From positions 207,261-271,260 of the IMG/VR virus record IMGVR_UViG_3300046692_000091: a stretch of 64,000 nt of DNA; one strand, 5' to 3'. Shown here one piece after another: positions 1 to 64,000 of this stretch. This DNA comes from a virus. Both the position numbers and the translations under genes were made by a program. The notes beneath the pieces are model-generated. The model was given only the letters and a program-made list of their open reading frames with translations, was not told the origin of the DNA and ran no database searches. How positions within the stretch are numbered: the first letter of the stretch is position 1; every line of letters begins with the position of its first letter.

Positions 1-124
1 ACGGTCGATGGTATTTAGCCAACGATTGTCCTACCGATTGGACGATGATAGATAATGAAACGTTTACCTAGACAGTTCCCTAATAACTGATTACCCTGCG
101 CGTCAGGTCGTTCGTTTATTAGGT

Positions 125-143
125 AGGCGTGTATGCGACGCCT
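125..143. terminator. Small hairpin with TATG in the loop, end of the tRNA block
   Basis: AGGCGT at 125-130 pairs with ACGCCT at 138-143 around a 7-base loop that contains TATG at 132-135. It lies downstream (minus strand) of the last tRNA and could end that transcript or start another. The remainder of 1-180 shows no tRNA arm and no convincing gene. Confidence 0.35.
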
Positions 144-180
144 CGTTTTAGTTCTGCTCCTAAGAGCCTTCTGTCTAGCA

Positions 181-259
181 CGCCCCTACCGGATTTGAAC
201 CGATGACCGATCAACGTATGGTTACCGTCGATTGCTCTACCTAGCTGAGCTAAGGGGCG
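181..259 (-). tRNA. tRNA-like gene with an over-long anticodon loop (identity unclear)
   Basis: The acceptor stem is a perfect 7 bp (CGCCCCT with AGGGGCG). The D arm (GCTC/GAGC) and T arm (TTCAAAT loop) are canonical and the variable loop is 5 nt. The anticodon stem ATCGA/TTGAT encloses 13 nt instead of 7; two extra pairs would leave a 9-nt loop, GTAACCATA. No standard anticodon with U33 and a purine 37 can be read. CCA is not encoded, unlike the other three tRNAs here. It may be a decayed tRNA or a genuine variant. Confidence 0.6.
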
Positions 260-263
260 ACAA

Positions 264-348
264 TGGTGGGTGCAGAAGGATTCGAACCTTCGAAGTCAGC
301 GACGGGAGATTTACAATCTCCTGGGTTTGGCCACTCCCCAACACACCC
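264..348 (-). tRNA. tRNA-Tyr (GTA)
   Basis: The anticodon arm is GGAGA-TTGTAAA-TCTCC with anticodon GTA. It has a long class II variable arm, a GTTCGAATC T loop and acceptor GGGTGTG pairing with TGCACCC, and CCA is encoded at 264-266. Length is 85 nt, as expected for bacterial tRNA-Tyr. Only 4 nt separate it from the aberrant tRNA, so both probably come from one minus-strand transcript. Confidence 0.93.
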
Positions 349-412
349 GTATCAGCAGCAGCCGGTCCACCCGGTCATGAGGTTTTAACTCTTCTGTGCT
401 GATAGTAAAACA

Positions 413-547
413 TTTGAAATTAGCTATGGAGAAAGGCGACTCGTTTTATCTCCTGACTTGTACCCATGCACCCATTATTGATCCACTGGGCGACTCCTTT
501 AGTGTGGATCGGGCTGTACCTTACCGTCGTTGTAAGCTAATTTCAAA
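413..547 (-). ncRNA. Candidate structured RNA between tRNA genes
   Basis: A 13-nt perfect inverted repeat, TTTGAAATTAGCT (413-425) and AGCTAATTTCAAA (535-547), encloses about 109 nt. Inside, GATCCAC (480-486) pairs with GTGGATC (504-510). The octamer GGCGACTC occurs twice (435-442 and 489-496; GAGTCGCC on the minus strand). No open frame or tRNA arms are seen. The minus strand is inferred from the flanking tRNAs. It could be a stable small RNA or a processing element of the tRNA precursor. Confidence 0.45.
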
Positions 548-593
548 ACTAACGAGGCAGTAGAAGTCCGAAGGACCAATACCACCTCTAAGA

Positions 594-670
594 TGGCGCA
601 ACCAGCGGGACTCGAACCCGCGACCTCTTGCGTGACAGGCAAGCATTCTAACCAACTGAACTATGGCTGC
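594..670 (-). tRNA. tRNA-Asp (GTC)
   Basis: The anticodon arm is CTTGC-CTGTCAC-GCAAG, giving anticodon GTC. Acceptor GCAGCCA pairs with TGGTTGC with one G-U pair. The T arm is GCGGGTTCGAGTCCCGC, and a discriminator G plus encoded CCA is present at 594-597. All arms are canonical. Confidence 0.94.
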
Positions 671-773
671 AATAAACTAGTCGCGCTTTAACCCGCGTAA
701 GCTAATAGCCCTGTTATGGCGGGCCGTCCAAATCAAGGGAGTTGAACCCGAGTTCTCGACTAGTTTAAAAAAA

Positions 774-851
774 TGGGGTGAGCTACGGGTCTCGAACCCG
801 TGACCTCCAGGGTCACATCCTGGCACTCTAACCAACTGAGCTAAGCCCAAC
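774..851 (-). tRNA. tRNA-His (GTG)
   Basis: The anticodon arm is CCAGG-ATGTGAC-CCTGG with anticodon GTG. The T arm is ACGGG-TTCGAGA-CCCGT and CCA is encoded at 774-776. An extra 5' G (G-1) opposite C73 fits tRNA-His identity. Pair 1:72 reads T-C, a mismatch in an otherwise good acceptor stem. It is the first tRNA of the minus-strand cluster. Confidence 0.9.
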
Positions 852-915
852 ACTAAACACTGAGACCAATTGTCTTCCGATGCAATCAAGCTTCGTACTA
901 CGCCAATCAGTCTCG

Positions 916-925
916 TATACTATTA
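916..925 (-). promoter_or_regulatory. TAATAGTATA box upstream of the tRNA cluster
   Basis: On the minus strand the 10-mer TAATAGTATA lies about 65 nt before tRNA-His. The same 10-mer occurs at 3522-3531 (minus) and 32996-33005 (plus), each ahead of a transcription block. It resembles neither the TATATTAC early box nor a plain TATG late motif. A promoter role is inferred from position and recurrence only. The rest of 852-1023 is AT-rich with nothing recognisable. Confidence 0.35.
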
Positions 926-1023
926 CACAACAAGTATTATTTTACTTTTGGGCAAAGACAACTGTGATTGGGCTGCACTGTTGCGCTGACCCAACCACAT
1001 ATAGTTGTATATAAATCAATTAC

Positions 1024-1506
1024 TTAGTCGAAGAACTTACCGGTATGGATATCGTAATGTGACTCAGCAATCCATTTCCAATCAGGCCAACGTTCACGGA
1101 AGGCTGCACGAGCTACTACCATCTCTTCTGGAGTCAGTACGATGTCATGTTGGATATCTTTGTTCCATGGGAGCTGACTGAATCTACCGGACGATTTGTG
1201 GTAGAATAGATATTCCCCACTATCAACAGGCATTGCTACGGTATTGTTAGGACCCGGCTTAACTGGCTTCTCTACCTTCGGTTTCGGTTTGCCACCCGGT
1301 ACCTCCACCAACATGAAGACTGTTTGTTTTCGAACGTACGGCGTGTTGGAAATGAAGTCACTTAGGTTTGGTATGAATCCTGAGCCCGAGAGGCCGTCCA
1401 GTTCACTGCTGCTGCAAGCTGAGGTAAGTCCTCGAAGATTAACGCGTTGTACTTGGACAGCAATTTCTTGATCTGTGCGTTCGACTTGAGTTGATGCTCG
1501 TTCCAT
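1024..1506 (-). CDS. Tail-tube-like protein overlapping the deoxyribosyltransferase gene
   Basis: This 160-aa protein contains, around residues 47-71, a segment with NTPYV followed by a hydrophobic strand and LVEVP. It resembles the N-terminal part of the tail tube protein encoded at 23300-24169 (NTPYV...LLEAP). That match indicates the frame is really translated upstream of its first internal ATG (1314). The ATG at 1506 has a good ribosome site (AGAGGGA, 5-nt spacer), which places the first 145 nt inside the neighbouring gene in another frame. The C-terminal half is Lys/Pro-rich, then a compact domain ending HYDIHTGKFFD. A structural role is inferred from a short by-eye match. Confidence 0.55.
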   Translation of the reverse strand: MERASTQVERTDQEIAVQVQRVNLRGLTSACSSSELDGLSGSGFIPNLSDFISNTPYVRKQTVFMLVEVPGGKPKPKVEKPVKPGPNNTVAMPVDSGEYLFYHKSSGRFSQLPWNKDIQHDIVLTPEEMVVARAAFRERWPDWKWIAESHYDIHTGKFFD

Positions 1507-1781
1507 GTAAATCCCTCTACTTCCATAAACATGACAAACAAAGGCTTTTCGGATTCGATAGCCAGTTCTGTAAGTTCTGCTACCGAATACATCCCGATAG
1601 CAGCAGGTGTAATAACGAAGACGTTAGCTGAAGCTTCTTCTTTAGCTCGATCTTCACGAGCCGCATCTTCTGGTTTCCAGTCTGCAACTACTGGATTGAA
1701 GTAAGGGACAGTCAGCAAAGGAATCAATTGACTCCGATAGTCAGGACCAGCGCAGGTACCACCTAGAAATACTTCACTCAT
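1362..1781 (-). CDS. Nucleoside 2-deoxyribosyltransferase-like protein
   Basis: This 139-aa protein starts with FLGGTC, continues with YRSQLIPLL and FNPVVADW, and has VFVITPAAIGMYSVAEL in the middle. That is the layout of the nucleoside 2-deoxyribosyltransferase-like family (a Rossmann-type fold in which the GGTC loop, the Asp and the late Glu bind the nucleoside). The family moves deoxyribose between bases or hydrolyses nucleotides, so a role in phage nucleotide salvage alongside nrdAB is plausible. Its start overlaps the stop of the 57-aa gene upstream (ATGA), and its 3' end overlaps the tube-like gene by 145 nt. Confidence 0.75.
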   Translation of the reverse strand: MSEVFLGGTCAGPDYRSQLIPLLTVPYFNPVVADWKPEDAAREDRAKEEASANVFVITPAAIGMYSVAELTELAIESEKPLFVMFMEVEGFTWNEHQLKSNAQIKKLLSKYNALIFEDLPQLAAAVNWTASRAQDSYQT

Positions 1782-1951
1782 CGCTTAGTCACTCGAAAGC
1801 CTTTAGCCCATAAATCGACTCGGAAGAAACCACGGTGCTTATTAAGGCCACCGCCTACTCGAATCATTTCATTGCCGGCTTCATTGGTTAGGGGGAAGAC
1901 TTCAAGATGTTCGTTGAAGAGATCCCGGATTGGATTGATTAATAGGTCCAC
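1778..1951 (-). CDS. Small protein of unknown function, GTG start
   Basis: A 57-aa frame starts at GTG 1951, preceded by GGAG with a 7-nt spacer, and its TGA overlaps the ATG of the deoxyribosyltransferase gene. The protein begins MDLLINPIRDLFNEHLEVF and ends with an RGFFRVDLWAKGFRVTKR segment. Tight coupling on both sides (its start lies within the 3' end of the DUF1353 gene) supports translation. No family was recognised. Confidence 0.65.
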   Translation of the reverse strand: MDLLINPIRDLFNEHLEVFPLTNEAGNEMIRVGGGLNKHRGFFRVDLWAKGFRVTKR

Positions 1952-2417
1952 GTTCTAGCTCCGCTTTCTTTGGTTTGACAACCGGTTTAGTCGGTCGTTT
2001 AAAGACACGGTAAGCATCGACACCAACTTGGATAACATTACGTCTCCAAGCAGCGACTTCCAGAACGCGCATCGCTTCGTATAGAATGCGATCAATTTCT
2101 GCTCTGTCGATCTTTACCTGTGTAGGTACACCATTGATGACCTGGGTAATTTCGTATCGTTCGCAGAGGAAGTCGTGTAACGTAGTAGCCTGAGAGTATT
2201 CCCCTAGCACTGGAATCAGTAGTTGGAATAGGAATGGAACAGAAGCACCATCCGTCAGAAAGCCAGTAGGGATATCGACGTACTTATCGGAATCTTCATG
2301 TCCGATGTAATAACGAAAACCAGGAACAGCACGGTAATAGGGCTTACCTAAGATACGGCTGGCTTCTGGATCGAATGTTAATTGTTCTTTCGCTGTGAAT
2401 CGAGTAAATGTACTCAT
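1902..2417 (-). CDS. DUF1353 family phage protein
   Basis: This 171-aa protein has the DUF1353 signature: a beta-rich N-terminus, then PTGFLTDGASVP (about residues 51-62), LHDFLCE (about 80-86) and a DRILYEAMRVL helix. DUF1353 proteins are common near phage tail and lysis genes; their function is not established, although the conserved Asp and His residues suggest a small enzyme. The start is preceded by AAGGAATTACA. It sits between the kelch gene and the 57-aa gene in a minus-strand operon. Confidence 0.75.
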   Translation of the reverse strand: MSTFTRFTAKEQLTFDPEASRILGKPYYRAVPGFRYYIGHEDSDKYVDIPTGFLTDGASVPFLFQLLIPVLGEYSQATTLHDFLCERYEITQVINGVPTQVKIDRAEIDRILYEAMRVLEVAAWRRNVIQVGVDAYRVFKRPTKPVVKPKKAELERGPINQSNPGSLQRTS

Positions 2418-2426
2418 TGTAATTCC

Positions 2427-3359
2427 TTAGAGACTGAATTCCCAAGCATCTGTTTGACCAGTGCCAGTTTTAATACCGCCGAAATAGAACATGCGATTAC
2501 CCATGAATCCTGACCCGCCCATACCACGAGCTGCACCGGCATTGGCTGCTAAAGCCGTCCATGTGTTAGTTCCAGGAGTGTAGTAATTAGTTCCGGCATA
2601 AGGGCCACCACCACTGATAATACCCCACAGTGAGATCAGACGATTGTCAAAGGAATGGAAGCAACGACGGCAGCCATAAGCTGCAGGCATATCTGCTAGA
2701 GGGGACATTACTCCATTCGTGGTATCGTAAACGTACATCTTGTTAATGTATACGCTATTGTTACGCCCACCGATGAAATAGATCTTAGTACCAATTGCTG
2801 CAACACCTAAGTCTAGACGAGGCGTCTGGCCTGTAATAGTTAGCTCTGACCAAGTATCATCCAGTGTGTTGTATTTGTATTGGATGAACTTAGATGGGAG
2901 CTCTGGAGAAGCAGTGGTCGATGTCATGCCACCGAAGATGTAAATGTCAGTACCTACAGCACAACCATCCCCGAAAGCATTCGCGCCAGGCATAGATGCT
3001 TTAGTTGACCATGTACCAGCAACGAAGTCATAACACTGGTTTAGTCCAGTTGCTGCTGAACCAGCAGCATTGTGGCCACCGATCACATACATCTTATCTC
3101 CAACTACAACTGACGTATGACCGGATCTTGCAGTAGGTAGAGCAGGCAAGGCTGTCCATGCTGACCCATTCCAACGAGCGAATAATGTTTGTGGTACACT
3201 GGAGAAACCACCAATCCAATACAGTTGGCCACCCCATTGAACAACATCATGGTGAAAACCAAAACGAGAACCACCCAGCTGTTTCCAAACAAATGCTTCT
3301 AAGTTTAATGGTGCCGCTGGCCCCGGTGTAGTCACCTGGCTTAATAATTGTTCCCACAT
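2427..3359 (-). CDS. Kelch-repeat beta-propeller protein, probable virion or receptor-binding protein
   Basis: This 310-aa protein consists mostly of five to six kelch repeats, visible as recurring GG dyads after hydrophobic strands (YWIGG, YVIGG, YIFGG, YFIGG, FYFGG) with Trp about 12-15 residues later. Repeats begin near residue 35, after a short N-terminal tail. The start at 3359 is chosen because AGGAAG lies 7 nt upstream; an in-frame ATG at 3386 lacks a site. Kelch propellers bind proteins or sugars, so a tail adhesin is likely but unproven. A TATG-bearing hairpin lies just upstream. Confidence 0.75.
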   Translation of the reverse strand: MWEQLLSQVTTPGPAAPLNLEAFVWKQLGGSRFGFHHDVVQWGGQLYWIGGFSSVPQTLFARWNGSAWTALPALPTARSGHTSVVVGDKMYVIGGHNAAGSAATGLNQCYDFVAGTWSTKASMPGANAFGDGCAVGTDIYIFGGMTSTTASPELPSKFIQYKYNTLDDTWSELTITGQTPRLDLGVAAIGTKIYFIGGRNNSVYINKMYVYDTTNGVMSPLADMPAAYGCRRCFHSFDNRLISLWGIISGGGPYAGTNYYTPGTNTWTALAANAGAARGMGGSGFMGNRMFYFGGIKTGTGQTDAWEFSL

Positions 3360-3396
3360 GTCGAATCTTCCTGATTTATAAAACATACGATAGCGG

Positions 3397-3424
3397 CATA
3401 AAGGCCATCCCGAGGGACAGCCTC
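3397..3424 (-). promoter_or_regulatory. Hairpin with TATG, probable late promoter of the kelch gene
   Basis: On the minus strand a TCCC-TC-GGGA core flanked by GGC/GCC is followed by TTTATGCCG, and a second TATG lies at about 3384-3387. Late promoters of phiKZ non-virion RNA polymerase are known for a TATG core. This copy lies 38 nt before the kelch start. The rest of 3425-3547 contains the TAATAGTATA box and no gene. Confidence 0.45.
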
Positions 3425-3521
3425 TAAGATGTGACAGCTACAGAAGGATCGCTTCTAGAGGACTCTGTATCAGAGTACCCGGCGTGTAACTGGTTGGTGT
3501 TAAGGCGCGTACGTCCTCAAC

Positions 3522-3531
3522 TATACTATTA
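3522..3531 (-). promoter_or_regulatory. TAATAGTATA box between polyprotein and kelch genes
   Basis: This is an exact minus-strand copy of the 10-mer found ahead of the tRNA cluster. It sits 16 nt after the stop of the polyprotein gene and 160 nt before the kelch start. A promoter role is inferred from recurrence. Confidence 0.3.
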
Positions 3532-3547
3532 CCCAGCCAGTATATTC

Positions 3548-4306
3548 TTATTCAGCTTTGAACTCAGTCAATGAATGAGTCAACCATTTCAACAAACCAT
3601 CTGCGGTAGGTTGCAGGATGTGAGTGAAGGCTTGGTTGTAATCATAGAAAGCTGCTTCGAAGTCTTCACCGTATTTGTGGAGCTTCTTGAACATCTGATA
3701 AACTTCTGGTGGTGCATTAGTAGCTTCTGCTTCACGATAACGTTTACCGCCTTCGTTATAATGCTTACCTTCAACTCCGAATGTTTTCCAGATGCGCATC
3801 AAGTGCTCATCCCAAAGTTCTTTCTTAAGCTCTACCAGATCTAGGAACGTTTGAGCAATCTTCTTGATCGACCGCTTATCTAAAGGTGGTAGTGTTTGGT
3901 TAACACTAGGCTTAGCTATCTCTACTTTAGGAGTAGGGACATGGAAACTGAAATCCACTTCTTTATTGAAGCGAACAGCATGCTCAGGATCTTTCTCCCA
4001 ACCATGAGCGAAGAGATAACCAATAACCTCGTTGACTGGCTTAAAGCCTTCTTCGAGGAACTGTTTCCCTTTTGCCTTATGCTCCTGGGCGTCACTACGG
4101 ATAGTATCGATGATCGAATGATCAAACTTTGTTAGGTTACCAGGGAAGGCAACCTTAACGGGTTTGTCAGAAAACGTTTGTTGCTTTAACCAACTATCAT
4201 TCATGAATGTAGAACTGATAAGCTTCTTGGCATTCTGATAGTTGTGGTCTCCTACAACAGTAAGGTCTTTAGGCTTACCTCGGAAGAGACCACTTAATGC
4301 TTTCCC
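3548..4306 (-). CDS. Frameshift extension (third domain) of the internal-virion polyprotein
   Basis: This is the -1 frame read after slippage at 4306-4300. From the A codon at 4300 it adds 250 residues to the 616 read in frame 0, giving a predicted 866-aa product. The joined sequence runs VSNEDFGSLGK-ALSGLFRGKPKDL and matches the start of the second domain (VSNEGF...KALFKSKPKEL). NDSWLKQQT, about 35 residues later, is identical in both domains. The open frame extends upstream to an ATG at 4363, but that start has no convincing ribosome site and would miss the conserved VSNE boundary. An independent 271-aa gene is the alternative. Confidence 0.75.
   Translation of the reverse strand, partial: GKALSGLFRGKPKDLTVVGDHNYQNAKKLISSTFMNDSWLKQQTFSDKPVKVAFPGNLTKFDHSIIDTIRSDAQEHKAKGKQFLEEGFKPVNEVIGYLFAHGWEKDPEHAVRFNKEVDFSFHVPTPKVEIAKPSVNQTLPPLDKRSIKKIAQTFLDLVELKKELWDEHLMRIWKTFGVEGKHYNEGGKRYREAEATNAPPEVYQMFKKLHKYGEDFEAAFYDYNQAFTHILQPTADGLLKWLTHSLTEFKAE
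4244..4306 (-). promoter_or_regulatory. Programmed -1 ribosomal frameshift signal
   Basis: The heptamer G GGA AAG (4306-4300) is in the correct phase of the upstream frame. The same heptamer is known from the lambda G/T tail-gene frameshift. It is followed by CAT and the frame 0 stop TAA (a 6-nt spacer), then GTGGTCTC (4293-4286) pairing perfectly with GAGACCAC (4251-4244). An inner GTAAG/CTTAC hairpin lies in the 34-nt loop. Heptamer, spacer and stem all fit the classic bacterial -1 signal. Confidence 0.8.
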
Positions 4307-6147
4307 AACGAACCAAAGTCCTCGTTCGATACTTTCACACCAGAGATCGATTTCTGAATCCAATGTAGCAGTGGCTCAGCTAATCCCTCTACTAGATCGT
4401 AGTAAGAAAACTGGTCAGTATAGAAGTGTTCGTCGAAGTAATCCAGAATGGACTCTACTTCGCTGTGGAGTTGCTTCAGTTCTGATTGCAGTTCACCACG
4501 TGTATCCAGGATCAAATGCATGCGTGAACCATCCGGCCACTTAGCCCCAGGACCAAGGGACTTCTTACCGTAATCCCAGCGGGCTTGCACTAGTTCGATG
4601 ATCGCATTGGTTGCATCTTTGATCCCGGCAATATCCAACGCTGGTAACTCAACTTCAGCATTGTCTTCAGTAAAGTACTGTGGCTCAGAGTAGGCAACAT
4701 CAAAGTCTAGATTGTCGTAAACTACGGTTTCATTAAAGGACTGCACTTGTTCAAGGTTTGCTCCTTTGATGTTGCCACTGACAATCAGATCAACCCCTTG
4801 ACGAATTGGATTAAACCATTTCTCTGACAACTTAGCATTGGTTTGAGCAACCTTGTCCAGTTCTTGGAGGATGCGTTTAACGAGCGGTTTATAATCACCC
4901 TTCATAGCTGCATCTGGGAACCGTACGGTTACATTACCTTCAGTAAGGGTTTGCTGTTTAAGCCAGCTGTCGTTCAACAGTGTCTTTTCAAGTTCCTTAA
5001 AGTGCTCTTTATCAATGCCGTGTTTAAGATCAAGTTCTTTAGGCTTGGATTTAAACAGTGCTTTAATAGCATCCACGAAACCTTCGTTAGATACGGTGAT
5101 CTCTTCATTAGAGACTTTTTTGCCCCCTTTGAAAGAACGTTCCATGTAAACTACAGCAGCGACACACGCATTTTCGAATTGACGGAAGGCGGCCATCGAT
5201 TCTGGAATTCTTGCCGGCATTTTACGAACTAACGCTTCCAACAAAGTATTCCAAGCTTCGGAATTGTAGGATTCACTGTGACGGTCTTGACGTTGGACTT
5301 GGTATTGCGTTTCGTAAAAGTTATCCAGGAGATCATGGATTTCATTATTCGTAGAAACGATGCGACTATGGTCTGCTTTCATCGCAGTGATGATAATGGT
5401 GGCTAGTTCCGTGGTTTCATCTGGAGACAATGCCGGACGAGCTTCATCAGTAGCTTTACCAGTAATCAGGTTCGTCTTGGCACGGGTAGGTTTCTTAGCG
5501 AGCTCCATCATTGGTTTGATATTAGCCACGGCTGCTTTGGCATCATCATACATCTTGTCGGTCAGCTTGGTTGGAGTCCAACTAGAAACTAATTTCGAGA
5601 TCTGTTTAACGACGACCATCTGAGCTGCAATAATAGCTTCTTGGAAGGAATCGTTAATAGCTGCAGTTTCTTTAATCGAACCTGACAAGTTATCTAGTCC
5701 AATACGGTCTGCCAGATCGCCTACTTTAATATTGCCTTTAATTGAGGTCTGTTTATTGACCCACTCTTTATTGGCAAAGGTGTTCTCGATGCTTTTGAAG
5801 ATATGGCTGGCGTTGGCTTTAGCATTACCATCCAATTCCTCGAAGTCCTTACCGCGGTTATGGAACTTGAAAAACTTACGAACGTCTTCGATGATGCTCT
5901 CGTTTGATACTGAGATATCTTCGAACATGTGAGGATCTTGGATGGTATGCTCGGTACAATGCATCTCATCGTCGTCATTAGTAGAACGACCCCCGCCTGC
6001 TGGGGAGTCATCGCCGTGGTGTTGACGGTTGGTATCATCACCATCTTCCGTAGGGACTTGTGGACGGTGGCCAGGGTCTTCCCGAGAATCATCTTCATGT
6101 AGTGGTGGTTCGCTCTCGGCGGCGCCCATCCATTCGTATACGTTCAT
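4294..6147 (-). CDS. Internal-virion polyprotein, frame 0 product (two repeated domains)
   Basis: The 617-aa frame 0 product starts at ATG 6147 (GAAAGGAC upstream). Residues 1-83 are an acidic, His-rich leader. VSNE occurs at residues 80-83, 345-348, 352-355 and 606-609, separating two paralogous domains of about 250 aa (each with a KEWVNKQT/NDSWLKQQT segment) from the third, frameshifted one. The phiKZ head protease is known to cut after S/A/G-X-E, so SNE fits as a cleavage site and the domains may be inner-body or head proteins released by maturation. Function beyond that is unknown. Frame 0 ends LGKH directly after the slippery site. Confidence 0.75.
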   Translation of the reverse strand: MNVYEWMGAAESEPPLHEDDSREDPGHRPQVPTEDGDDTNRQHHGDDSPAGGGRSTNDDDEMHCTEHTIQDPHMFEDISVSNESIIEDVRKFFKFHNRGKDFEELDGNAKANASHIFKSIENTFANKEWVNKQTSIKGNIKVGDLADRIGLDNLSGSIKETAAINDSFQEAIIAAQMVVVKQISKLVSSWTPTKLTDKMYDDAKAAVANIKPMMELAKKPTRAKTNLITGKATDEARPALSPDETTELATIIITAMKADHSRIVSTNNEIHDLLDNFYETQYQVQRQDRHSESYNSEAWNTLLEALVRKMPARIPESMAAFRQFENACVAAVVYMERSFKGGKKVSNEEITVSNEGFVDAIKALFKSKPKELDLKHGIDKEHFKELEKTLLNDSWLKQQTLTEGNVTVRFPDAAMKGDYKPLVKRILQELDKVAQTNAKLSEKWFNPIRQGVDLIVSGNIKGANLEQVQSFNETVVYDNLDFDVAYSEPQYFTEDNAEVELPALDIAGIKDATNAIIELVQARWDYGKKSLGPGAKWPDGSRMHLILDTRGELQSELKQLHSEVESILDYFDEHFYTDQFSYYDLVEGLAEPLLHWIQKSISGVKVSNEDFGSLGKH

Positions 6148-6192
6148 TGTAAGTCCTTTCGGTGTGTGTTGTGATGTATAGGATTGCAACAA

Positions 6193-6223
6193 CATAAGGC
6201 TTCCCCGAAGGGAAGCCAATATG
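6193..6223. promoter_or_regulatory. Bidirectional CATA-hairpin-TATG module
   Basis: GGCTTCCC (6198-6205) pairs with GGGAAGCC (6210-6217) around CGAA. CATA (6193-6196) and TATG (6220-6223) flank the stem as mirror images. On the minus strand it ends the nrdAB transcript and places TTATG 46 nt before the polyprotein start, suggesting a terminator plus late promoter. Confidence 0.5.
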
Positions 6224-6234
6224 CCGTTAGTTCA

Positions 6235-7458
6235 CTACATTGAGACTTGTTCTTTCGGCTGGTAATTATCCAACTTACTCATATCAAAACCTGGGATAGT
6301 GAACTCGAATACTGCATGTTCATTACGACGTGTTAACAGGTTCGTCATGTAGTCGCCTTTCTTCTCTTCCTGTGCAGAAGACTGAGTAGCTGACAACTGA
6401 ATGTACTTGGTCATGTAAGGCAGTGGATTCTTCTCAGGCCACTCAAATGGGAAACCAGCAATCTGTTCGAAGTCCCAGTCAAAGCGGAAGAAAATATCAT
6501 CTTTAACATTCAAGAATTCTGCTGCGGCTTTAGCGTTGAACAGAACCCATTGGATCAGAGACTTAGCAGTAACACCAGTCAGTTCACGACCTTCGGAGAA
6601 TAGGTACAATGCCCATTCAACTTCAGTGCGGATGATTTCCCACAGCAGACGAACGATCTTGTCTTTGCATTGTTCGTAAGCAGTACGCCCACGTTCCGTT
6701 GCAAGCTCAGCGCGCAATACATGCTGACCGAACTGTGCATGGATCTCGAATTCGTCTACAGCGATCTTCTGGACGGCTTTGGTGATCTGTTGGAACATAC
6801 CGGTACGACCGATAGCGAAAGTTACAGCAAACGATGCCATGAACTGAATACGCTCCAGGAAATAGAGTGCAATCAAGAACATGAAAATGTCGTTGTAAGT
6901 TTCTTGACAGTTCTCTACTTGACCCAGGCCATACTTGAGCGAGGTCTCATGAGCCTTAGCCATCACCTCACCGACGATCTTCATTCGGCTATGTGCTTCT
7001 TCTACCTTGAGGATCTCTTCACGGATTTCATCAGGGTCATCGAACGAGCCACGAACGATCTCTGAATAAGTCAGTGCGTGTACACATTCGTTTTCGGAGA
7101 TACGATTGTAACCAGTCCAGATCCGTCCATCGGTGATAACGTTACCCAGTACGGTCACGATCGAACGAGAAGCTACGGAATCCGCTTCCCATTGCCATGC
7201 CAGGGTTTTGATCATCATGTCGTAGACAGACTTCTCGGCATTCTTGAATTCGGCGTTACAAGTAAAGAAGTCGAACTCTAGTTCGTCCCAGTCCAAGTTA
7301 CGTAGTCGTTTGTACAGTGCCCATGCTTCAGGGTGGTTGTGTGTGATCGAATCCAATAGACCCGGATCTTCACCCAAGATGATGTTGTAGGAACCGTAGT
7401 CCCCTTTATTCAGGTTAAAGATTTTTGGTGCGATATCAGCTACAGTGGCTACAGTCAT
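6235..7458 (-). CDS. nrdB: Ribonucleoside-diphosphate reductase, class Ia beta subunit
   Basis: This 407-aa protein is the radical-generating R2 subunit, partner of NrdA in making dNDPs. The diiron ligands are visible: E91 in WQWEAD, E124 and H127 in ENECVH, and a later DEFEIHAQ. The radical Tyr is Y131, four residues after H127 as in class Ia R2. The C-terminus ends YQPKEQVSM, a probable docking tail for NrdA. Start 7458 follows GGAAG with a 6-nt spacer. It lies 49 nt downstream of nrdA in the same operon. Length is normal for the family. Confidence 0.95.
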   Translation of the reverse strand: MTVATVADIAPKIFNLNKGDYGSYNIILGEDPGLLDSITHNHPEAWALYKRLRNLDWDELEFDFFTCNAEFKNAEKSVYDMMIKTLAWQWEADSVASRSIVTVLGNVITDGRIWTGYNRISENECVHALTYSEIVRGSFDDPDEIREEILKVEEAHSRMKIVGEVMAKAHETSLKYGLGQVENCQETYNDIFMFLIALYFLERIQFMASFAVTFAIGRTGMFQQITKAVQKIAVDEFEIHAQFGQHVLRAELATERGRTAYEQCKDKIVRLLWEIIRTEVEWALYLFSEGRELTGVTAKSLIQWVLFNAKAAAEFLNVKDDIFFRFDWDFEQIAGFPFEWPEKNPLPYMTKYIQLSATQSSAQEEKKGDYMTNLLTRRNEHAVFEFTIPGFDMSKLDNYQPKEQVSM

Positions 7459-7507
7459 TTGTTTCTTCCAATTGGGGATTGAGGGTGGCCGAAGTCACCC
7501 GTTCTAT

Positions 7508-9793
7508 TTAGAGGGAGCATGCGCCACTAGCGCAACCAGCATCTTCGGTTGTGTTGGAGAATGCAGATACGCCACCATTCAGGTTTGCACTGGCCACAAT
7601 TTCAACGTTGTGGTAGTAGCGTGTCTTTTGACCACGGTAGTTCATGTACAACCAATCATCGATCAGTTCGTTCGAGTAGATGTGTTCTTGGCCTGGGAGA
7701 ATACGACGGAACAGATCTGCAGACAAACCGCCATCCGTCCATTTCTGGAAGACACAGTAACCATCGATCTGACGACGTGTTGGGATTTCCCAAGCCAGCT
7801 CATATTCGTACTCAGGGTTGTCGCCGTAAGGAGCAGCCCATTGAATAGAGATAGCGTTATCGGTCTTGATGATGGTCAGAGCACGAACAGCGTAGAGGGA
7901 GTTTGCGCCACCCAGTGCTTTCGACGATGCTTCACCAGGCATGAATGCAGCCAGTACCGAGTGAGCAATACCACCTTTAGCGATGATACGTGCACGCAGT
8001 GGTTCCCAGTCTTGCAGGTTCTTGAAGCCACCTTCAACGATCGTATCAACGTTACGGTTGTAGGTATCCAGTGGGAGCCAGCCTTGTGGCCACTTGGTCT
8101 TGTGAATCCATGGAGCAACACCACGTTCATCTGCAATACGCAGAGAAGCATTGATGAGGCAATACATGTGCATTTCTGCAATGCGGTGCATCTCATGCAA
8201 ACCTTCTTCGGACGAGTACTTCAGTTTCTTCTTGGCCATATGGGTAGCCAGACCCATGATACCGACACCAGCAGAACGACGAGCCTTAGCAGTCATCTCC
8301 AGGTGAGGGAAAGCGTACTCGGAGTTGTCGATGCAATAGTCGATCATCTTCAACGCGTAGTACGTTACTTCTTGATAACGTTCTTGTGTGTGAATGTTGT
8401 TCACCACAATTGCAGCCAACGAGCAAGTAGCAATCTCACCACGGCCATGGTCTTCTGCGGAGTGCAGGTCTTGCATCGAGTAGTATGGTGCAGTCGGTTG
8501 ACAGATTTCCAGACACAGGTTCGAAGACAGGATCGGATCGAGAAACGGGGTGTGACGGTTGATCTCCGTCATGTTTGCCCAGTAGGCCGTACCGGTCTCG
8601 ATACCTTCATTCAATGCAGTCAGAACGATCTTACGGGCATTGACGTAGACTTTCTTGAAGGCTGGGTCTTTCTCATATTTCAGATACAGGTCGATGAACT
8701 TACCAACGTCACCACTGTAGAATGCTTCATGCAGATCCGGAGCGGTGAAAACGTTCCAGGTCATCATCTCTTTGTCGTTTGCTACCAACCACGCAGTAAA
8801 GGTGTTGGTCATCAACGCGTAGTGCAGGTCACGGTTCTTCTTGTCGTCTGTCGACTTAGGGTTACGTAGACGAGAGATGGTTTCTACTTCTGGATCGTAC
8901 ACGTTGTAGTACAACGAGATTGCGCCACCACGACCGTTCTGAGTGTTAGCACGAACAGCTTTACCCTGAGCAGCGATGTAAGGCAGTTTACCTTGGTGCT
9001 TGATCAGACCACCACGAACTGGGTCATTGATCGAACGAGTGATCAAGTTAACACCGATACCAGCAGCTTTCTGAGTCATCACGTTGGCGATGAAGTCACC
9101 TACGGCCAACGATACGCCGTTATCACCCGATGCGAACAAGCAGCACGAAGCAAAGCCACGGAGTACTGTACCCAGGTTTACATAATTCGGAGTTGGAGCA
9201 GACAGTTCACGTTGAGAGAACATCTCGTAGAAGTTACGGACGTGTGTCATGCGGGATTCAACCGGCTCTTTCTCGGAGAGGGCCATAGCCATACGCATGT
9301 ATGTGAACTGTGGAGTTTCGTATTCTTTTTTGGTTACCCGATTCATCAGGGAATACTTCTGACGAATGTGGTGTAGTGCAAAGTGTGGCGAATCCATATC
9401 CAGATCATGTTTGAGCATCTTCTCAATCTGGGCGTATTCACGAGTTGAGTAATCTAACTTCACCATGACTTTGTCTTTACGCATGCGAGTGTGCAACGTC
9501 TTCAGCGTTGGAACACCTTCAGTGCCATAGATCTTCTTACGAATCAATACAGCATACAGTCGACCTGCTGCAACATAGGCGGACCAGGTACCAATATCCA
9601 ACAGCTTATTGATCAGTGCTTGTTGGAAATCTTGAGATTGTACTTTCTCGGGCATTTCTGCTACTACGTCCATTACGACGCCAGCCCAATCGATGTCGAT
9701 CAGGTTCTTCGAGAACCACTCACCCCAGCCGTTTGCTTTGTGTGGCATGTACGGTTCTTCGGTACCGTCCATCTTGATAAAAGTCTTGATCAT
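7508..9793 (-). CDS. nrdA: Ribonucleoside-diphosphate reductase, class Ia alpha subunit
   Basis: This 761-aa protein is the catalytic R1 subunit. The finger-loop motif NLCLE puts the thiyl-radical Cys at about residue 427, with Asn 425 and Glu 429. The two active-site redox cysteines would include one in the CCLF segment near residue 217. The C-terminal pair CASGAC lies six residues from the end and re-reduces the site. The N-terminus is short for an ATP cone, so allosteric activity control may be reduced. An AAGG site precedes the start. It is the first gene of a minus-strand nrdA-nrdB operon reading away from 9.8-10.1 kb. Confidence 0.95.
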   Translation of the reverse strand: MIKTFIKMDGTEEPYMPHKANGWGEWFSKNLIDIDWAGVVMDVVAEMPEKVQSQDFQQALINKLLDIGTWSAYVAAGRLYAVLIRKKIYGTEGVPTLKTLHTRMRKDKVMVKLDYSTREYAQIEKMLKHDLDMDSPHFALHHIRQKYSLMNRVTKKEYETPQFTYMRMAMALSEKEPVESRMTHVRNFYEMFSQRELSAPTPNYVNLGTVLRGFASCCLFASGDNGVSLAVGDFIANVMTQKAAGIGVNLITRSINDPVRGGLIKHQGKLPYIAAQGKAVRANTQNGRGGAISLYYNVYDPEVETISRLRNPKSTDDKKNRDLHYALMTNTFTAWLVANDKEMMTWNVFTAPDLHEAFYSGDVGKFIDLYLKYEKDPAFKKVYVNARKIVLTALNEGIETGTAYWANMTEINRHTPFLDPILSSNLCLEICQPTAPYYSMQDLHSAEDHGRGEIATCSLAAIVVNNIHTQERYQEVTYYALKMIDYCIDNSEYAFPHLEMTAKARRSAGVGIMGLATHMAKKKLKYSSEEGLHEMHRIAEMHMYCLINASLRIADERGVAPWIHKTKWPQGWLPLDTYNRNVDTIVEGGFKNLQDWEPLRARIIAKGGIAHSVLAAFMPGEASSKALGGANSLYAVRALTIIKTDNAISIQWAAPYGDNPEYEYELAWEIPTRRQIDGYCVFQKWTDGGLSADLFRRILPGQEHIYSNELIDDWLYMNYRGQKTRYYHNVEIVASANLNGGVSAFSNTTEDAGCASGACSL

Positions 9794-10110
9794 TGCAGTG
9801 CCTTGTCAGTCTGTTTGTGGAATTGAGAAGTCAGATACTTAAACATAGTTTTAGGCTGTCCAGTAATTCTCAATTTGTCCTTTCTGGGAAGATTTTACCT
9901 CCCCTACGCATAGTATGTTAACAGCACTGCTAAGAGCAAAGGAGGGAGGCTTTTATTCTGCTTTATACATCCTTAGAGGCTCTTAGAAACAAACCCCGGT
10001 ATACCCTTCGCTCTCTTCCTTATTCTTCTTTTAAACCCCTTCCAAGGGCTTAGGAGTTTAATTACTCTTACACCGTAAGTTATGTATTCAATATATCAAC
10101 AGGAGCCATA
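9794..10110. promoter_or_regulatory. Divergent intergenic region between nrdA and the dhfr operon
   Basis: This 317-nt region has no gene. CCTCCC (9898-9903) pairs with GGGAGG (9944-9949), and the enclosed loop carries a back-to-back CATA-G-TATG (9909-9917), so TATG faces both ways. Downstream are a TTTTATT run, a CCCTTCCAAGGG hairpin near 10037 and GTTATGTATTC near 10079. It most likely holds late-type promoters for both directions. Confidence 0.5.
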
Positions 10111-10491
10111 ATGGCAATCTACATACCCAAGCCAGAACCCATTGAAGTATATCAATGGTTAAAGAATGGTGACATGCCAGGTGATGGTGTGATCAACAAC
10201 ATTAATAGTGGGGCAGTCGTAGGACGACATGTGACTTATGGTTCATTCACAGGTGGGCAACTCTGTCACACTTGCAGTAAACCAATGAGCACGCATGGTG
10301 TCATTGCAAAACGTAGAGGTGATCTGGAGTTCGTTGTCTGTCCAGGAGATTGGGTAGAATTCCATCGGGACAACAAGAAAAGAATTCTGGGTTATTCTGT
10401 TATGCGCGCTAAGGTACTGCATGAACGTTATGTTGACCTAGCAACTATCCCAATGCCACTTATACCTCAACCAAAAGGAACTGTGAAATGA
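10111..10491 (+). CDS. Unknown phage protein with PGDW motif
   Basis: The 126-aa protein begins with KPEPIEVYQWLKNGD and later has EFVVCPGDWVEF. This arrangement recalls a widespread small phage protein family with a V-x-A/Y-x-Q-W start and a PGDWI motif, whose function is unknown. A CHTCSKPMSTH segment near residue 51 could bind zinc. The start follows AGGAGCC. Its stop overlaps the next start (ATGA), so translation is coupled. Confidence 0.6.
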   Translation: MAIYIPKPEPIEVYQWLKNGDMPGDGVINNINSGAVVGRHVTYGSFTGGQLCHTCSKPMSTHGVIAKRRGDLEFVVCPGDWVEFHRDNKKRILGYSVMRAKVLHERYVDLATIPMPLIPQPKGTVK

Positions 10492-11009
10492 ACCAAGACA
10501 AACTAATGGCTGACATGCGTGAACTGTTTGACTTCTTAGCTGAGCCAGGAAAAGAATTTGATCAGAATCTCACCGTAGTGCGTAACGGTAAAGAACTGTC
10601 TACTAGCATAGATGCTTTCCGTAACCTCACTACTCTTATCATGGGACGTATGTGGGATAAGTTCTCAGGTAAAGCACGTTACCAAACCATGTATGACATC
10701 ATCATGGGTGAACGTTATTCTGCAGTAGACGGGGAGTGGCGTCAAGTTGAACATACGTACGCTGTTAATCCAGAATCGCATGTCATTGCTTTGTCTATCC
10801 GTCATGTAAATCTGGAGACCCGAGAGGAGCACACCGAAATCATTAAGAAACAATATGATCGTGGTGCATATCTCCATATCGTGACATTGCTATTAAGTCT
10901 TGATCCATCGCAAGGTACACTGCAACATTTACATCGTGCATTTACCATGGATGTTGCCCACACTTATAATCCAAAAACAACCATCGCCTTTTTAGGAAAG
11001 AACAAATGA
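10488..11009 (+). CDS. Unknown protein in dhfr operon
   Basis: A 173-aa protein coupled on both sides by 4-nt ATGA overlaps. It begins with a helical acidic stretch (KLMADMRELFDFLAEPG) and then alternates strands and helices. No motif or family was recognised. It has the same general look as the next gene, including a DF/DIF-type N-terminal helix, but no clear paralogy. Confidence 0.6.
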   Translation: MNQDKLMADMRELFDFLAEPGKEFDQNLTVVRNGKELSTSIDAFRNLTTLIMGRMWDKFSGKARYQTMYDIIMGERYSAVDGEWRQVEHTYAVNPESHVIALSIRHVNLETREEHTEIIKKQYDRGAYLHIVTLLLSLDPSQGTLQHLHRAFTMDVAHTYNPKTTIAFLGKNK

Positions 11010-11821
11010 ATCCTGTTTATGACATCTTCAATGACATTGCACGCCGTATGCTTACTACCGAAGGCGGTGAAGAGTTCATTTCCAATGTAGTTACTCTCCG
11101 TGGAGCAACTGGAACAGACTACGAACTGTCTATCAATCAAGCACAGTTACTGCTGGGTGTATTGAATGGCGACCATGATTTTCTCACTGCATACAACCCA
11201 CTTGAATTCTTGATCTTCTCTTATCAGTTCCAAGATAAGGTCAAAGCTAAGTATCTGGCAGTGCAATACCAGATCATCTATGATCATGAAGACGATACTA
11301 TTTTCGTCTCTGGTGTTATGCGCCACCCAATGACAGTTAAGACTCATCCGGATTATATTGAAGGTGCACATATTCCAATCGAAACATTCCAGACCACCAT
11401 CCCTAATGTTGGGTTGTATGGTAGCCTGGCATTGATTAACTGTATCGCTGCACAGAACGAGAAGTTCGCTCCAATCAAAGGTAGCTTCGGTGCTTCGTTT
11501 GTTTATGAACTGAAAGATGGTCAACAATCCATCAAGAAGTATGTGCCTTCAGAACTGGAAGAAGTCGGTATCGATGAATCAGAAATCCAGCAAGCCATTG
11601 GTGATGTTGTTAAGAAGCTAGCACCACAGAACTTTAACGCTGTTCCTAAAACTACCTTCAACGGTATCAAGAATACGTGTTCTCGGGCGGCAGAACCACT
11701 GATTGGTGAAGAACTGGAACGTTATGCAGATGAGTTCCGACAAGATGTTGGGAGTGATGATTCAGATCCTGGTTTGTACGTAGGTGCCGATGGTCAACCA
11801 ACACCATTCATTCATCCTTAG
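11006..11821 (+). CDS. Unknown protein in dhfr operon
   Basis: A 271-aa protein whose ATG overlaps the upstream stop and which ends 11 nt before dhfr. Around residues 190-225 it has the sequence QAIGDVVKKLAPQNFNAVPK, then TTFNGIKNTCSRAAEP. The VPKTTFNGIKN segment resembles the [11 protein letters not shown] at the N-terminus of the tail sheath (21167), which may be a shared peptide or chance. The C-terminus is acidic. Function unknown. Confidence 0.6.
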   Translation: MNPVYDIFNDIARRMLTTEGGEEFISNVVTLRGATGTDYELSINQAQLLLGVLNGDHDFLTAYNPLEFLIFSYQFQDKVKAKYLAVQYQIIYDHEDDTIFVSGVMRHPMTVKTHPDYIEGAHIPIETFQTTIPNVGLYGSLALINCIAAQNEKFAPIKGSFGASFVYELKDGQQSIKKYVPSELEEVGIDESEIQQAIGDVVKKLAPQNFNAVPKTTFNGIKNTCSRAAEPLIGEELERYADEFRQDVGSDDSDPGLYVGADGQPTPFIHP

Positions 11822-11832
11822 AGGCATTAATA

Positions 11833-12315
11833 ATGAAGATAGTATTAATTGCTGCATTCAGTAATGATGGAGGGATTGGCCGTAACAATAAGCTCCCATG
11901 GAAATGTGCTAATGACATGGCTTACTTCCGTAAGATCACAGTCGGTGATACACATGCCTGTGTGATGGGGCGTAAGACTTGGGAATCATTACCTCCTAAG
12001 AAACTCCCAGGTCGTCTGTGTATCGTCTTGAGTTCACAACCAATTGATGATCCACGATGCATTGTTGTTAAGTCTTTTGATGAGGCTAAGGCTACAGCCA
12101 AAACACTCGGGTTGAAGAAGCTGATTATTATTGGTGGTAGTACTCTATTCAATGAATACTACGACAAATGTGATGAACTCCATCTGACCCACATTCATGA
12201 AGAAGTAACTGATTGTGATACGTTCTTCAATCCAGTATTGAAGCCACAACGGTGGCGACTGGTGGAATCCGTGCTACACCCAGATTGTACCATCAATCGG
12301 TGGTTGCGTCGATAA
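11833..12315 (+). CDS. folA: Dihydrofolate reductase
   Basis: A full-length 160-aa type I DHFR that reduces dihydrofolate with NADPH to support thymidylate synthesis. Visible family marks are IAAFSNDGGIGRNNKLPW at the N-terminus, the substrate-binding acid D28 in ANDMAYFRK, VMGRKTWESLP and the NADPH-loop IIGGSTLF. It closes an operon of four genes and is followed by a hairpin terminator. With nrdAB it forms a dNTP-supply set. Confidence 0.95.
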   Translation: MKIVLIAAFSNDGGIGRNNKLPWKCANDMAYFRKITVGDTHACVMGRKTWESLPPKKLPGRLCIVLSSQPIDDPRCIVVKSFDEAKATAKTLGLKKLIIIGGSTLFNEYYDKCDELHLTHIHEEVTDCDTFFNPVLKPQRWRLVESVLHPDCTINRWLRR

Positions 12316-12321
12316 CTATTT

Positions 12322-12348
12322 AGCCTACCTTTCGGGGTAGGCTTTATG
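12322..12348 (+). terminator. Hairpin terminator with TATG after dhfr
   Basis: AGCCTACC (12322-12329) pairs with GGTAGGCT (12336-12343), followed by TTTATGTCG with TATG at 12345-12348. The T-run is weak. No CATA lies on the left arm. Confidence 0.55.
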
Positions 12349-12371
12349 TCGCATTTAAACTATTTTAAGGG

Positions 12372-12381
12372 CTATATTACT
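12372..12381 (+). promoter_or_regulatory. Early promoter box CTATATTACT
   Basis: TATATTAC is the known core of phiKZ-type early promoters read by the virion RNA polymerase. This copy follows an AT-rich stretch and lies 94 nt before the 193-aa gene. Confidence 0.7.
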
Positions 12382-12465
12382 TTCGTGGATATGCTTGACA
12401 AGTATCCTAAATAACGGCATAATGAATGGGTAAACAAGAAGTTTACTCAACCTAAGGAGTGGTAC

Positions 12466-13047
12466 ATGAAACATCTTCAAAAGTTTTTGGGTTTGGTCCA
12501 GGACTTCATCGTAACTGGTGAACGTTATGTGACAGGCATTTCTACCGTAGGTGGCGTCTACACCTATACTTACGATGATGAGACTCGTGAGTTCCAAGCA
12601 GAAGAAGATACCGTTGTCAAGTTCTACTACAACGATTTCACCAAGAAGTTAGTTAATAACATGGAAGGTGAAGATATTGAATGTGCCATCGAAGCCATGG
12701 CCGATGTACTGGCCGAACTGTCTGGCAAGAATTTCCGTGACTTCTTGGGCGGCTATGAACAAAAGCAATCATACGTTCGCCCAAAGAAAGTGAAAGTGAA
12801 TTATGGTGAGCAGCTTGAAGAACAAATCAAGCGGCTGATCAACACTGCACCAAAAGGCTTTAACATCGTGATCGATGAATACCGCCTTTGCTTCACTCCG
12901 ATGAAAGGTTGGTTTACAGTCATCGTTGACAACAAGTACATCGCGGGTTATAATGCCATCAGTCTTCAGGGATATCACAATGTCCCAGATGAAGATTACG
13001 TGAAGGTAACATCGGTTCTCGACAAAGCAATGAAACTCGTTGCTTAA
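12466..13047 (+). CDS. Unknown early protein
   Basis: A 193-aa protein under an early box, with an AAGGAG site. The C-terminal part (FNIVIDEYRLCFTPMKGWF... PDEDYVKVTSVL) has the same strand-strand-helix pattern as the whole of the 83-aa protein encoded next, suggesting a shared small domain. A Lys-rich linker (RPKKVKV) separates it from an acidic N-terminal half. Early expression suggests a host-takeover role, but function is unknown. Confidence 0.65.
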   Translation: MKHLQKFLGLVQDFIVTGERYVTGISTVGGVYTYTYDDETREFQAEEDTVVKFYYNDFTKKLVNNMEGEDIECAIEAMADVLAELSGKNFRDFLGGYEQKQSYVRPKKVKVNYGEQLEEQIKRLINTAPKGFNIVIDEYRLCFTPMKGWFTVIVDNKYIAGYNAISLQGYHNVPDEDYVKVTSVLDKAMKLVA

Positions 13048-13056
13048 CTAAGAAAA

Positions 13057-13076
13057 GGCTCCTCGAAAGGGGAGCC
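13057..13076 (+). terminator. Intergenic hairpin
   Basis: GGCTCC (13057-13062) pairs with GGAGCC (13071-13076). There is no T-run and no TATG. It lies between two early genes and may be an attenuator or processing site. Confidence 0.4.
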
Positions 13077-13098
13077 ACTTTGGACAAGGAGCTTTTAC

Positions 13099-13350
13099 AT
13101 GAATGCAGCTATCGCTCAAGTTAAAGACGGCATCGATACTCTCGTCGAAGTATTGACCAGTGACCTCAGCACCACACACGACGATTACACAATCGAATAC
13201 AGCGTTGTGGATCAACGATTCAAGGTCCATAGCTACAAAGGCATGTTCGTGAGCAATCTGGAAAATGGGTCGGGCTTCTCGACTTATCCAGATGAAGAAC
13301 TGGTGCATGTACACGCAGCTATTGAAGCTGTGCGTGCAACACGGGTTTAA
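13099..13350 (+). CDS. Unknown small early protein
   Basis: An 83-aa protein with a helix, two strands around DQRFKVHSYKGMFV and a C-terminal helix after PDEELVHVHAA. It resembles the C-terminal domain of the upstream 193-aa protein. A GGAGC ribosome site precedes the ATG. It ends directly before a bidirectional hairpin shared with the terminase transcript. Function unknown. Confidence 0.65.
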   Translation: MNAAIAQVKDGIDTLVEVLTSDLSTTHDDYTIEYSVVDQRFKVHSYKGMFVSNLENGSGFSTYPDEELVHVHAAIEAVRATRV

Positions 13351-13353
13351 CGA

Positions 13354-13402
13354 CATAAAGGCTACCCTTCGGGGTAGCCACTATGCCTTATTTTTTTTTT
13401 TG
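13354..13402. terminator. Bidirectional terminator with CATA/TATG flanks
   Basis: GGCTACCC (13360-13367) pairs with GGGTAGCC (13372-13379) around TTCG. CATA lies at 13354 and TATG at 13382, then 10-11 Ts from 13390. It separates the plus-strand early block from the convergent terminase gene. Confidence 0.75.
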
Positions 13403-13407
13403 TTTCG

Positions 13408-15564
13408 TTACATGCTAATCGTTGGGCTGTACCTGTTTGTACGTACCTTACGGGAACGTTCATCCTTAACCTGACGGATCATTGCATCGATACCAACACC
13501 AGCAGCTTCGTCCATGTTGATGTAACGGGACAATGCACGGAGCTTCAGTTCGATCTTAGCCGAGACCATCGGGTTCTTCTCCCCTTTCATCTCTTCAATC
13601 AATGCATCGAATTCTTTCTTCGCTTTGGATTCGTTATCATTGCGATACACTTCAACCTTAGTCAGTTCACGATCAGACAGTTGCGCCTTCGAGAAGATGA
13701 TGTTAGAATTGATTCCATAGTAAGAAAGGTTCTGGCCTTGGATACATACCCAGTGCGCCAGCAACATCGAGATTACCAAGTCATCGTGATTACCACGACT
13801 GTGGTCAATACGACCATTACGGATAGTCAGCGCCAAGATCTCTGTAATCAGCAAGTTACAGTGCATACGGCGGGAACCATAATCCATAGAACTCGGAAGA
13901 GAAACCATGTACAATGAGTCACGCGAATAACGACCACTACCAGCGGTGTTGAAACCGAAGTAACGTTTGAAGCGATCGTAGAACGTAGGTGAACGAGAAG
14001 AGATCGGTGTTTGGATATCACGGAACTCTGTTTCCAGAATAGTAGCGTCATCCACAATCCGGTTAAAGATACGTTTGAACGGATCGATACCGGCACGGTG
14101 CAATGCAATAACCACGTAATCGATAATCGCCATACCCATTGACTTACGTTCTGGAACGAATGTAATATTAGGATACTTGATCAGGATAGCTGCCAAGAAT
14201 GCAGAGAGCTGTGGAATGTTAGTTTCATTGTATCGTCCAGTTGCAACAACATCGTGCGTCTCAACATCAATGATAACCATACCTGTGGAGTCGTTGTCTT
14301 TACCTAAGAGTTCAGATGGATCGATACCCATTAGGTAACGACTAGCATTCATCCGGGTTTCCATATGCTCACGGGAAATGAACCAACGGATAGTGTAGCC
14401 TTCCGAAGTGATCTCTGTCCATACGGGTTCTTTCTCGGATTCCTTGATTCGTTTCTTCTGCTCTTGGGTAATAGGAGAACCTTCACCACCAACCGTCCAG
14501 ATGTTGAAATAATCTCGGTCAGCGATCTCACCGTACTGAGCAGATTCCCGCAGAGTCTTGAACAGCCATTCATCGGAACGACCTAGTTGACGGTGGTTGA
14601 ATGCACCGTAGATCAGGGGCTTCAAACCTGACGATGTTTTCTCAACGACTTTGTGTAGAGTCCTTTGGTCAGCCAAGTCAAACCAAGCTTCTGTCCAAGG
14701 TGCACCACCTGTTAAGAACTTGTGTGCGAACTCGCCATCTCGTGTGGTAATGTTACCAGCAGTTGTAGTGAACACGTTGCCGTATGGTTGACCTTGAGCA
14801 GCAGCTTCCTCACGTGCAGCAGAACCAGATGCCAGTGCTACTGGCAGAGAGTATTCGATTAAGTTGATGTACGCTAATTCGTCGAAGTGCATGATAGGTA
14901 CGGTCAAACCTCGACCGAGTTTATCCGCAGCGATCTTATCGTTACGACCCACCGAAGACTTGTACTTATTACCCAGACGGATACAGGTCATCATGTCTTG
15001 GTTGTCAACGTCAGCGAAGTCTTTGGAATGAACATAGCCTGGCAGCAAGTCCATCATAACTTTCAGACGTTCAATGTTAGCATTCTTCAGTTTCGTATCT
15101 TTCGTAATCAGGTTGATTACGGTGTTCTCACCCCAGATGTACATCATACCTGTCATCAGTACGTCAGTAGATACGGACTTACCTGTTTGTCGAGGCTGGA
15201 GTAGTCCGAAGTCTACGTGGTTAAAGAAAGACCAGAACAGTGCAATGTTACCTCGGTTAGCCCGGAAAGGAATTGGATTGTTACCAGAGGTAGGAGGGAT
15301 ACGTGCGATCTCTCGGAAGTAGTACCATGGATTATACTTAGCCTCAAGCATAATCTTCATTTTAGTTGCGTCATCCAAATCCGGTGAATATGGATCGACA
15401 CCTTGGAGTTCAGGCTGGAACAAAGCCAAACAGAAGTCCGAGTTCTTGATGCCCATCTTCTTATAGAGGGCGACTAGTTTCAAGAAAGACTCATTCTTAG
15501 TTTTAGTATCAGCAATAGCTGAAGGAAACTTTTCCCAGTCTTCGATAAAGAGAATTACGTTCAT
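13408..15564 (-). CDS. terL: Terminase large subunit
   Basis: The DNA-packaging motor and nuclease, 718 aa, phiKZ gp25-like. The Walker A-like motif RQTGKS is at residues 125-130 and Walker B IMHFDE is near 224-229. Downstream, YLMGIDPSELLGKDNDST with a later acidic ...VIIDVETHD segment fits the RNase H-like nuclease domain. Start 15564 is set by AAGGAC 7 nt upstream; the open frame reaches 15768 but would overlap the neighbouring gene. Three large structural genes lie upstream on the same strand, matching phiKZ gene order 25-28. Confidence 0.93.
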   Translation of the reverse strand: MNVILFIEDWEKFPSAIADTKTKNESFLKLVALYKKMGIKNSDFCLALFQPELQGVDPYSPDLDDATKMKIMLEAKYNPWYYFREIARIPPTSGNNPIPFRANRGNIALFWSFFNHVDFGLLQPRQTGKSVSTDVLMTGMMYIWGENTVINLITKDTKLKNANIERLKVMMDLLPGYVHSKDFADVDNQDMMTCIRLGNKYKSSVGRNDKIAADKLGRGLTVPIMHFDELAYINLIEYSLPVALASGSAAREEAAAQGQPYGNVFTTTAGNITTRDGEFAHKFLTGGAPWTEAWFDLADQRTLHKVVEKTSSGLKPLIYGAFNHRQLGRSDEWLFKTLRESAQYGEIADRDYFNIWTVGGEGSPITQEQKKRIKESEKEPVWTEITSEGYTIRWFISREHMETRMNASRYLMGIDPSELLGKDNDSTGMVIIDVETHDVVATGRYNETNIPQLSAFLAAILIKYPNITFVPERKSMGMAIIDYVVIALHRAGIDPFKRIFNRIVDDATILETEFRDIQTPISSRSPTFYDRFKRYFGFNTAGSGRYSRDSLYMVSLPSSMDYGSRRMHCNLLITEILALTIRNGRIDHSRGNHDDLVISMLLAHWVCIQGQNLSYYGINSNIIFSKAQLSDRELTKVEVYRNDNESKAKKEFDALIEEMKGEKNPMVSAKIELKLRALSRYINMDEAAGVGIDAMIRQVKDERSRKVRTNRYSPTISM

Positions 15565-15658
15565 TCGTAAAGTCCTTGTAGGTATGTTGGGGCCGAACGG
15601 TATAAAAGATTTCGACCCCGTCCTTGCCCGGAAACGTATAGAAGTCATAGAATTACGG

Positions 15659-15690
15659 CATAAACGGCCACCTAATGGTAGCCGAGTATG
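15659..15690 (-). promoter_or_regulatory. CATA-hairpin-TATG module upstream of terL
   Basis: CGGCCACC and GGTAGCCG (15665-15684) form a mismatched stem between CATA (15659) and TATG (15687). On the minus strand it gives TTTATGCCG about 95 nt before the terminase start, a likely late promoter. Confidence 0.45.
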
Positions 15691-15695
15691 TTTTA

Positions 15696-17375
15696 TCAGA
15701 TCAGTTGTTTCAACGGCACGGCAGTCATTGCGAGTTGCAAATCGGTACCGACAGTACGACGAATCCATTGAATATAAACCAGTTCGCCATCGTTAGACAG
15801 ATCATTGTTTACCTTCAGAACATCGTTCCATTGGGACACCGCGTACTCGTAAACGTTGTGCAGGAAATGCACACGGAAGTGAGTAGGCAGTGGAGCCACA
15901 ACTTCAGACTCTGGATTGATCAGTGGTTCAGCAGCGTAGTACATCTTCTGCAACCACAGTTCCTTAGTCTGCAGGCCTTGGCCTAACCGCAGGTTCCATT
16001 GGTTAGTTTCGATGAACTCTACGTTCGCTTTCAGGCCACGACCATAAGGAGCGGCTTGATCAGGACGGAACAGGATTTCCCAATCAGCGCCATTCATACC
16101 AGCTTGCAACAGCGATACTTGAACGGTCGATACAAAGCGGACAGGTTTAAACACGCCATCTACTTCGTTGAGGTTCAATGCGTACGTCAGGTCTTGGATA
16201 AAGCCATAGCCTTTCGGATCGAATGGCCGTGAAGTCATACCCAGTTGAACCTGAGGAGTAACGTTCCAGTACCGTTCCCGATCTTGGTTGTACAGCCAGA
16301 ACTCTAAGCGGTAACCCACAGCTTCGTTGACCCAGACTGGATACACGAATAGACGACATTCGTAAGCACCTTCAGCCGGAGTAGTCCGAGCAATATAGTT
16401 CATAGTGATCTTACGATCAGTGGTTGGGTTAAGACCATAAGAGATCTCATCCTGCGCCAGTTGATACGTTAGAGTCATGCCGAACTCTTGACCTACTTCG
16501 GTTGCTACGTAGTTACGCAGACCCAGTAGTTCCATCGCACTACCATTAACGGCCTTACGATCTTTCTTACCATCGCGGTAATGAACCAGACCAGTCATTG
16601 GTAGAGATTCAACAGCAACGTTCAGAGGGAACTCAACGATCTTAGGATCAGATGCACTGATCCACGAGGAATCAATGGAAATACCTTTAACGTAACGTTT
16701 CGATGTATCCGGTTGACGAATAGCTTGCGAGTTCACAACAATGAGTTGTGCTACGGACAGTTGTTTACCATTGGCAGCGTAAGCCACCAAAGTAACCCGT
16801 TCGCCATCTGGTAGGTCTACCGAAGTATAACCGGCCATAGGTACGGTGACGCCATGTTCATAAGAAGTGCCAGGCAACATACCTGGGAGCACAGCAACTT
16901 CCACAGGAACCTTAGGCCCCAGGTAGTTACCAGAACCATCGTAGTACTCGGAGATTACTTTACCATAAGTCTCTGAGATATCGCTACCTTTAAAGACTTG
17001 GTAAGACTGAACTTCTGTACCATAGAAATGGCAACGGAGATCAGGAGTAAAAGTGTGAGGTGTAACAGTTTGATCAAGGAAGATACGGAAAGATTCCGAA
17101 CTGTAACCTGGACCTGTTGCAATCAATACGTTCTCAGGGCCATCTGGATCTGGAGCAACTGGATCATGCCAGAGCTCCAAGATCGACATGCCTGTAGATT
17201 CGTCTACTTCGATTACACGGAATACGCCTTGATCCCAATCGCGAACAGCATCATTCACGTTAGGGATAAACTTATTAGTTTCACCAGGGAAACTAACGAT
17301 CTCCGATCTGTGCCAAGTCCAGAACCCCCGTTGAGGGTCCAGGAAGGCAGATCGGGTAAATGGGGTGAAGGCCAT
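15696..17375 (-). CDS. Probable virion structural protein (phiKZ gp26-like by position)
   Basis: A 559-aa, beta-rich protein rich in Val, Pro, Tyr and Trp, with no enzyme motif. It begins MAFTPFTRSAFLDPQRGFW and contains a KRYVKGISIDSSWISAS segment mid-protein. Its start is 2 nt after the stop of the 904-aa gene, so the two are co-translated. In phiKZ the genes next to terminase and before sheath (gp26-gp28) encode tail or neck structural proteins; assignment here is by synteny. Confidence 0.65.
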   Translation of the reverse strand: MAFTPFTRSAFLDPQRGFWTWHRSEIVSFPGETNKFIPNVNDAVRDWDQGVFRVIEVDESTGMSILELWHDPVAPDPDGPENVLIATGPGYSSESFRIFLDQTVTPHTFTPDLRCHFYGTEVQSYQVFKGSDISETYGKVISEYYDGSGNYLGPKVPVEVAVLPGMLPGTSYEHGVTVPMAGYTSVDLPDGERVTLVAYAANGKQLSVAQLIVVNSQAIRQPDTSKRYVKGISIDSSWISASDPKIVEFPLNVAVESLPMTGLVHYRDGKKDRKAVNGSAMELLGLRNYVATEVGQEFGMTLTYQLAQDEISYGLNPTTDRKITMNYIARTTPAEGAYECRLFVYPVWVNEAVGYRLEFWLYNQDRERYWNVTPQVQLGMTSRPFDPKGYGFIQDLTYALNLNEVDGVFKPVRFVSTVQVSLLQAGMNGADWEILFRPDQAAPYGRGLKANVEFIETNQWNLRLGQGLQTKELWLQKMYYAAEPLINPESEVVAPLPTHFRVHFLHNVYEYAVSQWNDVLKVNNDLSNDGELVYIQWIRRTVGTDLQLAMTAVPLKQLI

Positions 17376-17377
17376 CG

Positions 17378-20092
17378 TTAAGTCCTCGTGATATAGATGG
17401 AATGTGAAAGATCAGGCATCTCACGGAGACCCAGCTTCAGTACTCTCACAAAGAAGTCATACTGTTGGATGTCTAATCCTTGCGCCGTCGGATACCAGTG
17501 TGGATAGACCATGACATGGTTCTTGTTGTAATCGCGGTTCAGGATGTCGAAAGGTTTTAGCCATTCGTACTTCTTCACAGCGTTAGCAATATCCATGTCG
17601 GTATAGAAGCCATTCACAAGTGGTGGTTTCAGTCTACCATTAATCAGGTCGGTAAGAATCTTACAAGTGTAAGCACTGTAGACAAAGTAATGTGTAGTGA
17701 TCTTATCCGATTCAGGACGTGGGCGACCAGGGAAGTATTCAGTCATGTAATCACTGACTTGCTTATCCTTAACATCATCAACAGCACGGGCTACACCATC
17801 AGGATCATAGACATCCCGGAAAGTAACTTGAGGTGTTTGGATCTGATAAGGTGCGCCATTACGCTCATCACCGATTACCATATCGGCAAAGTCTTCATCA
17901 AACTGCACATCAGCAAAGTCACGGTAGTGACCATCTACAACAATCCGTTGCATCTTGTGCGTGTGGATATCGTAAACATTGTTAGCTGATAGAACTCCGT
18001 ATTCAACAAAGCCAAACTCGGTAGGTTTATACAGCGTAAAGTTTGCTGAACAGAATCCAGTACCCCGTGTGATAACTGTGTTGATATCATTCAGGTATTC
18101 CAAGTTGTTTAATACGACTTGCGTCTCTTGGAAAGTAGGACCTGGGATAATGACGTAGTCAAGGTCTTCAACTAGTGTCCGACCATTACGGCCATCTTCA
18201 TCTGCTAGGATGATATCTAGTTGCCCGAAAGGAATATCCATCAGTTCTTCTGTGAGTTGACCAGACGACATGGATTCATGACGGAAGCTATACTTAATGA
18301 TACCATCATTCTTATTGAATCGACGGGTATCTAAGAAGAAGCGATTCGAACGACGGATCAAACCTTGCCATGCCGTATCCTGAACAGTCCAACGGAAAGT
18401 CGGAATATCCCCAGTCTCATCTAAGAAGCCCCACTCGTGACGATTTGGCAAATCAGTAATATCTTGCCAATCACCAGTAGGTACACCACCCCAGATACGG
18501 TTCACATAGACTCTGAACTCATAGCCCCCAGGAAGCTCGACAGGATTGACCCCATACACACCTTCCAAATTGTTGCTACCAACGCCTGTGATGGCTTCTA
18601 CGTATGCACAGGTGCTATTGCGCACGTAGTAACGTGACCCACCTGTGTGATAGAACCATTCTAACAACAAACCTTGTGCATCGTACTCAAATACCGTAGT
18701 ATTCTCCCAGTAGCAATAAGCCAGATCTGCAACGCGGTTAGTTTGATCTAGGTAGACCTTAGATGGGTTGTTCGCTAACAGATGGGCAGACTCGTGATAA
18801 CCGAATACGTCACCTGCAAAGTTCTGAGCGTCTTGTTTAGACTGATTCGTTTTCGATGGGTCTTGAAATGCAATCGGGTAGACTACATCCGGACTAGCCG
18901 ACATGAAACGAACGTAAGCTGCTTTCTCCAAATTAGCTGCATGCCACAAAGGCATAGAGTCAGCACCAGTCATGGCACGAATAATGTCGGTATCTTTCAA
19001 ACGGTACAGTTCTTGGATACGGGACGAGTCAGCGATAATAGGACGTTCATTACCAGACCGACGATAATACATGCGAATGTACATCGGATCATGGGTTGTC
19101 CATTTATCTGAAGGCCATCTCGGATCAGTACCTACCCGTGGATCTTCTGGATGGCTTGCAATCATCGACTGCACACGACCAACTGGAATAGACCAATCAC
19201 GGTGAGTCAGTTGACGCATCCACTTACCATCGTTGTGATGATAATGAATCCCCGAATAACGATTCAAAGCGTTATTGTTTTTACACAAGAACACAGCGAT
19301 GTCATCATGGAACTCGATCGTGGTAGCCGCTTGTGCTTTAGGCATGTGGATCAAGTATTTATTCGACGCATCTAATGTCGAAGTGAACGTAGGGTTATTC
19401 AGTAGTGGGTATTCAATCATCCGATAGATAGAACTATCGAGAACCCATTCGCAGTAATCCCCTACACCTGCCGTTACTAAAGAAATCTCTTGCACTAGTC
19501 GACCGTTAACCCAGCATAGAGGGAAGCCCCCTTTCTCAGCTAACAGATCCTGCATCTGTACTTGGAACTGACGGAGTTCGGCAGTTGTATTAGGACGGAT
19601 GGAATGTGCTTCAATGAAATTACGAGTCGATTGGTCGGAGCGCTTACTTTGGAAGAAAGCGTTTTGGTAGAAGTGTAGGTATGGTTGTTGCTCATCCAAA
19701 TCCGGAAATAAAGGAAGGATCTTTACAGCAACCAGTAAGTTTTGATTGGTGGTCAGCAATACCCAGGTTTGTGCCCGAGAGTACTGAATACCACTGTCAA
19801 CGTAGACTTCGCCAAGCATCTTGTGATGGATAGCTAATTTCTCTAGTGACATCCATTGGTTGTAAACCTTTGGGAGAGCCAAGTGGGATGGAACCACCTG
19901 ACCGATTTGATACACATGGAACCAATCCCGTTCAGACTCGTAAGGCAGTACATACCGCTCACCATCAACTACGTAGTTACGACGTGTGCCATAACGCGGA
20001 GTAAGTTGACGGAGCTTGTATTGAAACTGCCGATCTTGCCCGAGGTTACACCAAACGTTATCAATCGCGTAGCGCAACAGATAGTCGTTCAT
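17378..20092 (-). CDS. Large virion structural protein (phiKZ gp27-like by position)
   Basis: A 904-aa protein, Tyr/Trp/Arg-rich, with no membrane segment or catalytic motif. The second in-frame ATG (20092) is chosen because AGGGG lies 6 nt upstream; the ATG at 20098 would sit on that site. It lies between two other structural genes, coupled tightly to the 559-aa gene. A tail or baseplate role is inferred from position and composition. Confidence 0.65.
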   Translation of the reverse strand: MNDYLLRYAIDNVWCNLGQDRQFQYKLRQLTPRYGTRRNYVVDGERYVLPYESERDWFHVYQIGQVVPSHLALPKVYNQWMSLEKLAIHHKMLGEVYVDSGIQYSRAQTWVLLTTNQNLLVAVKILPLFPDLDEQQPYLHFYQNAFFQSKRSDQSTRNFIEAHSIRPNTTAELRQFQVQMQDLLAEKGGFPLCWVNGRLVQEISLVTAGVGDYCEWVLDSSIYRMIEYPLLNNPTFTSTLDASNKYLIHMPKAQAATTIEFHDDIAVFLCKNNNALNRYSGIHYHHNDGKWMRQLTHRDWSIPVGRVQSMIASHPEDPRVGTDPRWPSDKWTTHDPMYIRMYYRRSGNERPIIADSSRIQELYRLKDTDIIRAMTGADSMPLWHAANLEKAAYVRFMSASPDVVYPIAFQDPSKTNQSKQDAQNFAGDVFGYHESAHLLANNPSKVYLDQTNRVADLAYCYWENTTVFEYDAQGLLLEWFYHTGGSRYYVRNSTCAYVEAITGVGSNNLEGVYGVNPVELPGGYEFRVYVNRIWGGVPTGDWQDITDLPNRHEWGFLDETGDIPTFRWTVQDTAWQGLIRRSNRFFLDTRRFNKNDGIIKYSFRHESMSSGQLTEELMDIPFGQLDIILADEDGRNGRTLVEDLDYVIIPGPTFQETQVVLNNLEYLNDINTVITRGTGFCSANFTLYKPTEFGFVEYGVLSANNVYDIHTHKMQRIVVDGHYRDFADVQFDEDFADMVIGDERNGAPYQIQTPQVTFRDVYDPDGVARAVDDVKDKQVSDYMTEYFPGRPRPESDKITTHYFVYSAYTCKILTDLINGRLKPPLVNGFYTDMDIANAVKKYEWLKPFDILNRDYNKNHVMVYPHWYPTAQGLDIQQYDFFVRVLKLGLREMPDLSHSIYITRT

Positions 20093-20104
20093 TGTCATCC
20101 CCTG

Positions 20105-21040
20105 TTAAACAAATTGTTCTTTCACTGAGTGACCAACGAGGTCAATAAAGTTACGAATGTCATTCGCACGACCGACCTTTTCAGCTCGCTCAGTAATTTT
20201 GGACTTACGGTATGAGCGATCTGACACTGCCGTATACAAAATGGCAATCCAGGTCGGCAGATGTTCTAGTGACATACCGACGTTGTCGGAAGCATTAGTA
20301 CCATACCACGATGCTTTTAATAGAACGTGGAGATCCGCAAATTTCAACTTACCCATGCTCAGCGTACGAGCTTTCGTACTGAGTTCATTTGCCAGTTGTT
20401 CAGCATTTTCCAGGTCACCAATAGTGTCCTGCATGTCTGGATCAACTAGGTTCAAAACGAAGTCAAGCGGAACTGCAGTGATACGAGAAATGATTGGTGC
20501 AAAGCGCACACGATCATGACCTGGTTTACGTAGTTCTGGTGAGAGCATGGCTTGGTAGTAAAGTGCAGCAATAACTCGCAGCACCATTTCAGATTCTGGA
20601 CGAAGGGTGTATTTCTGTACGAGAGTACCAGAGATCCAGTCCATGAAAACTTTGGCAGGGAAATCAGTCATTCGTGCGAAACCACTAGCGCCTTGCATCA
20701 TTAACTTGTGAGTCAATGCTACTCGTACGCATTGCAGTTGCCAATCGTTTGCAGCAATCAGCCGTGTTACGCCTGTGCGTTCATCGTAACGCATATACTG
20801 ACGACCATCCACTACCAATCGTGGTTGGCGTTCGTCGCCGAGATTTACGATGTGTGCGAAGTTCGGAATGTCGTCGTGTTCTTCACGCGGGGTCACATAG
20901 CCAGTGTCGATCAGAGTTTCATTTAATACAGTTTGCATTGGCGGAAGCGACAAGGTGATTTCAGCCTTGTGGATTGCACGTACATATTCTTCGGGTTTGT
21001 TCAGACGACCTAGAGTCGTTTGGTATGGCAGAATGACCAT
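20105..21040 (-). CDS. Virion structural or assembly protein (phiKZ gp28-like by position)
   Basis: A 311-aa protein, largely helical, beginning MVILPYQTTLGRLNKPEEY. Start 21040 follows AAGGAG with a 7-nt spacer; the open frame extends 45 nt further into the promoter region without a site. It is the first gene of the minus-strand structural operon, divergent from the tail sheath. No motif was recognised. Confidence 0.65.
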   Translation of the reverse strand: MVILPYQTTLGRLNKPEEYVRAIHKAEITLSLPPMQTVLNETLIDTGYVTPREEHDDIPNFAHIVNLGDERQPRLVVDGRQYMRYDERTGVTRLIAANDWQLQCVRVALTHKLMMQGASGFARMTDFPAKVFMDWISGTLVQKYTLRPESEMVLRVIAALYYQAMLSPELRKPGHDRVRFAPIISRITAVPLDFVLNLVDPDMQDTIGDLENAEQLANELSTKARTLSMGKLKFADLHVLLKASWYGTNASDNVGMSLEHLPTWIAILYTAVSDRSYRKSKITERAEKVGRANDIRNFIDLVGHSVKEQFV

Positions 21041-21079
21041 TCCGTATCTCCTTTTTAGGGGGTAAAAAATAACTTCGAT

Positions 21080-21110
21080 GGTCAATTATAATTAATATCT
21101 ATGATTGACC
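21080..21110. promoter_or_regulatory. Divergent promoter region with inverted repeat
   Basis: GGTCAAT (21080-21086) and ATTGACC (21104-21110) flank an AT-rich core that holds TATG at 21100-21103. It lies between the structural operon (minus) and the sheath gene (plus), whose ATG is 57 nt further. It could be a late promoter with an operator-like repeat. Confidence 0.5.
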
Positions 21111-21166
21111 GTTAGTTTACACTCATAACATCGAGTTCAAAGCTCCATACTTGGGAGAAACAAAAG

Positions 21167-23263
21167 ATGTCTTATACCAACGCTGTCCCTAAGGTAACCT
21201 TCAACGGTATCCGGGACTTGAGTCGTCGGGCGTTCCAACGGCCACCGGTCACGTTCGCTCAACATACTCCACTGCTGCGTCTCTTCACCGAGACCGGCCC
21301 AACAGATACCACTTATGTCGGCAACGATGAAGGTGGCTTCGCAACTATCTACGGTGAAAGCTCGCTCGCTCCGCGCAGCAAGTTTTTCAACCAGCAGTCT
21401 CTTCTGGCTCTCCAGTTCCTCAGCGAAGGTAACGGCTTCTATGTGAAGCGTCTGTCTCCGGAAGATGCGGGTAACTCTGCACGTATTATCGTAGCACTAG
21501 AAATGGTCCACGACTACGTTGATCAGACGATTACGCAGCTTGGCGGCTTCAACTACCCGAATGCGGTTGGTGATCTGTCGGCAAGTCCTTTAGCTGCTGG
21601 TGATAACCAAGTTGAAGGCTACCGTGCACGTATCATTCTGATTCGTGATAATGATTCCGAAGTTGGTACTCAACGTATCCTGCCTGGCGAAATGGTTTCG
21701 ACCATCGACAACTCGCAGTCGACTGTATACCCGCTGTTCGAATTGCCTGCTGCATTCTTCGGTTCCCAAGGTAATAACCTGGGTATGCGAATCTGGTGTA
21801 CATCTACCGATGATCCAGATGGCTTCGATGAAGTGACTGCAGAGCGCTTCAAGACTCGTATGTACCGCGTTCAATTCGTGGAACTGCCAGTCGTAGGCAA
21901 CACCCCAGTTATCGTGAAAACCGCAATGGACGAAGATTTCGTTAACGTATCTTTCGATCCGGGTGTTTATTCCGATACCTACAACATGGACTACACTATC
22001 GATGACGTACTGATCGATAAGTATTCTGATGACGGTTTTGAATCCGGTTTGTCCGTTCTCTACTCGCCATTCAGTCAGTGCCATGTTTACCGTGACAACG
22101 TTAAGCTGGTTCAGGAATTGATTCTGGCAGCTGAGCAAGCTGTTAACCCAGCAATCGCCGGTACTGTTACCAGTGCCTCGCAGATCGACTTCCTGACTAT
22201 GATCGGTGAAGACGGTGATGCTTACCAGTCCATTCAATTGGAAGGTGCGATGGGTGGTGGTGTTACTCTCGGTAAGAACGCAACCATCTACGCTTCTGGC
22301 GGTGATGATGGTACCACTTCTCTCGACGAATACAACAAGCTTGTTGACATCGAGAACACCAACTTCGGTAAGCTGGGTAATGACCAGTATGAAAACATTG
22401 CACACTACCAGTTCGGCGTTCTGTACGATACCGGTCTGCCAATGGAATCGAAGTTCCGTGCTATCCAGGTTTTGGCTGCTCGTAAAGACGTTCAATACTT
22501 CTTCACTACGTTCGTTGATGGTGAGACTCGTCTCCTGTCTGCATCGGAAGAAGCATCACGTTGCCAAGCACTGATCACTCGTTTGCAAGCTTATCCGGAA
22601 TCGACTCTGTTCGGTACACCTGTCTGCCGTGCGATGATCTCGCTGCAAACTGGTAAGCTGATCGGTGGTGGTAATGGTCTGCCTAAGTATGTTCCTCAAC
22701 TGCTGGACATCGGTGTCAAGTGGGCTCGGTACGCTGGTATGGGTACTGGTATCCTGCGTGAAGGTTTCGAGATGGACGTATCTCCGAACAACCGCGTAAC
22801 ACTGGTTAAAGATCAGAACGTTAAGTTCTTCGGCGAACGTACACGTGCACAGCTGTGGGCAAACGGTGCAACCTGGTCGCAATCCTACGATCAACGTTCA
22901 CAGTACTACCCTTGCCTGCGTTCGGTTTACAAAGACGATACTTCGGTACTGCTCTCGCCGATCACAGTTAACATCTGCTGCGACCTGATCCGTTTGATCC
23001 ACAAGGTTCACGCGGACTTCTCTGGTAACGCCTTCCTGTCGAAAGAACAGTTGGTTGAGCGTACAGATGAGCGAATCCTGGAACTGACCCGTGAGCGCTA
23101 CGGCGATCGCGTTGACGTTATCCCACGTTCGTACATCTCTGCCATGGACGATAACAACGGTACCAGCTGGAGCTGTGAAGTGACTGTTGCGGCTAACAAC
23201 CCGCACACCACTCTGAACTTCAACCTGACTACTATCCGTCGGGAAGCCAATACCCAGGCGTAA
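21167..23263 (+). CDS. Contractile tail sheath protein
   Basis: A 698-aa protein matching the phiKZ gp29-type sheath in length, in its N-terminal [17 protein letters not shown] start, and in its position directly before the tube gene. The first 150 residues include [18 protein letters not shown] and a long strand pattern, and the C-terminal third carries the [15 protein letters not shown] core typical of sheath subunits. It polymerises around the tube and contracts at infection. The ribosome site is GGGAG. High GC-ending codon use suggests strong expression. Confidence 0.9.
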
Positions 23264-23299
23264 GCCTGGGATTGTCCCCATTAGCAAGAGGTCCATAAA

Positions 23300-24169
23300 A
23301 TGGCAAAGCGCTATTCAAACCCGTACGCTCCGCGCTCGGGCTACGGTGCCAACGCTTCTGAGAACATGATGAACTTGGCTCAGGCCGGTACGTTCGTCTT
23401 GGCTCCGGACTTGGCTAACCTGGCTGCGAACACACCGTACGTGTCTCGTAACCTAATCGCTATTCTGTTAGAAGCACCACGCTTCTTCCGGTATGCGGCT
23501 AACCAAAACCAACTGATCGCTTCCCTGAAAGCACTGATCGAGAAACACTGTCGTACCATCGATGGTCTGAACCGTACAGTTACTGCTGAATTTGCTGACG
23601 CTCCTGTTGGCGGTGCTGGTGAAGTTATCTCTGCGGTATCGAACGTTACTCGTGCTACCTCTCGTCCTTCGTTGGGCGCTTGGGAACTACAAGGTCGTAC
23701 TATCCAGCACTTCCTGGAATGGTGGATTCTGTATGGCTTGGGTGATCCGAACACCAAAGTTCCATTGATCGTTTCTGATGGCATGGTCCGTCCTGAACAC
23801 TACAACCAAACCTTCGCGGGTTGCACTGTACTGTTCATCGAACCAGATCCTACTATGCAAGACGTTGTGTCTGCTTACCTGTGCACTAACATGCAGCCAA
23901 CCACTACTGGTGATTGGTCGAACCGTAAAGACGTTTCGCAGATTGGCCAGAACCTGGAACTGACTATCGAATTCACCGCACTGACCGATACCTCTGCAGG
24001 CGTTAAGATGTATGCCCGCGAGATTCTTCAGTCGATGGATCTCAGTGGTCTGAACCCTAACGACATGCAGATGTGGACTGAGAAGATCAGTGCCGATGTT
24101 GTCAACCAGCGTAACGGTATCACCGATCAGCTTGCTGAAGGTGCTAACAACCGTCTCGGCATTGCCTAA
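23300..24169 (+). CDS. Tail tube protein
   Basis: A 289-aa protein directly downstream of the sheath, corresponding in place and size to phiKZ gp30. The N-terminus is Gly/Asn/Tyr-rich, followed by [20 protein letters not shown], a segment echoed in the 160-aa protein at 1024-1506. The rest is beta-rich, as expected of a tube ring protein. The ribosome site AGAGG precedes the ATG. Confidence 0.85.
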
Positions 24170-24179
24170 GGAATAAGCG

Positions 24180-24356
24180 ATGGCTACTACGTCACCAGTG
24201 CCTAGTACCCCAACGGGTCAAAGGGCACAAGCTGAAAAGAAACCCTTCTCAGAGTTTCTGGGAGTGGATGTAGCAAATGCTGGTTTCGGCTTTAATGATG
24301 ACCTAGCAGCCGTTGCTGCCCAGCGCCGTCAAGTTAAGAGTCAACCACCGAAGTAA
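24180..24356 (+). CDS. Small protein after the tail tube gene
   Basis: A 58-aa frame with AAGGAA 7 nt before its ATG, starting 10 nt after the tube stop. The N-terminus is Thr/Pro/Gln-rich, followed by KPFSEFLGVDVANAG and a basic, Gln-rich tail. It probably belongs to the tail operon, perhaps as a tail completion or chaperone protein. Function unknown. Confidence 0.7.
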   Translation: MATTSPVPSTPTGQRAQAEKKPFSEFLGVDVANAGFGFNDDLAAVAAQRRQVKSQPPK

Positions 24357-24397
24357 ATGCTGTAACCACCAATCCCAAGGTGTGAGCCTAGTATTCA

Positions 24398-24423
24398 GCT
24401 GTTCCTTCGGGAACGGCTTTATG
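24398..24423 (+). terminator. Hairpin with TATG after the tail operon
   Basis: GCTGTTCC and GGAACGGC form a stem with one wobble pair around a TTCG-type loop, followed by TTTATGCTG (TATG 24420-24423). Confidence 0.55.
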
Positions 24424-24447
24424 CTGCATTTTAAAATTATTAAAAGC

Positions 24448-24457
24448 CTATATTACT
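24448..24457 (+). promoter_or_regulatory. Early promoter box CTATATTACT
   Basis: The TATATTAC core follows TTAAAATTATTAAAAG, and the ATG of the nucleotidyltransferase-like gene follows 40 nt later. Confidence 0.7.
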
Positions 24458-24487
24458 TCTGTGCAATCCACCTTAGGAATATAGCTA

Positions 24488-24910
24488 ATGTCTTTTACTC
24501 GCAATGAACTAATCGAACAGTACCACAAAAGCCAATTCGAATCAAACATCCCGGCACAGTTATTCATACTCTCGGCTGGTTCTGCTTTGGTTATGTATCG
24601 CATCCGTGATGTTACGGATGATCTGGATGTTGATACCGATGAGGAGAATTACCAGAAGTTGGTAGCTGCGGGTTATCCTGTCATTGATGATGGGTTCCCT
24701 CGTGTGCATTTGAATGATTGCACGGATGTGCATCTAATACCAACTCCATGGGTAGAAACAATGCCTGTCGATGGCGTGTGGTGTTACACGCTGGAAGATC
24801 TGCTTGTGCAATACGTCAAACTGGCTGGGCATCCGGACCGTAATCCTGGAAAGATAATGCGGGATCTGGAAACTGTAGATAAACTGAAAAAGCTGATCGC
24901 AATGCGCTAA
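24488..24910 (+). CDS. Nucleotidyltransferase-fold early protein
   Basis: A 140-aa protein with the minimal nucleotidyltransferase signature: G31-S32 followed 12 residues later by DDLDVD (44-49), where the spaced acids would bind metal. The arrangement resembles AbiEii/MNT-type transferases (GSALVMY... TDDLDVD). It could modify a host RNA or protein, or be a degenerate sugar/nucleotide binder; the third catalytic acid was not placed with certainty. It is the first gene after an early box, with an AGGAATA ribosome site. Confidence 0.65.
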   Translation: MSFTRNELIEQYHKSQFESNIPAQLFILSAGSALVMYRIRDVTDDLDVDTDEENYQKLVAAGYPVIDDGFPRVHLNDCTDVHLIPTPWVETMPVDGVWCYTLEDLLVQYVKLAGHPDRNPGKIMRDLETVDKLKKLIAMR

Positions 24911-24969
24911 AGCTAAAAAGACTGGGTTGCCTAATTAGGTGACCCAATCAATCCACTAAAAGGTTCGTT

Positions 24970-26145
24970 ATGCAAATCAACCAAAGTGTCATGGAAATCC
25001 CAGGTGTTATCTCGCGTGATGAGTTGTTCAATCTCCGCATGAATTTGCTGCAGTTGTATAAGTCTCGTATTTATGCAATGCAAGAAGTGCCTACGTCGGT
25101 ATACGGTCTGCAATGTCATTTCCGTGATGATAATGAATTCCCATTGCACCTGATGTACAACAACGAACTGGTGTTCAGTTTCCATCCTGCCAGTAAGATC
25201 ATCGACTTCGATCCAGAGCAGATCAATTCGATCATTGGTTCAGAAGCTCGTTGTGGTAATACAATCGGTTGGACATTGGCTGTATTGTTCGAACAGATCT
25301 ATCGTGAACAAGCTGGTTTCGATCAACATGCTTATGCCACCATGACGACTCATGAAACGCGCCGTAATGCGAGAACATTCTTCGGCCTGTTGGAAAGCGT
25401 AGCGCGACTGAGCGCACAAAACCTAGAGGGTGGTCGAGGCGAAAGACTGGTGCGGCGTGATAATGGTTACGCTATTATCGATGCTGCAGGTATGTTGGTT
25501 TTCCACATCACCAAAAGAACTTTCAGTTTTGGTATGGGTTATCTCAGTGATACCGATATCGATACTAACATCAACCACATGGTCATGCAGTATCGTCCTT
25601 GGGTAATTGATGTTCGTCGTAAGTACTGTGGTGTGTTGGATCAATTGGCTGATCTGCTCCGCACTACCTGGCGCGCCAAAGAAGAAATCAATCAGGTGAC
25701 ATCTCGGGCTTTGTGTGGTGCCGATATGCGAGGCATTGAACTTAAGCGTGAGTATGCCCATCAGCTCCAAACCGGTAGTGTAATTTGCATTTATGATCAT
25801 GCCATTACTTTGCAGTATAGCCGTGGGGGTATGCAGATCGGTACGGCGACATACTACCCGAAGAAGCGTTACCCAATTGTTGATACTACTGTTCTGGATT
25901 ATCTCCGTGGCATTACCATGACCACGAACCCATTGAAAGATGATTTCCAGGCAGCACTGGTCAGCTATTCCAAAATGATTACTGATCAAGTCGTTGGCCA
26001 AGTAGAACAAGCCACTCTAACTAAACTGGGCTTGACAATAGAAACAGGTCGACCTTATTATCAAGCCTTCATGAATGCTCGTGCATCGGGCTATCGTGAA
26101 AACTTCGAAGCATTCGCACTTCTCATTAAAAACGTACAGGGATAA
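24970..26145 (+). CDS. Unknown early-block protein
   Basis: A 391-aa protein with an AAAAGG ribosome site. Mixed alpha/beta composition, with no transmembrane segment or motif recognised. It has a Cys in RRKYCGVLDQLADLLRT and a long C-terminal helix region. It is co-transcribed with the nucleotidyltransferase-like gene and the exported protein that follows 5 nt later. Confidence 0.6.
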   Translation: MQINQSVMEIPGVISRDELFNLRMNLLQLYKSRIYAMQEVPTSVYGLQCHFRDDNEFPLHLMYNNELVFSFHPASKIIDFDPEQINSIIGSEARCGNTIGWTLAVLFEQIYREQAGFDQHAYATMTTHETRRNARTFFGLLESVARLSAQNLEGGRGERLVRRDNGYAIIDAAGMLVFHITKRTFSFGMGYLSDTDIDTNINHMVMQYRPWVIDVRRKYCGVLDQLADLLRTTWRAKEEINQVTSRALCGADMRGIELKREYAHQLQTGSVICIYDHAITLQYSRGGMQIGTATYYPKKRYPIVDTTVLDYLRGITMTTNPLKDDFQAALVSYSKMITDQVVGQVEQATLTKLGLTIETGRPYYQAFMNARASGYRENFEAFALLIKNVQG

Positions 26146-26150
26146 GACAA

Positions 26151-26492
26151 ATGAAATTCGCTAGCATTGCACTGATCGTAGCTATGGCATTCTCCGCAGC
26201 AGCGCAAGCAGAAGTTGTTCAGCAACCAGATATCAATCCTGATACTTTGGCTGAACTCTTCATGACTTCCACACTGGTTCAGTGTGATGCTAACGCGTGT
26301 TGGGATGCCGTAACCAATGTCGACCATGAGATCATCATGGATGGCGCAGGCTACGCCGTTGTTTATAGTGATCCAGCTCTGGCCAGGTTGAAACTAACTG
26401 TCGACGAGTTTGATCGTTATAAGCCGTATGTACTGAGCCTCATGATTGGCGTTGCTGCCGAACTTGGTGCACCGGTACAGAAAGACATCTAA
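26151..26492 (+). CDS. Sec-exported small protein
   Basis: A 113-aa protein with a textbook signal peptide: MK, a hydrophobic stretch, then AAAQA before the predicted cut after residue 20. The mature part of about 93 aa has two cysteines (QCDANACW) that could form a disulfide in the periplasm. Early-block position and export suggest a host-envelope function such as superinfection exclusion or inhibition of an envelope enzyme; this is inference. Confidence 0.7.
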   Translation: MKFASIALIVAMAFSAAAQAEVVQQPDINPDTLAELFMTSTLVQCDANACWDAVTNVDHEIIMDGAGYAVVYSDPALARLKLTVDEFDRYKPYVLSLMIGVAAELGAPVQKDI

Positions 26493-26518
26493 CAAAAAAC
26501 CCCACCAGGAGTAACACC

Positions 26519-26926
26519 ATGATTGTTGCCGAAAATGTGAAGATCGTTCTCAACGGTCAAAGCGTGGCCCGTGTAGCACAAATGGCTGAAGAGCTCGGAT
26601 TCTCCGTGACCTCGGAAGACACCATGCTGGAGTTCATTGCTGATGCAGTGAACAAAACCAAGGGACTGGTAAACCAACCGAAAACGATAGAGTTATCTGA
26701 TATCGTAGAGCACGTTATCTACGAGATCACTTACTACTGGTTCCGTATGAGCAGTCCAAAGAAAGAACGGACCGCCATGATGGATCAGTTATATGCAGAC
26801 GCCAAGTTTGAATTTCGTTTCCGTCCGAAAGGATCGGCTCTTTCGTTAGTAGGTGATGACATCACTTTCCCGATTGGGATGTTCAAAGCGATCATGGCTT
26901 CTGACGAAGTCCTGGAAAGCAAGTAA
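26519..26926 (+). CDS. Unknown early-block protein
   Basis: A 135-aa protein, mainly helical, with an AGGAG ribosome site. It starts with a strand (MIVAENVKIVLNGQSV) and then the helix RVAQMAEELGFSV. No family was recognised. It ends the block before a strong terminator. Confidence 0.6.
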   Translation: MIVAENVKIVLNGQSVARVAQMAEELGFSVTSEDTMLEFIADAVNKTKGLVNQPKTIELSDIVEHVIYEITYYWFRMSSPKKERTAMMDQLYADAKFEFRFRPKGSALSLVGDDITFPIGMFKAIMASDEVLESK

Positions 26927-26929
26927 CGG

Positions 26930-26977
26930 CATAAGCCCTCTCCCGAAGGAGAGGGCACTATGTTGTATTTTTTTTTA
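26930..26977. terminator. Bidirectional terminator with CATA/TATG flanks
   Basis: GCCCTCTCC (26935-26943) pairs with GGAGAGGGC (26948-26956). CATA is at 26930 and TATG at 26959, then a run of about 10 Ts. It separates the plus block from the convergent 415-aa gene. Confidence 0.75.
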
Positions 26978-28222
26978 TCGAGCGTAGTGGTTCTTAGTCA
27001 GCGTTCGAAGAGTAATGTAAAGCATCACACCCGTACGAGTTGCAGCCAATACAGCTTTGTTACGAATACCAGTAGCATCAGCAACAATCTTCTCCCCTAC
27101 TTCACGCAGATACAATACCCGTGGATCAGAACTACGTGATGCCATTAACTTAGAACGGACTTTCAGAATCAATCCTTCTAAATCATTCGATCGTTGGATT
27201 TGTGTACGCTCAGCTTGCATTTGGTCAAACACATACAGCAGGCATTCTTCAACCATCTTATCGATGTGACCATGCCTTGGTTGTGTGACATTACGACAGA
27301 TGTACCGTAATGTATCTTCGAATGGCTGAGGTGGCATTGAGTCAACCATAGCTCGTTCGATAACACCTAGCAGTTCTGGTCGGATAAAGTTAGCTTCGTT
27401 AATAACGATTTCCTTACCGTAACGCAGATAAGTTGCAAAGCCTGTAGTCTTGTCTCTTAGGAACTCATCACCATCAGTAGACATCCCCATCTCAGAAGTA
27501 GTGATAACACGACCACCTTCTTTGAGTACCTGGATGTAAACCGAATAGATCTTGTTGATCACTTCACGAATACGCGATTGTGTATCTGTCACAATTCGAG
27601 ATGACCAGTAATCCGTTAACGAGTTCTTCGCCCCGAAAATATGATCACTGTAGTTTGTATCAGAACCGATGATGGATAAGCATCGATCTCGGATCAAGGC
27701 ATGCCATGAACCTAGGCGACGAATGTCCCACTTGTAGTTGAGGGACATGAACGTAGCTTCAGCAACTTCCCGCTTAGCGGGATATTGGAAACGACGACTC
27801 AGCAACGAGGTAAGGTATTTGATGTGCAAGAGAGTAAACAATGCAATCATTGTTTCATCACGTAAGTTACCTGGGAGTTGTGTGTTCTCCATTAACTTAC
27901 GGCAAAGGAAAGCGGGGATGTGGTTAAACGAATCCGAGTTCACGTTGTGTGAAGGATCGATAACGTCTAACTTGAGGAAGTCATATTGCAGCAGATCATC
28001 GTTAACATGCAGAACTTCATCGTACCACTGCTCACGATCAGCTGGATGCCAGCGGATAGGGTTAACCCCCAGTAGTGCGCCACCAAAGAAAGCAGAGTGG
28101 TCAGCATTCTTATTCATGAAGCGAGTAACGAAGTTGATCACACGCATACAAAACGTACGATCTAGTTTAACGTCAGCGAAATGCTTTTCCAGCAATTCGA
28201 CGATAGTGGTTGTTTCGTGCAT
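26975..28222 (-). CDS. Unknown protein, probable virion component
   Basis: A 415-aa, Arg-rich helical protein. Start 28222 is set by AGGAG 9 nt upstream; an ATG at 28258 lies inside the divergent promoter. It has no catalytic motif. It stands alone on the minus strand between two plus-strand early blocks, a pattern shared by the other large minus-strand genes here (38487-39299 and 49557-50654), which may be late structural genes. Confidence 0.6.
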   Translation of the reverse strand: MHETTTIVELLEKHFADVKLDRTFCMRVINFVTRFMNKNADHSAFFGGALLGVNPIRWHPADREQWYDEVLHVNDDLLQYDFLKLDVIDPSHNVNSDSFNHIPAFLCRKLMENTQLPGNLRDETMIALFTLLHIKYLTSLLSRRFQYPAKREVAEATFMSLNYKWDIRRLGSWHALIRDRCLSIIGSDTNYSDHIFGAKNSLTDYWSSRIVTDTQSRIREVINKIYSVYIQVLKEGGRVITTSEMGMSTDGDEFLRDKTTGFATYLRYGKEIVINEANFIRPELLGVIERAMVDSMPPQPFEDTLRYICRNVTQPRHGHIDKMVEECLLYVFDQMQAERTQIQRSNDLEGLILKVRSKLMASRSSDPRVLYLREVGEKIVADATGIRNKAVLAATRTGVMLYITLRTLTKNHYAR

Positions 28223-28270
28223 TGGGAGGTCTCCTAAATTCAAATGATTGGACTGCAATCAATCTCAGAT

Positions 28271-28280
28271 CTATATTACT
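28271..28280 (+). promoter_or_regulatory. Early promoter box CTATATTACT
   Basis: Preceded by AATCTCAGAT, the same context as the boxes upstream of chmA (52094) and at 62319. The ATG of the 82-aa gene follows 37 nt later. Confidence 0.75.
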
Positions 28281-28307
28281 ATTGGGATATTCATTGAGGG
28301 ATTTGTT

Positions 28308-28556
28308 ATGAAACCGATTACGGTTGCTGTTGTTGGTGATGACCCACATGCTTTGCGTGTGCTTGCTAAACTCCATGAACTCGATCCCACCAAGATCATT
28401 GTCGTAGGTCATGCGCCACAGATCTACGAACGTCCATTTCAATCTGACCCATTCGAATTCATGTCCCATCATGAAGTTCAGCCTTTGATCTATCCGAAGA
28501 AGGAAGTCTTGGCAGTCAGTGAGAAAATGTTGGCTCTACTAAAACGAGCTGCTTGA
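28308..28556 (+). CDS. Small early protein of unknown function
   Basis: An 82-aa protein starting MKPITVAVVGDDPHALRVL, which looks like a single Rossmann-like beta-alpha unit (VAVVGDD). Start 28308 follows GAGGG with a 6-nt spacer. It is too short for a full nucleotide-binding domain. It lies first behind an early box. Confidence 0.65.
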   Translation: MKPITVAVVGDDPHALRVLAKLHELDPTKIIVVGHAPQIYERPFQSDPFEFMSHHEVQPLIYPKKEVLAVSEKMLALLKRAA

Positions 28557-28576
28557 AAATACCTGGCATCATCTAG

Positions 28577-28580
28577 TATG
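28577..28580 (+). promoter_or_regulatory. TATG late-type motif before the 298-aa gene
   Basis: CTAGTATGAATG lies 33 nt before the ATG at 28613, after an AAAATAC stretch at the upstream stop. The layout resembles the region before phuZ. Confidence 0.3.
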
Positions 28581-28612
28581 AATGTCTTATTCACAACAAC
28601 GAGGAATACCCG

Positions 28613-29509
28613 ATGTGCAATAACTTGGAAGCGCTGCAAAAGCTGATCGATGAATCTTTGGTTTTGGATGGTGTAACTGACCTGACCCTTACCGGTTGGG
28701 CGGATGATGAACGTTATGACAGTCGTGGTACCGTAATCAATCGTATCACTACGCCATTTGGTATTGCGGTTGGTGGTGTTTCGATCAGCCCAGGTGGTGG
28801 TAGTCGTGGGGGCATGGGTTTTGGTTTCCGTGATACCCACGAGCAAGACAAGCCAATTACTATTGATCAAGTTCGTGGTGTACTGGTTACGGCTTTGGCT
28901 ACTTCGCAAACTGATCAGGGCCGCGTTCTGGCTACTTGCCTGGCATCGATTGCAGAGAAGCTTACCGCTAATTGCTTCCATCCGGTTTCGTATGATCTGG
29001 TTGTTGAAGCAGCCAGTGATCCAACCGTAGCTTTGACCATGACAAATGGCATGCAAACCATTCAAATCGACACCAAACCAGTTGAAGCTTTTGCACAAAC
29101 TGTCAAACTCGATCTGGACGTTCCATACATCCTGGGTCAAGGTTTCGTGAATGTCTTGGCGGGTGAAGCTGATCGCGGTCATTCCCCTACTGGTCTGTCG
29201 ACTCTGGTAGACGGTAAATGGGTACGTCATACCGGTATCTCCAGTTACTCTTTGGGTGAAGAGGAGAAACCAAATGTCGATTCTCTAGAGGTCGAAGAAA
29301 TTATGGCCTTGGTTTCTGCAGAACGTCGTGAACTTACTACCAAGATACTTATTGCCATCATCAAGCAATTGAATACCCTGGGTGGTTTCACTAACATCTA
29401 TCAGGTCAACATGTCCCAAGGCGAATATCGTGGCGGTAAGCCTACGGTTGTTGTTCGTTTGGTGAATACACATTTGCGCAAAAACTACAGCTTGGAATTC
29501 CGGGCGTAA
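28613..29509 (+). CDS. Unknown protein with glycine-rich segment
   Basis: A 298-aa protein with a Gly/Ser-rich stretch (VSISPGGGSRGGMGFGF, residues about 55-71) that could be a flexible loop. The rest is mixed alpha/beta. The ribosome site is GAGGAA. No family was recognised. It is followed by a hairpin with TATG. Confidence 0.6.
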   Translation: MCNNLEALQKLIDESLVLDGVTDLTLTGWADDERYDSRGTVINRITTPFGIAVGGVSISPGGGSRGGMGFGFRDTHEQDKPITIDQVRGVLVTALATSQTDQGRVLATCLASIAEKLTANCFHPVSYDLVVEAASDPTVALTMTNGMQTIQIDTKPVEAFAQTVKLDLDVPYILGQGFVNVLAGEADRGHSPTGLSTLVDGKWVRHTGISSYSLGEEEKPNVDSLEVEEIMALVSAERRELTTKILIAIIKQLNTLGGFTNIYQVNMSQGEYRGGKPTVVVRLVNTHLRKNYSLEFRA

Positions 29510-29515
29510 TAAATT

Positions 29516-29550
29516 GGGGACCTTCGGGTCCCCAGCTATGCCGTTTTTCT
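29516..29550 (+). terminator. Terminator with TATG
   Basis: GGGGACC (29516-29522) pairs with GGTCCCC (29527-29533) around TTCG, followed by TATG at 29537 and a T-rich tract. Confidence 0.7.
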
Positions 29551-29588
29551 TTTATCCTCTGTAGTCCAACTATTACGGAGCTAACACA

Positions 29589-30356
29589 ATGTACAGACGT
29601 TGTGAAAAGCCTGCACCCATTACGACCATTGATCTTAGTGTGTACGGCGACCCATGTGACATTTATCAAAATATGCTGAACCGTATCGATGCGTTGCGTC
29701 GGTTACAAAGTCAGTGGCCTCGATGCGATATTACTCGTTTCGATGTGCAGTTCCAACTTTCTGATGCCATGACCTATTACTTCACTATTTTGGATAAAGC
29801 CAACGGTGAACGGTACGAATGGTCTGTCCGGAAAGAGTATCCGAAAGAAAGCCCTGAGCATGCATTTGAGCGAGACTATAACGAATCAGCCCTACGGTAT
29901 AACTCTGGTGTACGACGTGCTCTGGATGATCACCTAGAAGCCCTGCAAGAACAATCTCCGAGTGCCTTCTACCGAATGGATGAAACCAATTCAGGTTATC
30001 GTGTATTTCGTCCGATTATGGGTGGCTTGGGTGTAGTTCCTTTTGAACTTACCTTTGGTAGTATTTCAGGTCTAATGCCTATCGATGGAGTTATCCATCC
30101 AGAAATTTGGGATTACATCGGGAACACTCCTGGTGAAGCTGGCCGTGCTATTGCTCGAATGGTTACACGGATGATTAAGCTTGGTGTCGTGTTCGATAAA
30201 GCCTCCAGAGTAGTCGTTAAGGATTATCGCAGTATTGTGTTGGAAGGTTATGCTTACCGCAATGCTGAAACTTACACTGTCGTCAAGCTGACTCTACAAG
30301 AGCTCGCTGTCCAAGATGGCGAACTTATTAAGTACCACGAATATTTCACGGAGTGA
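29589..30356 (+). CDS. Unknown protein
   Basis: A 255-aa protein with a GGAGC ribosome site. It begins MYRRCEKPAPITTIDLSVYG and contains RIDALRRLQSQWP and a strand-rich middle. Its stop lies 2 nt before the next ATG. No motif was recognised. Confidence 0.6.
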   Translation: MYRRCEKPAPITTIDLSVYGDPCDIYQNMLNRIDALRRLQSQWPRCDITRFDVQFQLSDAMTYYFTILDKANGERYEWSVRKEYPKESPEHAFERDYNESALRYNSGVRRALDDHLEALQEQSPSAFYRMDETNSGYRVFRPIMGGLGVVPFELTFGSISGLMPIDGVIHPEIWDYIGNTPGEAGRAIARMVTRMIKLGVVFDKASRVVVKDYRSIVLEGYAYRNAETYTVVKLTLQELAVQDGELIKYHEYFTE

Positions 30357-30358
30357 TT

Positions 30359-30781
30359 ATGATCACTATCGATACAACCTTTGTAGAAATTGCAACATCT
30401 CTAGATTGTCCGGTCAATGTAGCTAAAGAAGTTATTCGTCGTTTGTTCTTAACTTCGATTAGTGTGCCTCTACCAGATGCCTTTCGTGTTAATGTAGCGA
30501 CAGAAGCTGAATACTCTGGCCAAGTTAACCTGTCATCTGTTCGTCTGACAGTCCAGAAGCGTGGCTGGACAGGTTCTAAGGTAATAAACAAGGCAACGTT
30601 GCTTACTCACATTAGCGAGTCTGCAAAGCACCTTGTAGACCTTCAGGTATGGCATGCCTTTAATGGACCTAAAGCACCAGTAGCCACCGGGGTAGATCCA
30701 GAACCAGTATGGGTACCACATTATCCACCTCAGGGTATCTACGCTGTCTACCCACCTTCGATTGCACCAGAAGCACCCTAA
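30359..30781 (+). CDS. Unknown protein with proline-rich tail
   Basis: A 140-aa protein with its start at ATG 30359 behind CGGAG. Residues about 110-140 are Pro/Tyr-rich (VPHYPPQG...YPPS), probably unstructured. The N-terminal half looks like a small helical domain. Function unknown. Confidence 0.6.
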   Translation: MITIDTTFVEIATSLDCPVNVAKEVIRRLFLTSISVPLPDAFRVNVATEAEYSGQVNLSSVRLTVQKRGWTGSKVINKATLLTHISESAKHLVDLQVWHAFNGPKAPVATGVDPEPVWVPHYPPQGIYAVYPPSIAPEAP

Positions 30782-30787
30782 CATATT

Positions 30788-30814
30788 AGCCTTCCCGATG
30801 GGGAAGGCTTTATG
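30788..30814 (+). terminator. Hairpin with TATG
   Basis: AGCCTTCCC (30788-30796) pairs with GGGAAGGCT (30801-30809), then TTATGCCG (TATG 30811). CATA is present on the left at 30782. Confidence 0.6.
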
Positions 30815-30838
30815 CCGTCACTGCAAAATATTTCAAAT

Positions 30839-30848
30839 CTATATTACT
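30839..30848 (+). promoter_or_regulatory. Early promoter box CTATATTACT
   Basis: The context is AATATTTCAAATCTATATTACT. The ATG at 30881 follows 42 nt later. Confidence 0.75.
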
Positions 30849-30880
30849 ACTGTGCACTTACTCACCTAAAGGAATTTCTC

Positions 30881-31639
30881 ATGGACAAGTATACTCGCGT
30901 CAACTTCGATGACTTGATTGTTCGCGGTGTTACTCATGAACAGATCAATCGCGTTGGCTACGATTTCCTCGATTACGAGCATCCTACCATTCTGGATAAC
31001 AAAGTTGTCATGGAATGGTACTACAGCGAAACGCAGCCGGGCTTGATGTCCACCAAACGGATCGGTATCATGGCCAGCCGTAAGATCTTGCATTGGTTGG
31101 TCTGTGGTCCTGATGATTATCCTGAGTCTGCCTGGGTTCATGACCAACTGGCCAAGTGGATCATCTCCGAGGCGCATGCTAAAGAGTCGTGTCTGAAAGG
31201 ACTCAATAAAGTTACCGAGTTGATGTATCGTAAGCTCGGTGCCGATATCCGTGGCAAAGAAGCAGTGGCCTTGATTGATGGTCCATTAGGTGTTGTGATC
31301 TATCGTGCACCCAAGTGGCGTGAATCGAATGATGATTGTGGTGAGGACCTCGCTCTTAATAAACTGGAACCACTGCTGTCTGAATATGTCCCAGCAAAAG
31401 TACTACCGCATGTAGTTAGCCAAATCAATGCGTACGTCAGTACCTGGAATGAAATCTACGGTGGCCCAGTTGAACTGTCATCTTTCACCAAATCGGTATT
31501 GGCTGGTTCTCACCTCTATGTGGTAGTGGGTAATGCGGGTGGTGCAGTTGATTTCAAATTCAGTTGGTGTGAAGGGATTGACCGCGATACCCTCAAGCCC
31601 TCTGCCCACATCCAATCCATTCTCAAGGACTTCAAATGA
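30881..31639 (+). CDS. Unknown early protein
   Basis: A 252-aa protein. Start 30881 follows AAGGAA with a 6-nt spacer; the frame upstream runs through the promoter. Mixed alpha/beta, acidic, no motif recognised. It is the first gene of an early block that continues, with overlapping stops and starts, to about 32931. Confidence 0.65.
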   Translation: MDKYTRVNFDDLIVRGVTHEQINRVGYDFLDYEHPTILDNKVVMEWYYSETQPGLMSTKRIGIMASRKILHWLVCGPDDYPESAWVHDQLAKWIISEAHAKESCLKGLNKVTELMYRKLGADIRGKEAVALIDGPLGVVIYRAPKWRESNDDCGEDLALNKLEPLLSEYVPAKVLPHVVSQINAYVSTWNEIYGGPVELSSFTKSVLAGSHLYVVVGNAGGAVDFKFSWCEGIDRDTLKPSAHIQSILKDFK

Positions 31640-32085
31640 GTAACTCACAGTTCAAACGTGAAGAAGCGAAGTACCATAACGAGCAGTATGCTTTCAAGCG
31701 CTATCGGGAACAACACAATCTTCCTGAGTGGCAGGATGTTTCACACCACCAGAAAATGCATGACCTGTTCCCAACCGAGGGTGTAGAAGGTTGCCCTAAT
31801 CTTGATGAGATCGATGAAGTCAAGCTTTCCACGCCTACTGAGTCGAAGATCAGTGAGCAGCAGGCGGTAGGACGAGCTGATCGTAAGCCTGGCGACGTTG
31901 TAGTGCTCGGGGCTGGTCAGACTGGCTTTGGTAAAGCTGCGCGCCGCATACTGGTCGAGACGGCTTTGGGTAATGTAGCTAAGCAAATCGCTTTCGCTAC
32001 TCCTGAGATGCTCGGTGAAATGGGGCGTGAGCAAGCACGCGAACACATGCGTAAAGAGAATGGTCGTTATGGCAAAGGTTTCTAA
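31636..32085 (+). CDS. Unknown early-block protein
   Basis: A 149-aa protein coupled to the previous gene by ATGA. It is charged and helical, with a short Gly-rich turn (VVLGAGQTGFGKAARR) that only superficially resembles a P-loop (GAGQTGFGK lacks the GK[ST] end). Function unknown. Confidence 0.6.
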   Translation: MSNSQFKREEAKYHNEQYAFKRYREQHNLPEWQDVSHHQKMHDLFPTEGVEGCPNLDEIDEVKLSTPTESKISEQQAVGRADRKPGDVVVLGAGQTGFGKAARRILVETALGNVAKQIAFATPEMLGEMGREQAREHMRKENGRYGKGF

Positions 32086-32248
32086 GGGGTTATTCCGGCA
32101 CCTCCGATTCCTTTATCCAACCGCTAACGAAAAACGCTGGCGTAGCTATTTCACTATTCAGCGCGGTAAGCACAGGAACACAGTAATCTCATCGGGTTAT
32201 TACGATGGGTGTACCCGTATCATCTCTGACGATCTATTTGGGATATAA
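32069..32248 (+). CDS. Small SKG-motif protein, copy 1
   Basis: A 59-aa basic protein starting MAKVSKGLFRHLRFLYP and overlapping the upstream gene by 17 nt. The N-terminal K-[VI]-SKG-x2-R-x-L motif recurs in the next two genes, so the three look like diverged tandem copies. The remainder carries many Arg/Tyr residues, compatible with nucleic acid or ribosome binding. Confidence 0.6.
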   Translation: MAKVSKGLFRHLRFLYPTANEKRWRSYFTIQRGKHRNTVISSGYYDGCTRIISDDLFGI

Positions 32249-32249
32249 C

Positions 32250-32501
32250 TTGGCAAAGATCTCTAAAGGTAAGTTCCGCTGGTTGCGGGATGAGTATGCA
32301 CATTGGGCTTACATGACCCGTCTACAAAAACCTGTCCGTTTTAAAGTAACACTGGAGAATAAAGAAATGTTGTCATCTATCCTGGATGAAGATGTTATTG
32401 TAGGTGAAGCGATTGAAGTTCGTCAGGTACCAATGACGGATGAGATGATCGCAGCGTTGGATTGCCCTAGCCGTGCAGAAGAGCGCACCGATGCCCAATA
32501 A
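32250..32501 (+). CDS. Small SKG-motif protein, copy 2 (TTG start)
   Basis: An 83-aa protein read from TTG 32250, one base after the upstream stop, giving MAKISKGKFRWLRDEYAHW in line with copy 1. An upstream GTG in frame lies inside copy 1. The C-terminal part is acidic and follows a KVTLENKEMLSSIL segment. Confidence 0.55.
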   Translation: MAKISKGKFRWLRDEYAHWAYMTRLQKPVRFKVTLENKEMLSSILDEDVIVGEAIEVRQVPMTDEMIAALDCPSRAEERTDAQ

Positions 32502-32763
32502 GATCTCGAAAGGTAAACGTCGTTATCTGCTTTCCTTAGTTGCTCACGCTGCCGAGGTGCAACGTGTAGATGAATCTGTGGCTCGTTACATCGTGGCGGT
32601 GACCCATGGCAAGGTTCCCCTATGGGAAGCACGTAAACGAGTAGCAGATCAAAAACAAGGTCGTCGTGTAGTGCGGGAAATGTCTACGGGTAATCCTGGG
32701 TTGAACCGGCTACTCGATGGTGGATTGCGTCGAGGTGTGTTCCATGTAATGTCGGGACGCTAA
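32491..32763 (+). CDS. Small SKG-motif protein, copy 3
   Basis: A 90-aa, Arg-rich protein starting MPNKISKGKRRYLLSLVAH, overlapping copy 2 by 11 nt. The C-terminus (RVVREM...GLRRGVFHVMSGR) is strongly basic. The shared motif at the extreme N-terminus of three adjacent genes points to a common binding or targeting peptide. Confidence 0.55.
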   Translation: MPNKISKGKRRYLLSLVAHAAEVQRVDESVARYIVAVTHGKVPLWEARKRVADQKQGRRVVREMSTGNPGLNRLLDGGLRRGVFHVMSGR

Positions 32764-32931
32764 ATGAAATCTGATACTCGTACAATCGATCTAGTCGCTA
32801 AGGTCCATGAGATCGCAGCTTGTCCTGTAAGAACAGCTCAAGTACGCGCAGCCATTTCTGGTGCAGCTCGTGATTTGATGTTGGACGAAATCGCGCGGCG
32901 CCGCATCAGTAATGGGATTAAAAAGAAGTAG
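32764..32931 (+). CDS. Small helical protein
   Basis: A 55-aa frame starting on the base after the previous stop. It is predicted almost entirely helical, with AKVHEIAACPVRTAQVRAAI and a basic tail ending NGIKKK. It could be a small DNA-binding or dimerising protein; no family is assigned. Confidence 0.6.
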   Translation: MKSDTRTIDLVAKVHEIAACPVRTAQVRAAISGAARDLMLDEIARRRISNGIKKK

Positions 32932-32995
32932 AACTTCGATAGAAGTAATTTATCTATTTAAAAGCATTTTCTTAAAAAGAAATGTATATAAATAG

Positions 32996-33042
32996 TAATA
33001 GTATATGGGGGGGACCCTTTGGGGGGGCCCCGTATACTATTT
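32996..33042 (+). promoter_or_regulatory. TAATAGTATA box and G-tract hairpin
   Basis: TAATAGTATA (32996-33005) runs into TGGGGGGGACCC-TTT-GGGGGGGCCCCG and the mirror copy TATACTATT (33034-33042). The arms of at least 14 nt pair with few mismatches and carry two runs of seven Gs. The region 32932-33076 is otherwise AT-rich without genes. Terminator, promoter or RNA stability element are all possible. Confidence 0.45.
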
Positions 33043-33076
33043 CCTTATACTTAGTAATCATAAAACGGAATTCGAA

Positions 33077-33217
33077 ATGAAGTTGAACCCTACAGTACGT
33101 GACCTCAATACCAAGCTGCAAGACGGCTTGGATCGTGGTGACAAACTTGAACTCGTCATCTGCAATGACGGTGTTATGTATCTCAAGATGGTGAGTACTG
33201 CAATTGAATCTGAATGA
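33077..33217 (+). CDS. Small protein of unknown function
   Basis: A 46-aa frame starting behind GGAATTCGAA, beginning MKLNPTVRDLNTKLQDGLD, with a strand near ELVICNDGVMYLK. Its end overlaps the TTG start of the next gene by 14 nt. Confidence 0.5.
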   Translation: MKLNPTVRDLNTKLQDGLDRGDKLELVICNDGVMYLKMVSTAIESE

Positions 33218-33971
33218 CCTCCGTAACCACATCCGATCTAATGTCCTGATGGGTATGCAAGAGATCACTTCTATCCATCGTAACCAAATGTTCGGTTATG
33301 CGGATAAACGTGAGAGCGTATCCTTCTTCGCAGCAGAGTACAATGTCGAGATGTCCACCCGTGGGACATTCGATACCGTAGCACCAGCCCTGATCTTTGA
33401 TGACTTCAAACAACGTGATGATCTGGAAGGTACACGTTACCTAGAACGCAAAGAAATGTGTGTCGCTATCCATGAACTGATTCGTGGTGCTGGCTATGTA
33501 TTGGCCAATGTGGTATGGCATGCACATTCTGAAGGCGACATGGTACGCTGTGAGTATTACAAGGGTAGTGGCGATGGTTGGACCAGTAGTGAGCTCCGCG
33601 TAGTTTACTCCCCAACTGATTACATGCCTGAGGGTGCAATCATCCTCCGTGATAAACAACAGAAGCCAATGACAGGTGTATATTACACAGTCGGCTATGA
33701 AGAAGGTCAACTGACTTACTTGGGTGCCGCTGAACTAGATGGTCGTCCTAATCGTTCGATCAGTATCTCAGCAATCGAAGGTAAAGTCTGGCATGGTACG
33801 GACATGCCAAAGAACTGGTTGTTGGAACTCACCGGTTTGGGTTTGTCTCGCGTAACGTCAATGACCAAGTCTGAAACACAGGAAGGTTGGTGCCGTGAGT
33901 ATACGGGCAATCTTCGTGAGACTGGCGAAGCTGTAGAAATCGTTGTAAAGAACTTCCACTGGCGTGGCTAA
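33204..33971 (+). CDS. Unknown protein preceding phuZ (TTG start)
   Basis: A 255-aa protein read from TTG 33204 (GGTGAG 8 nt upstream). The N-terminal helix has LNDLRNHIRSNVLMGMQEIT; the rest is strand-rich with several Trp. No catalytic motif was found. It lies directly upstream of phuZ in the same orientation but is separated by a TATG motif, so phuZ may have its own promoter. Confidence 0.6.
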   Translation: MNLNDLRNHIRSNVLMGMQEITSIHRNQMFGYADKRESVSFFAAEYNVEMSTRGTFDTVAPALIFDDFKQRDDLEGTRYLERKEMCVAIHELIRGAGYVLANVVWHAHSEGDMVRCEYYKGSGDGWTSSELRVVYSPTDYMPEGAIILRDKQQKPMTGVYYTVGYEEGQLTYLGAAELDGRPNRSISISAIEGKVWHGTDMPKNWLLELTGLGLSRVTSMTKSETQEGWCREYTGNLRETGEAVEIVVKNFHWRG

Positions 33972-33972
33972 A

Positions 33973-33996
33973 AATACTGTCGCTCCTGGTACTATG
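33973..33996 (+). promoter_or_regulatory. Putative phuZ promoter region (AATACTG and TATG)
   Basis: AATACTG (33973-33979) directly follows the upstream stop and TATG lies at 33993-33996, 39 nt before phuZ. The same AATACTG follows stops at 43887, 51905 and 61412, upstream of the polymerase, chmA and SSB-like genes. Confidence 0.35.
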
Positions 33997-34034
33997 TAAC
34001 ACTGACGCAATTCATTCTTGATAAGGTAGAAAGC

Positions 34035-34976
34035 ATGTTCGATATCAAAACTCGCATTTACTTCTGTGGCGGCGGCTCGACTAACGTTGGAGCTATGTAC
34101 GACGCTACTGGCGAGCATGTATGTTTCCTCGATTCGTCTTCAGCTAACCTGCTGACCAATCCCGTCCCTGAAGATCGTTTCTACAAGATCCCTGGTACTG
34201 ATGGCGCTGGTGGTAACCCTGCTTACATGATGCCATTTGCTCGTAAGCATGCTCCTGAAATGATTGCCCGGTTCCCAGCTGGCGCTTGCAACATCGTTGT
34301 CATCACTGGCGGTGGCGGTAGTGGTAACACCATTGGCCCGAACATCGTAGACCAACTACTGAAAGCTGGGCTGCCAACTATCGTGATCCTGATTGCCGGT
34401 ACTGACTCTACTCGTCGTATCCGTAACACCACGAACTGCATCAAGAACCTGGAACTGGTTTCTCAGAAACATCAGCTGCCCGTAGTAATGGCAACTGTAT
34501 CGAACTCGAATGGCGAAGCTCAAGCTGACCAAGAAGTTCTGTTCCTGCTCGATGCCCTGGTTGCTCTGACCGATCAACAAAACGAACGTCTGGATACCAT
34601 GGACGTTCTGAACTGGCTGCAATACAACAACGTGTGTGCTGTTGATCCAGAATTGGTATCGCTGCAAGTCGTAGCTACTCGTGCTGAAGCAACCGCAATC
34701 CTGGAACCTATCTCAGTAGCTTCCCTGTATGTTGATGCAACCAAAGACGTTCCGTTCGGTACTCCGTTCGTACGTACTGTTGGTATCTGCCCTAATGAAG
34801 CCAAGCTGCCTTCGGATCAGCTGCACTTCATCATCAACAGCGTAGGTATCACTTCGGTAATGGATAAGCTGGAAGAAGAACGTGTGAAAGTAAATACCGT
34901 TCAAGCTGGCTTCCGTACTCGTCGTGCTATCGTTACTGTCGATGACATTAGCGAAGATGGCTTCATCGCTGACTGA
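34035..34976 (+). CDS. phuZ: Phage tubulin-like cytoskeletal GTPase PhuZ
   Basis: A 313-aa protein of normal PhuZ length. The tubulin/FtsZ phosphate loop is VITGGGGSGNTIG (G-box about residues 92-99), and the N-terminus IYFCGGGSTNVGAMYD is the first nucleotide-contact loop. The C-terminus ends in an acidic tail (DDISEDGFIAD), which in known PhuZ proteins mediates lateral and longitudinal filament contacts. PhuZ filaments centre and rotate the phage nucleus and carry capsids. A GGCGGC-rich start and a strong terminator downstream make it a single-gene unit. Confidence 0.93.
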   Translation: MFDIKTRIYFCGGGSTNVGAMYDATGEHVCFLDSSSANLLTNPVPEDRFYKIPGTDGAGGNPAYMMPFARKHAPEMIARFPAGACNIVVITGGGGSGNTIGPNIVDQLLKAGLPTIVILIAGTDSTRRIRNTTNCIKNLELVSQKHQLPVVMATVSNSNGEAQADQEVLFLLDALVALTDQQNERLDTMDVLNWLQYNNVCAVDPELVSLQVVATRAEATAILEPISVASLYVDATKDVPFGTPFVRTVGICPNEAKLPSDQLHFIINSVGITSVMDKLEEERVKVNTVQAGFRTRRAIVTVDDISEDGFIAD

Positions 34977-34981
34977 TAATG

Positions 34982-35012
34982 GGGGAGCTTCGGCTCCCCT
35001 GTTTATTTTTTC
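34982..35012 (+). terminator. Strong intrinsic terminator after phuZ
   Basis: GGGGAGC (34982-34988), TTCG, GCTCCCC (34993-34999), then a TTTATTTTTT tract. Confidence 0.8.
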
Positions 35013-35030
35013 GTCTCAGGGTTAAAAGTA

Positions 35031-35270
35031 ATGTCTGTAACAATGGCTTCTGTAGTTCTCAGTGTTCACTTGTTCGGTATTGTCAGCACGGAAAAGTTTA
35101 CTAAGCAATATGACAATTGGAATCAATGTGTTAACTCACTAGAGATTCATGAAGCGAAGTTCCACAACAAACAGAACATGCAAACCACACTCGACCGAGA
35201 ACTGGGCTATCTAGCTATCAGTGATCACGACGAGAAGGTGATACAGAAGCACCAATGCCAGAAGGATTAA
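35031..35270 (+). CDS. Small protein with hydrophobic N-terminus
   Basis: A 79-aa protein. Residues 5-18 (MASVVLSVHLFGIV) are hydrophobic but short for a membrane anchor; the rest is charged, helical and His/Gln-rich. The second Met is an alternative start. It lies 1 nt before the phosphatase gene and is co-transcribed with it. Confidence 0.5.
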   Translation: MSVTMASVVLSVHLFGIVSTEKFTKQYDNWNQCVNSLEIHEAKFHNKQNMQTTLDRELGYLAISDHDEKVIQKHQCQKD

Positions 35271-35271
35271 C

Positions 35272-35697
35272 ATGAAAACGATAACATGGCTTAGTAAGCT
35301 ATGGATGGGTACGATCGATAAGCCCTCCGTGGTTATCTCGATTGGTGATCCCGGCGAATCCCTACCCGACTTCGCATGTGACATGATTGATGTATTACGT
35401 ATTGAAGTCGATGATGTAGATCAAGACCTCGGTCCTGAATACCGGATGTTCGATTGGCTTCATGCTAAGAAGATCCTGGACTTCGAAGAACGTTACAAAG
35501 ACCATGATATCATCGTACATTGTCATGCTGGTATCAGTCGGTCTGCTGCAGTTGCATTGTTCCTGAGTAAAGCACGTAAACGATTGTTAGATGTGGCCAA
35601 ACCATGCAGTGGTGACCATCGTCATTACAACCGCTGGATCTGGCGTCAACTCGAAATCACTTGGTACGACATTAATCGGAGTAAGACAGATGCGTGA
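35272..35697 (+). CDS. Protein tyrosine / dual-specificity phosphatase
   Basis: A 141-aa protein with the catalytic signature HCHAGISR (residues 83-90: Cys 84 nucleophile, Arg 90 phosphate binding) after an IIV strand, and a plausible general-acid Asp in the DVDQDLGPE loop. This is the minimal cysteine-phosphatase fold that removes phosphate from Tyr or Ser/Thr, or from RNA 5' ends in some relatives. In a phage it may dephosphorylate a host regulator; the target is unknown. Its stop overlaps the next start. Confidence 0.8.
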   Translation: MKTITWLSKLWMGTIDKPSVVISIGDPGESLPDFACDMIDVLRIEVDDVDQDLGPEYRMFDWLHAKKILDFEERYKDHDIIVHCHAGISRSAAVALFLSKARKRLLDVAKPCSGDHRHYNRWIWRQLEITWYDINRSKTDA

Positions 35698-36307
35698 AGC
35701 AGCTCGTAATTTCATGATTGACCTGGTAGCAATTTCTTCTCACCTGCGCATTGCTGTATTCAATGGCAAGAAAGCGCACATGTACGACATTGCAAAATCC
35801 ACCGGCCTAACCGTGGAACGCATCGAACTGGTTTTGGTAAAAGCACTGACATCGGATTTCCGTGATCAGCAGCTCGAACTGTTGGCTTCGCAGATCGTCT
35901 TCAGCGATGGGGCTAAGTATGCCCGCAATAACCAAGAAGCATTGTTATTTGAAGTTCCTTACCCACCTCTGTGGATTATTCATGCTCTAACTAACACTGC
36001 ATACGCCACTCTTGAAAAATGTCATGAAGTACCACAAAGCCGTTCTATGATTCGCTCATTCATGGATGCCCAATTCACACAAGCTGTATTCGAGTGGGTT
36101 GAATCCAATATCGACAATGCCGTCAGTGTTGGTATGGATATCCTGGCTGAGCAAGATAGCGTGTTTCATGAGGTCCCAATGCAGGAAGGGGCATTCCCAC
36201 TAGAATCATCTGGCCGTGGTCTGGGCTTTACTGCCGAGTCCGTTCGAGCAACGATTGCCAAATACATGGGCATGAAATCAGACGACGTTAACATCCAAGT
36301 AATGTAG
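35690..36307 (+). CDS. Unknown protein after the phosphatase
   Basis: A 205-aa protein. Start 35690 follows GGAG with an 8-nt spacer; a longer frame exists inside the phosphatase gene. The N-terminus (KAHMYDIAKSTGLTVERIELVL) looks like a helix-turn-helix-type DNA-binding segment, though this is weak. The rest is helical and acidic. Confidence 0.55.
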   Translation: MREAARNFMIDLVAISSHLRIAVFNGKKAHMYDIAKSTGLTVERIELVLVKALTSDFRDQQLELLASQIVFSDGAKYARNNQEALLFEVPYPPLWIIHALTNTAYATLEKCHEVPQSRSMIRSFMDAQFTQAVFEWVESNIDNAVSVGMDILAEQDSVFHEVPMQEGAFPLESSGRGLGFTAESVRATIAKYMGMKSDDVNIQVM

Positions 36308-36314
36308 GTGATAT

Positions 36315-36803
36315 ATGTCAAAGCAGATGGAGCGACTAGATACATTAGTTGCTGGAGATCTGGGTTTGGCACAAGCACCAATTACCATGATTCTTAAACA
36401 TGCTACACGGTTCCCAGATGCCATCGATGGATTCGTCTTTGCTCTTGAGCATAATGGATTAGTCTACTATGACATCGTGGAAGTGTGGCGTTCGGTAAAT
36501 GGGATGCGAGTGCGAATTCCTCGATTCAGATCGCATCCAGTGATCGAGGAAAGACTCAGGCTACGGCAATACAAGCGTTGGTATGTAATGGGGAACGGAA
36601 GACTCTTTCCGGTGCAGACTGCCAAGGTTGAAGATCTTAAAGATCAATTCTATTTCTTAACGGATAGCGACCCTACCTATCGAACTAAAACTGTTCTTAC
36701 CGAGGAGTGCATGTTCTTGCGTAAGAAGTCTTTGATGTTCCACCGTCTACCAAGACCTGGTTGGGGCAATCCAATATTACTAAAAGGGAAACAACATGCT
36801 TGA
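36315..36803 (+). CDS. Unknown basic protein
   Basis: A 162-aa protein, strand-rich and Arg-rich from about residue 55 (VWRSVNGMRVRIPRFRSHP). Its stop overlaps the start of the next gene by 8 nt. No family was recognised. Confidence 0.55.
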   Translation: MSKQMERLDTLVAGDLGLAQAPITMILKHATRFPDAIDGFVFALEHNGLVYYDIVEVWRSVNGMRVRIPRFRSHPVIEERLRLRQYKRWYVMGNGRLFPVQTAKVEDLKDQFYFLTDSDPTYRTKTVLTEECMFLRKKSLMFHRLPRPGWGNPILLKGKQHA

Positions 36804-37047
36804 CGATACCGATGACATTCTCGCCTGGGCTAAACGACTGGCTACTGAAGTTCCTAACTGCATGTGGAACACGGGTAATGGCTTTGTAACTTCCACCCCA
36901 ATGCAGGTTTGTGTGTGGAATGGCGATGGTACCTTGGCGGCTAACATCAATGTCACTAACGATGTCGTCGTTATCTGGATGGGTGAAGTAATCGACATCG
37001 AACATGAACTCGAAGAAGCACTCGACCAAGCAGTAGGTGGTGTTTAA
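36796..37047 (+). CDS. Small paralogue-family protein
   Basis: An 83-aa protein with helix ILAWAKRLATEV, a beta hairpin around MQVCVWNGDGTLAANI and helix IEHELEEAL. The same helix-hairpin-helix plan recurs in the 155-aa protein at 37325 and, with a frameshift, again to 37862. This family appears to have expanded by tandem duplication. Function unknown. Confidence 0.6.
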   Translation: MLDDTDDILAWAKRLATEVPNCMWNTGNGFVTSTPMQVCVWNGDGTLAANINVTNDVVVIWMGEVIDIEHELEEALDQAVGGV

Positions 37048-37048
37048 C

Positions 37049-37321
37049 ATGCTTGTATCGACACGCGTTAATCCACTCCCGTGGTATAAAACAGGGTGGG
37101 CTCTTTGTGGAGGCATGATTCTGTTTGCTTCGGTAATGATCACTATAGCGGGAGGTATTATTACCAAAGTAGTGGCATCCGCTACAATACAACAAGATGC
37201 TCGCCAACAGCTGCGTGAAGAACGTTACCAGAAATGCGTAGGCGAAGCAACTCGTGGTGAGAAGGTTACCGCAGAGATCATGCTTGCCTGCACTACAACA
37301 GTTAAAGAAATCTTTCGGTGA
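37049..37321 (+). CDS. Small membrane protein
   Basis: A 90-aa protein with one clear membrane segment (ALCGGMILFASVMITIAGGI, residues about 18-37) followed by a charged helical tail with two Cys. It lies between two members of the small paralogue family. It could be an inner-membrane protein such as an exclusion or spanin-type factor, but has no diagnostic motif. Confidence 0.6.
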   Translation: MLVSTRVNPLPWYKTGWALCGGMILFASVMITIAGGIITKVVASATIQQDARQQLREERYQKCVGEATRGEKVTAEIMLACTTTVKEIFR

Positions 37322-37324
37322 TCC

Positions 37325-37792
37325 ATGACACATTGCGACTACATCTGGCAGAAGGCTGCGCTGTTAGCATCACAATACCCAGACGGTAAGCTACTTGTTT
37401 ACAGCAACGACTCAGCTTTATCGATAACACCAGAAAAAATTATTCTTTGGAATAGTGATGGTGAGAATGAAGCACATGTAGATATCTTGAAGAAAGAAGT
37501 TATCTGCATGCGTTGTGACCCATGTGATATTGAAGATAGCATCACGGGTGCTCTTCACTTAACAGCATATGCAAACCTTATCAAGCAGGCGGAGAAAGAT
37601 GGCAACAGTTATTCTGAGTGGTGCAGCAGTCTCGCAAGTAAAGTTGCTGCAGCAGGGGGCTTGGCTCTGGGGGACTCATTACGAGTTCAACCACAAGAAC
37701 GAGACCATGACAGTGATGCTGCAGAACCGCCGGTGCTACATATACGGCGAGCAGCGCAAGGCAATGATTTCCATCCCACGCCGAACCATTGA
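37325..37792 (+). CDS. Paralogue-family protein, second domain apparently frameshifted
   Basis: A 155-aa frame. Residues 1-75 match the 83-aa protein at 36796 in plan (W-x-K helix, KIILWNSDGE hairpin, IEDSITGAL helix). From about residue 95 a second copy begins (SEWCSSLASKVAAAG), but after two G5 runs the frame turns into a low-complexity tail (QPQERDHDSDAAEPP). The expected continuation is found in another frame at 37655-37862. Either the gene is broken, two genes overlap, or the frame is changed by slippage. Confidence 0.5.
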   Translation: MTHCDYIWQKAALLASQYPDGKLLVYSNDSALSITPEKIILWNSDGENEAHVDILKKEVICMRCDPCDIEDSITGALHLTAYANLIKQAEKDGNSYSEWCSSLASKVAAAGGLALGDSLRVQPQERDHDSDAAEPPVLHIRRAAQGNDFHPTPNH

Positions 37793-37862
37793 GGGAATCG
37801 AAAACCTCACTGAAGAAGATGTAATCGGTATCCTCCGTGCTGCCCGTGAGAGACAATGCTAA
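37599..37862 (+). CDS. Continuation or overlapping member of the paralogue family
   Basis: An 87-aa frame from ATG 37599 (GGAG nearby), overlapping the 155-aa frame by 194 nt. From WLWGTHYEFNHKNETMTVML onward it shows the family beta hairpin and ends with the helix TEEDVIGILRAARE. Its first 25 residues do not resemble the family, whereas the other frame at that spot does, which argues that the two frames once formed one protein. Confidence 0.5.
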   Translation: MATVILSGAAVSQVKLLQQGAWLWGTHYEFNHKNETMTVMLQNRRCYIYGEQRKAMISIPRRTIEGIENLTEEDVIGILRAARERQC

Positions 37863-38047
37863 TGAACTGGCTTACTCCTAATCGAGCATTTTGGTTGCTC
37901 CTCGTACTAGCTATGGTTTCCATGACAGGTATGTATTACACAAGAAACAGTATGGTACCGATGTGTGATAAACCCGAACCAAAGAAAGACTGTGTGGTTA
38001 ATCCAATTTATCCATACGGCTCACCGATCAAAGAGTTCTGTTATTAA
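37856..38047 (+). CDS. Small single-pass membrane protein
   Basis: A 63-aa protein overlapping the upstream stop. Residues about 12-27 (FWLLLVLAMVSMTGMYY) form one membrane segment, followed by a short Cys/Pro-rich tail with three cysteines. The ATG at 37862 is an alternative start. No motif was recognised. Confidence 0.55.
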   Translation: MLMNWLTPNRAFWLLLVLAMVSMTGMYYTRNSMVPMCDKPEPKKDCVVNPIYPYGSPIKEFCY

Positions 38048-38050
38048 TGG

Positions 38051-38095
38051 CATAAGCCCTCTCCCGTAGGAGAGGGCAATATGTCGTTTTTTCTT
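38051..38095. terminator. Terminator with CATA/TATG flanks
   Basis: GCCCTCTCC (38056-38064) pairs with GGAGAGGGC (38069-38077). CATA is at 38051, TATG at 38080, and then TTTTTTCTTTT. The arms match the stem at 26935-26956 exactly. Confidence 0.75.
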
Positions 38096-38116
38096 TTATT
38101 CTAATTCTCTACAGGC

Positions 38117-38126
38117 CTACATTATT
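38117..38126 (+). promoter_or_regulatory. Variant early promoter box CTACATTATT
   Basis: This differs from CTATATTACT at three positions but is followed by TTCGTGAAT as at 12372. The ATG at 38185 follows 68 nt later. Confidence 0.45.
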
Positions 38127-38184
38127 TTCGTGAATAGACACCAATAATGGTTGCTGTTTAATAATAACCAACTAAGGAGTTACA

Positions 38185-38424
38185 ATGAAACTATCGAACG
38201 AAGAAAAACAAGCATTGAAAAACAGAGCAATTGCATTGATCCGTAATGGTACCGGTCGATTCTCTTCCCACCCGTACCAGGTGAATGTCAAGCACACCTC
38301 AGTAATGATCCATCACAATGGCATACTGATCGCTGACATCTACCCTAAAGGGAAAGAGTCAGAATTCCATGCTGCTTACAACATCATCGAAAATGCAATG
38401 ATCGGTGCCCGTAAGCATGTATAG
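38185..38424 (+). CDS. Small early protein
   Basis: A 79-aa protein with N-terminal helix SNEEKQALKNRAIALI, two strands (YQVNVKHTSVMIHHNGILIADI) and a C-terminal helix. The same compact plan is seen in the 83-aa proteins at 13099 and 36796. The ribosome site AAGGAG is strong. It forms a single-gene unit between a variant early box and a terminator. Confidence 0.65.
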   Translation: MKLSNEEKQALKNRAIALIRNGTGRFSSHPYQVNVKHTSVMIHHNGILIADIYPKGKESEFHAAYNIIENAMIGARKHV

Positions 38425-38427
38425 CAA

Positions 38428-38476
38428 CATAAAGCCCATCCCTTCGGGGATGGGCAATACCTATATTTTTTTTTGC
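38428..38476. terminator. Bidirectional terminator
   Basis: GCCCATCCC (38434-38442), TTCG, GGGATGGGC (38447-38455), with CATA at 38428 and a 9-11 T-run. It separates the plus block from the convergent 270-aa gene. Confidence 0.75.
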
Positions 38477-38486
38477 TTCAAGGCAG

Positions 38487-39299
38487 TTAAGGAGCGGCCA
38501 TGATAGTACGGATGTGATGACGGTTACCTTCCGGATCGTTAAAGTTCCGAGCGATTTTGCGCCACTTCTTCAGTTGCTCATCGTACAGGTCGTTTGCTTC
38601 CGACCATTCATAGATCTTGTCTTTGTAGACACCGAGTTCTTGACCATATCGCAGTTGAGCATCACCCATCTCTACGAACGTGGTGTTGTAGATCCAAGCC
38701 TTAACAGCGTACTCCACTAACTTACTAAAAGCAGGGATAGCTTGTGGCCGGATGTTTAACAGCTCATCATCATTACCCAAACGGCAAGAGAGATAAGCTG
38801 ATGGAGATGGTACACTTGACCACCGTACCATAACCGTGTTGTGATTGATCAAGTTGATGTAAGATGTTTGAGCTACAGCAATACGTCTAGCTGCATCTAA
38901 CACCTTCATGGTTTCATTAGCCATGGTTGATTTATTGTAGTTCATGGCATAGCCGGCATTCTGATAACCTAAGATACCGAAGTGGATATCGAAGACCTGA
39001 ACGATTGGGCGTTGTTGGGTGTACTCATCGGGGATGTAGTAGACGATGGTATATGGATCTACATATTCCTGTTTGACCGGGAAGTCCAGAGGGATGTAAG
39101 TTTTAGTGCCACCGATCAGATCAATGTCAGGCATGATGCGCCCTTCGATCACTTCTTCTCGAATACGTGCTTCCAATGAGAAAGCAGCACCACATGTGGT
39201 TTCTGCCATGTAAATATCTTTATGCCTAAATGCATCATTCAAAATCTGGTGAGGAATTCGAAATTTAAGATCACTCAGGGCTTTAGTGATGGCGTTCAT
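38487..39299 (-). CDS. Unknown protein, probable late or structural gene
   Basis: A 270-aa protein with no motif, Tyr-rich in the middle ([17 protein letters not shown]) and helical at the C-terminus. It stands alone on the minus strand, divergent from an early box. The upstream (minus) region contains an AGAGG-TTTT-CCTCT hairpin. Confidence 0.6.
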
Positions 39300-39407
39300 T
39301 CTCAGACGTCCTATAAAGCGTTTTAAGAGGTTTTCCTCTGTAAAGGAATACCAGAGGTCGGTATAATATACGGTGAGGCTTACAAACGATTACACCAAAT
39401 CTCAAAT

Positions 39408-39417
39408 CTATATTATA
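39408..39417 (+). promoter_or_regulatory. Early promoter box variant CTATATTATA
   Basis: Preceded by AAATCTCAAAT as in the other early boxes, and only 20 nt before the ATG at 39428, so that transcript would be nearly leaderless. Confidence 0.6.
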
Positions 39418-39427
39418 TTTTTGTATA

Positions 39428-39832
39428 ATGAAGAGGGTACAGAAATTGTACGAGAAAGAAGGTGACGTCTTATGTTGGGATATAAGCCACATCATGGGAT
39501 TGCTCAGAGAACATCCGATTACGTCGTTAGTGGTCTCTCGGGCTATTCGATTCCATCATCACAATACGAGTGTTGCGATCCCTAATCCATATTGGGATTC
39601 GATTATAGATGACTTCATTTGTCATGCTATTAATAGCTTCGAAGAAGTGATGGTGGCCGAGTTCAATCCACAACGAGTTACACCCCAAGAACATACTTGG
39701 TTCAATATGAATCAAGCAGCCCGGAAAGAATTGTGGCTCATGCTGCGTCCTCTGGCATACCGCTACGCCGGGTCGATGGTCAATTACGCACGAGTAGGCG
39801 GAGTGATCTATATATACGCTCAAACCAATTAA
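39428..39832 (+). CDS. Unknown early protein
   Basis: A 134-aa protein starting MKRVQKLYEKEGDVL. It lacks a clear ribosome site because the promoter is so close; an internal start at Met 23 is possible. It contains a short His cluster (RFHHHNTS) and an aromatic-rich C-terminus. The next gene follows 11 nt later. Confidence 0.55.
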   Translation: MKRVQKLYEKEGDVLCWDISHIMGLLREHPITSLVVSRAIRFHHHNTSVAIPNPYWDSIIDDFICHAINSFEEVMVAEFNPQRVTPQEHTWFNMNQAARKELWLMLRPLAYRYAGSMVNYARVGGVIYIYAQTN

Positions 39833-39843
39833 ACGGAGATCTC

Positions 39844-40767
39844 ATGTCTGACAAAAAGTTTGTACTCCTAGACACCCGACATCAAGTCAAGGTGGTTCTG
39901 GATTACTTAACCCATATCCAACAGCAACAACCTCTAGTGGGTTTGGTGCAACCGACAAAAGGGTTGGCTCTCAATATTGTTCAAACGATCGTAGCTGAGA
40001 AGATTGAACAACGTGATAAAGGTATCCCAGATGGTTCGGGTACTGATTGGGATGTTGCACGAGCAGCAGTGTTGTTCGGTACTACACCGGGACAAGTGTT
40101 TCACCGTCAAGTAAAATTCGTAGAGCGTGTTCTGGAACATCCACTGATCCATACTGTCTACGACGATATGGATCGCCAGATCAATGCCCATGAAAAGTAT
40201 ACGACCTACAATAGTTGGGAAGTAATCAACACCGGTACAATGCTGGGGTTGGCTGAACGTGGGGATGCACGAATCCTACATTGGGAAATGTTGGAAGATG
40301 CGCAGGAAGATAAATACGTTACATTGGATCTGACTCGGGTATTCGAAGCAGTGCAGGAACAGTTCGTTAAGAACTTCGGTCCTTATCCTGATTCGCAGAT
40401 CGATGCGATGATTATTGAAACGATGTTGGCCGTGTACCCACAACTGGTGCGTGTAGACAAACGTCAAGAAGTAGTTAACTACGACATGGCTGCTGCATAC
40501 GGCGTACCTAACCTGTCTGTATGGATCGAGAGGTACATTCGTGAAGTGTTGGTGGCATTCCATGTCCCAGCATTCGAACGTTACTTCACACCAGGTGTGA
40601 AATACGAATGTAATTACGCAGTACATCGTCTGACCATTCGTGAGCATAAAGAAGAAACCATCGAAGTTGATTCTGATGCCGATCTGGCTCGACAATTGGT
40701 CCGTGGTGATTACCTGCCTCGTGATGAGCGTGAGCGTGCTGAAAAGTATCTGATGGAAAATCAATAA
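39844..40767 (+). CDS. Unknown early-block protein
   Basis: A 307-aa protein. Start 39844 is chosen for ACGGAG upstream; the open frame reaches back to 39697 inside the previous gene. Mainly helical, acidic, with Tyr/Asp-rich patches (YDDMDRQ...YTTYNSW). No enzyme motif was recognised. Followed by a hairpin with TATG. Confidence 0.6.
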   Translation: MSDKKFVLLDTRHQVKVVLDYLTHIQQQQPLVGLVQPTKGLALNIVQTIVAEKIEQRDKGIPDGSGTDWDVARAAVLFGTTPGQVFHRQVKFVERVLEHPLIHTVYDDMDRQINAHEKYTTYNSWEVINTGTMLGLAERGDARILHWEMLEDAQEDKYVTLDLTRVFEAVQEQFVKNFGPYPDSQIDAMIIETMLAVYPQLVRVDKRQEVVNYDMAAAYGVPNLSVWIERYIREVLVAFHVPAFERYFTPGVKYECNYAVHRLTIREHKEETIEVDSDADLARQLVRGDYLPRDERERAEKYLMENQ

Positions 40768-40789
40768 GGCCCCCATGTGGGGCTTTATG
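40768..40789 (+). terminator. Hairpin with TATG
   Basis: GGCCCC and GGGGCT pair around CATGT, followed by TTATGCCG (TATG 40786-40789). The next gene starts 14 nt later. Confidence 0.55.
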
Positions 40790-40802
40790 CCGTGAGGTGT
40801 AA

Positions 40803-41303
40803 ATGGAACAATATGTGGTACCCTTCGAGAATGCCGTAGCTATGTTCTCGATACCAGACTTCTATGGTTTTAATGAACCGCAGTATCTGGATGTCATCAT
40901 GGAGTTTAATGATGAACGGGATAAGCTGACTGATCTAATTGCCAATGCAATCGTACAAAGGAACGTATACGAGCCTGAGCAGTTCCGTGAGATGATTCAC
41001 ATGGGTTTAGGTTACATGGGGATCGATCCAGACGAAGAGACGTTCTATGCGACTATGGTTCAGTTTGTTCGAAGTATCTGTCTGAAGTGTTCCCCCTATA
41101 TTCTCGGTACAGATCTAAAACTCATTGATGCGATTGAAGATGCGGATTGGGTTAACATCATCTACCGAGAAACTTCGGAACCACAACTATGCTCTATACA
41201 GCAGCCCAACGATTCGACAAGCTTGCCTGGTTCCCTGGCTATAGCAAAGCCCGTAAGTTGTATGGCAATCTCCACCGAGGCAAACCCAATCACAATGAGA
41301 TAG
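40803..41303 (+). CDS. Unknown protein with long 3' overlap
   Basis: A 166-aa protein. Residues 1-125 are helical and acidic; the last 40 (after IIYRETSE) are Ser/Pro-rich and lie wholly inside the overlapping next gene, as if an ancestral stop near 41190 had been lost. It is the first of a run of five small genes with a similar plan. Function unknown. Confidence 0.55.
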   Translation: MEQYVVPFENAVAMFSIPDFYGFNEPQYLDVIMEFNDERDKLTDLIANAIVQRNVYEPEQFREMIHMGLGYMGIDPDEETFYATMVQFVRSICLKCSPYILGTDLKLIDAIEDADWVNIIYRETSEPQLCSIQQPNDSTSLPGSLAIAKPVSCMAISTEANPITMR

Positions 41304-41680
41304 GGCCAGGTGGTTTCATGGATGATGTGTTTGAGTGGATACTAGAAGCTCACGCACATTTCCTAGAAACTGGAGAGATCTTACAACTACATCACGTACC
41401 TCGCTTGACTCGATATAACAAGCAAGCCCTGGCATATGAGATCGAGTTCTTAAAGATAGCCGTGGTTTTATGGAAGCGCTTACCGAGAACGATTGGATCG
41501 ATCTTCCCCGTCAACTTACAGGGGAATGCAATCTACCTGTTGTTAGGGTATGATCCTAATCATAGAGACTTATCGATGCCTCCAGAGATCGTGAATGTCA
41601 CTCCCGAGCAATTCCTACGCCCCAGCAAGAAAGTACGTGGTGGTAAAAAGGATATGAAAACCACCCAAGGTGCCACATGA
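41189..41680 (+). CDS. Unknown protein, cluster member
   Basis: A 163-aa protein. The segment IGSIFPVNLQGNAIYLLLGYDP resembles IGIVPMNLAGTVGFVIQDK near the end of the 126-aa protein at 42535, and the N-terminal LYTAAQRFDKLAWF resembles LIYSVMDSAAGMKFA there, so the two look paralogous. The C-terminal 25 residues are basic. Its stop overlaps the next ATG. Confidence 0.55.
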   Translation: MLYTAAQRFDKLAWFPGYSKARKLYGNLHRGKPNHNEIGPGGFMDDVFEWILEAHAHFLETGEILQLHHVPRLTRYNKQALAYEIEFLKIAVVLWKRLPRTIGSIFPVNLQGNAIYLLLGYDPNHRDLSMPPEIVNVTPEQFLRPSKKVRGGKKDMKTTQGAT

Positions 41681-42186
41681 CCCCATTCGTCCCTGATAAC
41701 ATTGCTGTACGTGTATCCTTCAACTCGGTAAGTATTCCGATTAACAAGATGGTCAGCATCTTAGAAGGTACATCCAACAACACACCGTATCCGATGGAAG
41801 AAGATTCTATTCGTACGATTCTGTATGAGTGCTTGAATGAATACCTACAATTCTCTCTGCCGAATGTACCGAATGGACAAAACTGTTCCTTCGAGCATTA
41901 CTTAGATGATCGATTCAAAGCTCTGTCAGCCACGCTGAACCCTCCTGAGCTAGAAGGCTACCCACCGCCAGATAAACGGATGATGATGTTCCTGAATGTC
42001 CAGTGGGCGATCGCAGTGGGTGAACTAGGGCGACAACTCTTACCGGGTATTCGTGATTTGAATGCACACAACCAAGACGTCGAGCAAATCCACATGTTTA
42101 AGTTGGATAACTACCAAACGGGCATGTACGTGTTGTCCGGCATTCTCTACGATACAGTTGATGCCGAATCGGAAGAGGGGCTATGA
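41677..42186 (+). CDS. Unknown protein, cluster member
   Basis: A 169-aa protein coupled by ATGA to both neighbours. Acidic, with a Pro-rich loop (PPELEGYPPPDKR) and a C-terminal strand pair (GMYVLSGILYDT). It fits the same general plan as its neighbours: long helices followed by a terminal beta pair. Confidence 0.55.
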   Translation: MTPFVPDNIAVRVSFNSVSIPINKMVSILEGTSNNTPYPMEEDSIRTILYECLNEYLQFSLPNVPNGQNCSFEHYLDDRFKALSATLNPPELEGYPPPDKRMMMFLNVQWAIAVGELGRQLLPGIRDLNAHNQDVEQIHMFKLDNYQTGMYVLSGILYDTVDAESEEGL

Positions 42187-42533
42187 GCTATAGCCTCCAC
42201 ACATACGACGTAGGTATGTTTGGAAATATCTATATCCCAGGGTTCCCGTTAGCATCAATCGGCATAAGCCATTGGATCATCTCCGTTGCTCTACAGAACC
42301 TTACTGCAGAAGAGGGTAAGGTAAAGTCGGCAGTAGATGAGATTGGCTATGCAATGGACCACTATTTGTATAAGCACTATAACACATTCACAGCTGAGGC
42401 TCTCCATTATTTTGAAGAGCAATGCATCTGTTATTATGTCACGGTGGAAAATTACTTCGCCCAATTCCAATTAGCAGAACATGTCGATACTCCCGAAAAG
42501 AATAGAGGGGTAGCTATCGTATTCAAGGACTAA
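42183..42533 (+). CDS. Unknown protein, cluster member
   Basis: A 116-aa protein overlapping the upstream stop by 4 nt. Aromatic-rich helices (YAMDHYLYKHYNTF) and a terminal strand GVAIVFKD. It ends 1 nt before the next ATG. No family was recognised. Confidence 0.55.
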   Translation: MSYSLHTYDVGMFGNIYIPGFPLASIGISHWIISVALQNLTAEEGKVKSAVDEIGYAMDHYLYKHYNTFTAEALHYFEEQCICYYVTVENYFAQFQLAEHVDTPEKNRGVAIVFKD

Positions 42534-42534
42534 A

Positions 42535-42915
42535 ATGAAACTCAACGAACCACAACTGATTTACTCCGTAATGGATTCGGCAGCAGGCATGAAGTTTGCT
42601 GCTCGATTCCTAGATGAGTCCACGCACAACCCCGAGAAAGATTCCTGGGAAGAAAATGGAGTCCCTCTACGCAGGGCACTGGTGAATAAGTTCCAAAAGC
42701 TAGTGATGGATATATTCTGCGATGAATTATTCATGGAGACTATTTTAGAGTCCCCTGATGAAGATCTCTCTCAAGACATGCTTGATACATTCGCGATTTA
42801 TCAAGAGTTCATCACCATGTTTCCGCACTACGACGTTATTGGTATTGTGCCTATGAACCTAGCTGGAACAGTTGGCTTCGTAATTCAGGACAAACCTATG
42901 AGAAAACACTCATAG
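42535..42915 (+). CDS. Unknown protein, cluster member
   Basis: A 126-aa acidic protein, apparent paralogue of the 163-aa protein two genes upstream (shared IG-x-(1-2)-P-[VM]-N-L-x-G segment before the final strands). Function unknown. Confidence 0.55.
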   Translation: MKLNEPQLIYSVMDSAAGMKFAARFLDESTHNPEKDSWEENGVPLRRALVNKFQKLVMDIFCDELFMETILESPDEDLSQDMLDTFAIYQEFITMFPHYDVIGIVPMNLAGTVGFVIQDKPMRKHS

Positions 42916-42925
42916 GAATTTTCCA

Positions 42926-43342
42926 ATGGCACTAATCACTGACATTGCCGAAGGTACACGGGTAAGCTTTGAAGTTTATCCGGTTGCATACTTAGCCAAT
43001 GATTTCAAAGACGTAATCTTCGAAGGAGTTGTGACACCAGCAGTTGCACGTAAGCTGGGTCATGATCTGGATACCGCACACCAGAACGTATACCCTACGC
43101 TCATTGCTGCAGGTGTATCTGTACCAAACGATCCACGCCAATACAACTACGCGTACGTCACGTTTAGTGGTGGTGACTCACTGTTTGTCGGTGTGCCTTG
43201 GATTCGTGCAGGAACGGTTGTATCGTCTGATGGTAAAACATTAGGCCTAGTGTTCCAGAATCTAGATGATCGTAGACGTCGTCGGATCTTGGAAGCAATC
43301 TCCTCGATCAATGAAACACCCGATTCCCAAACCTGGGAATAA
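42926..43342 (+). CDS. Unknown protein, last of cluster
   Basis: A 138-aa protein, strand-rich, with VTFSGGDSLFVGVPWIRAGTVV in the middle (an SH3-like barrel look) and a basic turn DDRRRRRILEAI. It has a weak AGGAAT site and is followed by a hairpin with TATG. Confidence 0.6.
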   Translation: MALITDIAEGTRVSFEVYPVAYLANDFKDVIFEGVVTPAVARKLGHDLDTAHQNVYPTLIAAGVSVPNDPRQYNYAYVTFSGGDSLFVGVPWIRAGTVVSSDGKTLGLVFQNLDDRRRRRILEAISSINETPDSQTWE

Positions 43343-43344
43343 CG

Positions 43345-43370
43345 AGCCTCCCCTAGTGGGAGGCTTTATG
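43345..43370 (+). terminator. Hairpin with TATG
   Basis: AGCCTCCC (43345-43352) pairs with GGGAGGCT (43358-43365), then TTATGCCG (TATG 43367). The next gene starts 14 nt later, so the TATG may be its promoter. Confidence 0.6.
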
Positions 43371-43383
43371 CCGGAGTTACCCG

Positions 43384-43530
43384 ATGAACATCATGATTCC
43401 ACCTTTCATGCTTCCTTATAGACGCAAGACAAAAGAAGAGCTTGCTCTAGAAAAGAAACAAGCCATGGCCTCTAAGATTATGCAGTGCCTTACCCGCCAC
43501 CAACCAAAAAAGAAACGGAAAAAGAAATGA
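43384..43530 (+). CDS. Small highly basic protein
   Basis: A 48-aa frame beginning MNIMIPPFMLPYRRKTKEE and ending KPKKKRKKK. The tail is almost all Lys/Arg, suggesting nucleic acid binding. The stop overlaps the next ATG (ATGA), supporting real translation. Confidence 0.55.
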   Translation: MNIMIPPFMLPYRRKTKEELALEKKQAMASKIMQCLTRHQPKKKRKKK

Positions 43531-43883
43531 CCCAGTTTGAACCTCAAGCAGTAATCGTACCGAAAAGCGAAACTCGATTCACCCCGACTGAGATCGGCGA
43601 GTTCCTGTTCCATCACACCAAGCGTGAACCAGCTCGTTTGGAAGGTTTGGTCATTACCTGGAACGTCGATGCCTCTAAGGCACGTACTGTCAACTTCAAA
43701 CATGGCACGACACTCGACCTTACACTGTCAGCCCAAGTCCACTGGAAAGAAGATGCGAACTTCGTGGATTTCTGGGTAGAGCAGAATATCAATGAACTTG
43801 CACACTTCGATGTCCAACGTTTGATTGCCTTCCATTTGACTGACGCATACAAACAAAAGATCCAAGCGCTATGGGATCGATGA
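43527..43883 (+). CDS. Unknown protein
   Basis: A 118-aa protein. Start 43527 is set by the ATGA overlap; the upstream in-frame stretch belongs to the basic gene in another frame. A beta hairpin (LEGLVITWNVDASKARTVNF) is followed by a helical C-terminus rich in aromatic residues. It ends before a terminator. Confidence 0.6.
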   Translation: MTQFEPQAVIVPKSETRFTPTEIGEFLFHHTKREPARLEGLVITWNVDASKARTVNFKHGTTLDLTLSAQVHWKEDANFVDFWVEQNINELAHFDVQRLIAFHLTDAYKQKIQALWDR

Positions 43884-43886
43884 AAC

Positions 43887-43965
43887 AATACTGACGACCA
43901 CAACACTCTGTGAATGTTTGTTGATGTGAAACTCTTGAAGTGCTACTTCGGTGGCACTATTTTTT
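43887..43965 (+). terminator. AATACTG motif and terminator before the DNA polymerase gene
   Basis: AATACTG at 43887-43893 is followed by the stem AGTGCTAC (43939-43946), TTCG, GTGGCACT (43951-43958) and six Ts. The polymerase frame could be opened at GTG 43951, but that codon is within this stem. Confidence 0.65.
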
Positions 43966-43998
43966 CCTGAGTATCCGTTGACGCCTACAGAGGTGTAT

Positions 43999-46146
43999 AT
44001 GGCACTACCAGAATTACCAAATCCTTTTATGTTGCCAACCAATGCGTACAAACGCGATCTGGACATCATTGAAGGGGCAATTGCCGACAACGCAAGGTAC
44101 TTGCAATTAATGACCTTGGCTGACTACGATAAGTGTGCAGTCTGGGTACGGGATCAATTCCGGGCAACCGGTAAGTTCCCATTGGTCGATCCCAAGACAT
44201 TCGTTCTCGATAAGAACATGAATGGTGATCGATCTAAGAAAACAACTTCGTTCATGGGCTTCATCAAACGAGTTGAGAAACAGAATCTATTGTTGTCACC
44301 ATCATTGACAGCATATCTGCCAGAATCCGTTCGCCAATCTACTCACGCTATCTACATCAAAGAAGGTGTAGCTAACCGTAAGAAGGTTAAAGGACAACAG
44401 ATGGCAGCAGAACAAGATGGTGATTTCGAACTTGCTTCCGTCCGTAAGGGTGAGCAAGAGAACTTCAAAATTAACAATAACTCCTATTCAGGAGCTACGG
44501 TTAGTGCTGCCACCATTCTGTACTACAAGTCTACTCACTCTTCATTGACTTCGACCTGCCGTGTTGCAACGTCGTATGCTAACGCAAACAATGAAAAGTT
44601 CTTGATGGGTAACCGTCATTATTACAACCCGGAAATCACCAAGGCAAACTTGGTATCGATCATTAACAACACCGACTATGTTTTACTACAGACGGCGATC
44701 GATAAGTACGAACTAGTTTACCCCACAGCTGAAGACGTTGTAGAGATGTGTCTCTACTCGACTAAGCATTACTGGCAGAACCGTGTGTTCACTCAACACA
44801 TCCGTCAGATGGCTATGGGTATGACTCCAATCCAACGTGCAGCTGTTATGTACGTAGGTGATCTGTATCACCTGAATAAACACAACCCAATCCCAACTCG
44901 TCGGTTCTTGGAATCGATTGCTCAGATTGGCGATAACACAAACACCATGTCCCAGGAAGAATACGATAGCATTCGCGATGGTGACTTGAAGTTGTTGGTC
45001 AAGTTTCTGTGTTTCGAACAAGTCCGTGGTCGTTCTGATGAACGTTTGGAGAAAGAGAACCCTGAGGTCTTCGATCTGTTGCGCTCAACCTGTAAGACGG
45101 TTGTAGACGGTCTAGACTATCATCGTGATCTGATCAACGCGTTGTATCTGACTAAGAACATTCCTCACTCGATTCATGCATTTAAAGACTCGTATCGTCG
45201 TGCTGCAGTTATCTCTGACACCGACTCTACAATGTTTACGATGCAGTTCTGGGTAGAAGAGTTCCACGGTCGTATCTGCTTTACTCCAGAAGCTAAACGT
45301 CTGGTGTTTGGTCTAGTGTTCCTGGTATCTGAAGTTGTAATGCACATCCTGGCGATTCAATCGGCCAACATGGGTGTGGGTGAAGACAAGCTTCGTCTGC
45401 TGGCGATGAAGAACGAATACTACTTTGCTGTGTTGTCATTGACGACTCGGTCGAAGCACTACTTTGCATCTCAGGATGCGGTAGAAGGTATCATGTTCGA
45501 AATCTCTCGAATGGAAGTTAAGGGCGTAGGTCTACGAGATTCTAAGGTTCAGCCGTTCGTTAACAAAGCGGCTAAGAAACTGATGGGTCACATCATCGAT
45601 TCGGTGAAGACTGAAACTCCGTTGGATTTGCCTTCGATCCTGAAAGACATCGCTGATATGGAACGTCGCATTTACGTTTCTGTTCGTACAGGTAAAGCAG
45701 AGTATCTGACCACTGGTCAGTGCAAACAAGCGAATGCCTATAAGTCTGAAGAAGACAACGACACGTATAAGAAGTATCTGTTCTGGAAAGATGTATTCGG
45801 TCCATCGTACGGTGAAATCCCACCACCACCATATTCGTTTGTTAAGATCTCGCTTACGGCATCTAACCGAACGAAGATGAACGAGTGGTTCGATAGTATC
45901 GAAGACAAACGTCTTGGTATGCGACTGAAGGAATGGGCACTGGCGAATAACAAGACAGGCTTGACCTCGATTAACGTTCCTGCTTCTGTTGTAGAAAACA
46001 TGGGCGTGCCAGAAGCGATCACTCGTGTAGCTGACGTACGTACCATTATCTCTAACACCATGGGTGTGTTCTATCTCATCATGGAATCCCTGGGGATCTT
46101 CCTGATTGATGCGAATAACTCCCGTCTGATCTCGGATTTCTATTAA
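43999..46146 (+). CDS. DNA polymerase, family B, palm and fingers part
   Basis: A 715-aa protein. Motif B is KINNNSYSG (residues 157-165), the fingers helix that binds dNTP. Motif C is ISDTDSTMF, with DTDS at 407-410 supplying catalytic aspartates. The spacing and the lack of a 3'-5' exonuclease domain match the diverged phiKZ-type polymerase, in which the enzyme is reduced or split. A canonical motif A (DxxSLYP) was not seen in the 156 residues before motif B. Start 43999 follows AGAGG. It replicates phage DNA within the nucleus. The downstream gene overlaps it by 1 nt. Confidence 0.85.
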   Translation: MALPELPNPFMLPTNAYKRDLDIIEGAIADNARYLQLMTLADYDKCAVWVRDQFRATGKFPLVDPKTFVLDKNMNGDRSKKTTSFMGFIKRVEKQNLLLSPSLTAYLPESVRQSTHAIYIKEGVANRKKVKGQQMAAEQDGDFELASVRKGEQENFKINNNSYSGATVSAATILYYKSTHSSLTSTCRVATSYANANNEKFLMGNRHYYNPEITKANLVSIINNTDYVLLQTAIDKYELVYPTAEDVVEMCLYSTKHYWQNRVFTQHIRQMAMGMTPIQRAAVMYVGDLYHLNKHNPIPTRRFLESIAQIGDNTNTMSQEEYDSIRDGDLKLLVKFLCFEQVRGRSDERLEKENPEVFDLLRSTCKTVVDGLDYHRDLINALYLTKNIPHSIHAFKDSYRRAAVISDTDSTMFTMQFWVEEFHGRICFTPEAKRLVFGLVFLVSEVVMHILAIQSANMGVGEDKLRLLAMKNEYYFAVLSLTTRSKHYFASQDAVEGIMFEISRMEVKGVGLRDSKVQPFVNKAAKKLMGHIIDSVKTETPLDLPSILKDIADMERRIYVSVRTGKAEYLTTGQCKQANAYKSEEDNDTYKKYLFWKDVFGPSYGEIPPPPYSFVKISLTASNRTKMNEWFDSIEDKRLGMRLKEWALANNKTGLTSINVPASVVENMGVPEAITRVADVRTIISNTMGVFYLIMESLGIFLIDANNSRLISDFY

Positions 46147-46946
46147 TGGATTTTGAAACGCTGCATCCTTTGCCACAAGACATCTATGCACGGGTTGTTA
46201 AAGAACTTCGTCGTATCGAGACAGATTACAATGTGACTGTCTTGTACGCCTGTGAGTCTGGCAGTCGTGCATGGGGCTTTGCTTCCATCAACAGTGATTT
46301 CGATGTACGCTTTGTCTATGTGCCGAAGATTGACTGGCACTTGGATATCGACAAGCAACGGAACGTGATCGATTCACAGATCCCAGAGTTCGATCTGGAC
46401 ATGAGTGGGTGGTCCTTGGGTAAAACCTTGGGCCTGTTGCGTAAGTCTAATCCAGCTCTACTGGAATGGTTGGGTTCACCGCTGGTGTACATGTACCGTC
46501 CAGAAAGACAGGATCTGAAAGAACTGGCTCTCCGTCAATTCAATCCTGATGCAGCATTCAACCACTACCTGAACCTGGCTAGTGGTACTTGGAAGCGTTT
46601 CATCTGGGATCATGATGACGTCATCTATAAGAAGTACTTCTACGCACTCCGTCCGTTGTTCGCAATCGAATGGGTGTTGAAGTATGGAATGATGCCTCCG
46701 ACCGAATACGAGAAACTAGTTGCTGACTTCTCACCATCGCCAACATTGCAAGCCGCAATGGATGAACTGATGGCATTGAAGATGTCCGGTGATGAAACCC
46801 GTGTCGGCCCACGTATCCCAGAATTGGATAACTTCATCTGGAACCAGTTGGATAAGTTCAAAGGCATGTTGGTTAAAGCACCAGAAAAGCCTGACGATGA
46901 ACCATTGAAAGAGTTCTTCCGTAAGACCGTTCGCAAATACGATTGA
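46146..46946 (+). CDS. RlaP/YcgL-type predicted nucleotidyltransferase
   Basis: A 266-aa protein. ESGSRAWGFASINSDFDVR (residues 37-55) is the signature of this nucleotidyltransferase family, with G39-S40 and metal-binding D51-x-D53. Length and the C-terminal helical half fit the family. Homologues are suggested to modify RNA or repair RNA ends, but activity is not proven. Its ATG overlaps the polymerase stop, so the two are co-expressed, pointing to a role near replication. Confidence 0.85.
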   Translation: MDFETLHPLPQDIYARVVKELRRIETDYNVTVLYACESGSRAWGFASINSDFDVRFVYVPKIDWHLDIDKQRNVIDSQIPEFDLDMSGWSLGKTLGLLRKSNPALLEWLGSPLVYMYRPERQDLKELALRQFNPDAAFNHYLNLASGTWKRFIWDHDDVIYKKYFYALRPLFAIEWVLKYGMMPPTEYEKLVADFSPSPTLQAAMDELMALKMSGDETRVGPRIPELDNFIWNQLDKFKGMLVKAPEKPDDEPLKEFFRKTVRKYD

Positions 46947-46952
46947 TTCATG

Positions 46953-46977
46953 GCCTCACCTTCGGGTGGGGCTTATG
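46953..46977 (+). terminator. Hairpin with TATG
   Basis: GCCTCACC (46953-46960), TTCG, GGTGGGGC (46965-46972), then TTATGTCC (TATG 46974). The next ATG lies 17 nt further. Confidence 0.6.
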
Positions 46978-46993
46978 TCCACAAGGAAACAAC

Positions 46994-47398
46994 ATGCGAC
47001 ATTTTCCACCTGATGTAATCCTGCATGTCGGTGACAAAGTAAACTTCATTGTCAACGTGCAGATCAAACCAAATCTTGCTTTACCCTCAGAAGAACGTGA
47101 CCATCACAATCATCTTACGGTAGGAAAGGCATACCCTGCGATAGTCGTCACTTCGAATTACTATAACACAGAAGTCGAACTGGTAAATGACTTGGGGGAA
47201 AATGCCATCCACTGGGCCGGATATGGTATTTGCCACGAAGGCATGAAAACCGTAACATCACAAATGCCAGATGACATAATCCAAGCACGCAAGATTGTCT
47301 GGATTGATGGGATCGAAGAAAAGACCACCACCGAGTATAAACGCGTACTGGCTTCATTGCAAGAACAACGTGATCAAATCAACAAAGGTGAAATATGA
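46994..47398 (+). CDS. Unknown protein
   Basis: A 134-aa protein. Start 46994 follows AAGGAAAC. A beta-rich N-terminal domain (VGDKVNFIVNVQIK; KAYPAIVVTSNYYNTEVELVND) suggests an SH3/KOW-like barrel, followed by a charged helix. The next protein has a comparable plan (KWYDVIVAATHGTAMTLML). Stop and next start overlap by 4 nt. Confidence 0.55.
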   Translation: MRHFPPDVILHVGDKVNFIVNVQIKPNLALPSEERDHHNHLTVGKAYPAIVVTSNYYNTEVELVNDLGENAIHWAGYGICHEGMKTVTSQMPDDIIQARKIVWIDGIEEKTTTEYKRVLASLQEQRDQINKGEI

Positions 47399-47799
47399 AC
47401 TATAACGTCATCTTTAAAGAAGGCGAGCCATGCAAGTGGCGTTGCATGGTAGATAACGAATGCCGTGATAATGCAGAGGAGATCATATCTGCAAAGTGGT
47501 ATGATGTTATCGTGGCAGCCACGCATGGTACCGCTATGACGCTCATGCTTACTAATGAACATGGCAAAGAACAACTTGTCCCACATTACGCTTATGGCAC
47601 CTGGGCGGACTGTTCTCAAATCGGTATCCTTAATCCAGAACTGGCTACTGAACGTATGCGCGCCTATGTTCAGAAACAAATTAACGAACAAAAAGCCCAC
47701 CATCAAACTCGGATGAATAACCTGCGTCATGAGATGCGGACTATCAACATTAAAGGATTCGTAGATGAGCCAGCTGTACTTGTGGAAACTAACGCGTAA
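47395..47799 (+). CDS. Unknown protein, likely paralogue of the previous one
   Basis: A 134-aa protein, the same length as its upstream neighbour, with a matching order of strands, an AxYxxGxW-type segment (HYAYGTWADC against HWAGYGICHE) and a C-terminal charged helix. It overlaps the next gene by 35 nt. Confidence 0.55.
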   Translation: MNYNVIFKEGEPCKWRCMVDNECRDNAEEIISAKWYDVIVAATHGTAMTLMLTNEHGKEQLVPHYAYGTWADCSQIGILNPELATERMRAYVQKQINEQKAHHQTRMNNLRHEMRTINIKGFVDEPAVLVETNA

Positions 47800-48109
47800 A
47801 GGCGATGTAGATTACGATCAATTTCGTGGGATGGTTGTATGTGCATCATCAGAAGACCTAGCACTGCATCATATCGCTCGTGAAGGACGTTGGTCTACTG
47901 ATACCGATAGATCCCTGGCTGATAAAGTTTCAGACATCTTAGAAGTAGGTCTCCCTACCTCGGTTGAAGAATACCTGGCTTACGAAATGAGTGGGTTCGA
48001 TGAAACGGATGAAATGTTTCCCCGTGCACACTGGACAGTACAATGCATTGGTATAGTGATGACCGGTATAACACCAGGAATAATTCTCTCCGACATGCGC
48101 CACGGATAA
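47765..48109 (+). CDS. Unknown protein
   Basis: A 114-aa protein starting MSQLYLWKLTRKGDVDYDQF, a strand-turn motif resembling small phage proteins that display a regulatory sensor-like fold, then GMVVCASSEDLALHHIA and a C-terminal hydrophobic strand (CIGIVMTGITPGIIL). Function unknown. Confidence 0.55.
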   Translation: MSQLYLWKLTRKGDVDYDQFRGMVVCASSEDLALHHIAREGRWSTDTDRSLADKVSDILEVGLPTSVEEYLAYEMSGFDETDEMFPRAHWTVQCIGIVMTGITPGIILSDMRHG

Positions 48110-48153
48110 CTAAAGAAATACCCATAACCCCCATTTAATGTAAGAGGTTTGTT

Positions 48154-49335
48154 ATGCACGATCCAATCGACGATGTAACGGAAGATGAAGAACTACTTAT
48201 CTTTCACGCATATCTCGACGAACAAAACAAACTACAATCATCATTCGCAATAAATCATACACTCAAGGAAAATGGACTCATGCAATCCCTCAATGTAGAA
48301 ACTGGTTCCCAAGCTGCAGAACTCGCTGGTATCTCGGCTAACCAAATGCTGGAAACCAATGATGGCGATGGTTGGTTTGAAGGTCAAGACATGCTGGATA
48401 TTCTGGCTCAACCTACCCCAGAACTCCAAGCCGCTAAAGTACAAGAGATCCGTACTTCACGTCAAGCTGATGCAGAACTCAACGTAATGGATGGCGCACA
48501 GGCTGCAGAGTTCGCATCCATCTCAGCCAATCGGCCGATCATTTCTTCCGGTGCTGTGCACGCATCAGTCCCGAAAGACTTCGTCTACGATACTGAAGGT
48601 ACATTCCTTAAGCCTGTGGAAATTATCGGCATGACTGATGAGAAGAATTTCAGTGGTGCGTCACTGGCTGAAGCTTTCCTGCAAGCTAAAGAAAGCCTGG
48701 GTGGCGATGACGTAGTTAAAGAATCCCTGGAAGATGTAGTTGCTGCTACTGCAACTAACTCCACCATCAAGCCTCTGACTAAGAAACAGCTGAAGGCACA
48801 GAAGCACATGCAAAAGAACATGCAGGGTTACATGAAGAAAGCGCAAAAACAAGCGCAGACTCAGCATATCCTGAACAAGCTGTACACCCACTCGATCCGT
48901 ACCCCTGAACAAGCTCGCCAGATCCATGCAGCTCAGTTGGCTAAAGCTGAAATCGTCTCGATCCTCGGTCAGCGTCAAGCAGATGCATTCTTCGCTGCTA
49001 AGCCTGGTACCAAGTGCCATGACTTCTTCCCGAAGGCTACTGTTGCAGCTAACCCAACTCTGATGACTTCGGTACAAGGTGAATCCCGTACTCTGGAACA
49101 AGTCTACGAATACTTCATCTACAAGCACTTCATGCTGCTGAGCAAGAAAGCAGAAACCCCATTTGAAGGTGATCTGAATACTTCCGTAGATTGGGAGAAC
49201 ACTGAAGTTAAACCATACGTGGTTTACGAAGGTGCTGAAACTACTCAAATCGATCCAGACGCAAAAGGTGATGACGTTGAAGAAGCACAGCCCGAAACCA
49301 CAGAAAGTTCGTACGAAGAAGACCAAGCCGCTTGA
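48154..49335 (+). CDS. Unknown protein with internal QAAE repeats, probable virion-associated
   Basis: A 393-aa protein. Two copies of an NV-x2-G-x-QAAE-x-A-x-ISAN motif start at residues 47 and 110, 63 residues apart; each contains A-A-E, which fits the head-protease consensus. The middle (residues about 205-235) is a Lys/Gln-rich helix (KKQLKAQKHMQKNMQGYMKK) and the C-terminus is highly acidic. ATG 48154 follows GAGG; a second start at Met 43 follows AAGGAAA. A scaffold or internal head role is inferred. Confidence 0.6.
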   Translation: MHDPIDDVTEDEELLIFHAYLDEQNKLQSSFAINHTLKENGLMQSLNVETGSQAAELAGISANQMLETNDGDGWFEGQDMLDILAQPTPELQAAKVQEIRTSRQADAELNVMDGAQAAEFASISANRPIISSGAVHASVPKDFVYDTEGTFLKPVEIIGMTDEKNFSGASLAEAFLQAKESLGGDDVVKESLEDVVAATATNSTIKPLTKKQLKAQKHMQKNMQGYMKKAQKQAQTQHILNKLYTHSIRTPEQARQIHAAQLAKAEIVSILGQRQADAFFAAKPGTKCHDFFPKATVAANPTLMTSVQGESRTLEQVYEYFIYKHFMLLSKKAETPFEGDLNTSVDWENTEVKPYVVYEGAETTQIDPDAKGDDVEEAQPETTESSYEEDQAA

Positions 49336-49372
49336 TACTTACAGCCATCGCATTGGCCCAGGTAGTGGTTCA

Positions 49373-49525
49373 ATGATCGCCTCGAAGGTATGGGGTAGCA
49401 TTAAACGTGCACAAGTCGGTCACAAAGAACGTACGTTCTCTGAGTCGATGGATCGCGCTAGTACATTGCCAACTTCTGGGATCTTCCATCCGGAATATGA
49501 AGCGCATGATTGCTTGACGGTTTAA
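49373..49525 (+). CDS. Small protein, start uncertain
   Basis: A frame ending at 49525 continues back to 49232 in overlap with the previous gene. From ATG 49373 it encodes 50 aa with KVWGSIKRAQVGHKERTF and a Pro/His C-terminus. An earlier ATG at 49274 would give 83 aa with a very basic overlap region. Only the non-overlapping part is reasonably supported. Confidence 0.4.
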   Translation: MIASKVWGSIKRAQVGHKERTFSESMDRASTLPTSGIFHPEYEAHDCLTV

Positions 49526-49528
49526 CAG

Positions 49529-49561
49529 CATAAAGCCTTCCCCTAGGGGAAGGCGCTTATG
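49529..49561. terminator. Bidirectional hairpin with CATA/TATG flanks
   Basis: GCCTTCCCC (49535-49543) pairs with GGGGAAGGC (49546-49554). CATA is at 49529 and TATG at 49558. It lies between convergent genes, so a TATG promoter here would read antisense; a terminator role is more likely. Confidence 0.6.
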
Positions 49562-50654
49562 TCAAGTCACGGATTAGGTCTTCTACATCTTTAACCAAAC
49601 GTTGCATCATTGGCGATGAACCATTCATCTTAAGTGATTGCGAATGGATAGACTCACGGAGTTCATAAAGGATCTCGTTGGTCTGTGTCTTATCGTAACT
49701 GGGTGCTTGCTTTAAGCTATCTACTAGGTACTTGATGAATGGAACTCGCGCTAATGCTAAGGCCCACTCGTTTTGCAGTGTCACAGGTCCCTTAGGGAGT
49801 TGTAGGACTTGATACAGAGAATCCTTAAGCAGCATAGGGGTCATCTGTGCAAGCTCTACCACCATGCCTGTACGCATTGTCCGTTGACTTAATGTATTCT
49901 TAGCCATGCCGTCTGTTACAGGGGTAAGGTCAGGAATATAGAAAGGATGCGGTAGTGGGTACTTGGTATTTGGCAACTTGTACGCCATGCGGGATAATCG
50001 GTTGAAATACGCAATCTCCAAATAGGATTCCAAGCAATTAACCAAAGCGTAGGAGCCAATGAATTTGTACATGTTAATCGCTTCGGGTTCAACTGTGCCG
50101 AAGTTGCTAAACACCCAGTGTCGATATTGAACCATCAGCATTGGAATGTTAATAAGCAGTACGCCATAGCCTTTACCCGGAGTACGGTTATTCATGATGG
50201 GTAAGTTGATATCACTACGAGAGTGATAAAGATAGCGTAAAGGTTTTAGATCCCTCCAACTAGCTTTCAAGTTAGTCGTAGGGAATCGTTCGATGGATGA
50301 GATCACCACTTCTTCACATTGTGGACCGAGTGTTGCTCCAGCCTCGAATATCTTTCCTCTATTAATAGCATCACATAGTCCAAGAGTTCGAGTCAGGCCT
50401 CTGGCTTGATCCTCTACCTTCTTGGCCCATGTGGCGTCATCACTCCGAAACTCCAATACGAAATGATTAATAATCATTGCGAGAAGATTTTTGCTGTCCA
50501 CTATCTTAGGGAAACGCCGATAGTAGTTTGTTACGTCCTGGATCTGCTGCTTTACTTGCCGCTGGATATAAGGACGTTTGGGATCATACGTGACCCCCTT
50601 GCTACCAATTGGGTCTTCTCTGAAGAGTGCGTACATGTGAATGTTCCATTGCAA
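49557..50654 (-). CDS. Unknown protein, probable structural or late gene
   Basis: A 365-aa, basic, Tyr- and Pro-rich protein (YDPKRPYIQRQVKQQIQDV; PHPFYIPDLTPVTDG). No catalytic motif. It stands alone on the minus strand between plus-strand blocks. The upstream region (50655-50707) is short and AT-rich (ATATATC). Confidence 0.6.
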   Translation of the reverse strand: MQWNIHMYALFREDPIGSKGVTYDPKRPYIQRQVKQQIQDVTNYYRRFPKIVDSKNLLAMIINHFVLEFRSDDATWAKKVEDQARGLTRTLGLCDAINRGKIFEAGATLGPQCEEVVISSIERFPTTNLKASWRDLKPLRYLYHSRSDINLPIMNNRTPGKGYGVLLINIPMLMVQYRHWVFSNFGTVEPEAINMYKFIGSYALVNCLESYLEIAYFNRLSRMAYKLPNTKYPLPHPFYIPDLTPVTDGMAKNTLSQRTMRTGMVVELAQMTPMLLKDSLYQVLQLPKGPVTLQNEWALALARVPFIKYLVDSLKQAPSYDKTQTNEILYELRESIHSQSLKMNGSSPMMQRLVKDVEDLIRDLT

Positions 50655-50707
50655 AAAAAGTCAGATATATATCATTAAACTGCTAATCCCAGCTGTAAGG
50701 ATTCTTG

Positions 50708-51904
50708 ATGTTTACAAATGCTTATAAAGCAGCATGTGCTAATGGCTTCGTCGGTGACGTTGACCAGTTCATTACCGCTCTTCGTCAATCCCCGAAAAAG
50801 GAACAAACCATGGACTACGGTCAAACCAAACTCTCTTCTGTCTCCGCTCAGGAACATGCTGTGAATAAAGTAACCCCTGGTAACGATTCCTTCATCCGCC
50901 TGTTGGCTAGCTTGTTTGGCCCAGAAATCTTCTCGAGTCTGCAGCCAGTTGAACTCGATGTTCCTCGTCCAACCATGCAAGGTGTTGAAGACATGGGTAT
51001 GTACCAGTTGCATCCTGAGTTGTTCATGTCGGAAAAGAACTATGAAATCCCGGAAAAGGTTGTTGCTTCTGGCCAACCAGAAACCATCCAGAACTACATC
51101 ACCCTCAAGATGATTCCTGCCTTCCTGCAGAAACTGGCAGAAGCAATCGAGACACACAAAGGTAAGGGCTTCGATCTGCTGCGTGAACAACGTAAACTGA
51201 TCAATCGCCTGAACAAGCTGATGAGCTACCAAGCTCGTCCAATGAGCATTATCCCAACTGCAATCCATGACGAATACGAACTGGCGATCTACAAGAACTA
51301 TGTCGCTCAACAGATCTGTTCGACTAACTTGACCTTGGACAAAGGCCTGGATCTGGTTAATGCCGCTGCAAACGGTCTGGCTGACCGTCAGGAAGCTTGC
51401 CGTATCAATGAAGAGAAGCAAGCAGCAGCCAAGTTCGATAAAGCCAAGCGCACGGCTACCGAAGAGGTACTGCGTGATCTGGTAAGTAATATTGGTTCTG
51501 TGCCAGCTGATGAACTGGCATTGCGTCTGCGTGGCATTGCTGAAGAGTTTGCTCCAGCCAAGCCAGTGGATGCCTTCAAACAAGGTTTCAAGGAAGTAAT
51601 GGATGCAGCTGCCCCAAATCGTTCTGATGTAAAAATCAGCCTCGATCCAAGTGATAGTCGTCCACTGGATAAGATCGTGCCTTCGTTCCAACGTCAGCTC
51701 ATGGGTAGTCTCCGTACCATGACACCAGAAGACATTGCTCGATTGGTAAATAGTTCTATTGTTCCTGAAGATATCCGTGGATGGAACCCAGGCAATCGCG
51801 GGCAAACTAACCTGGGTGGTTTTCTCTGCCGCCCAAGCTTGCATCCAATGGATGGCCCAATGGGTCAAGGCATGATGTCCCATCACTTCGCTAATCGGGA
51901 TTAA
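50708..51904 (+). CDS. Probable virion or chmA-locus protein of unknown function
   Basis: A 398-aa protein. Start ATG 50708 follows AAGGA with a 6-nt spacer (the TTG at 50705 is unlikely). Residues about 40-60 include SSVSAQEHAVNKV, with A-Q-E matching the head-protease consensus. The middle is a long charged helical region (ACRINEEKQAAAKFDKAKR) and the C-terminus is Gly/Met/Pro-rich. It precedes the chmA leader. Codon use resembles the highly expressed genes. Confidence 0.6.
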   Translation: MFTNAYKAACANGFVGDVDQFITALRQSPKKEQTMDYGQTKLSSVSAQEHAVNKVTPGNDSFIRLLASLFGPEIFSSLQPVELDVPRPTMQGVEDMGMYQLHPELFMSEKNYEIPEKVVASGQPETIQNYITLKMIPAFLQKLAEAIETHKGKGFDLLREQRKLINRLNKLMSYQARPMSIIPTAIHDEYELAIYKNYVAQQICSTNLTLDKGLDLVNAAANGLADRQEACRINEEKQAAAKFDKAKRTATEEVLRDLVSNIGSVPADELALRLRGIAEEFAPAKPVDAFKQGFKEVMDAAAPNRSDVKISLDPSDSRPLDKIVPSFQRQLMGSLRTMTPEDIARLVNSSIVPEDIRGWNPGNRGQTNLGGFLCRPSLHPMDGPMGQGMMSHHFANRD

Positions 51905-52174
51905 AATACTGACAGCTATCATTTAATACAGGAGATTGCCGAAAGGTTCTCGAATGGTTAAGTGTATGGCCCGCACTCTAGGCGAGTTCACTTAAGTGTG
52001 TTAATGTGTGCTTATTATATAGCAGACAAACTCGTCTGAAACCTTAGCGCTTATTGCGCTGTAGTTATAGCCTGAATAGAAAAAATCTCAGATCTATATT
52101 ACTACTTTGAATCTATCCAGCAATTGAATAGACTCTTCTTGATCAAGAAAACGAAATCGTAAAAGGAAAGCAAC
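51905..52174 (+). promoter_or_regulatory. Long chmA leader with hairpins and an early promoter
   Basis: This 270-nt region starts with AATACTG (51905). TTAAGTG (51958-51964) pairs with CACTTAA (51989-51995) around a loop holding TATG (51965). AGCGC-TTATT-GCGCT forms a hairpin at 52048-52062. The early box lies at 52094. A strong AAAAGGAAAG site precedes the ATG. No coding frame is seen. It may combine late and early transcription starts for chmA. Confidence 0.55.
52094..52103 (+). promoter_or_regulatory. Early promoter box CTATATTACT of chmA
   Basis: The 29-nt stretch 52080-52108 is identical to 62305-62333. The box lies 81 nt before the chmA ATG. Early chmA transcription is expected because the shell forms soon after infection. 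Confidence 0.8.
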
Positions 52175-54076
52175 ATGTCGGTAAATTCTAGCAAAACTGC
52201 AGCTCTGAACGTTCAGCCAACCATGGCTCCTGCTGCACCAGTAGTAACTCCACAATCCCAACCTGCTCAGGTAACACAAACAATGCAACCAGCTCTCCCA
52301 GTTTCCAATGGTATCGGTGGTCTCAACCGTACCTTCAGCCGTTCCGGTCGTGCCGATGGCAATGATGCCCGCACCACCAAGGCTTTCGTAGCATTCAGCG
52401 AAGCACAGAAAGAAGCAATCGAACAGCAAGACCTGTCGGATACCTTCCACCTGTTCCGCTTCGACCGCACTGCTCACCAAGTAGCAATGGCGTCGATCCT
52501 GGTTCTGAAACTGGTTGATAACCGCGGTAAGCCAGCAATCCTGGTTAAAGCTCTGCCGATCGTCGATGCTTCCGCAATCGTCAAGCCGAAGACTTTCCAG
52601 ATCGCTAACGGTTTCAGCACTTTCGACAAGTTCGAATCCAAGCCTGATTCCGGTGACATCTTCACTCCGCTGTACTGGGGTCGGATCGTTGCTCACGTTC
52701 GTCAAGTAACTGGTCACCCAGATGCTACCGTTTACAACGCTGGTCCACAGGACATCCACGCTGAGTTCGACTTCGAAGACAAGATTGCCGTGCGCAACCT
52801 GTTGATCAAAGCAGTTAACTCGGTTGAAGACACCATGGCTCGCCTGAGTGATGAGCGTCCGTTCTCCCTGGCTACCGACATGCAATCCGCTGACGAAATC
52901 CTGGCGGCTACCATCGACTATACCGGTACTCCGGTTGAATCGAACACCGGTATCCCACAGCGTGCGGACATGGTCGTAAGCCTGCAGCGCCGTAAGAAGC
53001 ACAGCAACCAACAGGTTCAGGAAAACGAGTACTACGATGCTGACTCTCAGCTGAACTCGGTTTCGATGTTCGTCGATCTGGAATACTCGCCTCAGCAAGT
53101 ACAACAAGTCTTCGGCATGCCAGCTGGTCCACTGCCACCTCCGTTCATGCCAGCTCTGGTAATCACGGCTGTTAAGCAAGCGAACTGGATCATGGCTAAC
53201 ACCCCAGAAATGTACTTCTTCGCTCTGGGTAACGCATACCGTGCAACCAACGGTCAAGGCTGGGCTAAACAGTTCCTGCCAACCATCGGTCGTATCAAAG
53301 ATCCACGTGACATCGGTGCTGTTGGTTACCTGACTGCAAATGGTCTGAAAGTTGAGACCAAGTCCGAAACCTTCACCGAGCAAGACTTCGCTGGTCTGAT
53401 GTTCTCCCAAGTTCAGCAGAACCCAGTCATCATGATCGACCTGAACCGCATGGGTGATAACTCGTTCATCGAAACCATGATCATCGATTCGATGGGTGGT
53501 CCAAACGAGCAAGCTGCTAAAGCTGGCCTGGTACGTATCTTCTGCAACCTGTACGGTCGTGAGAACTTCACCTCGCTGTTCGATGTGAACAACGAATGGC
53601 TGTTCCGTCCATACGGCACCGACTTCCACCTGGGTTACTACCCAGATGAGAATGGCGAGCGTCGTGACCGTCGTGATCTGGATACCCTGTACGCACTGAA
53701 CGCATGTGATGGTGTTGTTGCAGAGTTCATGGATTGGTACGCAGCTAAGTGCAACCCTAACGTCCACGCTGAAGTTCGTCTGAAGAAGTCGGAACAGTAC
53801 GACAAGCAATACCTGGGTAACGTAACTTACGCTGGCCGTGTTACTCGTGCCATCGTCAACCCGAAACTGATCGCTGCTATGGATGCTGCACAAGCGAAAG
53901 CTGGTATCGCAGTCACCATGGACAACATCGGTTCCGTGTTCGGTGGTCAGCGCTTCCAGGGTAACGTTGGTCTGGTTGGCATGAACGTTCAAGGCATTGC
54001 CTCGGTCGCTTCCTACATCCAGAACCAAAACGTCTACGCTCCGGCAGTAGGTGGCATGACTGGTCTGATGTACTAA
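52175..54076 (+). CDS. chmA: Chimallin, phage nucleus shell protein
   Basis: A 633-aa protein, close to the 631 aa of the 201phi2-1 homologue gp105 and similar to phiKZ gp54. It is encoded directly upstream of the RNA polymerase beta' N-terminal gene, as gp54 is before gp55 in phiKZ. The N-terminal 45 residues are Pro/Gln/Ala-rich and flexible, then a two-domain alpha/beta core. The C-terminal tail (SYIQNQNVYAPAVGGMTGLMY) resembles the segment that links neighbouring shell subunits in known chimallins. Codon use is strongly biased to C-ending codons, consistent with very high expression. No enzyme motif. A major capsid protein is the alternative but fits gene order less well. Confidence 0.85.
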   Translation: MSVNSSKTAALNVQPTMAPAAPVVTPQSQPAQVTQTMQPALPVSNGIGGLNRTFSRSGRADGNDARTTKAFVAFSEAQKEAIEQQDLSDTFHLFRFDRTAHQVAMASILVLKLVDNRGKPAILVKALPIVDASAIVKPKTFQIANGFSTFDKFESKPDSGDIFTPLYWGRIVAHVRQVTGHPDATVYNAGPQDIHAEFDFEDKIAVRNLLIKAVNSVEDTMARLSDERPFSLATDMQSADEILAATIDYTGTPVESNTGIPQRADMVVSLQRRKKHSNQQVQENEYYDADSQLNSVSMFVDLEYSPQQVQQVFGMPAGPLPPPFMPALVITAVKQANWIMANTPEMYFFALGNAYRATNGQGWAKQFLPTIGRIKDPRDIGAVGYLTANGLKVETKSETFTEQDFAGLMFSQVQQNPVIMIDLNRMGDNSFIETMIIDSMGGPNEQAAKAGLVRIFCNLYGRENFTSLFDVNNEWLFRPYGTDFHLGYYPDENGERRDRRDLDTLYALNACDGVVAEFMDWYAAKCNPNVHAEVRLKKSEQYDKQYLGNVTYAGRVTRAIVNPKLIAAMDAAQAKAGIAVTMDNIGSVFGGQRFQGNVGLVGMNVQGIASVASYIQNQNVYAPAVGGMTGLMY

Positions 54077-54085
54077 GACCTGATT

Positions 54086-54189
54086 AACCAGTTGGTAAAT
54101 TGGTGTATTGCCGAAGCGTCACGATAAAGAGCGGAGGGAAGTTTCGTGAACGACAATACATCAGTCCAGGCTCCGTTGGTGGACTGGTT
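54086..54189 (+). ncRNA. Structured RNA element after chmA
   Basis: AACCAGT (54086-54092) pairs with ACTGGTT (54183-54189), and TGTATTG (54104-54110) pairs with CAATACA (54154-54160). An alternative hairpin is AGTCCA (54163-54168) with TGGACT (54180-54185). The inner part has CACG/CGTG pairing. No coding frame. It could be a stable 3' UTR or a small RNA processed from the chmA transcript. Confidence 0.45.
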
Positions 54190-54207
54190 GATAAGTTAGA
54201 TAGGAAT

Positions 54208-54242
54208 GGCTCCCTTCGGGGAGCCACTCTTATTTCTTTTTT
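54208..54242 (+). terminator. Intrinsic terminator of chmA
   Basis: GGCTCCC (54208-54214), TTCG, GGGAGCC (54219-54225), then a T-rich tract TTATTTCTTTTTTG. Confidence 0.8.
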
Positions 54243-54265
54243 GTTAGTTTGTATCGAGGTATGAA

Positions 54266-55786
54266 TTGGGTCTACATGCTGAAATTGTCGATCACGATCA
54301 ACTATTAGCGAGTCAACGAGGAATCGTAAAGTTCGCTAACGATTACAATGCATCCAATACTGAGTCGAAAGAAGAGTTCCAACGAGCTCTATATTCTCAC
54401 TTCGATAACGTAGATGCCATTGAAGTATCGGCTAGTTGTGAATGTGGTCATATGGACGAGGCTTATGACCTCGGCGTTGTGTGCAGTAACTGTAGTACAC
54501 CTGTAGTATCCACAGCAAGCCAACCGATTGTGCCATCCATGTGGATGCGTGCACCAGAAGGCGTTCGATCGATGATCTCTCCGGAGTTATTGATCATGTT
54601 GCTGGGACACATGCAGGGCAAGGAGTTCAACTTCCTAGCGTACTTCATGGATACGACGTATCAATTTGATGCTAATACCATTTCCTCTCGCGAAACAGAT
54701 CGCAAGGTAAAGCGACTGCTGCAACAAAACATTCCACGGGGCTTGAACTATTTCATCGACAACTTCGATGCGATCATTAAGTTCTGTATGGACTGCGGTA
54801 TCATTGGTACTGGCAAACATGAGTTCTATGAATTCTTGGTGCAGAATAAGCATGCCTTGTTCCCAACAGCTATTCCGATTCCAACCAAACTCTGCTTCGT
54901 CGTAGAATCCACAACATCGGGTTCCTATATCGACAAGCCTATCGGTCCTGCGATCGATGCTGCTCTCACAATGGGTGGTATCCAACATAGCCCGATTCCA
55001 CTGAAACCAATCACAGTACAGAACCGTACTGCGAAAGCATTGTTACTCATGGCGATGTTCCATGAGAACTATAACAAGCAGCGTATCGCACAGAAGCCTG
55101 GTCTGGTTCGTCGACACGTATTGGGTGGCCGTCTCAACTTCACCGCTCGGGCAGTAATTACATCGATCAGTGCACCGCACCGTTATGATGAACTTCACAT
55201 CCCATGGGGCGTTGCATGTCAGCTGTTTAAATATCACATCTTGAACAAGCTCAAGCGTCAAGGCATGACTACAATGGAAGCCCTGGGTTTCCTGTATTCG
55301 AATGTGTTGCAGTATAACGATCGGTTGAATAGTGTCTTCCTGGAACTCATCGCAGAAGCGAAAGAGATTGGTCCAGCATCCACCTTCCACCGAAATCCAA
55401 CTCTGCAGCGTGGTTCTACTCAGCAGTTCTTCATCACGAAAATCAAGACAGACTTGACCGATAACTCGATCTCGATGTCCGTGCTGTGTTTGAAAGCACC
55501 TAACGCCGACTTCGATGGCGATCAGCTCAACCTGACCCTGATGCCAGATAACTATCTGACTGATGCTACGGAACGAATCGCTCCACACACGTGGGTATTA
55601 TCGATTGATGATCCACACGAAATCTCTGGTAACCTGGAACTTCAAGGGCCAGTGGTAGAAACGATCGTGAACTATGCTCACGAAGATTATCTGGGTGCTC
55701 CTCCTGAAGCATACCGTCACTTGCTGGATGAGGAGTGGACTGAGTTCGTTCCATTCAAGCAGGCCAAGTATGAATTCACTGGATAG
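54266..55786 (+). CDS. RNA polymerase beta' subunit, N-terminal part (phiKZ gp55-like)
   Basis: A 506-aa protein with the absolutely conserved catalytic motif NADFDGDQ at residues 413-420 (three aspartates hold the catalytic Mg). CEC...CSNC at residues 58-76 forms a zinc-ribbon-like site, and GRLNFTARAVI near 288-298 corresponds to the cellular KRVDYSGRSVI region. The start is TTG 54266 behind GAGG. By position next to chmA it should be the non-virion RNA polymerase subunit that transcribes middle and late genes inside the nucleus. The C-terminal beta' part must lie elsewhere, since the family is split. Confidence 0.88.
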   Translation: MGLHAEIVDHDQLLASQRGIVKFANDYNASNTESKEEFQRALYSHFDNVDAIEVSASCECGHMDEAYDLGVVCSNCSTPVVSTASQPIVPSMWMRAPEGVRSMISPELLIMLLGHMQGKEFNFLAYFMDTTYQFDANTISSRETDRKVKRLLQQNIPRGLNYFIDNFDAIIKFCMDCGIIGTGKHEFYEFLVQNKHALFPTAIPIPTKLCFVVESTTSGSYIDKPIGPAIDAALTMGGIQHSPIPLKPITVQNRTAKALLLMAMFHENYNKQRIAQKPGLVRRHVLGGRLNFTARAVITSISAPHRYDELHIPWGVACQLFKYHILNKLKRQGMTTMEALGFLYSNVLQYNDRLNSVFLELIAEAKEIGPASTFHRNPTLQRGSTQQFFITKIKTDLTDNSISMSVLCLKAPNADFDGDQLNLTLMPDNYLTDATERIAPHTWVLSIDDPHEISGNLELQGPVVETIVNYAHEDYLGAPPEAYRHLLDEEWTEFVPFKQAKYEFTG

Positions 55787-56006
55787 GCTTAACAAATATG
55801 AACCCTACACAACAGGGTACGTGGTATTAGGGGACCGATGGAGTAGATGGTGGGTACCTGCAATTATCCTTGGTCGTGTAAACGGTCATCGGAGAGTTGT
55901 GGATTACGACGGTAACCATTGGTTCATTGATGTCGAAGAGCAATTCAGTCTGACCCAACCATGGCGTGGTAAGCGAACCAACTTATACTCCGTGAGCAAA
56001 ATCTAA
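55770..56006 (+). CDS. Unknown small protein
   Basis: A 78-aa protein. ATG 55770 overlaps the polymerase stop by 17 nt. Trp/Arg-rich (LGDRWSRWWVPAIILGRVNG) and strand-rich, similar to small SH3-like proteins. Possible accessory to the polymerase by position only. Confidence 0.55.
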   Translation: MNSLDRLNKYEPYTTGYVVLGDRWSRWWVPAIILGRVNGHRRVVDYDGNHWFIDVEEQFSLTQPWRGKRTNLYSVSKI

Positions 56007-56020
56007 AGAGGAACAGGCTT

Positions 56021-56629
56021 ATGATGCAGGCACATGGTGTCGACCTTTTGGACATCTGTGCAGGTGGCCATTTGGATATGAATACCCAGTCTTGGCTGGG
56101 TGACAGATCTGATGCACTACGTGCAACAATCTCTACAACAGCTACAAACTTCTTTAACCAAGCAGCAACCCTGTACACCATGATCTCCACGAGCGATGCT
56201 GTACAAGCTCTGCGTAACCTCACGGTTAAGACAGAGAATGCATGGCAGTCTAACGTAGTGACGTATCTGCAGACAATCGAGCAAGTGCAGTGCGCACCGC
56301 TAGTGATGCAGCGATACATCATGGCTCAACCAGATATTCGTCAGATGTATCTGAATGGCGAAGTGTCTGGTTATGGCGAAAGCTATGAGAACCTGCATGG
56401 TGATGGAATTGCAGCGAAGCATTATGATTGGCGTCAAGTCATGAGTGGCATTGCTGTAGTAGAAGACGACAGTTGGCAGCATACCACGTATGTAGAAGAT
56501 ACTCGTGACGACACAGAACTGACTGTGTTCGAGAAGGTGGACATTCTCCGTACCTGGAACGTAGTGCAATCTGCGTTGAGTGCAGCTGAACAAGATCCAA
56601 CTTCACCTGAAGGGTTGATGCTGGGTTAA
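56021..56629 (+). CDS. Unknown protein downstream of RNA polymerase
   Basis: A 202-aa protein, helical, starting MMQAHGVDLLDICAGGHLDM, with an AGAGGAAC site. Mid-protein TVKTENAWQSNVVTYLQTIEQV and a C-terminal acidic helix. No motif was recognised. Closes the operon before a hairpin. Confidence 0.6.
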   Translation: MMQAHGVDLLDICAGGHLDMNTQSWLGDRSDALRATISTTATNFFNQAATLYTMISTSDAVQALRNLTVKTENAWQSNVVTYLQTIEQVQCAPLVMQRYIMAQPDIRQMYLNGEVSGYGESYENLHGDGIAAKHYDWRQVMSGIAVVEDDSWQHTTYVEDTRDDTELTVFEKVDILRTWNVVQSALSAAEQDPTSPEGLMLG

Positions 56630-56633
56630 ACAA

Positions 56634-56664
56634 CATAATCGCCTATCCTTCGGGATAGGCTTTT
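56634..56664. terminator. Terminator with left CATA
   Basis: GCCTATCC (56641-56648), TTCG, GGATAGGC (56653-56660), TTTT. CATA at 56634; no TATG on the right. Confidence 0.65.
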
Positions 56665-56675
56665 GAGGGCTTCAT

Positions 56676-56957
56676 GTGGAACTGAAATATTCGAATCGGT
56701 TAGAACTGTTCGTGCATCAAACAGATGGTCGTCCAGTTAGTTTGGATCTGAGTAAGCTGGACCAACCAGGAAAAGCAAGTCTGCGGGATAGTGTTCGCAC
56801 TTACCGTGTAGATGGATTGGAGCTGATCTGCGAACGCACTCGTGATGGCAATTGGCAACTCAGTGAAGCTATTAATAGCAAAGGCTTCATCTCTGATGTC
56901 CTTGTGGTTGCAGAAGACATGAAACTCCATGCGGCTATCCGAGGTACAGATGTTTAA
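56676..56957 (+). CDS. Unknown small protein (GTG start)
   Basis: A 93-aa protein from GTG 56676, GAGGG upstream. Strand-rich, acidic (RLELFVHQTDGRPVSLDL; TYRVDGLELICERT). Its 3' end overlaps the next gene by 8 nt. An ATG in another frame two bases earlier stops after three codons. Confidence 0.55.
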   Translation: MELKYSNRLELFVHQTDGRPVSLDLSKLDQPGKASLRDSVRTYRVDGLELICERTRDGNWQLSEAINSKGFISDVLVVAEDMKLHAAIRGTDV

Positions 56958-57345
56958 TCCAATTCGTCACCCGTACCAAATCGGTGTAGAAGACGGCGGT
57001 GGTTCCATTCACTGCAATCGCATGTATTCGCCCCCAGAGAAACTGGTACAGCTCCGTTATCATGAAACCTTCCAACACTGGGTACATGGCCCAGAAGGTC
57101 GCATTGTTCTCGCATTCATGGGCGATGCACCAGAACCAGTTTGCGCAATCAATGAAGTGATCACTATTAAAATACGTGATTACGTTATTGAATGTAAGAA
57201 GACTGCCCCTGCACAGTTCATGATTCTAAAGATCAAAGCTAGCAATGGTGCACTTTTCAATACGTTGCAATTGCATCACACTGACCCACTCGTTAAAATG
57301 ATTCGCGCCTTCGTGACGGTACCTGTCACTGACATGTATAAATGA
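56950..57345 (+). CDS. Unknown protein
   Basis: A 131-aa protein. ATG 56950 follows GAGGTAC. Strand-rich second half (EVITIKIRDYVIECKKT). Stop and next ATG overlap by 4 nt. No family was recognised. Confidence 0.55.
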   Translation: MFNPIRHPYQIGVEDGGGSIHCNRMYSPPEKLVQLRYHETFQHWVHGPEGRIVLAFMGDAPEPVCAINEVITIKIRDYVIECKKTAPAQFMILKIKASNGALFNTLQLHHTDPLVKMIRAFVTVPVTDMYK

Positions 57346-57839
57346 TCATTGAGATCGACACGCATGGGCGTGAAACATATGTGATGCACAAAAACCCCGG
57401 TGCACTCTCAATCAAATTCGCTGATCAACAGGAAAGAAGAATGACTACTCCAACCGCAGAACAAACCGTACCAACACCTGCCGCTAAACGGGGCCCTCGT
57501 TCTTTCGAAGGAGAAGTGTTCACTCTGGTCTACAATCCAGAAACCAGTCATTACGACCTGGCGTTTGAAGGTAAGCAATTCCCGATTCGTTTCCAAGCTC
57601 CTGAGGCATTCGGTGCTTTGATCAACCCACTGGCCGCTGGCATGAAGCACAAGTCGGGCCGCCATACCTTCAAGCTGGAATTCGAAGAAGATCGTCTGTC
57701 GTTGATCACCAATGATGATAACGTAGATGCCGATACTGCGTTGACTCGTTCGGTAACAGTTCGATTCGATTCGCCAATCAAAGAGTGGATTCGTGTAATC
57801 CTGGAACTGCCTGTTGAAAAGGCACTGCGCGCCAAGTAA
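57342..57839 (+). CDS. Unknown protein with two possible starts
   Basis: A 165-aa protein from ATG 57342, which is coupled to the upstream stop but lacks a ribosome site. A second in-frame ATG at 57441 (132 aa) follows AGGAAAGA, a strong site. Both products may be made. The body is strand-rich (FTLVYNPETSHYDLAFEGK; SVTVRFDSPIKEWIRVILEL). Function unknown. Confidence 0.6.
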   Translation: MIIEIDTHGRETYVMHKNPGALSIKFADQQERRMTTPTAEQTVPTPAAKRGPRSFEGEVFTLVYNPETSHYDLAFEGKQFPIRFQAPEAFGALINPLAAGMKHKSGRHTFKLEFEEDRLSLITNDDNVDADTALTRSVTVRFDSPIKEWIRVILELPVEKALRAK

Positions 57840-57845
57840 TACATC

Positions 57846-57876
57846 GGGGACTTCGGTCCCCAACCCTTGTTTTTTC
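57846..57876 (+). terminator. Intrinsic terminator
   Basis: GGGGAC (57846-57851), TTCG, GTCCCC (57856-57861), then TTGTTTTTTCTTT. Confidence 0.75.
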
Positions 57877-57919
57877 TTTCGGCTTACTCTATGACTCAAT
57901 AAGAGAATAGGGTAATACC

Positions 57920-58327
57920 ATGGCCGAAAAATATATCCCCACGATGAGTATCAAAGGTTGGATTGATCACCCTGAAGATAAAGCTGACTATGTCATCTCT
58001 TGCTTCATGGAATCGAACTATTCGATGTCTGTACTCCATCGTGACCAAAACATTTCATTACAATATCTGTTGAAGGTCTATGCTAACCGGATGTTAGATC
58101 TGGAAACTAGATTGCAAGATGAACTTGATGCCAAACTGAAAGCATCGTTTAATGAGCAGTCTAATGCAAACGTAACGGTTGTGGAAGATCCAGAGAATCC
58201 TAACCAATACACGATCAACTTTACAGGTTATGTAGTGACCGCTGAGAAAACGTTCACTGTGGGTTGGATGGTACAATTCCAAGACTCACGTGTACTCAAA
58301 ATTGCCAAACTGAATAACGGTGTTTAA
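57920..58327 (+). CDS. Unknown protein
   Basis: A 135-aa protein. A long helix (LLKVYANRMLDLETRLQDEL) precedes a beta hairpin (YTINFTGYVVTAEKTFTVGW). Its stop is immediately followed by the next ATG. The combination looks like a small tail or head component; no motif. Confidence 0.6.
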   Translation: MAEKYIPTMSIKGWIDHPEDKADYVISCFMESNYSMSVLHRDQNISLQYLLKVYANRMLDLETRLQDELDAKLKASFNEQSNANVTVVEDPENPNQYTINFTGYVVTAEKTFTVGWMVQFQDSRVLKIAKLNNGV

Positions 58328-58843
58328 ATGACTGATGCAGCTGTAGAACCAACCAGCCTGGAACAAGAAGAATCGCAAAACATGCGTATCCGTAATCTAG
58401 AGAAACGTATCCACCTGCTGGAAGAACGTCTCCTAGTAACCGATTCTGCACTGGAACGCGTTATCTCCCTGGTGCGTGAGAATGCCCAAGCCCAAGCGCG
58501 TAAGATGCTGGAAACTCTGTCCGGCGTATTCCATGGTCTGTCTGATCAACTGTCCGCTATCTCCGCTATCCCAACTGTTGAACAATACGGTGTGCAGCGT
58601 GTAGATGAAGGTACTCCGGGTAGTGTAATCGTTTCCCGTAAAGGGGATGTCTACACCTTCGCTAATAGCGACGCTCCAGAAGTCCTGATCAACCAAGGTA
58701 CTGAAATCCTGGTAGATGTATTCAATCGCAAACAATGTCTCGCTGATGGGGATACCGCTTGGTTTACCCTGTTCCTAGATAGCAAGGTGCCAAATGACGG
58801 AATTCCCGCAACCCCAGAAAGTGCAGACGAAGTCAGCGCGTGA
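58328..58843 (+). CDS. Coiled-coil protein
   Basis: A 171-aa protein. Residues about 12-50 form a coiled coil (NMRIRNLEKRIHLLEERLLV with heptad leucines), followed by a small beta domain (GSVIVSRKGDVYTF). An oligomeric structural or regulatory protein is likely. It overlaps the next gene by 50 nt. Confidence 0.6.
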   Translation: MTDAAVEPTSLEQEESQNMRIRNLEKRIHLLEERLLVTDSALERVISLVRENAQAQARKMLETLSGVFHGLSDQLSAISAIPTVEQYGVQRVDEGTPGSVIVSRKGDVYTFANSDAPEVLINQGTEILVDVFNRKQCLADGDTAWFTLFLDSKVPNDGIPATPESADEVSA

Positions 58844-59441
58844 TGAACGCATTGCACGGGAACTAGGGGAGCGTCCGAAAGAATACGCTTCTAAGATCCT
58901 GGACTTCGTGGATGAGCATCTACCGACTATTAATGAATCGGCATTTATTAAGCAAGTAGTTCCATTGCTTGAGAAGATCCTGGTTCCGGCTAACCGCAAG
59001 GCGTATCAACGTTTTGTGGTTGACCTGATGATGCCTCTCAAAGTCGTGGATGACCATGACAAGACTAAAGTAGTACACGTCGTACCAGCTTTGTCTCGAA
59101 CACCCCGCACTACGATCCCACAAGCGGATGGTGGCTTATCTGTGGGTGATGTCATCCACAACATGAACCGTTACCGGGATCTGCATCGGATAGATCTGAT
59201 TGATGATACAATGCGAGGTTTCTTGCAGCGTATTACAATCCTACCCGACACCATCGACGATATTCTTTTACCTATCCACCGTATCTTACAGGTGTATGGC
59301 AGAGAACTCGATGTTACTGCAGATGCCAAAAACCCATTGGGTAAAGATGCACTTCCTCCGTCAGCGGATGTCAGGGGGGAGCTCGTCTCTACTCTGTCGC
59401 CACCATCCAGCTGTTTTACTGACGAAGAAGATGAAGACTGA
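58794..59441 (+). CDS. Unknown protein upstream of the SbcD-like nuclease
   Basis: A 215-aa, largely helical protein with charged termini and an acidic C-terminal end (DEEDED). Its first 50 nt overlap the coiled-coil gene and its end overlaps the nuclease start. Co-expression suggests a partner in DNA processing, but there is no motif. Confidence 0.55.
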   Translation: MTEFPQPQKVQTKSARDERIARELGERPKEYASKILDFVDEHLPTINESAFIKQVVPLLEKILVPANRKAYQRFVVDLMMPLKVVDDHDKTKVVHVVPALSRTPRTTIPQADGGLSVGDVIHNMNRYRDLHRIDLIDDTMRGFLQRITILPDTIDDILLPIHRILQVYGRELDVTADAKNPLGKDALPPSADVRGELVSTLSPPSSCFTDEEDED

Positions 59442-60570
59442 TAGAACCAAAATGCCAGGCGTCTTTCGTTATCTAAGTTTAGGCGATGTCCATCTCGGGC
59501 ATCGTTCTACTCCAGCTAGTATGATTATCCGTAACTTGGAACTTACCATTACGGATGAACTATTAAAAGAAGTAGACATGTTGATCATTACAGGTGACCT
59601 GTTCGATCGACAGCTGAACAATGGTGATGAAGTCGTACACCAAATCAACCGTTGGATTACATTACTGATGCTGCGTTGTGCAGCGTACAAAGTAATGATC
59701 CGGATTGTTGAAGGTACACCAAGCCATGACCGTGAGCAATCACGATTCTTCACCGAACAACGTATCAACGCAAACATCGACGTTGATCTGCACTATACCA
59801 AGAATCTGTCCATCGAATACATCGAGAGATTAGATTCATATTTCCTTTATGTTCCCGATAAGCATAATCCGTCCACTGATGTGACACTGAAAGAAGTGAA
59901 GCAACAGATGGCTGAGCTAGGTATTGAGCAAGTTGACTTTGCAATCATGCATGGTGCTTTCTCTTATCAGCTCCCAGCTATCGTTCCTGAGCCGACTCAC
60001 AACGAGGAAGAATACCTCAAGTTGGTTAAGCATCAGATCCTAATCGGCCATGTTCATTTAATGACCATCAACGAAAGGATTTTGGCAGCCGGTAGTTTTG
60101 ATCGGATCTGTCACAATGACGAAATTGCTAAGGGGATGTTTAAAGTTACCGTTAAAGAAGACGGGACTTGGGAACGTGTGTTCATTGAAAACAGAGGGGC
60201 AAAGAAATACGTCACTCTAGAATGTCATGGCATGGATACCAAACAACTGAACTATGCGATTAGAGAATTCATCAAGGATCTGCCAAAAGGATCTTCGGTG
60301 CGTTTACGTTGCAATCCGAATGACGTAGCCAATGGCGACATTGATACGTATCGGCGTGAATATGTTCAGTTGGATTGGCAAATCACAGTCGACAAAATAG
60401 AATCGAAAAAGAACTCGGTGGCTGAAACGTTCCAAGCCTTTGATATGGCTCAGTTCAAAGAAATCACTCGAGATTCTATCAAGGAACTCCTGGTACCCGC
60501 GTTGGCTAAGTTTGCTCCTGATGAAGCTGCCATCATGCGATGCCTGCAACGACTGGACGGCTTAGCCTAG
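59431..60570 (+). CDS. SbcD/Mre11-like calcineurin-fold nuclease
   Basis: A 379-aa protein. Metallophosphoesterase motifs in order: GDVHLGHR (Asp and His), ITGDLFDR (GD), TPSHDREQ (in place of GNHD), then MHGAF and IGHVHL (late His residues). These bind two metals for phosphodiester cleavage. In relatives the enzyme cuts DNA ends or hairpins with an SbcC/Rad50 ATPase partner, which is not in this window. The Asn of GNHD is replaced by Ser, which may lower activity. The start could also be 59452. Confidence 0.82.
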   Translation: MKTDRTKMPGVFRYLSLGDVHLGHRSTPASMIIRNLELTITDELLKEVDMLIITGDLFDRQLNNGDEVVHQINRWITLLMLRCAAYKVMIRIVEGTPSHDREQSRFFTEQRINANIDVDLHYTKNLSIEYIERLDSYFLYVPDKHNPSTDVTLKEVKQQMAELGIEQVDFAIMHGAFSYQLPAIVPEPTHNEEEYLKLVKHQILIGHVHLMTINERILAAGSFDRICHNDEIAKGMFKVTVKEDGTWERVFIENRGAKKYVTLECHGMDTKQLNYAIREFIKDLPKGSSVRLRCNPNDVANGDIDTYRREYVQLDWQITVDKIESKKNSVAETFQAFDMAQFKEITRDSIKELLVPALAKFAPDEAAIMRCLQRLDGLA

Positions 60571-60579
60571 AGGCATTAA

Positions 60580-61413
60580 ATGGACATCATCGAAAGAGAC
60601 GTAGGGCAGATACCGGTCAGTATCGGCACCTCTCTTGCATTCGAAGGTTTACTGGGAATCCACCCGAACCAACCAATACAACCGACTAACGTCAAAACCA
60701 TTCAGACCATCTGGGTTAACATCCGTACTCTTTCGCGAAATCTGTTTCAGGCTGTGCCAACAGAGAAAGCGTTAGAGATGGATTATACCAACTCAGTGCA
60801 AGTGCTACTGAACGAGACTCAAGTTCTCCCAGTGGCACTTGCACAACAAGGGTATACCGGTAAGATCCGTTACTACCTAGCCTCTAAGGATGCAGTCAAA
60901 TGGGCTTTCCCCAAGGCTAACTTCAAAGAGCTCAAGTCACCTAAACAAATTGCATACGACATGTTCGAACGTTTTGTTAGCATTGAACTTTATCAACAGA
61001 TGAAGGCTGCTAACATGGATGTGATGGAGATTGACCGTAAGCCTAAGTCTGGTGAAGGTATCGTAGCGATCTTAACGCATTACCCACATGAACTGTTGTG
61101 GAAGCCTCAGTTCAGCCGCCTGTTGCTATTGGAATCCCACACAGGGAAACTGAAGACTTACAACACGTGGTATACGAAGTTAAACGGCATCAGTGAAAAC
61201 GAATACCCCATGCCATTCACCGAGTTTACACTACAAGTGTTCGGTGATGGCGAACTCATAGCTCCGCAACAACCACGTAAGATCCTGACAGAACTCAAAC
61301 AGCTTTCTAAGGATAAGAAGTGGACAGGTATTACGACTCCAGACAAACTCTATCACGATGTCATGAGTTCGTCTAAGGAATTGAAAGACCTGTATAAGCT
61401 ACTCAGGAAATAA
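60580..61413 (+). CDS. Unknown protein after the nuclease gene
   Basis: A 277-aa protein, basic, mixed alpha/beta, starting MDIIERDVGQIPVSIG, 9 nt after the nuclease stop behind GAGGC. Segments such as GKIRYYLASKDAVKWAFPK and the Lys-rich C-terminus suggest nucleic acid contact. No family was recognised. Confidence 0.6.
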   Translation: MDIIERDVGQIPVSIGTSLAFEGLLGIHPNQPIQPTNVKTIQTIWVNIRTLSRNLFQAVPTEKALEMDYTNSVQVLLNETQVLPVALAQQGYTGKIRYYLASKDAVKWAFPKANFKELKSPKQIAYDMFERFVSIELYQQMKAANMDVMEIDRKPKSGEGIVAILTHYPHELLWKPQFSRLLLLESHTGKLKTYNTWYTKLNGISENEYPMPFTEFTLQVFGDGELIAPQQPRKILTELKQLSKDKKWTGITTPDKLYHDVMSSSKELKDLYKLLRK

Positions 61414-61498
61414 TACTGGGTAGCCCAATGTTACGAGACTAAATCTGCATGCGCATGCAGCTAACTAAAAAAGCAAACATTCCGATCGGAGAAACACC
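61412..61498 (+). promoter_or_regulatory. AATACTG motif and 16-bp palindrome before the SSB-like gene
   Basis: AATACTG (61412-61418) overlaps the upstream stop. CTGCATGCGCATGCAG (61445-61460) is a perfect 16-bp palindrome 39 nt before the ATG. It could be an operator or an RNA hairpin for autoregulation. Confidence 0.4.
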
Positions 61499-62248
61499 AT
61501 GTCCCAAGGCAACATGCCAGCACCAATTCTGAACGCATTCTCGGTCATGTCGACCTGGCTGTACGCAGCTCCTGTTCAGGGTTCTACCAAACGTCCATCG
61601 ATCCGCTTTGCTGTTCGTGGTAACGTACCGACGATCTTCACCAAGACCGGGGTAGATGGCGATGAGAACCATGGCAAGATCGACTTCCGTATGGATCTCG
61701 CAACCTTCGCTGCGGCAATGCATTACATCAAGCAACTCGTGAACAAAGTTGAAGGTGTTCCAACCAAACGTATTTTCATCTATCAGGATGACTTCCTGGC
61801 AGGTAAGAAACTGGACAAAGTAATTCCTCTGTCCAAGTGGGAAATCGGTCGTGCACAAGACGGTCGTGTATACATGGCAGTGCTGTCTACCAAGACCAGT
61901 CGCCCACGTATCCCATTCTACTTCGGTCCATCCAAGTATCACTCCATCCAGAATGGTGATGGTTCTGAGATCACCCCGGTAGAAATGTCTGAAGCCTATG
62001 CAATGGGTTTCATGGTCCCAGCTGAAGCAATCGTTTACAACCTGATGGTTTCCTCGTTCGACGAGAATGCCAAGAACGTTGCTAACCCAGCCAACTTCGC
62101 TGGTGGTAGTGGCGGCGGTGGCGGTAATCGTGGCGGTAACTTCGGTGGTGGTGGCCAACGTAGTGGCGGCAATAGCTACAGTGGCGGCGGTAGCAGCTCC
62201 CCTGCCCCAATGGCAGATGCTGGCTTCGGCGATGTAATGGATTTCTGA
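61499..62248 (+). CDS. Single-stranded DNA-binding protein (SSB-like)
   Basis: A 249-aa protein. Residues 1-195 are a beta-rich core with basic and aromatic strands (RPSIRFAVRGNVPTIF; KRIFIYQDDF). Residues about 198-235 are a Gly/Asn/Ser linker, and the end is acidic with a terminal Phe (ADAGFGDVMDF), the layout of SSB tails that recruit replication proteins. There is no direct motif for the OB fold, so the call rests on architecture and its place near DNA genes. Codon bias indicates high expression. Confidence 0.7.
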   Translation: MSQGNMPAPILNAFSVMSTWLYAAPVQGSTKRPSIRFAVRGNVPTIFTKTGVDGDENHGKIDFRMDLATFAAAMHYIKQLVNKVEGVPTKRIFIYQDDFLAGKKLDKVIPLSKWEIGRAQDGRVYMAVLSTKTSRPRIPFYFGPSKYHSIQNGDGSEITPVEMSEAYAMGFMVPAEAIVYNLMVSSFDENAKNVANPANFAGGSGGGGGNRGGNFGGGGQRSGGNSYSGGGSSSPAPMADAGFGDVMDF

Positions 62249-62260
62249 TAAAAGTATAAG

Positions 62261-62286
62261 GCGTCCTCATTAGAGGATGCTCTATG
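62261..62286 (+). terminator. Hairpin with TATG
   Basis: GCGTCCTC (62261-62268) pairs with GAGGATGC (62273-62280), followed by TCTATGCC (TATG 62283). Confidence 0.55.
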
Positions 62287-62318
62287 CCCCAACTGCGGGA
62301 CTGGAAAAAATCTCAGAT

Positions 62319-62328
62319 CTATATTACT
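62319..62328 (+). promoter_or_regulatory. Early promoter box CTATATTACT
   Basis: It lies in a 29-nt stretch identical to that upstream of chmA. The ATG of the Cys-rich gene follows 37 nt later. Confidence 0.8.
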
Positions 62329-62355
62329 ACTTTAGATATCTGAAGAGTAAAAACG

Positions 62356-62526
62356 ATGGCAATGTCTGACTGTATCAAATGTTGGGAAACACCATGCTGC
62401 TGTGGCCACGAATACAAAACGTATCCGTTGTCTAAGCTGCTTGAGATCTACGATGTGGTAAAGAAAGAACTCGTCAGTCGGGGTAAACTTCCGGAAGAAG
62501 AGAATGTAACACCACCGCAACAATGA
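62356..62526 (+). CDS. Small Cys-rich zinc-binding early protein
   Basis: A 56-aa frame with CIKCWETPCCCGHEY at residues 6-20. C6, C9, a cysteine triplet (14-16) and H18 can build a zinc knuckle. Short phage proteins with C-x2-C-W and PC-x-CG are common and uncharacterised. First gene behind an early box, so probably a host-takeover factor. Confidence 0.65.
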   Translation: MAMSDCIKCWETPCCCGHEYKTYPLSKLLEIYDVVKKELVSRGKLPEEENVTPPQQ

Positions 62527-62533
62527 GGGCTCC

Positions 62534-64000
62534 ATGCAATTATTGGTTTCTGGTATTCAAGGTAGTGGCTTCACAGAAGTAACTGCAGAACACAAGGGTA
62601 AAAGGCTTGCGTTCACCACAAAGATCTACTGCAAGGTAAAACTAGCAGATCAACAACGAGTCTTTAAGGAGATTAATAGTTACTGGGAATTCCTCGGTGA
62701 AGCGCCTCAAGAGAAGATCTGGGAATCTTATCAGAAGATCCATGAGATTCTGAACATGTCGTTGGATTCCATGCGAGTAGCAATGTCGCTGAGACATTAC
62801 ATTCGTGAACTATATACACACATGCCAATGAACGGCATGCGTCGTTGGTTGTCGACAATGGGTAACTTGTTTATCCCAGTTGAAATCGAACGTGTGATTA
62901 CAGCTGAGTCCCGTTACAACAAGAAAGACCAGACGTATCTCGAGCACGAATATATCAACCTGGCAACTGTCTCGTTGGCTATCCGTCCGATGATTCCGAT
63001 CTTTGGTGAGTATCTCGAAAGCAGTTCCGAGTATGACCATAACAAAGAAACGGAAGTGTTGGGTCTGCTGCATGATTGTGAAGTAGCGAACTGGCCGTTG
63101 AATGAAGTTGGTCCTCATGGCGAGGAAGTTGATACCGCATTCGATAAGCTTGCTGGTTATGTGCAGTTCTGTGTGGAAGATGAACCGACCACACTCGGTC
63201 GACTGTGGCGTGGGATGTCCTCGGTAGAAGTACCAGTACACTTGCGATCCAAAGTTCTGGTTCGTCGATTGACGATTGTTCCTCTGGATGACATTACATC
63301 GTTCTCCATTGTAGCAAACGCATACCGCTACGTTCGTTCTATCATCAACCCGAATGAACGAACCACAGCGGAACGAGTCAATGAAAAGAAACCCGAGTCT
63401 GGTGGAGATGAAGATGAAAAGACTTCCTTTCTCGAAGCGCACAAAACCAAGCATCGGGTGCCACCAGGTGACATTGAAGCCTTCAACATCGACACTTACG
63501 ATCATGTCAAACTCGCCCAGCGGGTTGATCCTACAGTTTGTCTGAAGAAGCTTCAGCAGTGCCTGAGTGCAATGAAGAATGTTCAAGGTGTGGCAATCAA
63601 TCCACATCAAGTCAAGATTGCCCAATGGGTAATGGCGAAAGCATTCCCAGCCAAAGCATTCTATCACACCAACAAGATCGCTACGAACAACATGCTTGCA
63701 ACTTCTCAAGCATTGCTCTGGCATTGGGGCTTCCTGGACATCGCGGTGTTCCAGCAAGTTGAACTACTCAAGCAAGGTGAATCGGGTTCTCAATTCCAAT
63801 TGGGTTCTACTCGAACGAACTCTCGCATTCCGAATCGTTATAAAGACGAACTGAATGAACTGTTCCCTCACCAGAAGGCGCCACAGTATACCAATGCCGG
63901 TGTACCGATGCGTACTGAGAATATGGCAGGCACTGCAATCAGTACTGCTACCGCATCTATCCATGCTTCCAATTGGATCTATCGCGGACCGGATGAACTG
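62534..64000 (+). CDS. Large unknown protein, runs off the window end
   Basis: An open frame of 489 codons from ATG 62534 (GAGGG upstream) continues past the window edge without a stop. It is co-transcribed with the Cys-rich early gene. It is helical and acidic with a charged linker near residue 285 (ESGGDEDEKTSF) and a Gln/Asn-rich second half. No family was recognised. A 315-codon reverse-strand frame over the same bases is a shadow. Confidence 0.7.
   Translation, partial: MQLLVSGIQGSGFTEVTAEHKGKRLAFTTKIYCKVKLADQQRVFKEINSYWEFLGEAPQEKIWESYQKIHEILNMSLDSMRVAMSLRHYIRELYTHMPMNGMRRWLSTMGNLFIPVEIERVITAESRYNKKDQTYLEHEYINLATVSLAIRPMIPIFGEYLESSSEYDHNKETEVLGLLHDCEVANWPLNEVGPHGEEVDTAFDKLAGYVQFCVEDEPTTLGRLWRGMSSVEVPVHLRSKVLVRRLTIVPLDDITSFSIVANAYRYVRSIINPNERTTAERVNEKKPESGGDEDEKTSFLEAHKTKHRVPPGDIEAFNIDTYDHVKLAQRVDPTVCLKKLQQCLSAMKNVQGVAINPHQVKIAQWVMAKAFPAKAFYHTNKIATNNMLATSQALLWHWGFLDIAVFQQVELLKQGESGSQFQLGSTRTNSRIPNRYKDELNELFPHQKAPQYTNAGVPMRTENMAGTAISTATASIHASNWIYRGPDEL

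Follow-up and report, generated by a model that had tools for sequence, protein, structure and literature searches.

A probable -1 ribosomal frameshift beside a predicted protease site in a phiKZ gp303-like head polyprotein gene

Among the closest described systems is the G/GT gene pair of phage lambda, whose slippery site we take to be G_GGA_AAG. As we propose for the locus described here, a -1 slip near the 3' end of the lambda frame-0 gene gives a minority of the products an extra domain. In E. coli G_GGA_AAG is a highly slippery sequence, one on which tail-chaperone frameshifts rely, and GGGAAAG has been cited for the g-t gene of a haloarchaeal virus (PMC5009743). The lambda products are tail assembly chaperones and are absent from virions (PMC5009743). 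The present gene, in contrast, belongs to a family of head proteins and has predicted protease sites beside the shift site.

The frameshifts of T7 10A/10B, A2 and PSA extend the major structural proteins of smaller phages, and the extended products stay fused. Capsid gene frameshifts are on record for T7 gene 10, phage A2 and Listeria phage PSA (PMC5009743; works cited in PMC10885494). These cases resemble ours in that a frameshift in a head or structural gene yields two products, and differ from it in that ours concerns a jumbo-phage polyprotein of repeated domains lying beside protease sites. The retroviral Gag/Gag-Pol system, in which a -1 frameshift doses the downstream domains of a polyprotein that a virion protease cuts later, offers a further parallel, although the two are unrelated and the extension here is another repeat domain rather than the enzyme. 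Within the family, phiKZ gp303 and 201phi2-1 gp455 share with the present gene a position after nrdA-nrdB, domain homology, an S-N-E before the domain and, as we expect for our protein, a location in the virion; unlike it, they are single open frames from which the -1 extension with its third domain is absent. A search of the open-licence literature found no description of a frameshift in a phiKZ-like head protein, and the paper on Pseudomonas phage D6, an isolate that carries a relative of the gene, does not mention one.

Here we analyse a 64-kb stretch of DNA (the window) from a giant phage of Pseudomonas type, corresponding to positions 207261-271260 of a virus record of 314,814 bases, and compare it with its relatives. 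We find it very probable, from sequence comparison, that a gene whose product is a head polyprotein like phiKZ gp303 contains a -1 programmed ribosomal frameshift. The mechanism is an ordinary one, and what is likely to be new is its place and its likely coupling to processing by the head protease.

A polyprotein of related domains

The polyprotein gene is located on the minus strand, after the genes for ribonucleotide reductase alpha (9793-7508) and beta (7458-6235). The order nrdA-nrdB-gene, with the gene directly after nrdB, recurs in D6, Psa21 and RVTF4, and in phiKZ and 201phi2-1 one gene stands between nrdB and the homologue. Four tRNA genes (Thr, Tyr, Asp, His) lie downstream of the structural gene at 180-850 (minus strand) of the window, and phage D6 likewise has a tRNA cluster downstream. 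Translation puts the TAA at 4296-4294 and gives the 617 aa that an earlier note, made from the sequence alone, had assigned to the frame-0 gene. Its product is laid out as an N-terminal region, domain 1, domain 2 and a tail of 8 residues past the last predicted protease site:

4294..6147, minus strand: frame-0 coding sequence, 617 aa, from ATG 6147 to the TAA
5899..5907, minus strand: S-N-E where the N-terminal region meets domain 1, a protease site predicted from motif and position
5104..5112, minus strand: additional S-N-E slightly upstream of the boundary between domains 1 and 2
5083..5091, minus strand: S-N-E where domain 1 meets domain 2, a protease site predicted from motif and position
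4321..5082, minus strand: domain 2, homologous to domain 3
4321..4329, minus strand: S-N-E where domain 2 meets domain 3, a predicted prohead-protease site shortly ahead of the presumed frameshift; S/G-N-E in all five junction sequences compared below

In the earlier note the -1 frame was seen as restoring the third copy of a domain of which the gene already has two. The kinship of domains 2 and 3 is clear (hhalign 98.8 %, E 1e-16), with the main predicted helices and strands in the same order; that of domains 1 and 2 is weak by direct comparison (19 %), though each of the two has a match to PHROG 24656, 'virion structural protein' (E 1.2e-5 and 6.6e-9). With hhalign, domain 1 also finds the C-terminal part of phiKZ gp303 (96.6 %, E 5.6e-10) and 201phi2-1 gp455 (93.5 %). 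A structural model built for domain 3, with a mean pLDDT of 70, is similar to virion structural proteins from Noxifer and Psa21; its fold found no meaningful match in the PDB, and Pfam gave nothing above the cut-off. No match to tail chaperones was found, the gene adjoining nrdAB and its domains 1 and 2 matching the head family. D6 and one metagenomic relative (L007) possess one extra domain of ~270 aa before domain 2, between sites of the S/A/G-x-E type, for which profile comparison with the other domains shows no clear kinship.

The motif of the phiKZ prohead protease is S/A/G-X-E, and cleavages reported in the phiKZ virion map to gp303 among other proteins (PMC10449902). Across the relatives S/A/G-N-E stands at the domain boundaries, with S-I-E at one boundary in L007, and in the genome that carries the window's gene there is also a gene for a homologue of gp175, the phiKZ head protease (61 % identity, E 6e-102). 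The motif and position of the sites, together with the protease in the genome, are fitting for a prohead-protease substrate. Homology and synteny make the gene the positional counterpart of phiKZ gp303 and 201phi2-1 gp455, both virion proteins, the latter recorded as found in the virion by mass spectrometry; with the S/A/G-x-E sites between domains, this supports the earlier description of an internal virion polyprotein.

The putative shift site and its conservation

The elements of the putative signal, all on the minus strand, are as follows:

4320..4323, minus strand: GAGG, possibly Shine-Dalgarno-like, 13 nt upstream of the heptamer
4300..4306, minus strand: slippery heptamer G_GGA_AAG
4294..4299, minus strand: spacer CATTAA between heptamer and stem
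4294..4296, minus strand: frame-0 stop TAA
4284..4293, minus strand: 5' arm of the presumed stimulatory stem, GUGGUCUCUU, from folding and comparison of relatives
4255..4282, minus strand: inner hairpin, from folding; its exact pairs vary among relatives
4244..4253, minus strand: 3' arm of the presumed stimulatory stem, AGGAGACCAC

The sequence GGGAAAG at 4306-4300 is read G GGA AAG in frame 0, the phase given in the earlier note, and the spacer has the 6 nt counted there; the TAA, placed in that note two codons after the heptamer, is in fact separated from AAG by a single codon (CAT). By itself the heptamer is not rare, with 5 occurrences in the 64-kb window against 5.7 expected. Under a stricter definition (an in-frame X_XXY_YYZ at most 15 codons from the stop, in an ORF 150 codons or more in length, followed by at least 100 open -1 codons) the window contains two cases, one in the polyprotein gene and one in an ORF of 166 codons, where AAACCCA lies near the stop at 41282-41288 (plus strand) with 131 open -1 codons.

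Relatives of domain 3 were found in six IMG/VR records and in D6. Three of the IMG/VR loci are identical over 12.7 kb, which leaves five distinct sequences of the domain 2-domain 3 junction: that of the window, D6, L003, L006 and L007. In all five, GGGAAAG occurs at the same codon and in the same phase, the frame-0 stop (TAA in four, TGA in L007) lies 10 nt from its first base, the spacer is of equal length, and 247-252 codons of the -1 frame are open. The fused products share 55-77 % protein identity and their synonymous sites are saturated; therefore recent common descent alone does not explain the shared signal. When the five fused genes are compared in a codon alignment, excess synonymous conservation over 15-codon stretches reaches its maximum for the whole polyprotein in the stretch that runs from codon -4 to codon +10 relative to the heptamer lysine, with a z of 7.15 that serves as a ranking only, the sequence pairs not being independent; the test is a permutation that treats codon columns as exchangeable, and 5 of 10,000 such permutations reach the observed peak. 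In the heptamer the codons GGA and AAG are invariant, as are AGT, GGT and GTA where the stem lies, and the heptamer site is conserved in diverged relatives beyond the need of the protein.

A sequencing or assembly indel, or a true mutation that killed the third domain, would produce an identical break in any one genome, and the window itself comes from a metagenomic virus record. The same break, heptamer and stop distance are nevertheless found in D6, an isolate assembled with A5-MiSeq/SPAdes and Pilon, and in three other distinct metagenomic sequences, one of them present in three records, and the -1 frame, open for ~250 codons, is under purifying selection. The earlier note had thought a sequencing error unlikely; the recurrence of the signal makes an error or a dead gene very unlikely, and we leave next to no probability for either.

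The alignment of homologues that the earlier note had suggested shows the heptamer in every relative found in which domain 3 comes after domain 2. Continuous frames lacking the heptamer, which by the earlier note would have spoken against the frameshift, are confined to relatives without one of these two domains: L002, Psa21, RVTF4, phiKZ and 201phi2-1 have no such -1 extension. Psa21 gp426 and its RVTF4 counterpart are single frames with two domains, the C-terminus of gp426 being exactly ..VNSNE. In L002 (IMGVR_UViG_3300042009_000026, 4816-6753) domain 2 has been lost and domain 1 is joined to domain 3 in one frame, the heptamer being absent, so that this relative serves as a natural contrast. 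The pattern in L002, Psa21 and RVTF4 thus indicates that the frameshift accompanies the domain 2-domain 3 junction. A scan of a collection of bacterial and archaeal genomes found no relatives, and a DNA-level search with the whole gene as query found no phage match at near identity.

Both the 8-bp stem and the inner hairpin described in the earlier note are found, though U-G and U-A pairs extend the stem to 10 bp. In the window sequence a 71-nt stretch folds at -22.6 kcal/mol (z = -3.2, 0 of 200 shuffles), but z varies with the stretch chosen (-3.2 for 71 nt, -1.4 for 86 nt), and stability alone is therefore not taken as proof; in D6, L003 and L007 the hairpin is of moderate stability, 7-15 % of local windows folding at least as well. 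The outer six base pairs keep their pairing in all five sequences, with changes of the G-U type only, and one inner pair is changed on both sides, giving one compensatory pair. This conservation supports the stem, with covariation that is thin at five sequences. An Rfam search gave no match. Stimulatory structures usually begin 5-8 nt downstream of the slippery site (PMC4066793), and the stem, 6 nt from the heptamer, falls within this spacing. The GAGG may have a stimulatory, Shine-Dalgarno-like role, but it is not independent evidence because it overlaps the Asn-Glu codons of the predicted protease site, and these codons show no excess synonymous conservation.

Transcriptional slippage, in which a base is gained or lost in the mRNA, would likewise join the two frames. 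The runs known to cause it are longer than GGG or AAA, the only runs that the site holds, and the conserved stem at a 6-nt spacing fits ribosomal frameshifting instead, so that we consider slippage of the polymerase very improbable.

The -1 frame and the predicted fused product

Beyond the heptamer the -1 frame contains the remaining feature:

3548..4303, minus strand: domain 3 as the -1 frame extension, 251 codons counted from AAA and then the stop, with no consistently placed start

A -1 slip would fuse it to the frame-0 product; translation of the fusion gives 866 aa, the length expected in the earlier note. Domain 3 is under purifying selection, with dN of 0.12-0.33 and saturated synonymous sites. 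In D6, L003, L006 and L007 a TGA blocks the -1 frame 6 nt upstream of the heptamer; therefore the change of frame falls between this TGA and the frame-0 stop, and from the sequences entry to the -1 frame must occur at the heptamer in these four.

We considered whether the locus might consist of two genes, with domain 3 having a start of its own or relying on stop-restart coupling where frame 0 ends. D6 (L008, OQ363659) is annotated in this way at 4498-5247, as two hypothetical proteins of which the second begins at a GTG 147 nt after the heptamer, and the window sequence, alone among the five, has a TTG in the -1 frame 57 nt upstream of the heptamer. In the four sequences with the upstream TGA, however, the first ATG, GTG or TTG in the -1 frame appears 84-147 nt downstream, at positions that differ and lack a clear ribosome-binding site, and no other conserved entry to the -1 frame is present. 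A late start would cut off conserved residues (the GTG of the D6 annotation drops about 49 of them from the second part), and a separate start of any kind leaves the invariant GGA AAG codons unexplained. We accordingly regard the two-gene arrangement as very unlikely and return to the programmed frameshift as the preferred reading.

A proposed scheme for dosing domain 3

In the programmed frameshift that we propose, most ribosomes would read G_GGA_AAG CAT TAA and stop, giving the 617-aa product, and some, delayed by the stem-loop 6 nt downstream, would re-pair both tRNAs on GGG AAA and go on in the -1 frame to make an 866-aa product that carries the domain once more. The prohead protease would then probably cut after S/A/G-N-E between the domains. 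If these sites are cut, both products would yield the same domains 1 and 2 and domain 3 would derive from the frameshifted product only; the dose of domain 3 would then be all that the frameshift controls, its efficiency setting the amount of free domain 3 that enters the head. We infer from this arrangement that the purpose of the ratio would be to control how much domain 3 is packaged.

Release of domain 3 by the prohead protease appears somewhat more probable than its retention. Should the frameshift be real and the longer product stay fused, domain 3 would be an extension comparable to that of T7 10B, and cleavage at the site before the junction is indeed predicted from motif and position. 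Set against this are the S/G-N-E that each of the five sequences has right before the frameshift site, in keeping with the remaining domain boundaries, the termination of Psa21 gp426 directly after S-N-E, and the cleavage of phiKZ gp303 in virions (PMC10449902). We therefore treat permanent fusion as possible but doubtful, and continue with the reading in which the product is cleaved.

With release of domain 3, the locus would represent a scheme like that of Gag/Gag-Pol in a DNA phage: a -1 frameshift right after a maturation-protease site would set the copy number in the head of one repeat domain, freed only after the capsid has assembled. We give this wider scheme about an even chance. The repeat domain whose copy number is so controlled is possibly an injected protein.

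Nothing yet accounts for the proportions in which the heads of giant phages hold their dozens of processed internal proteins. The isolate D6 makes direct testing of the present proposal possible and, if it is true, the frameshift would be a concrete, testable means by which such a phage sets the proportion of one of its head proteins.
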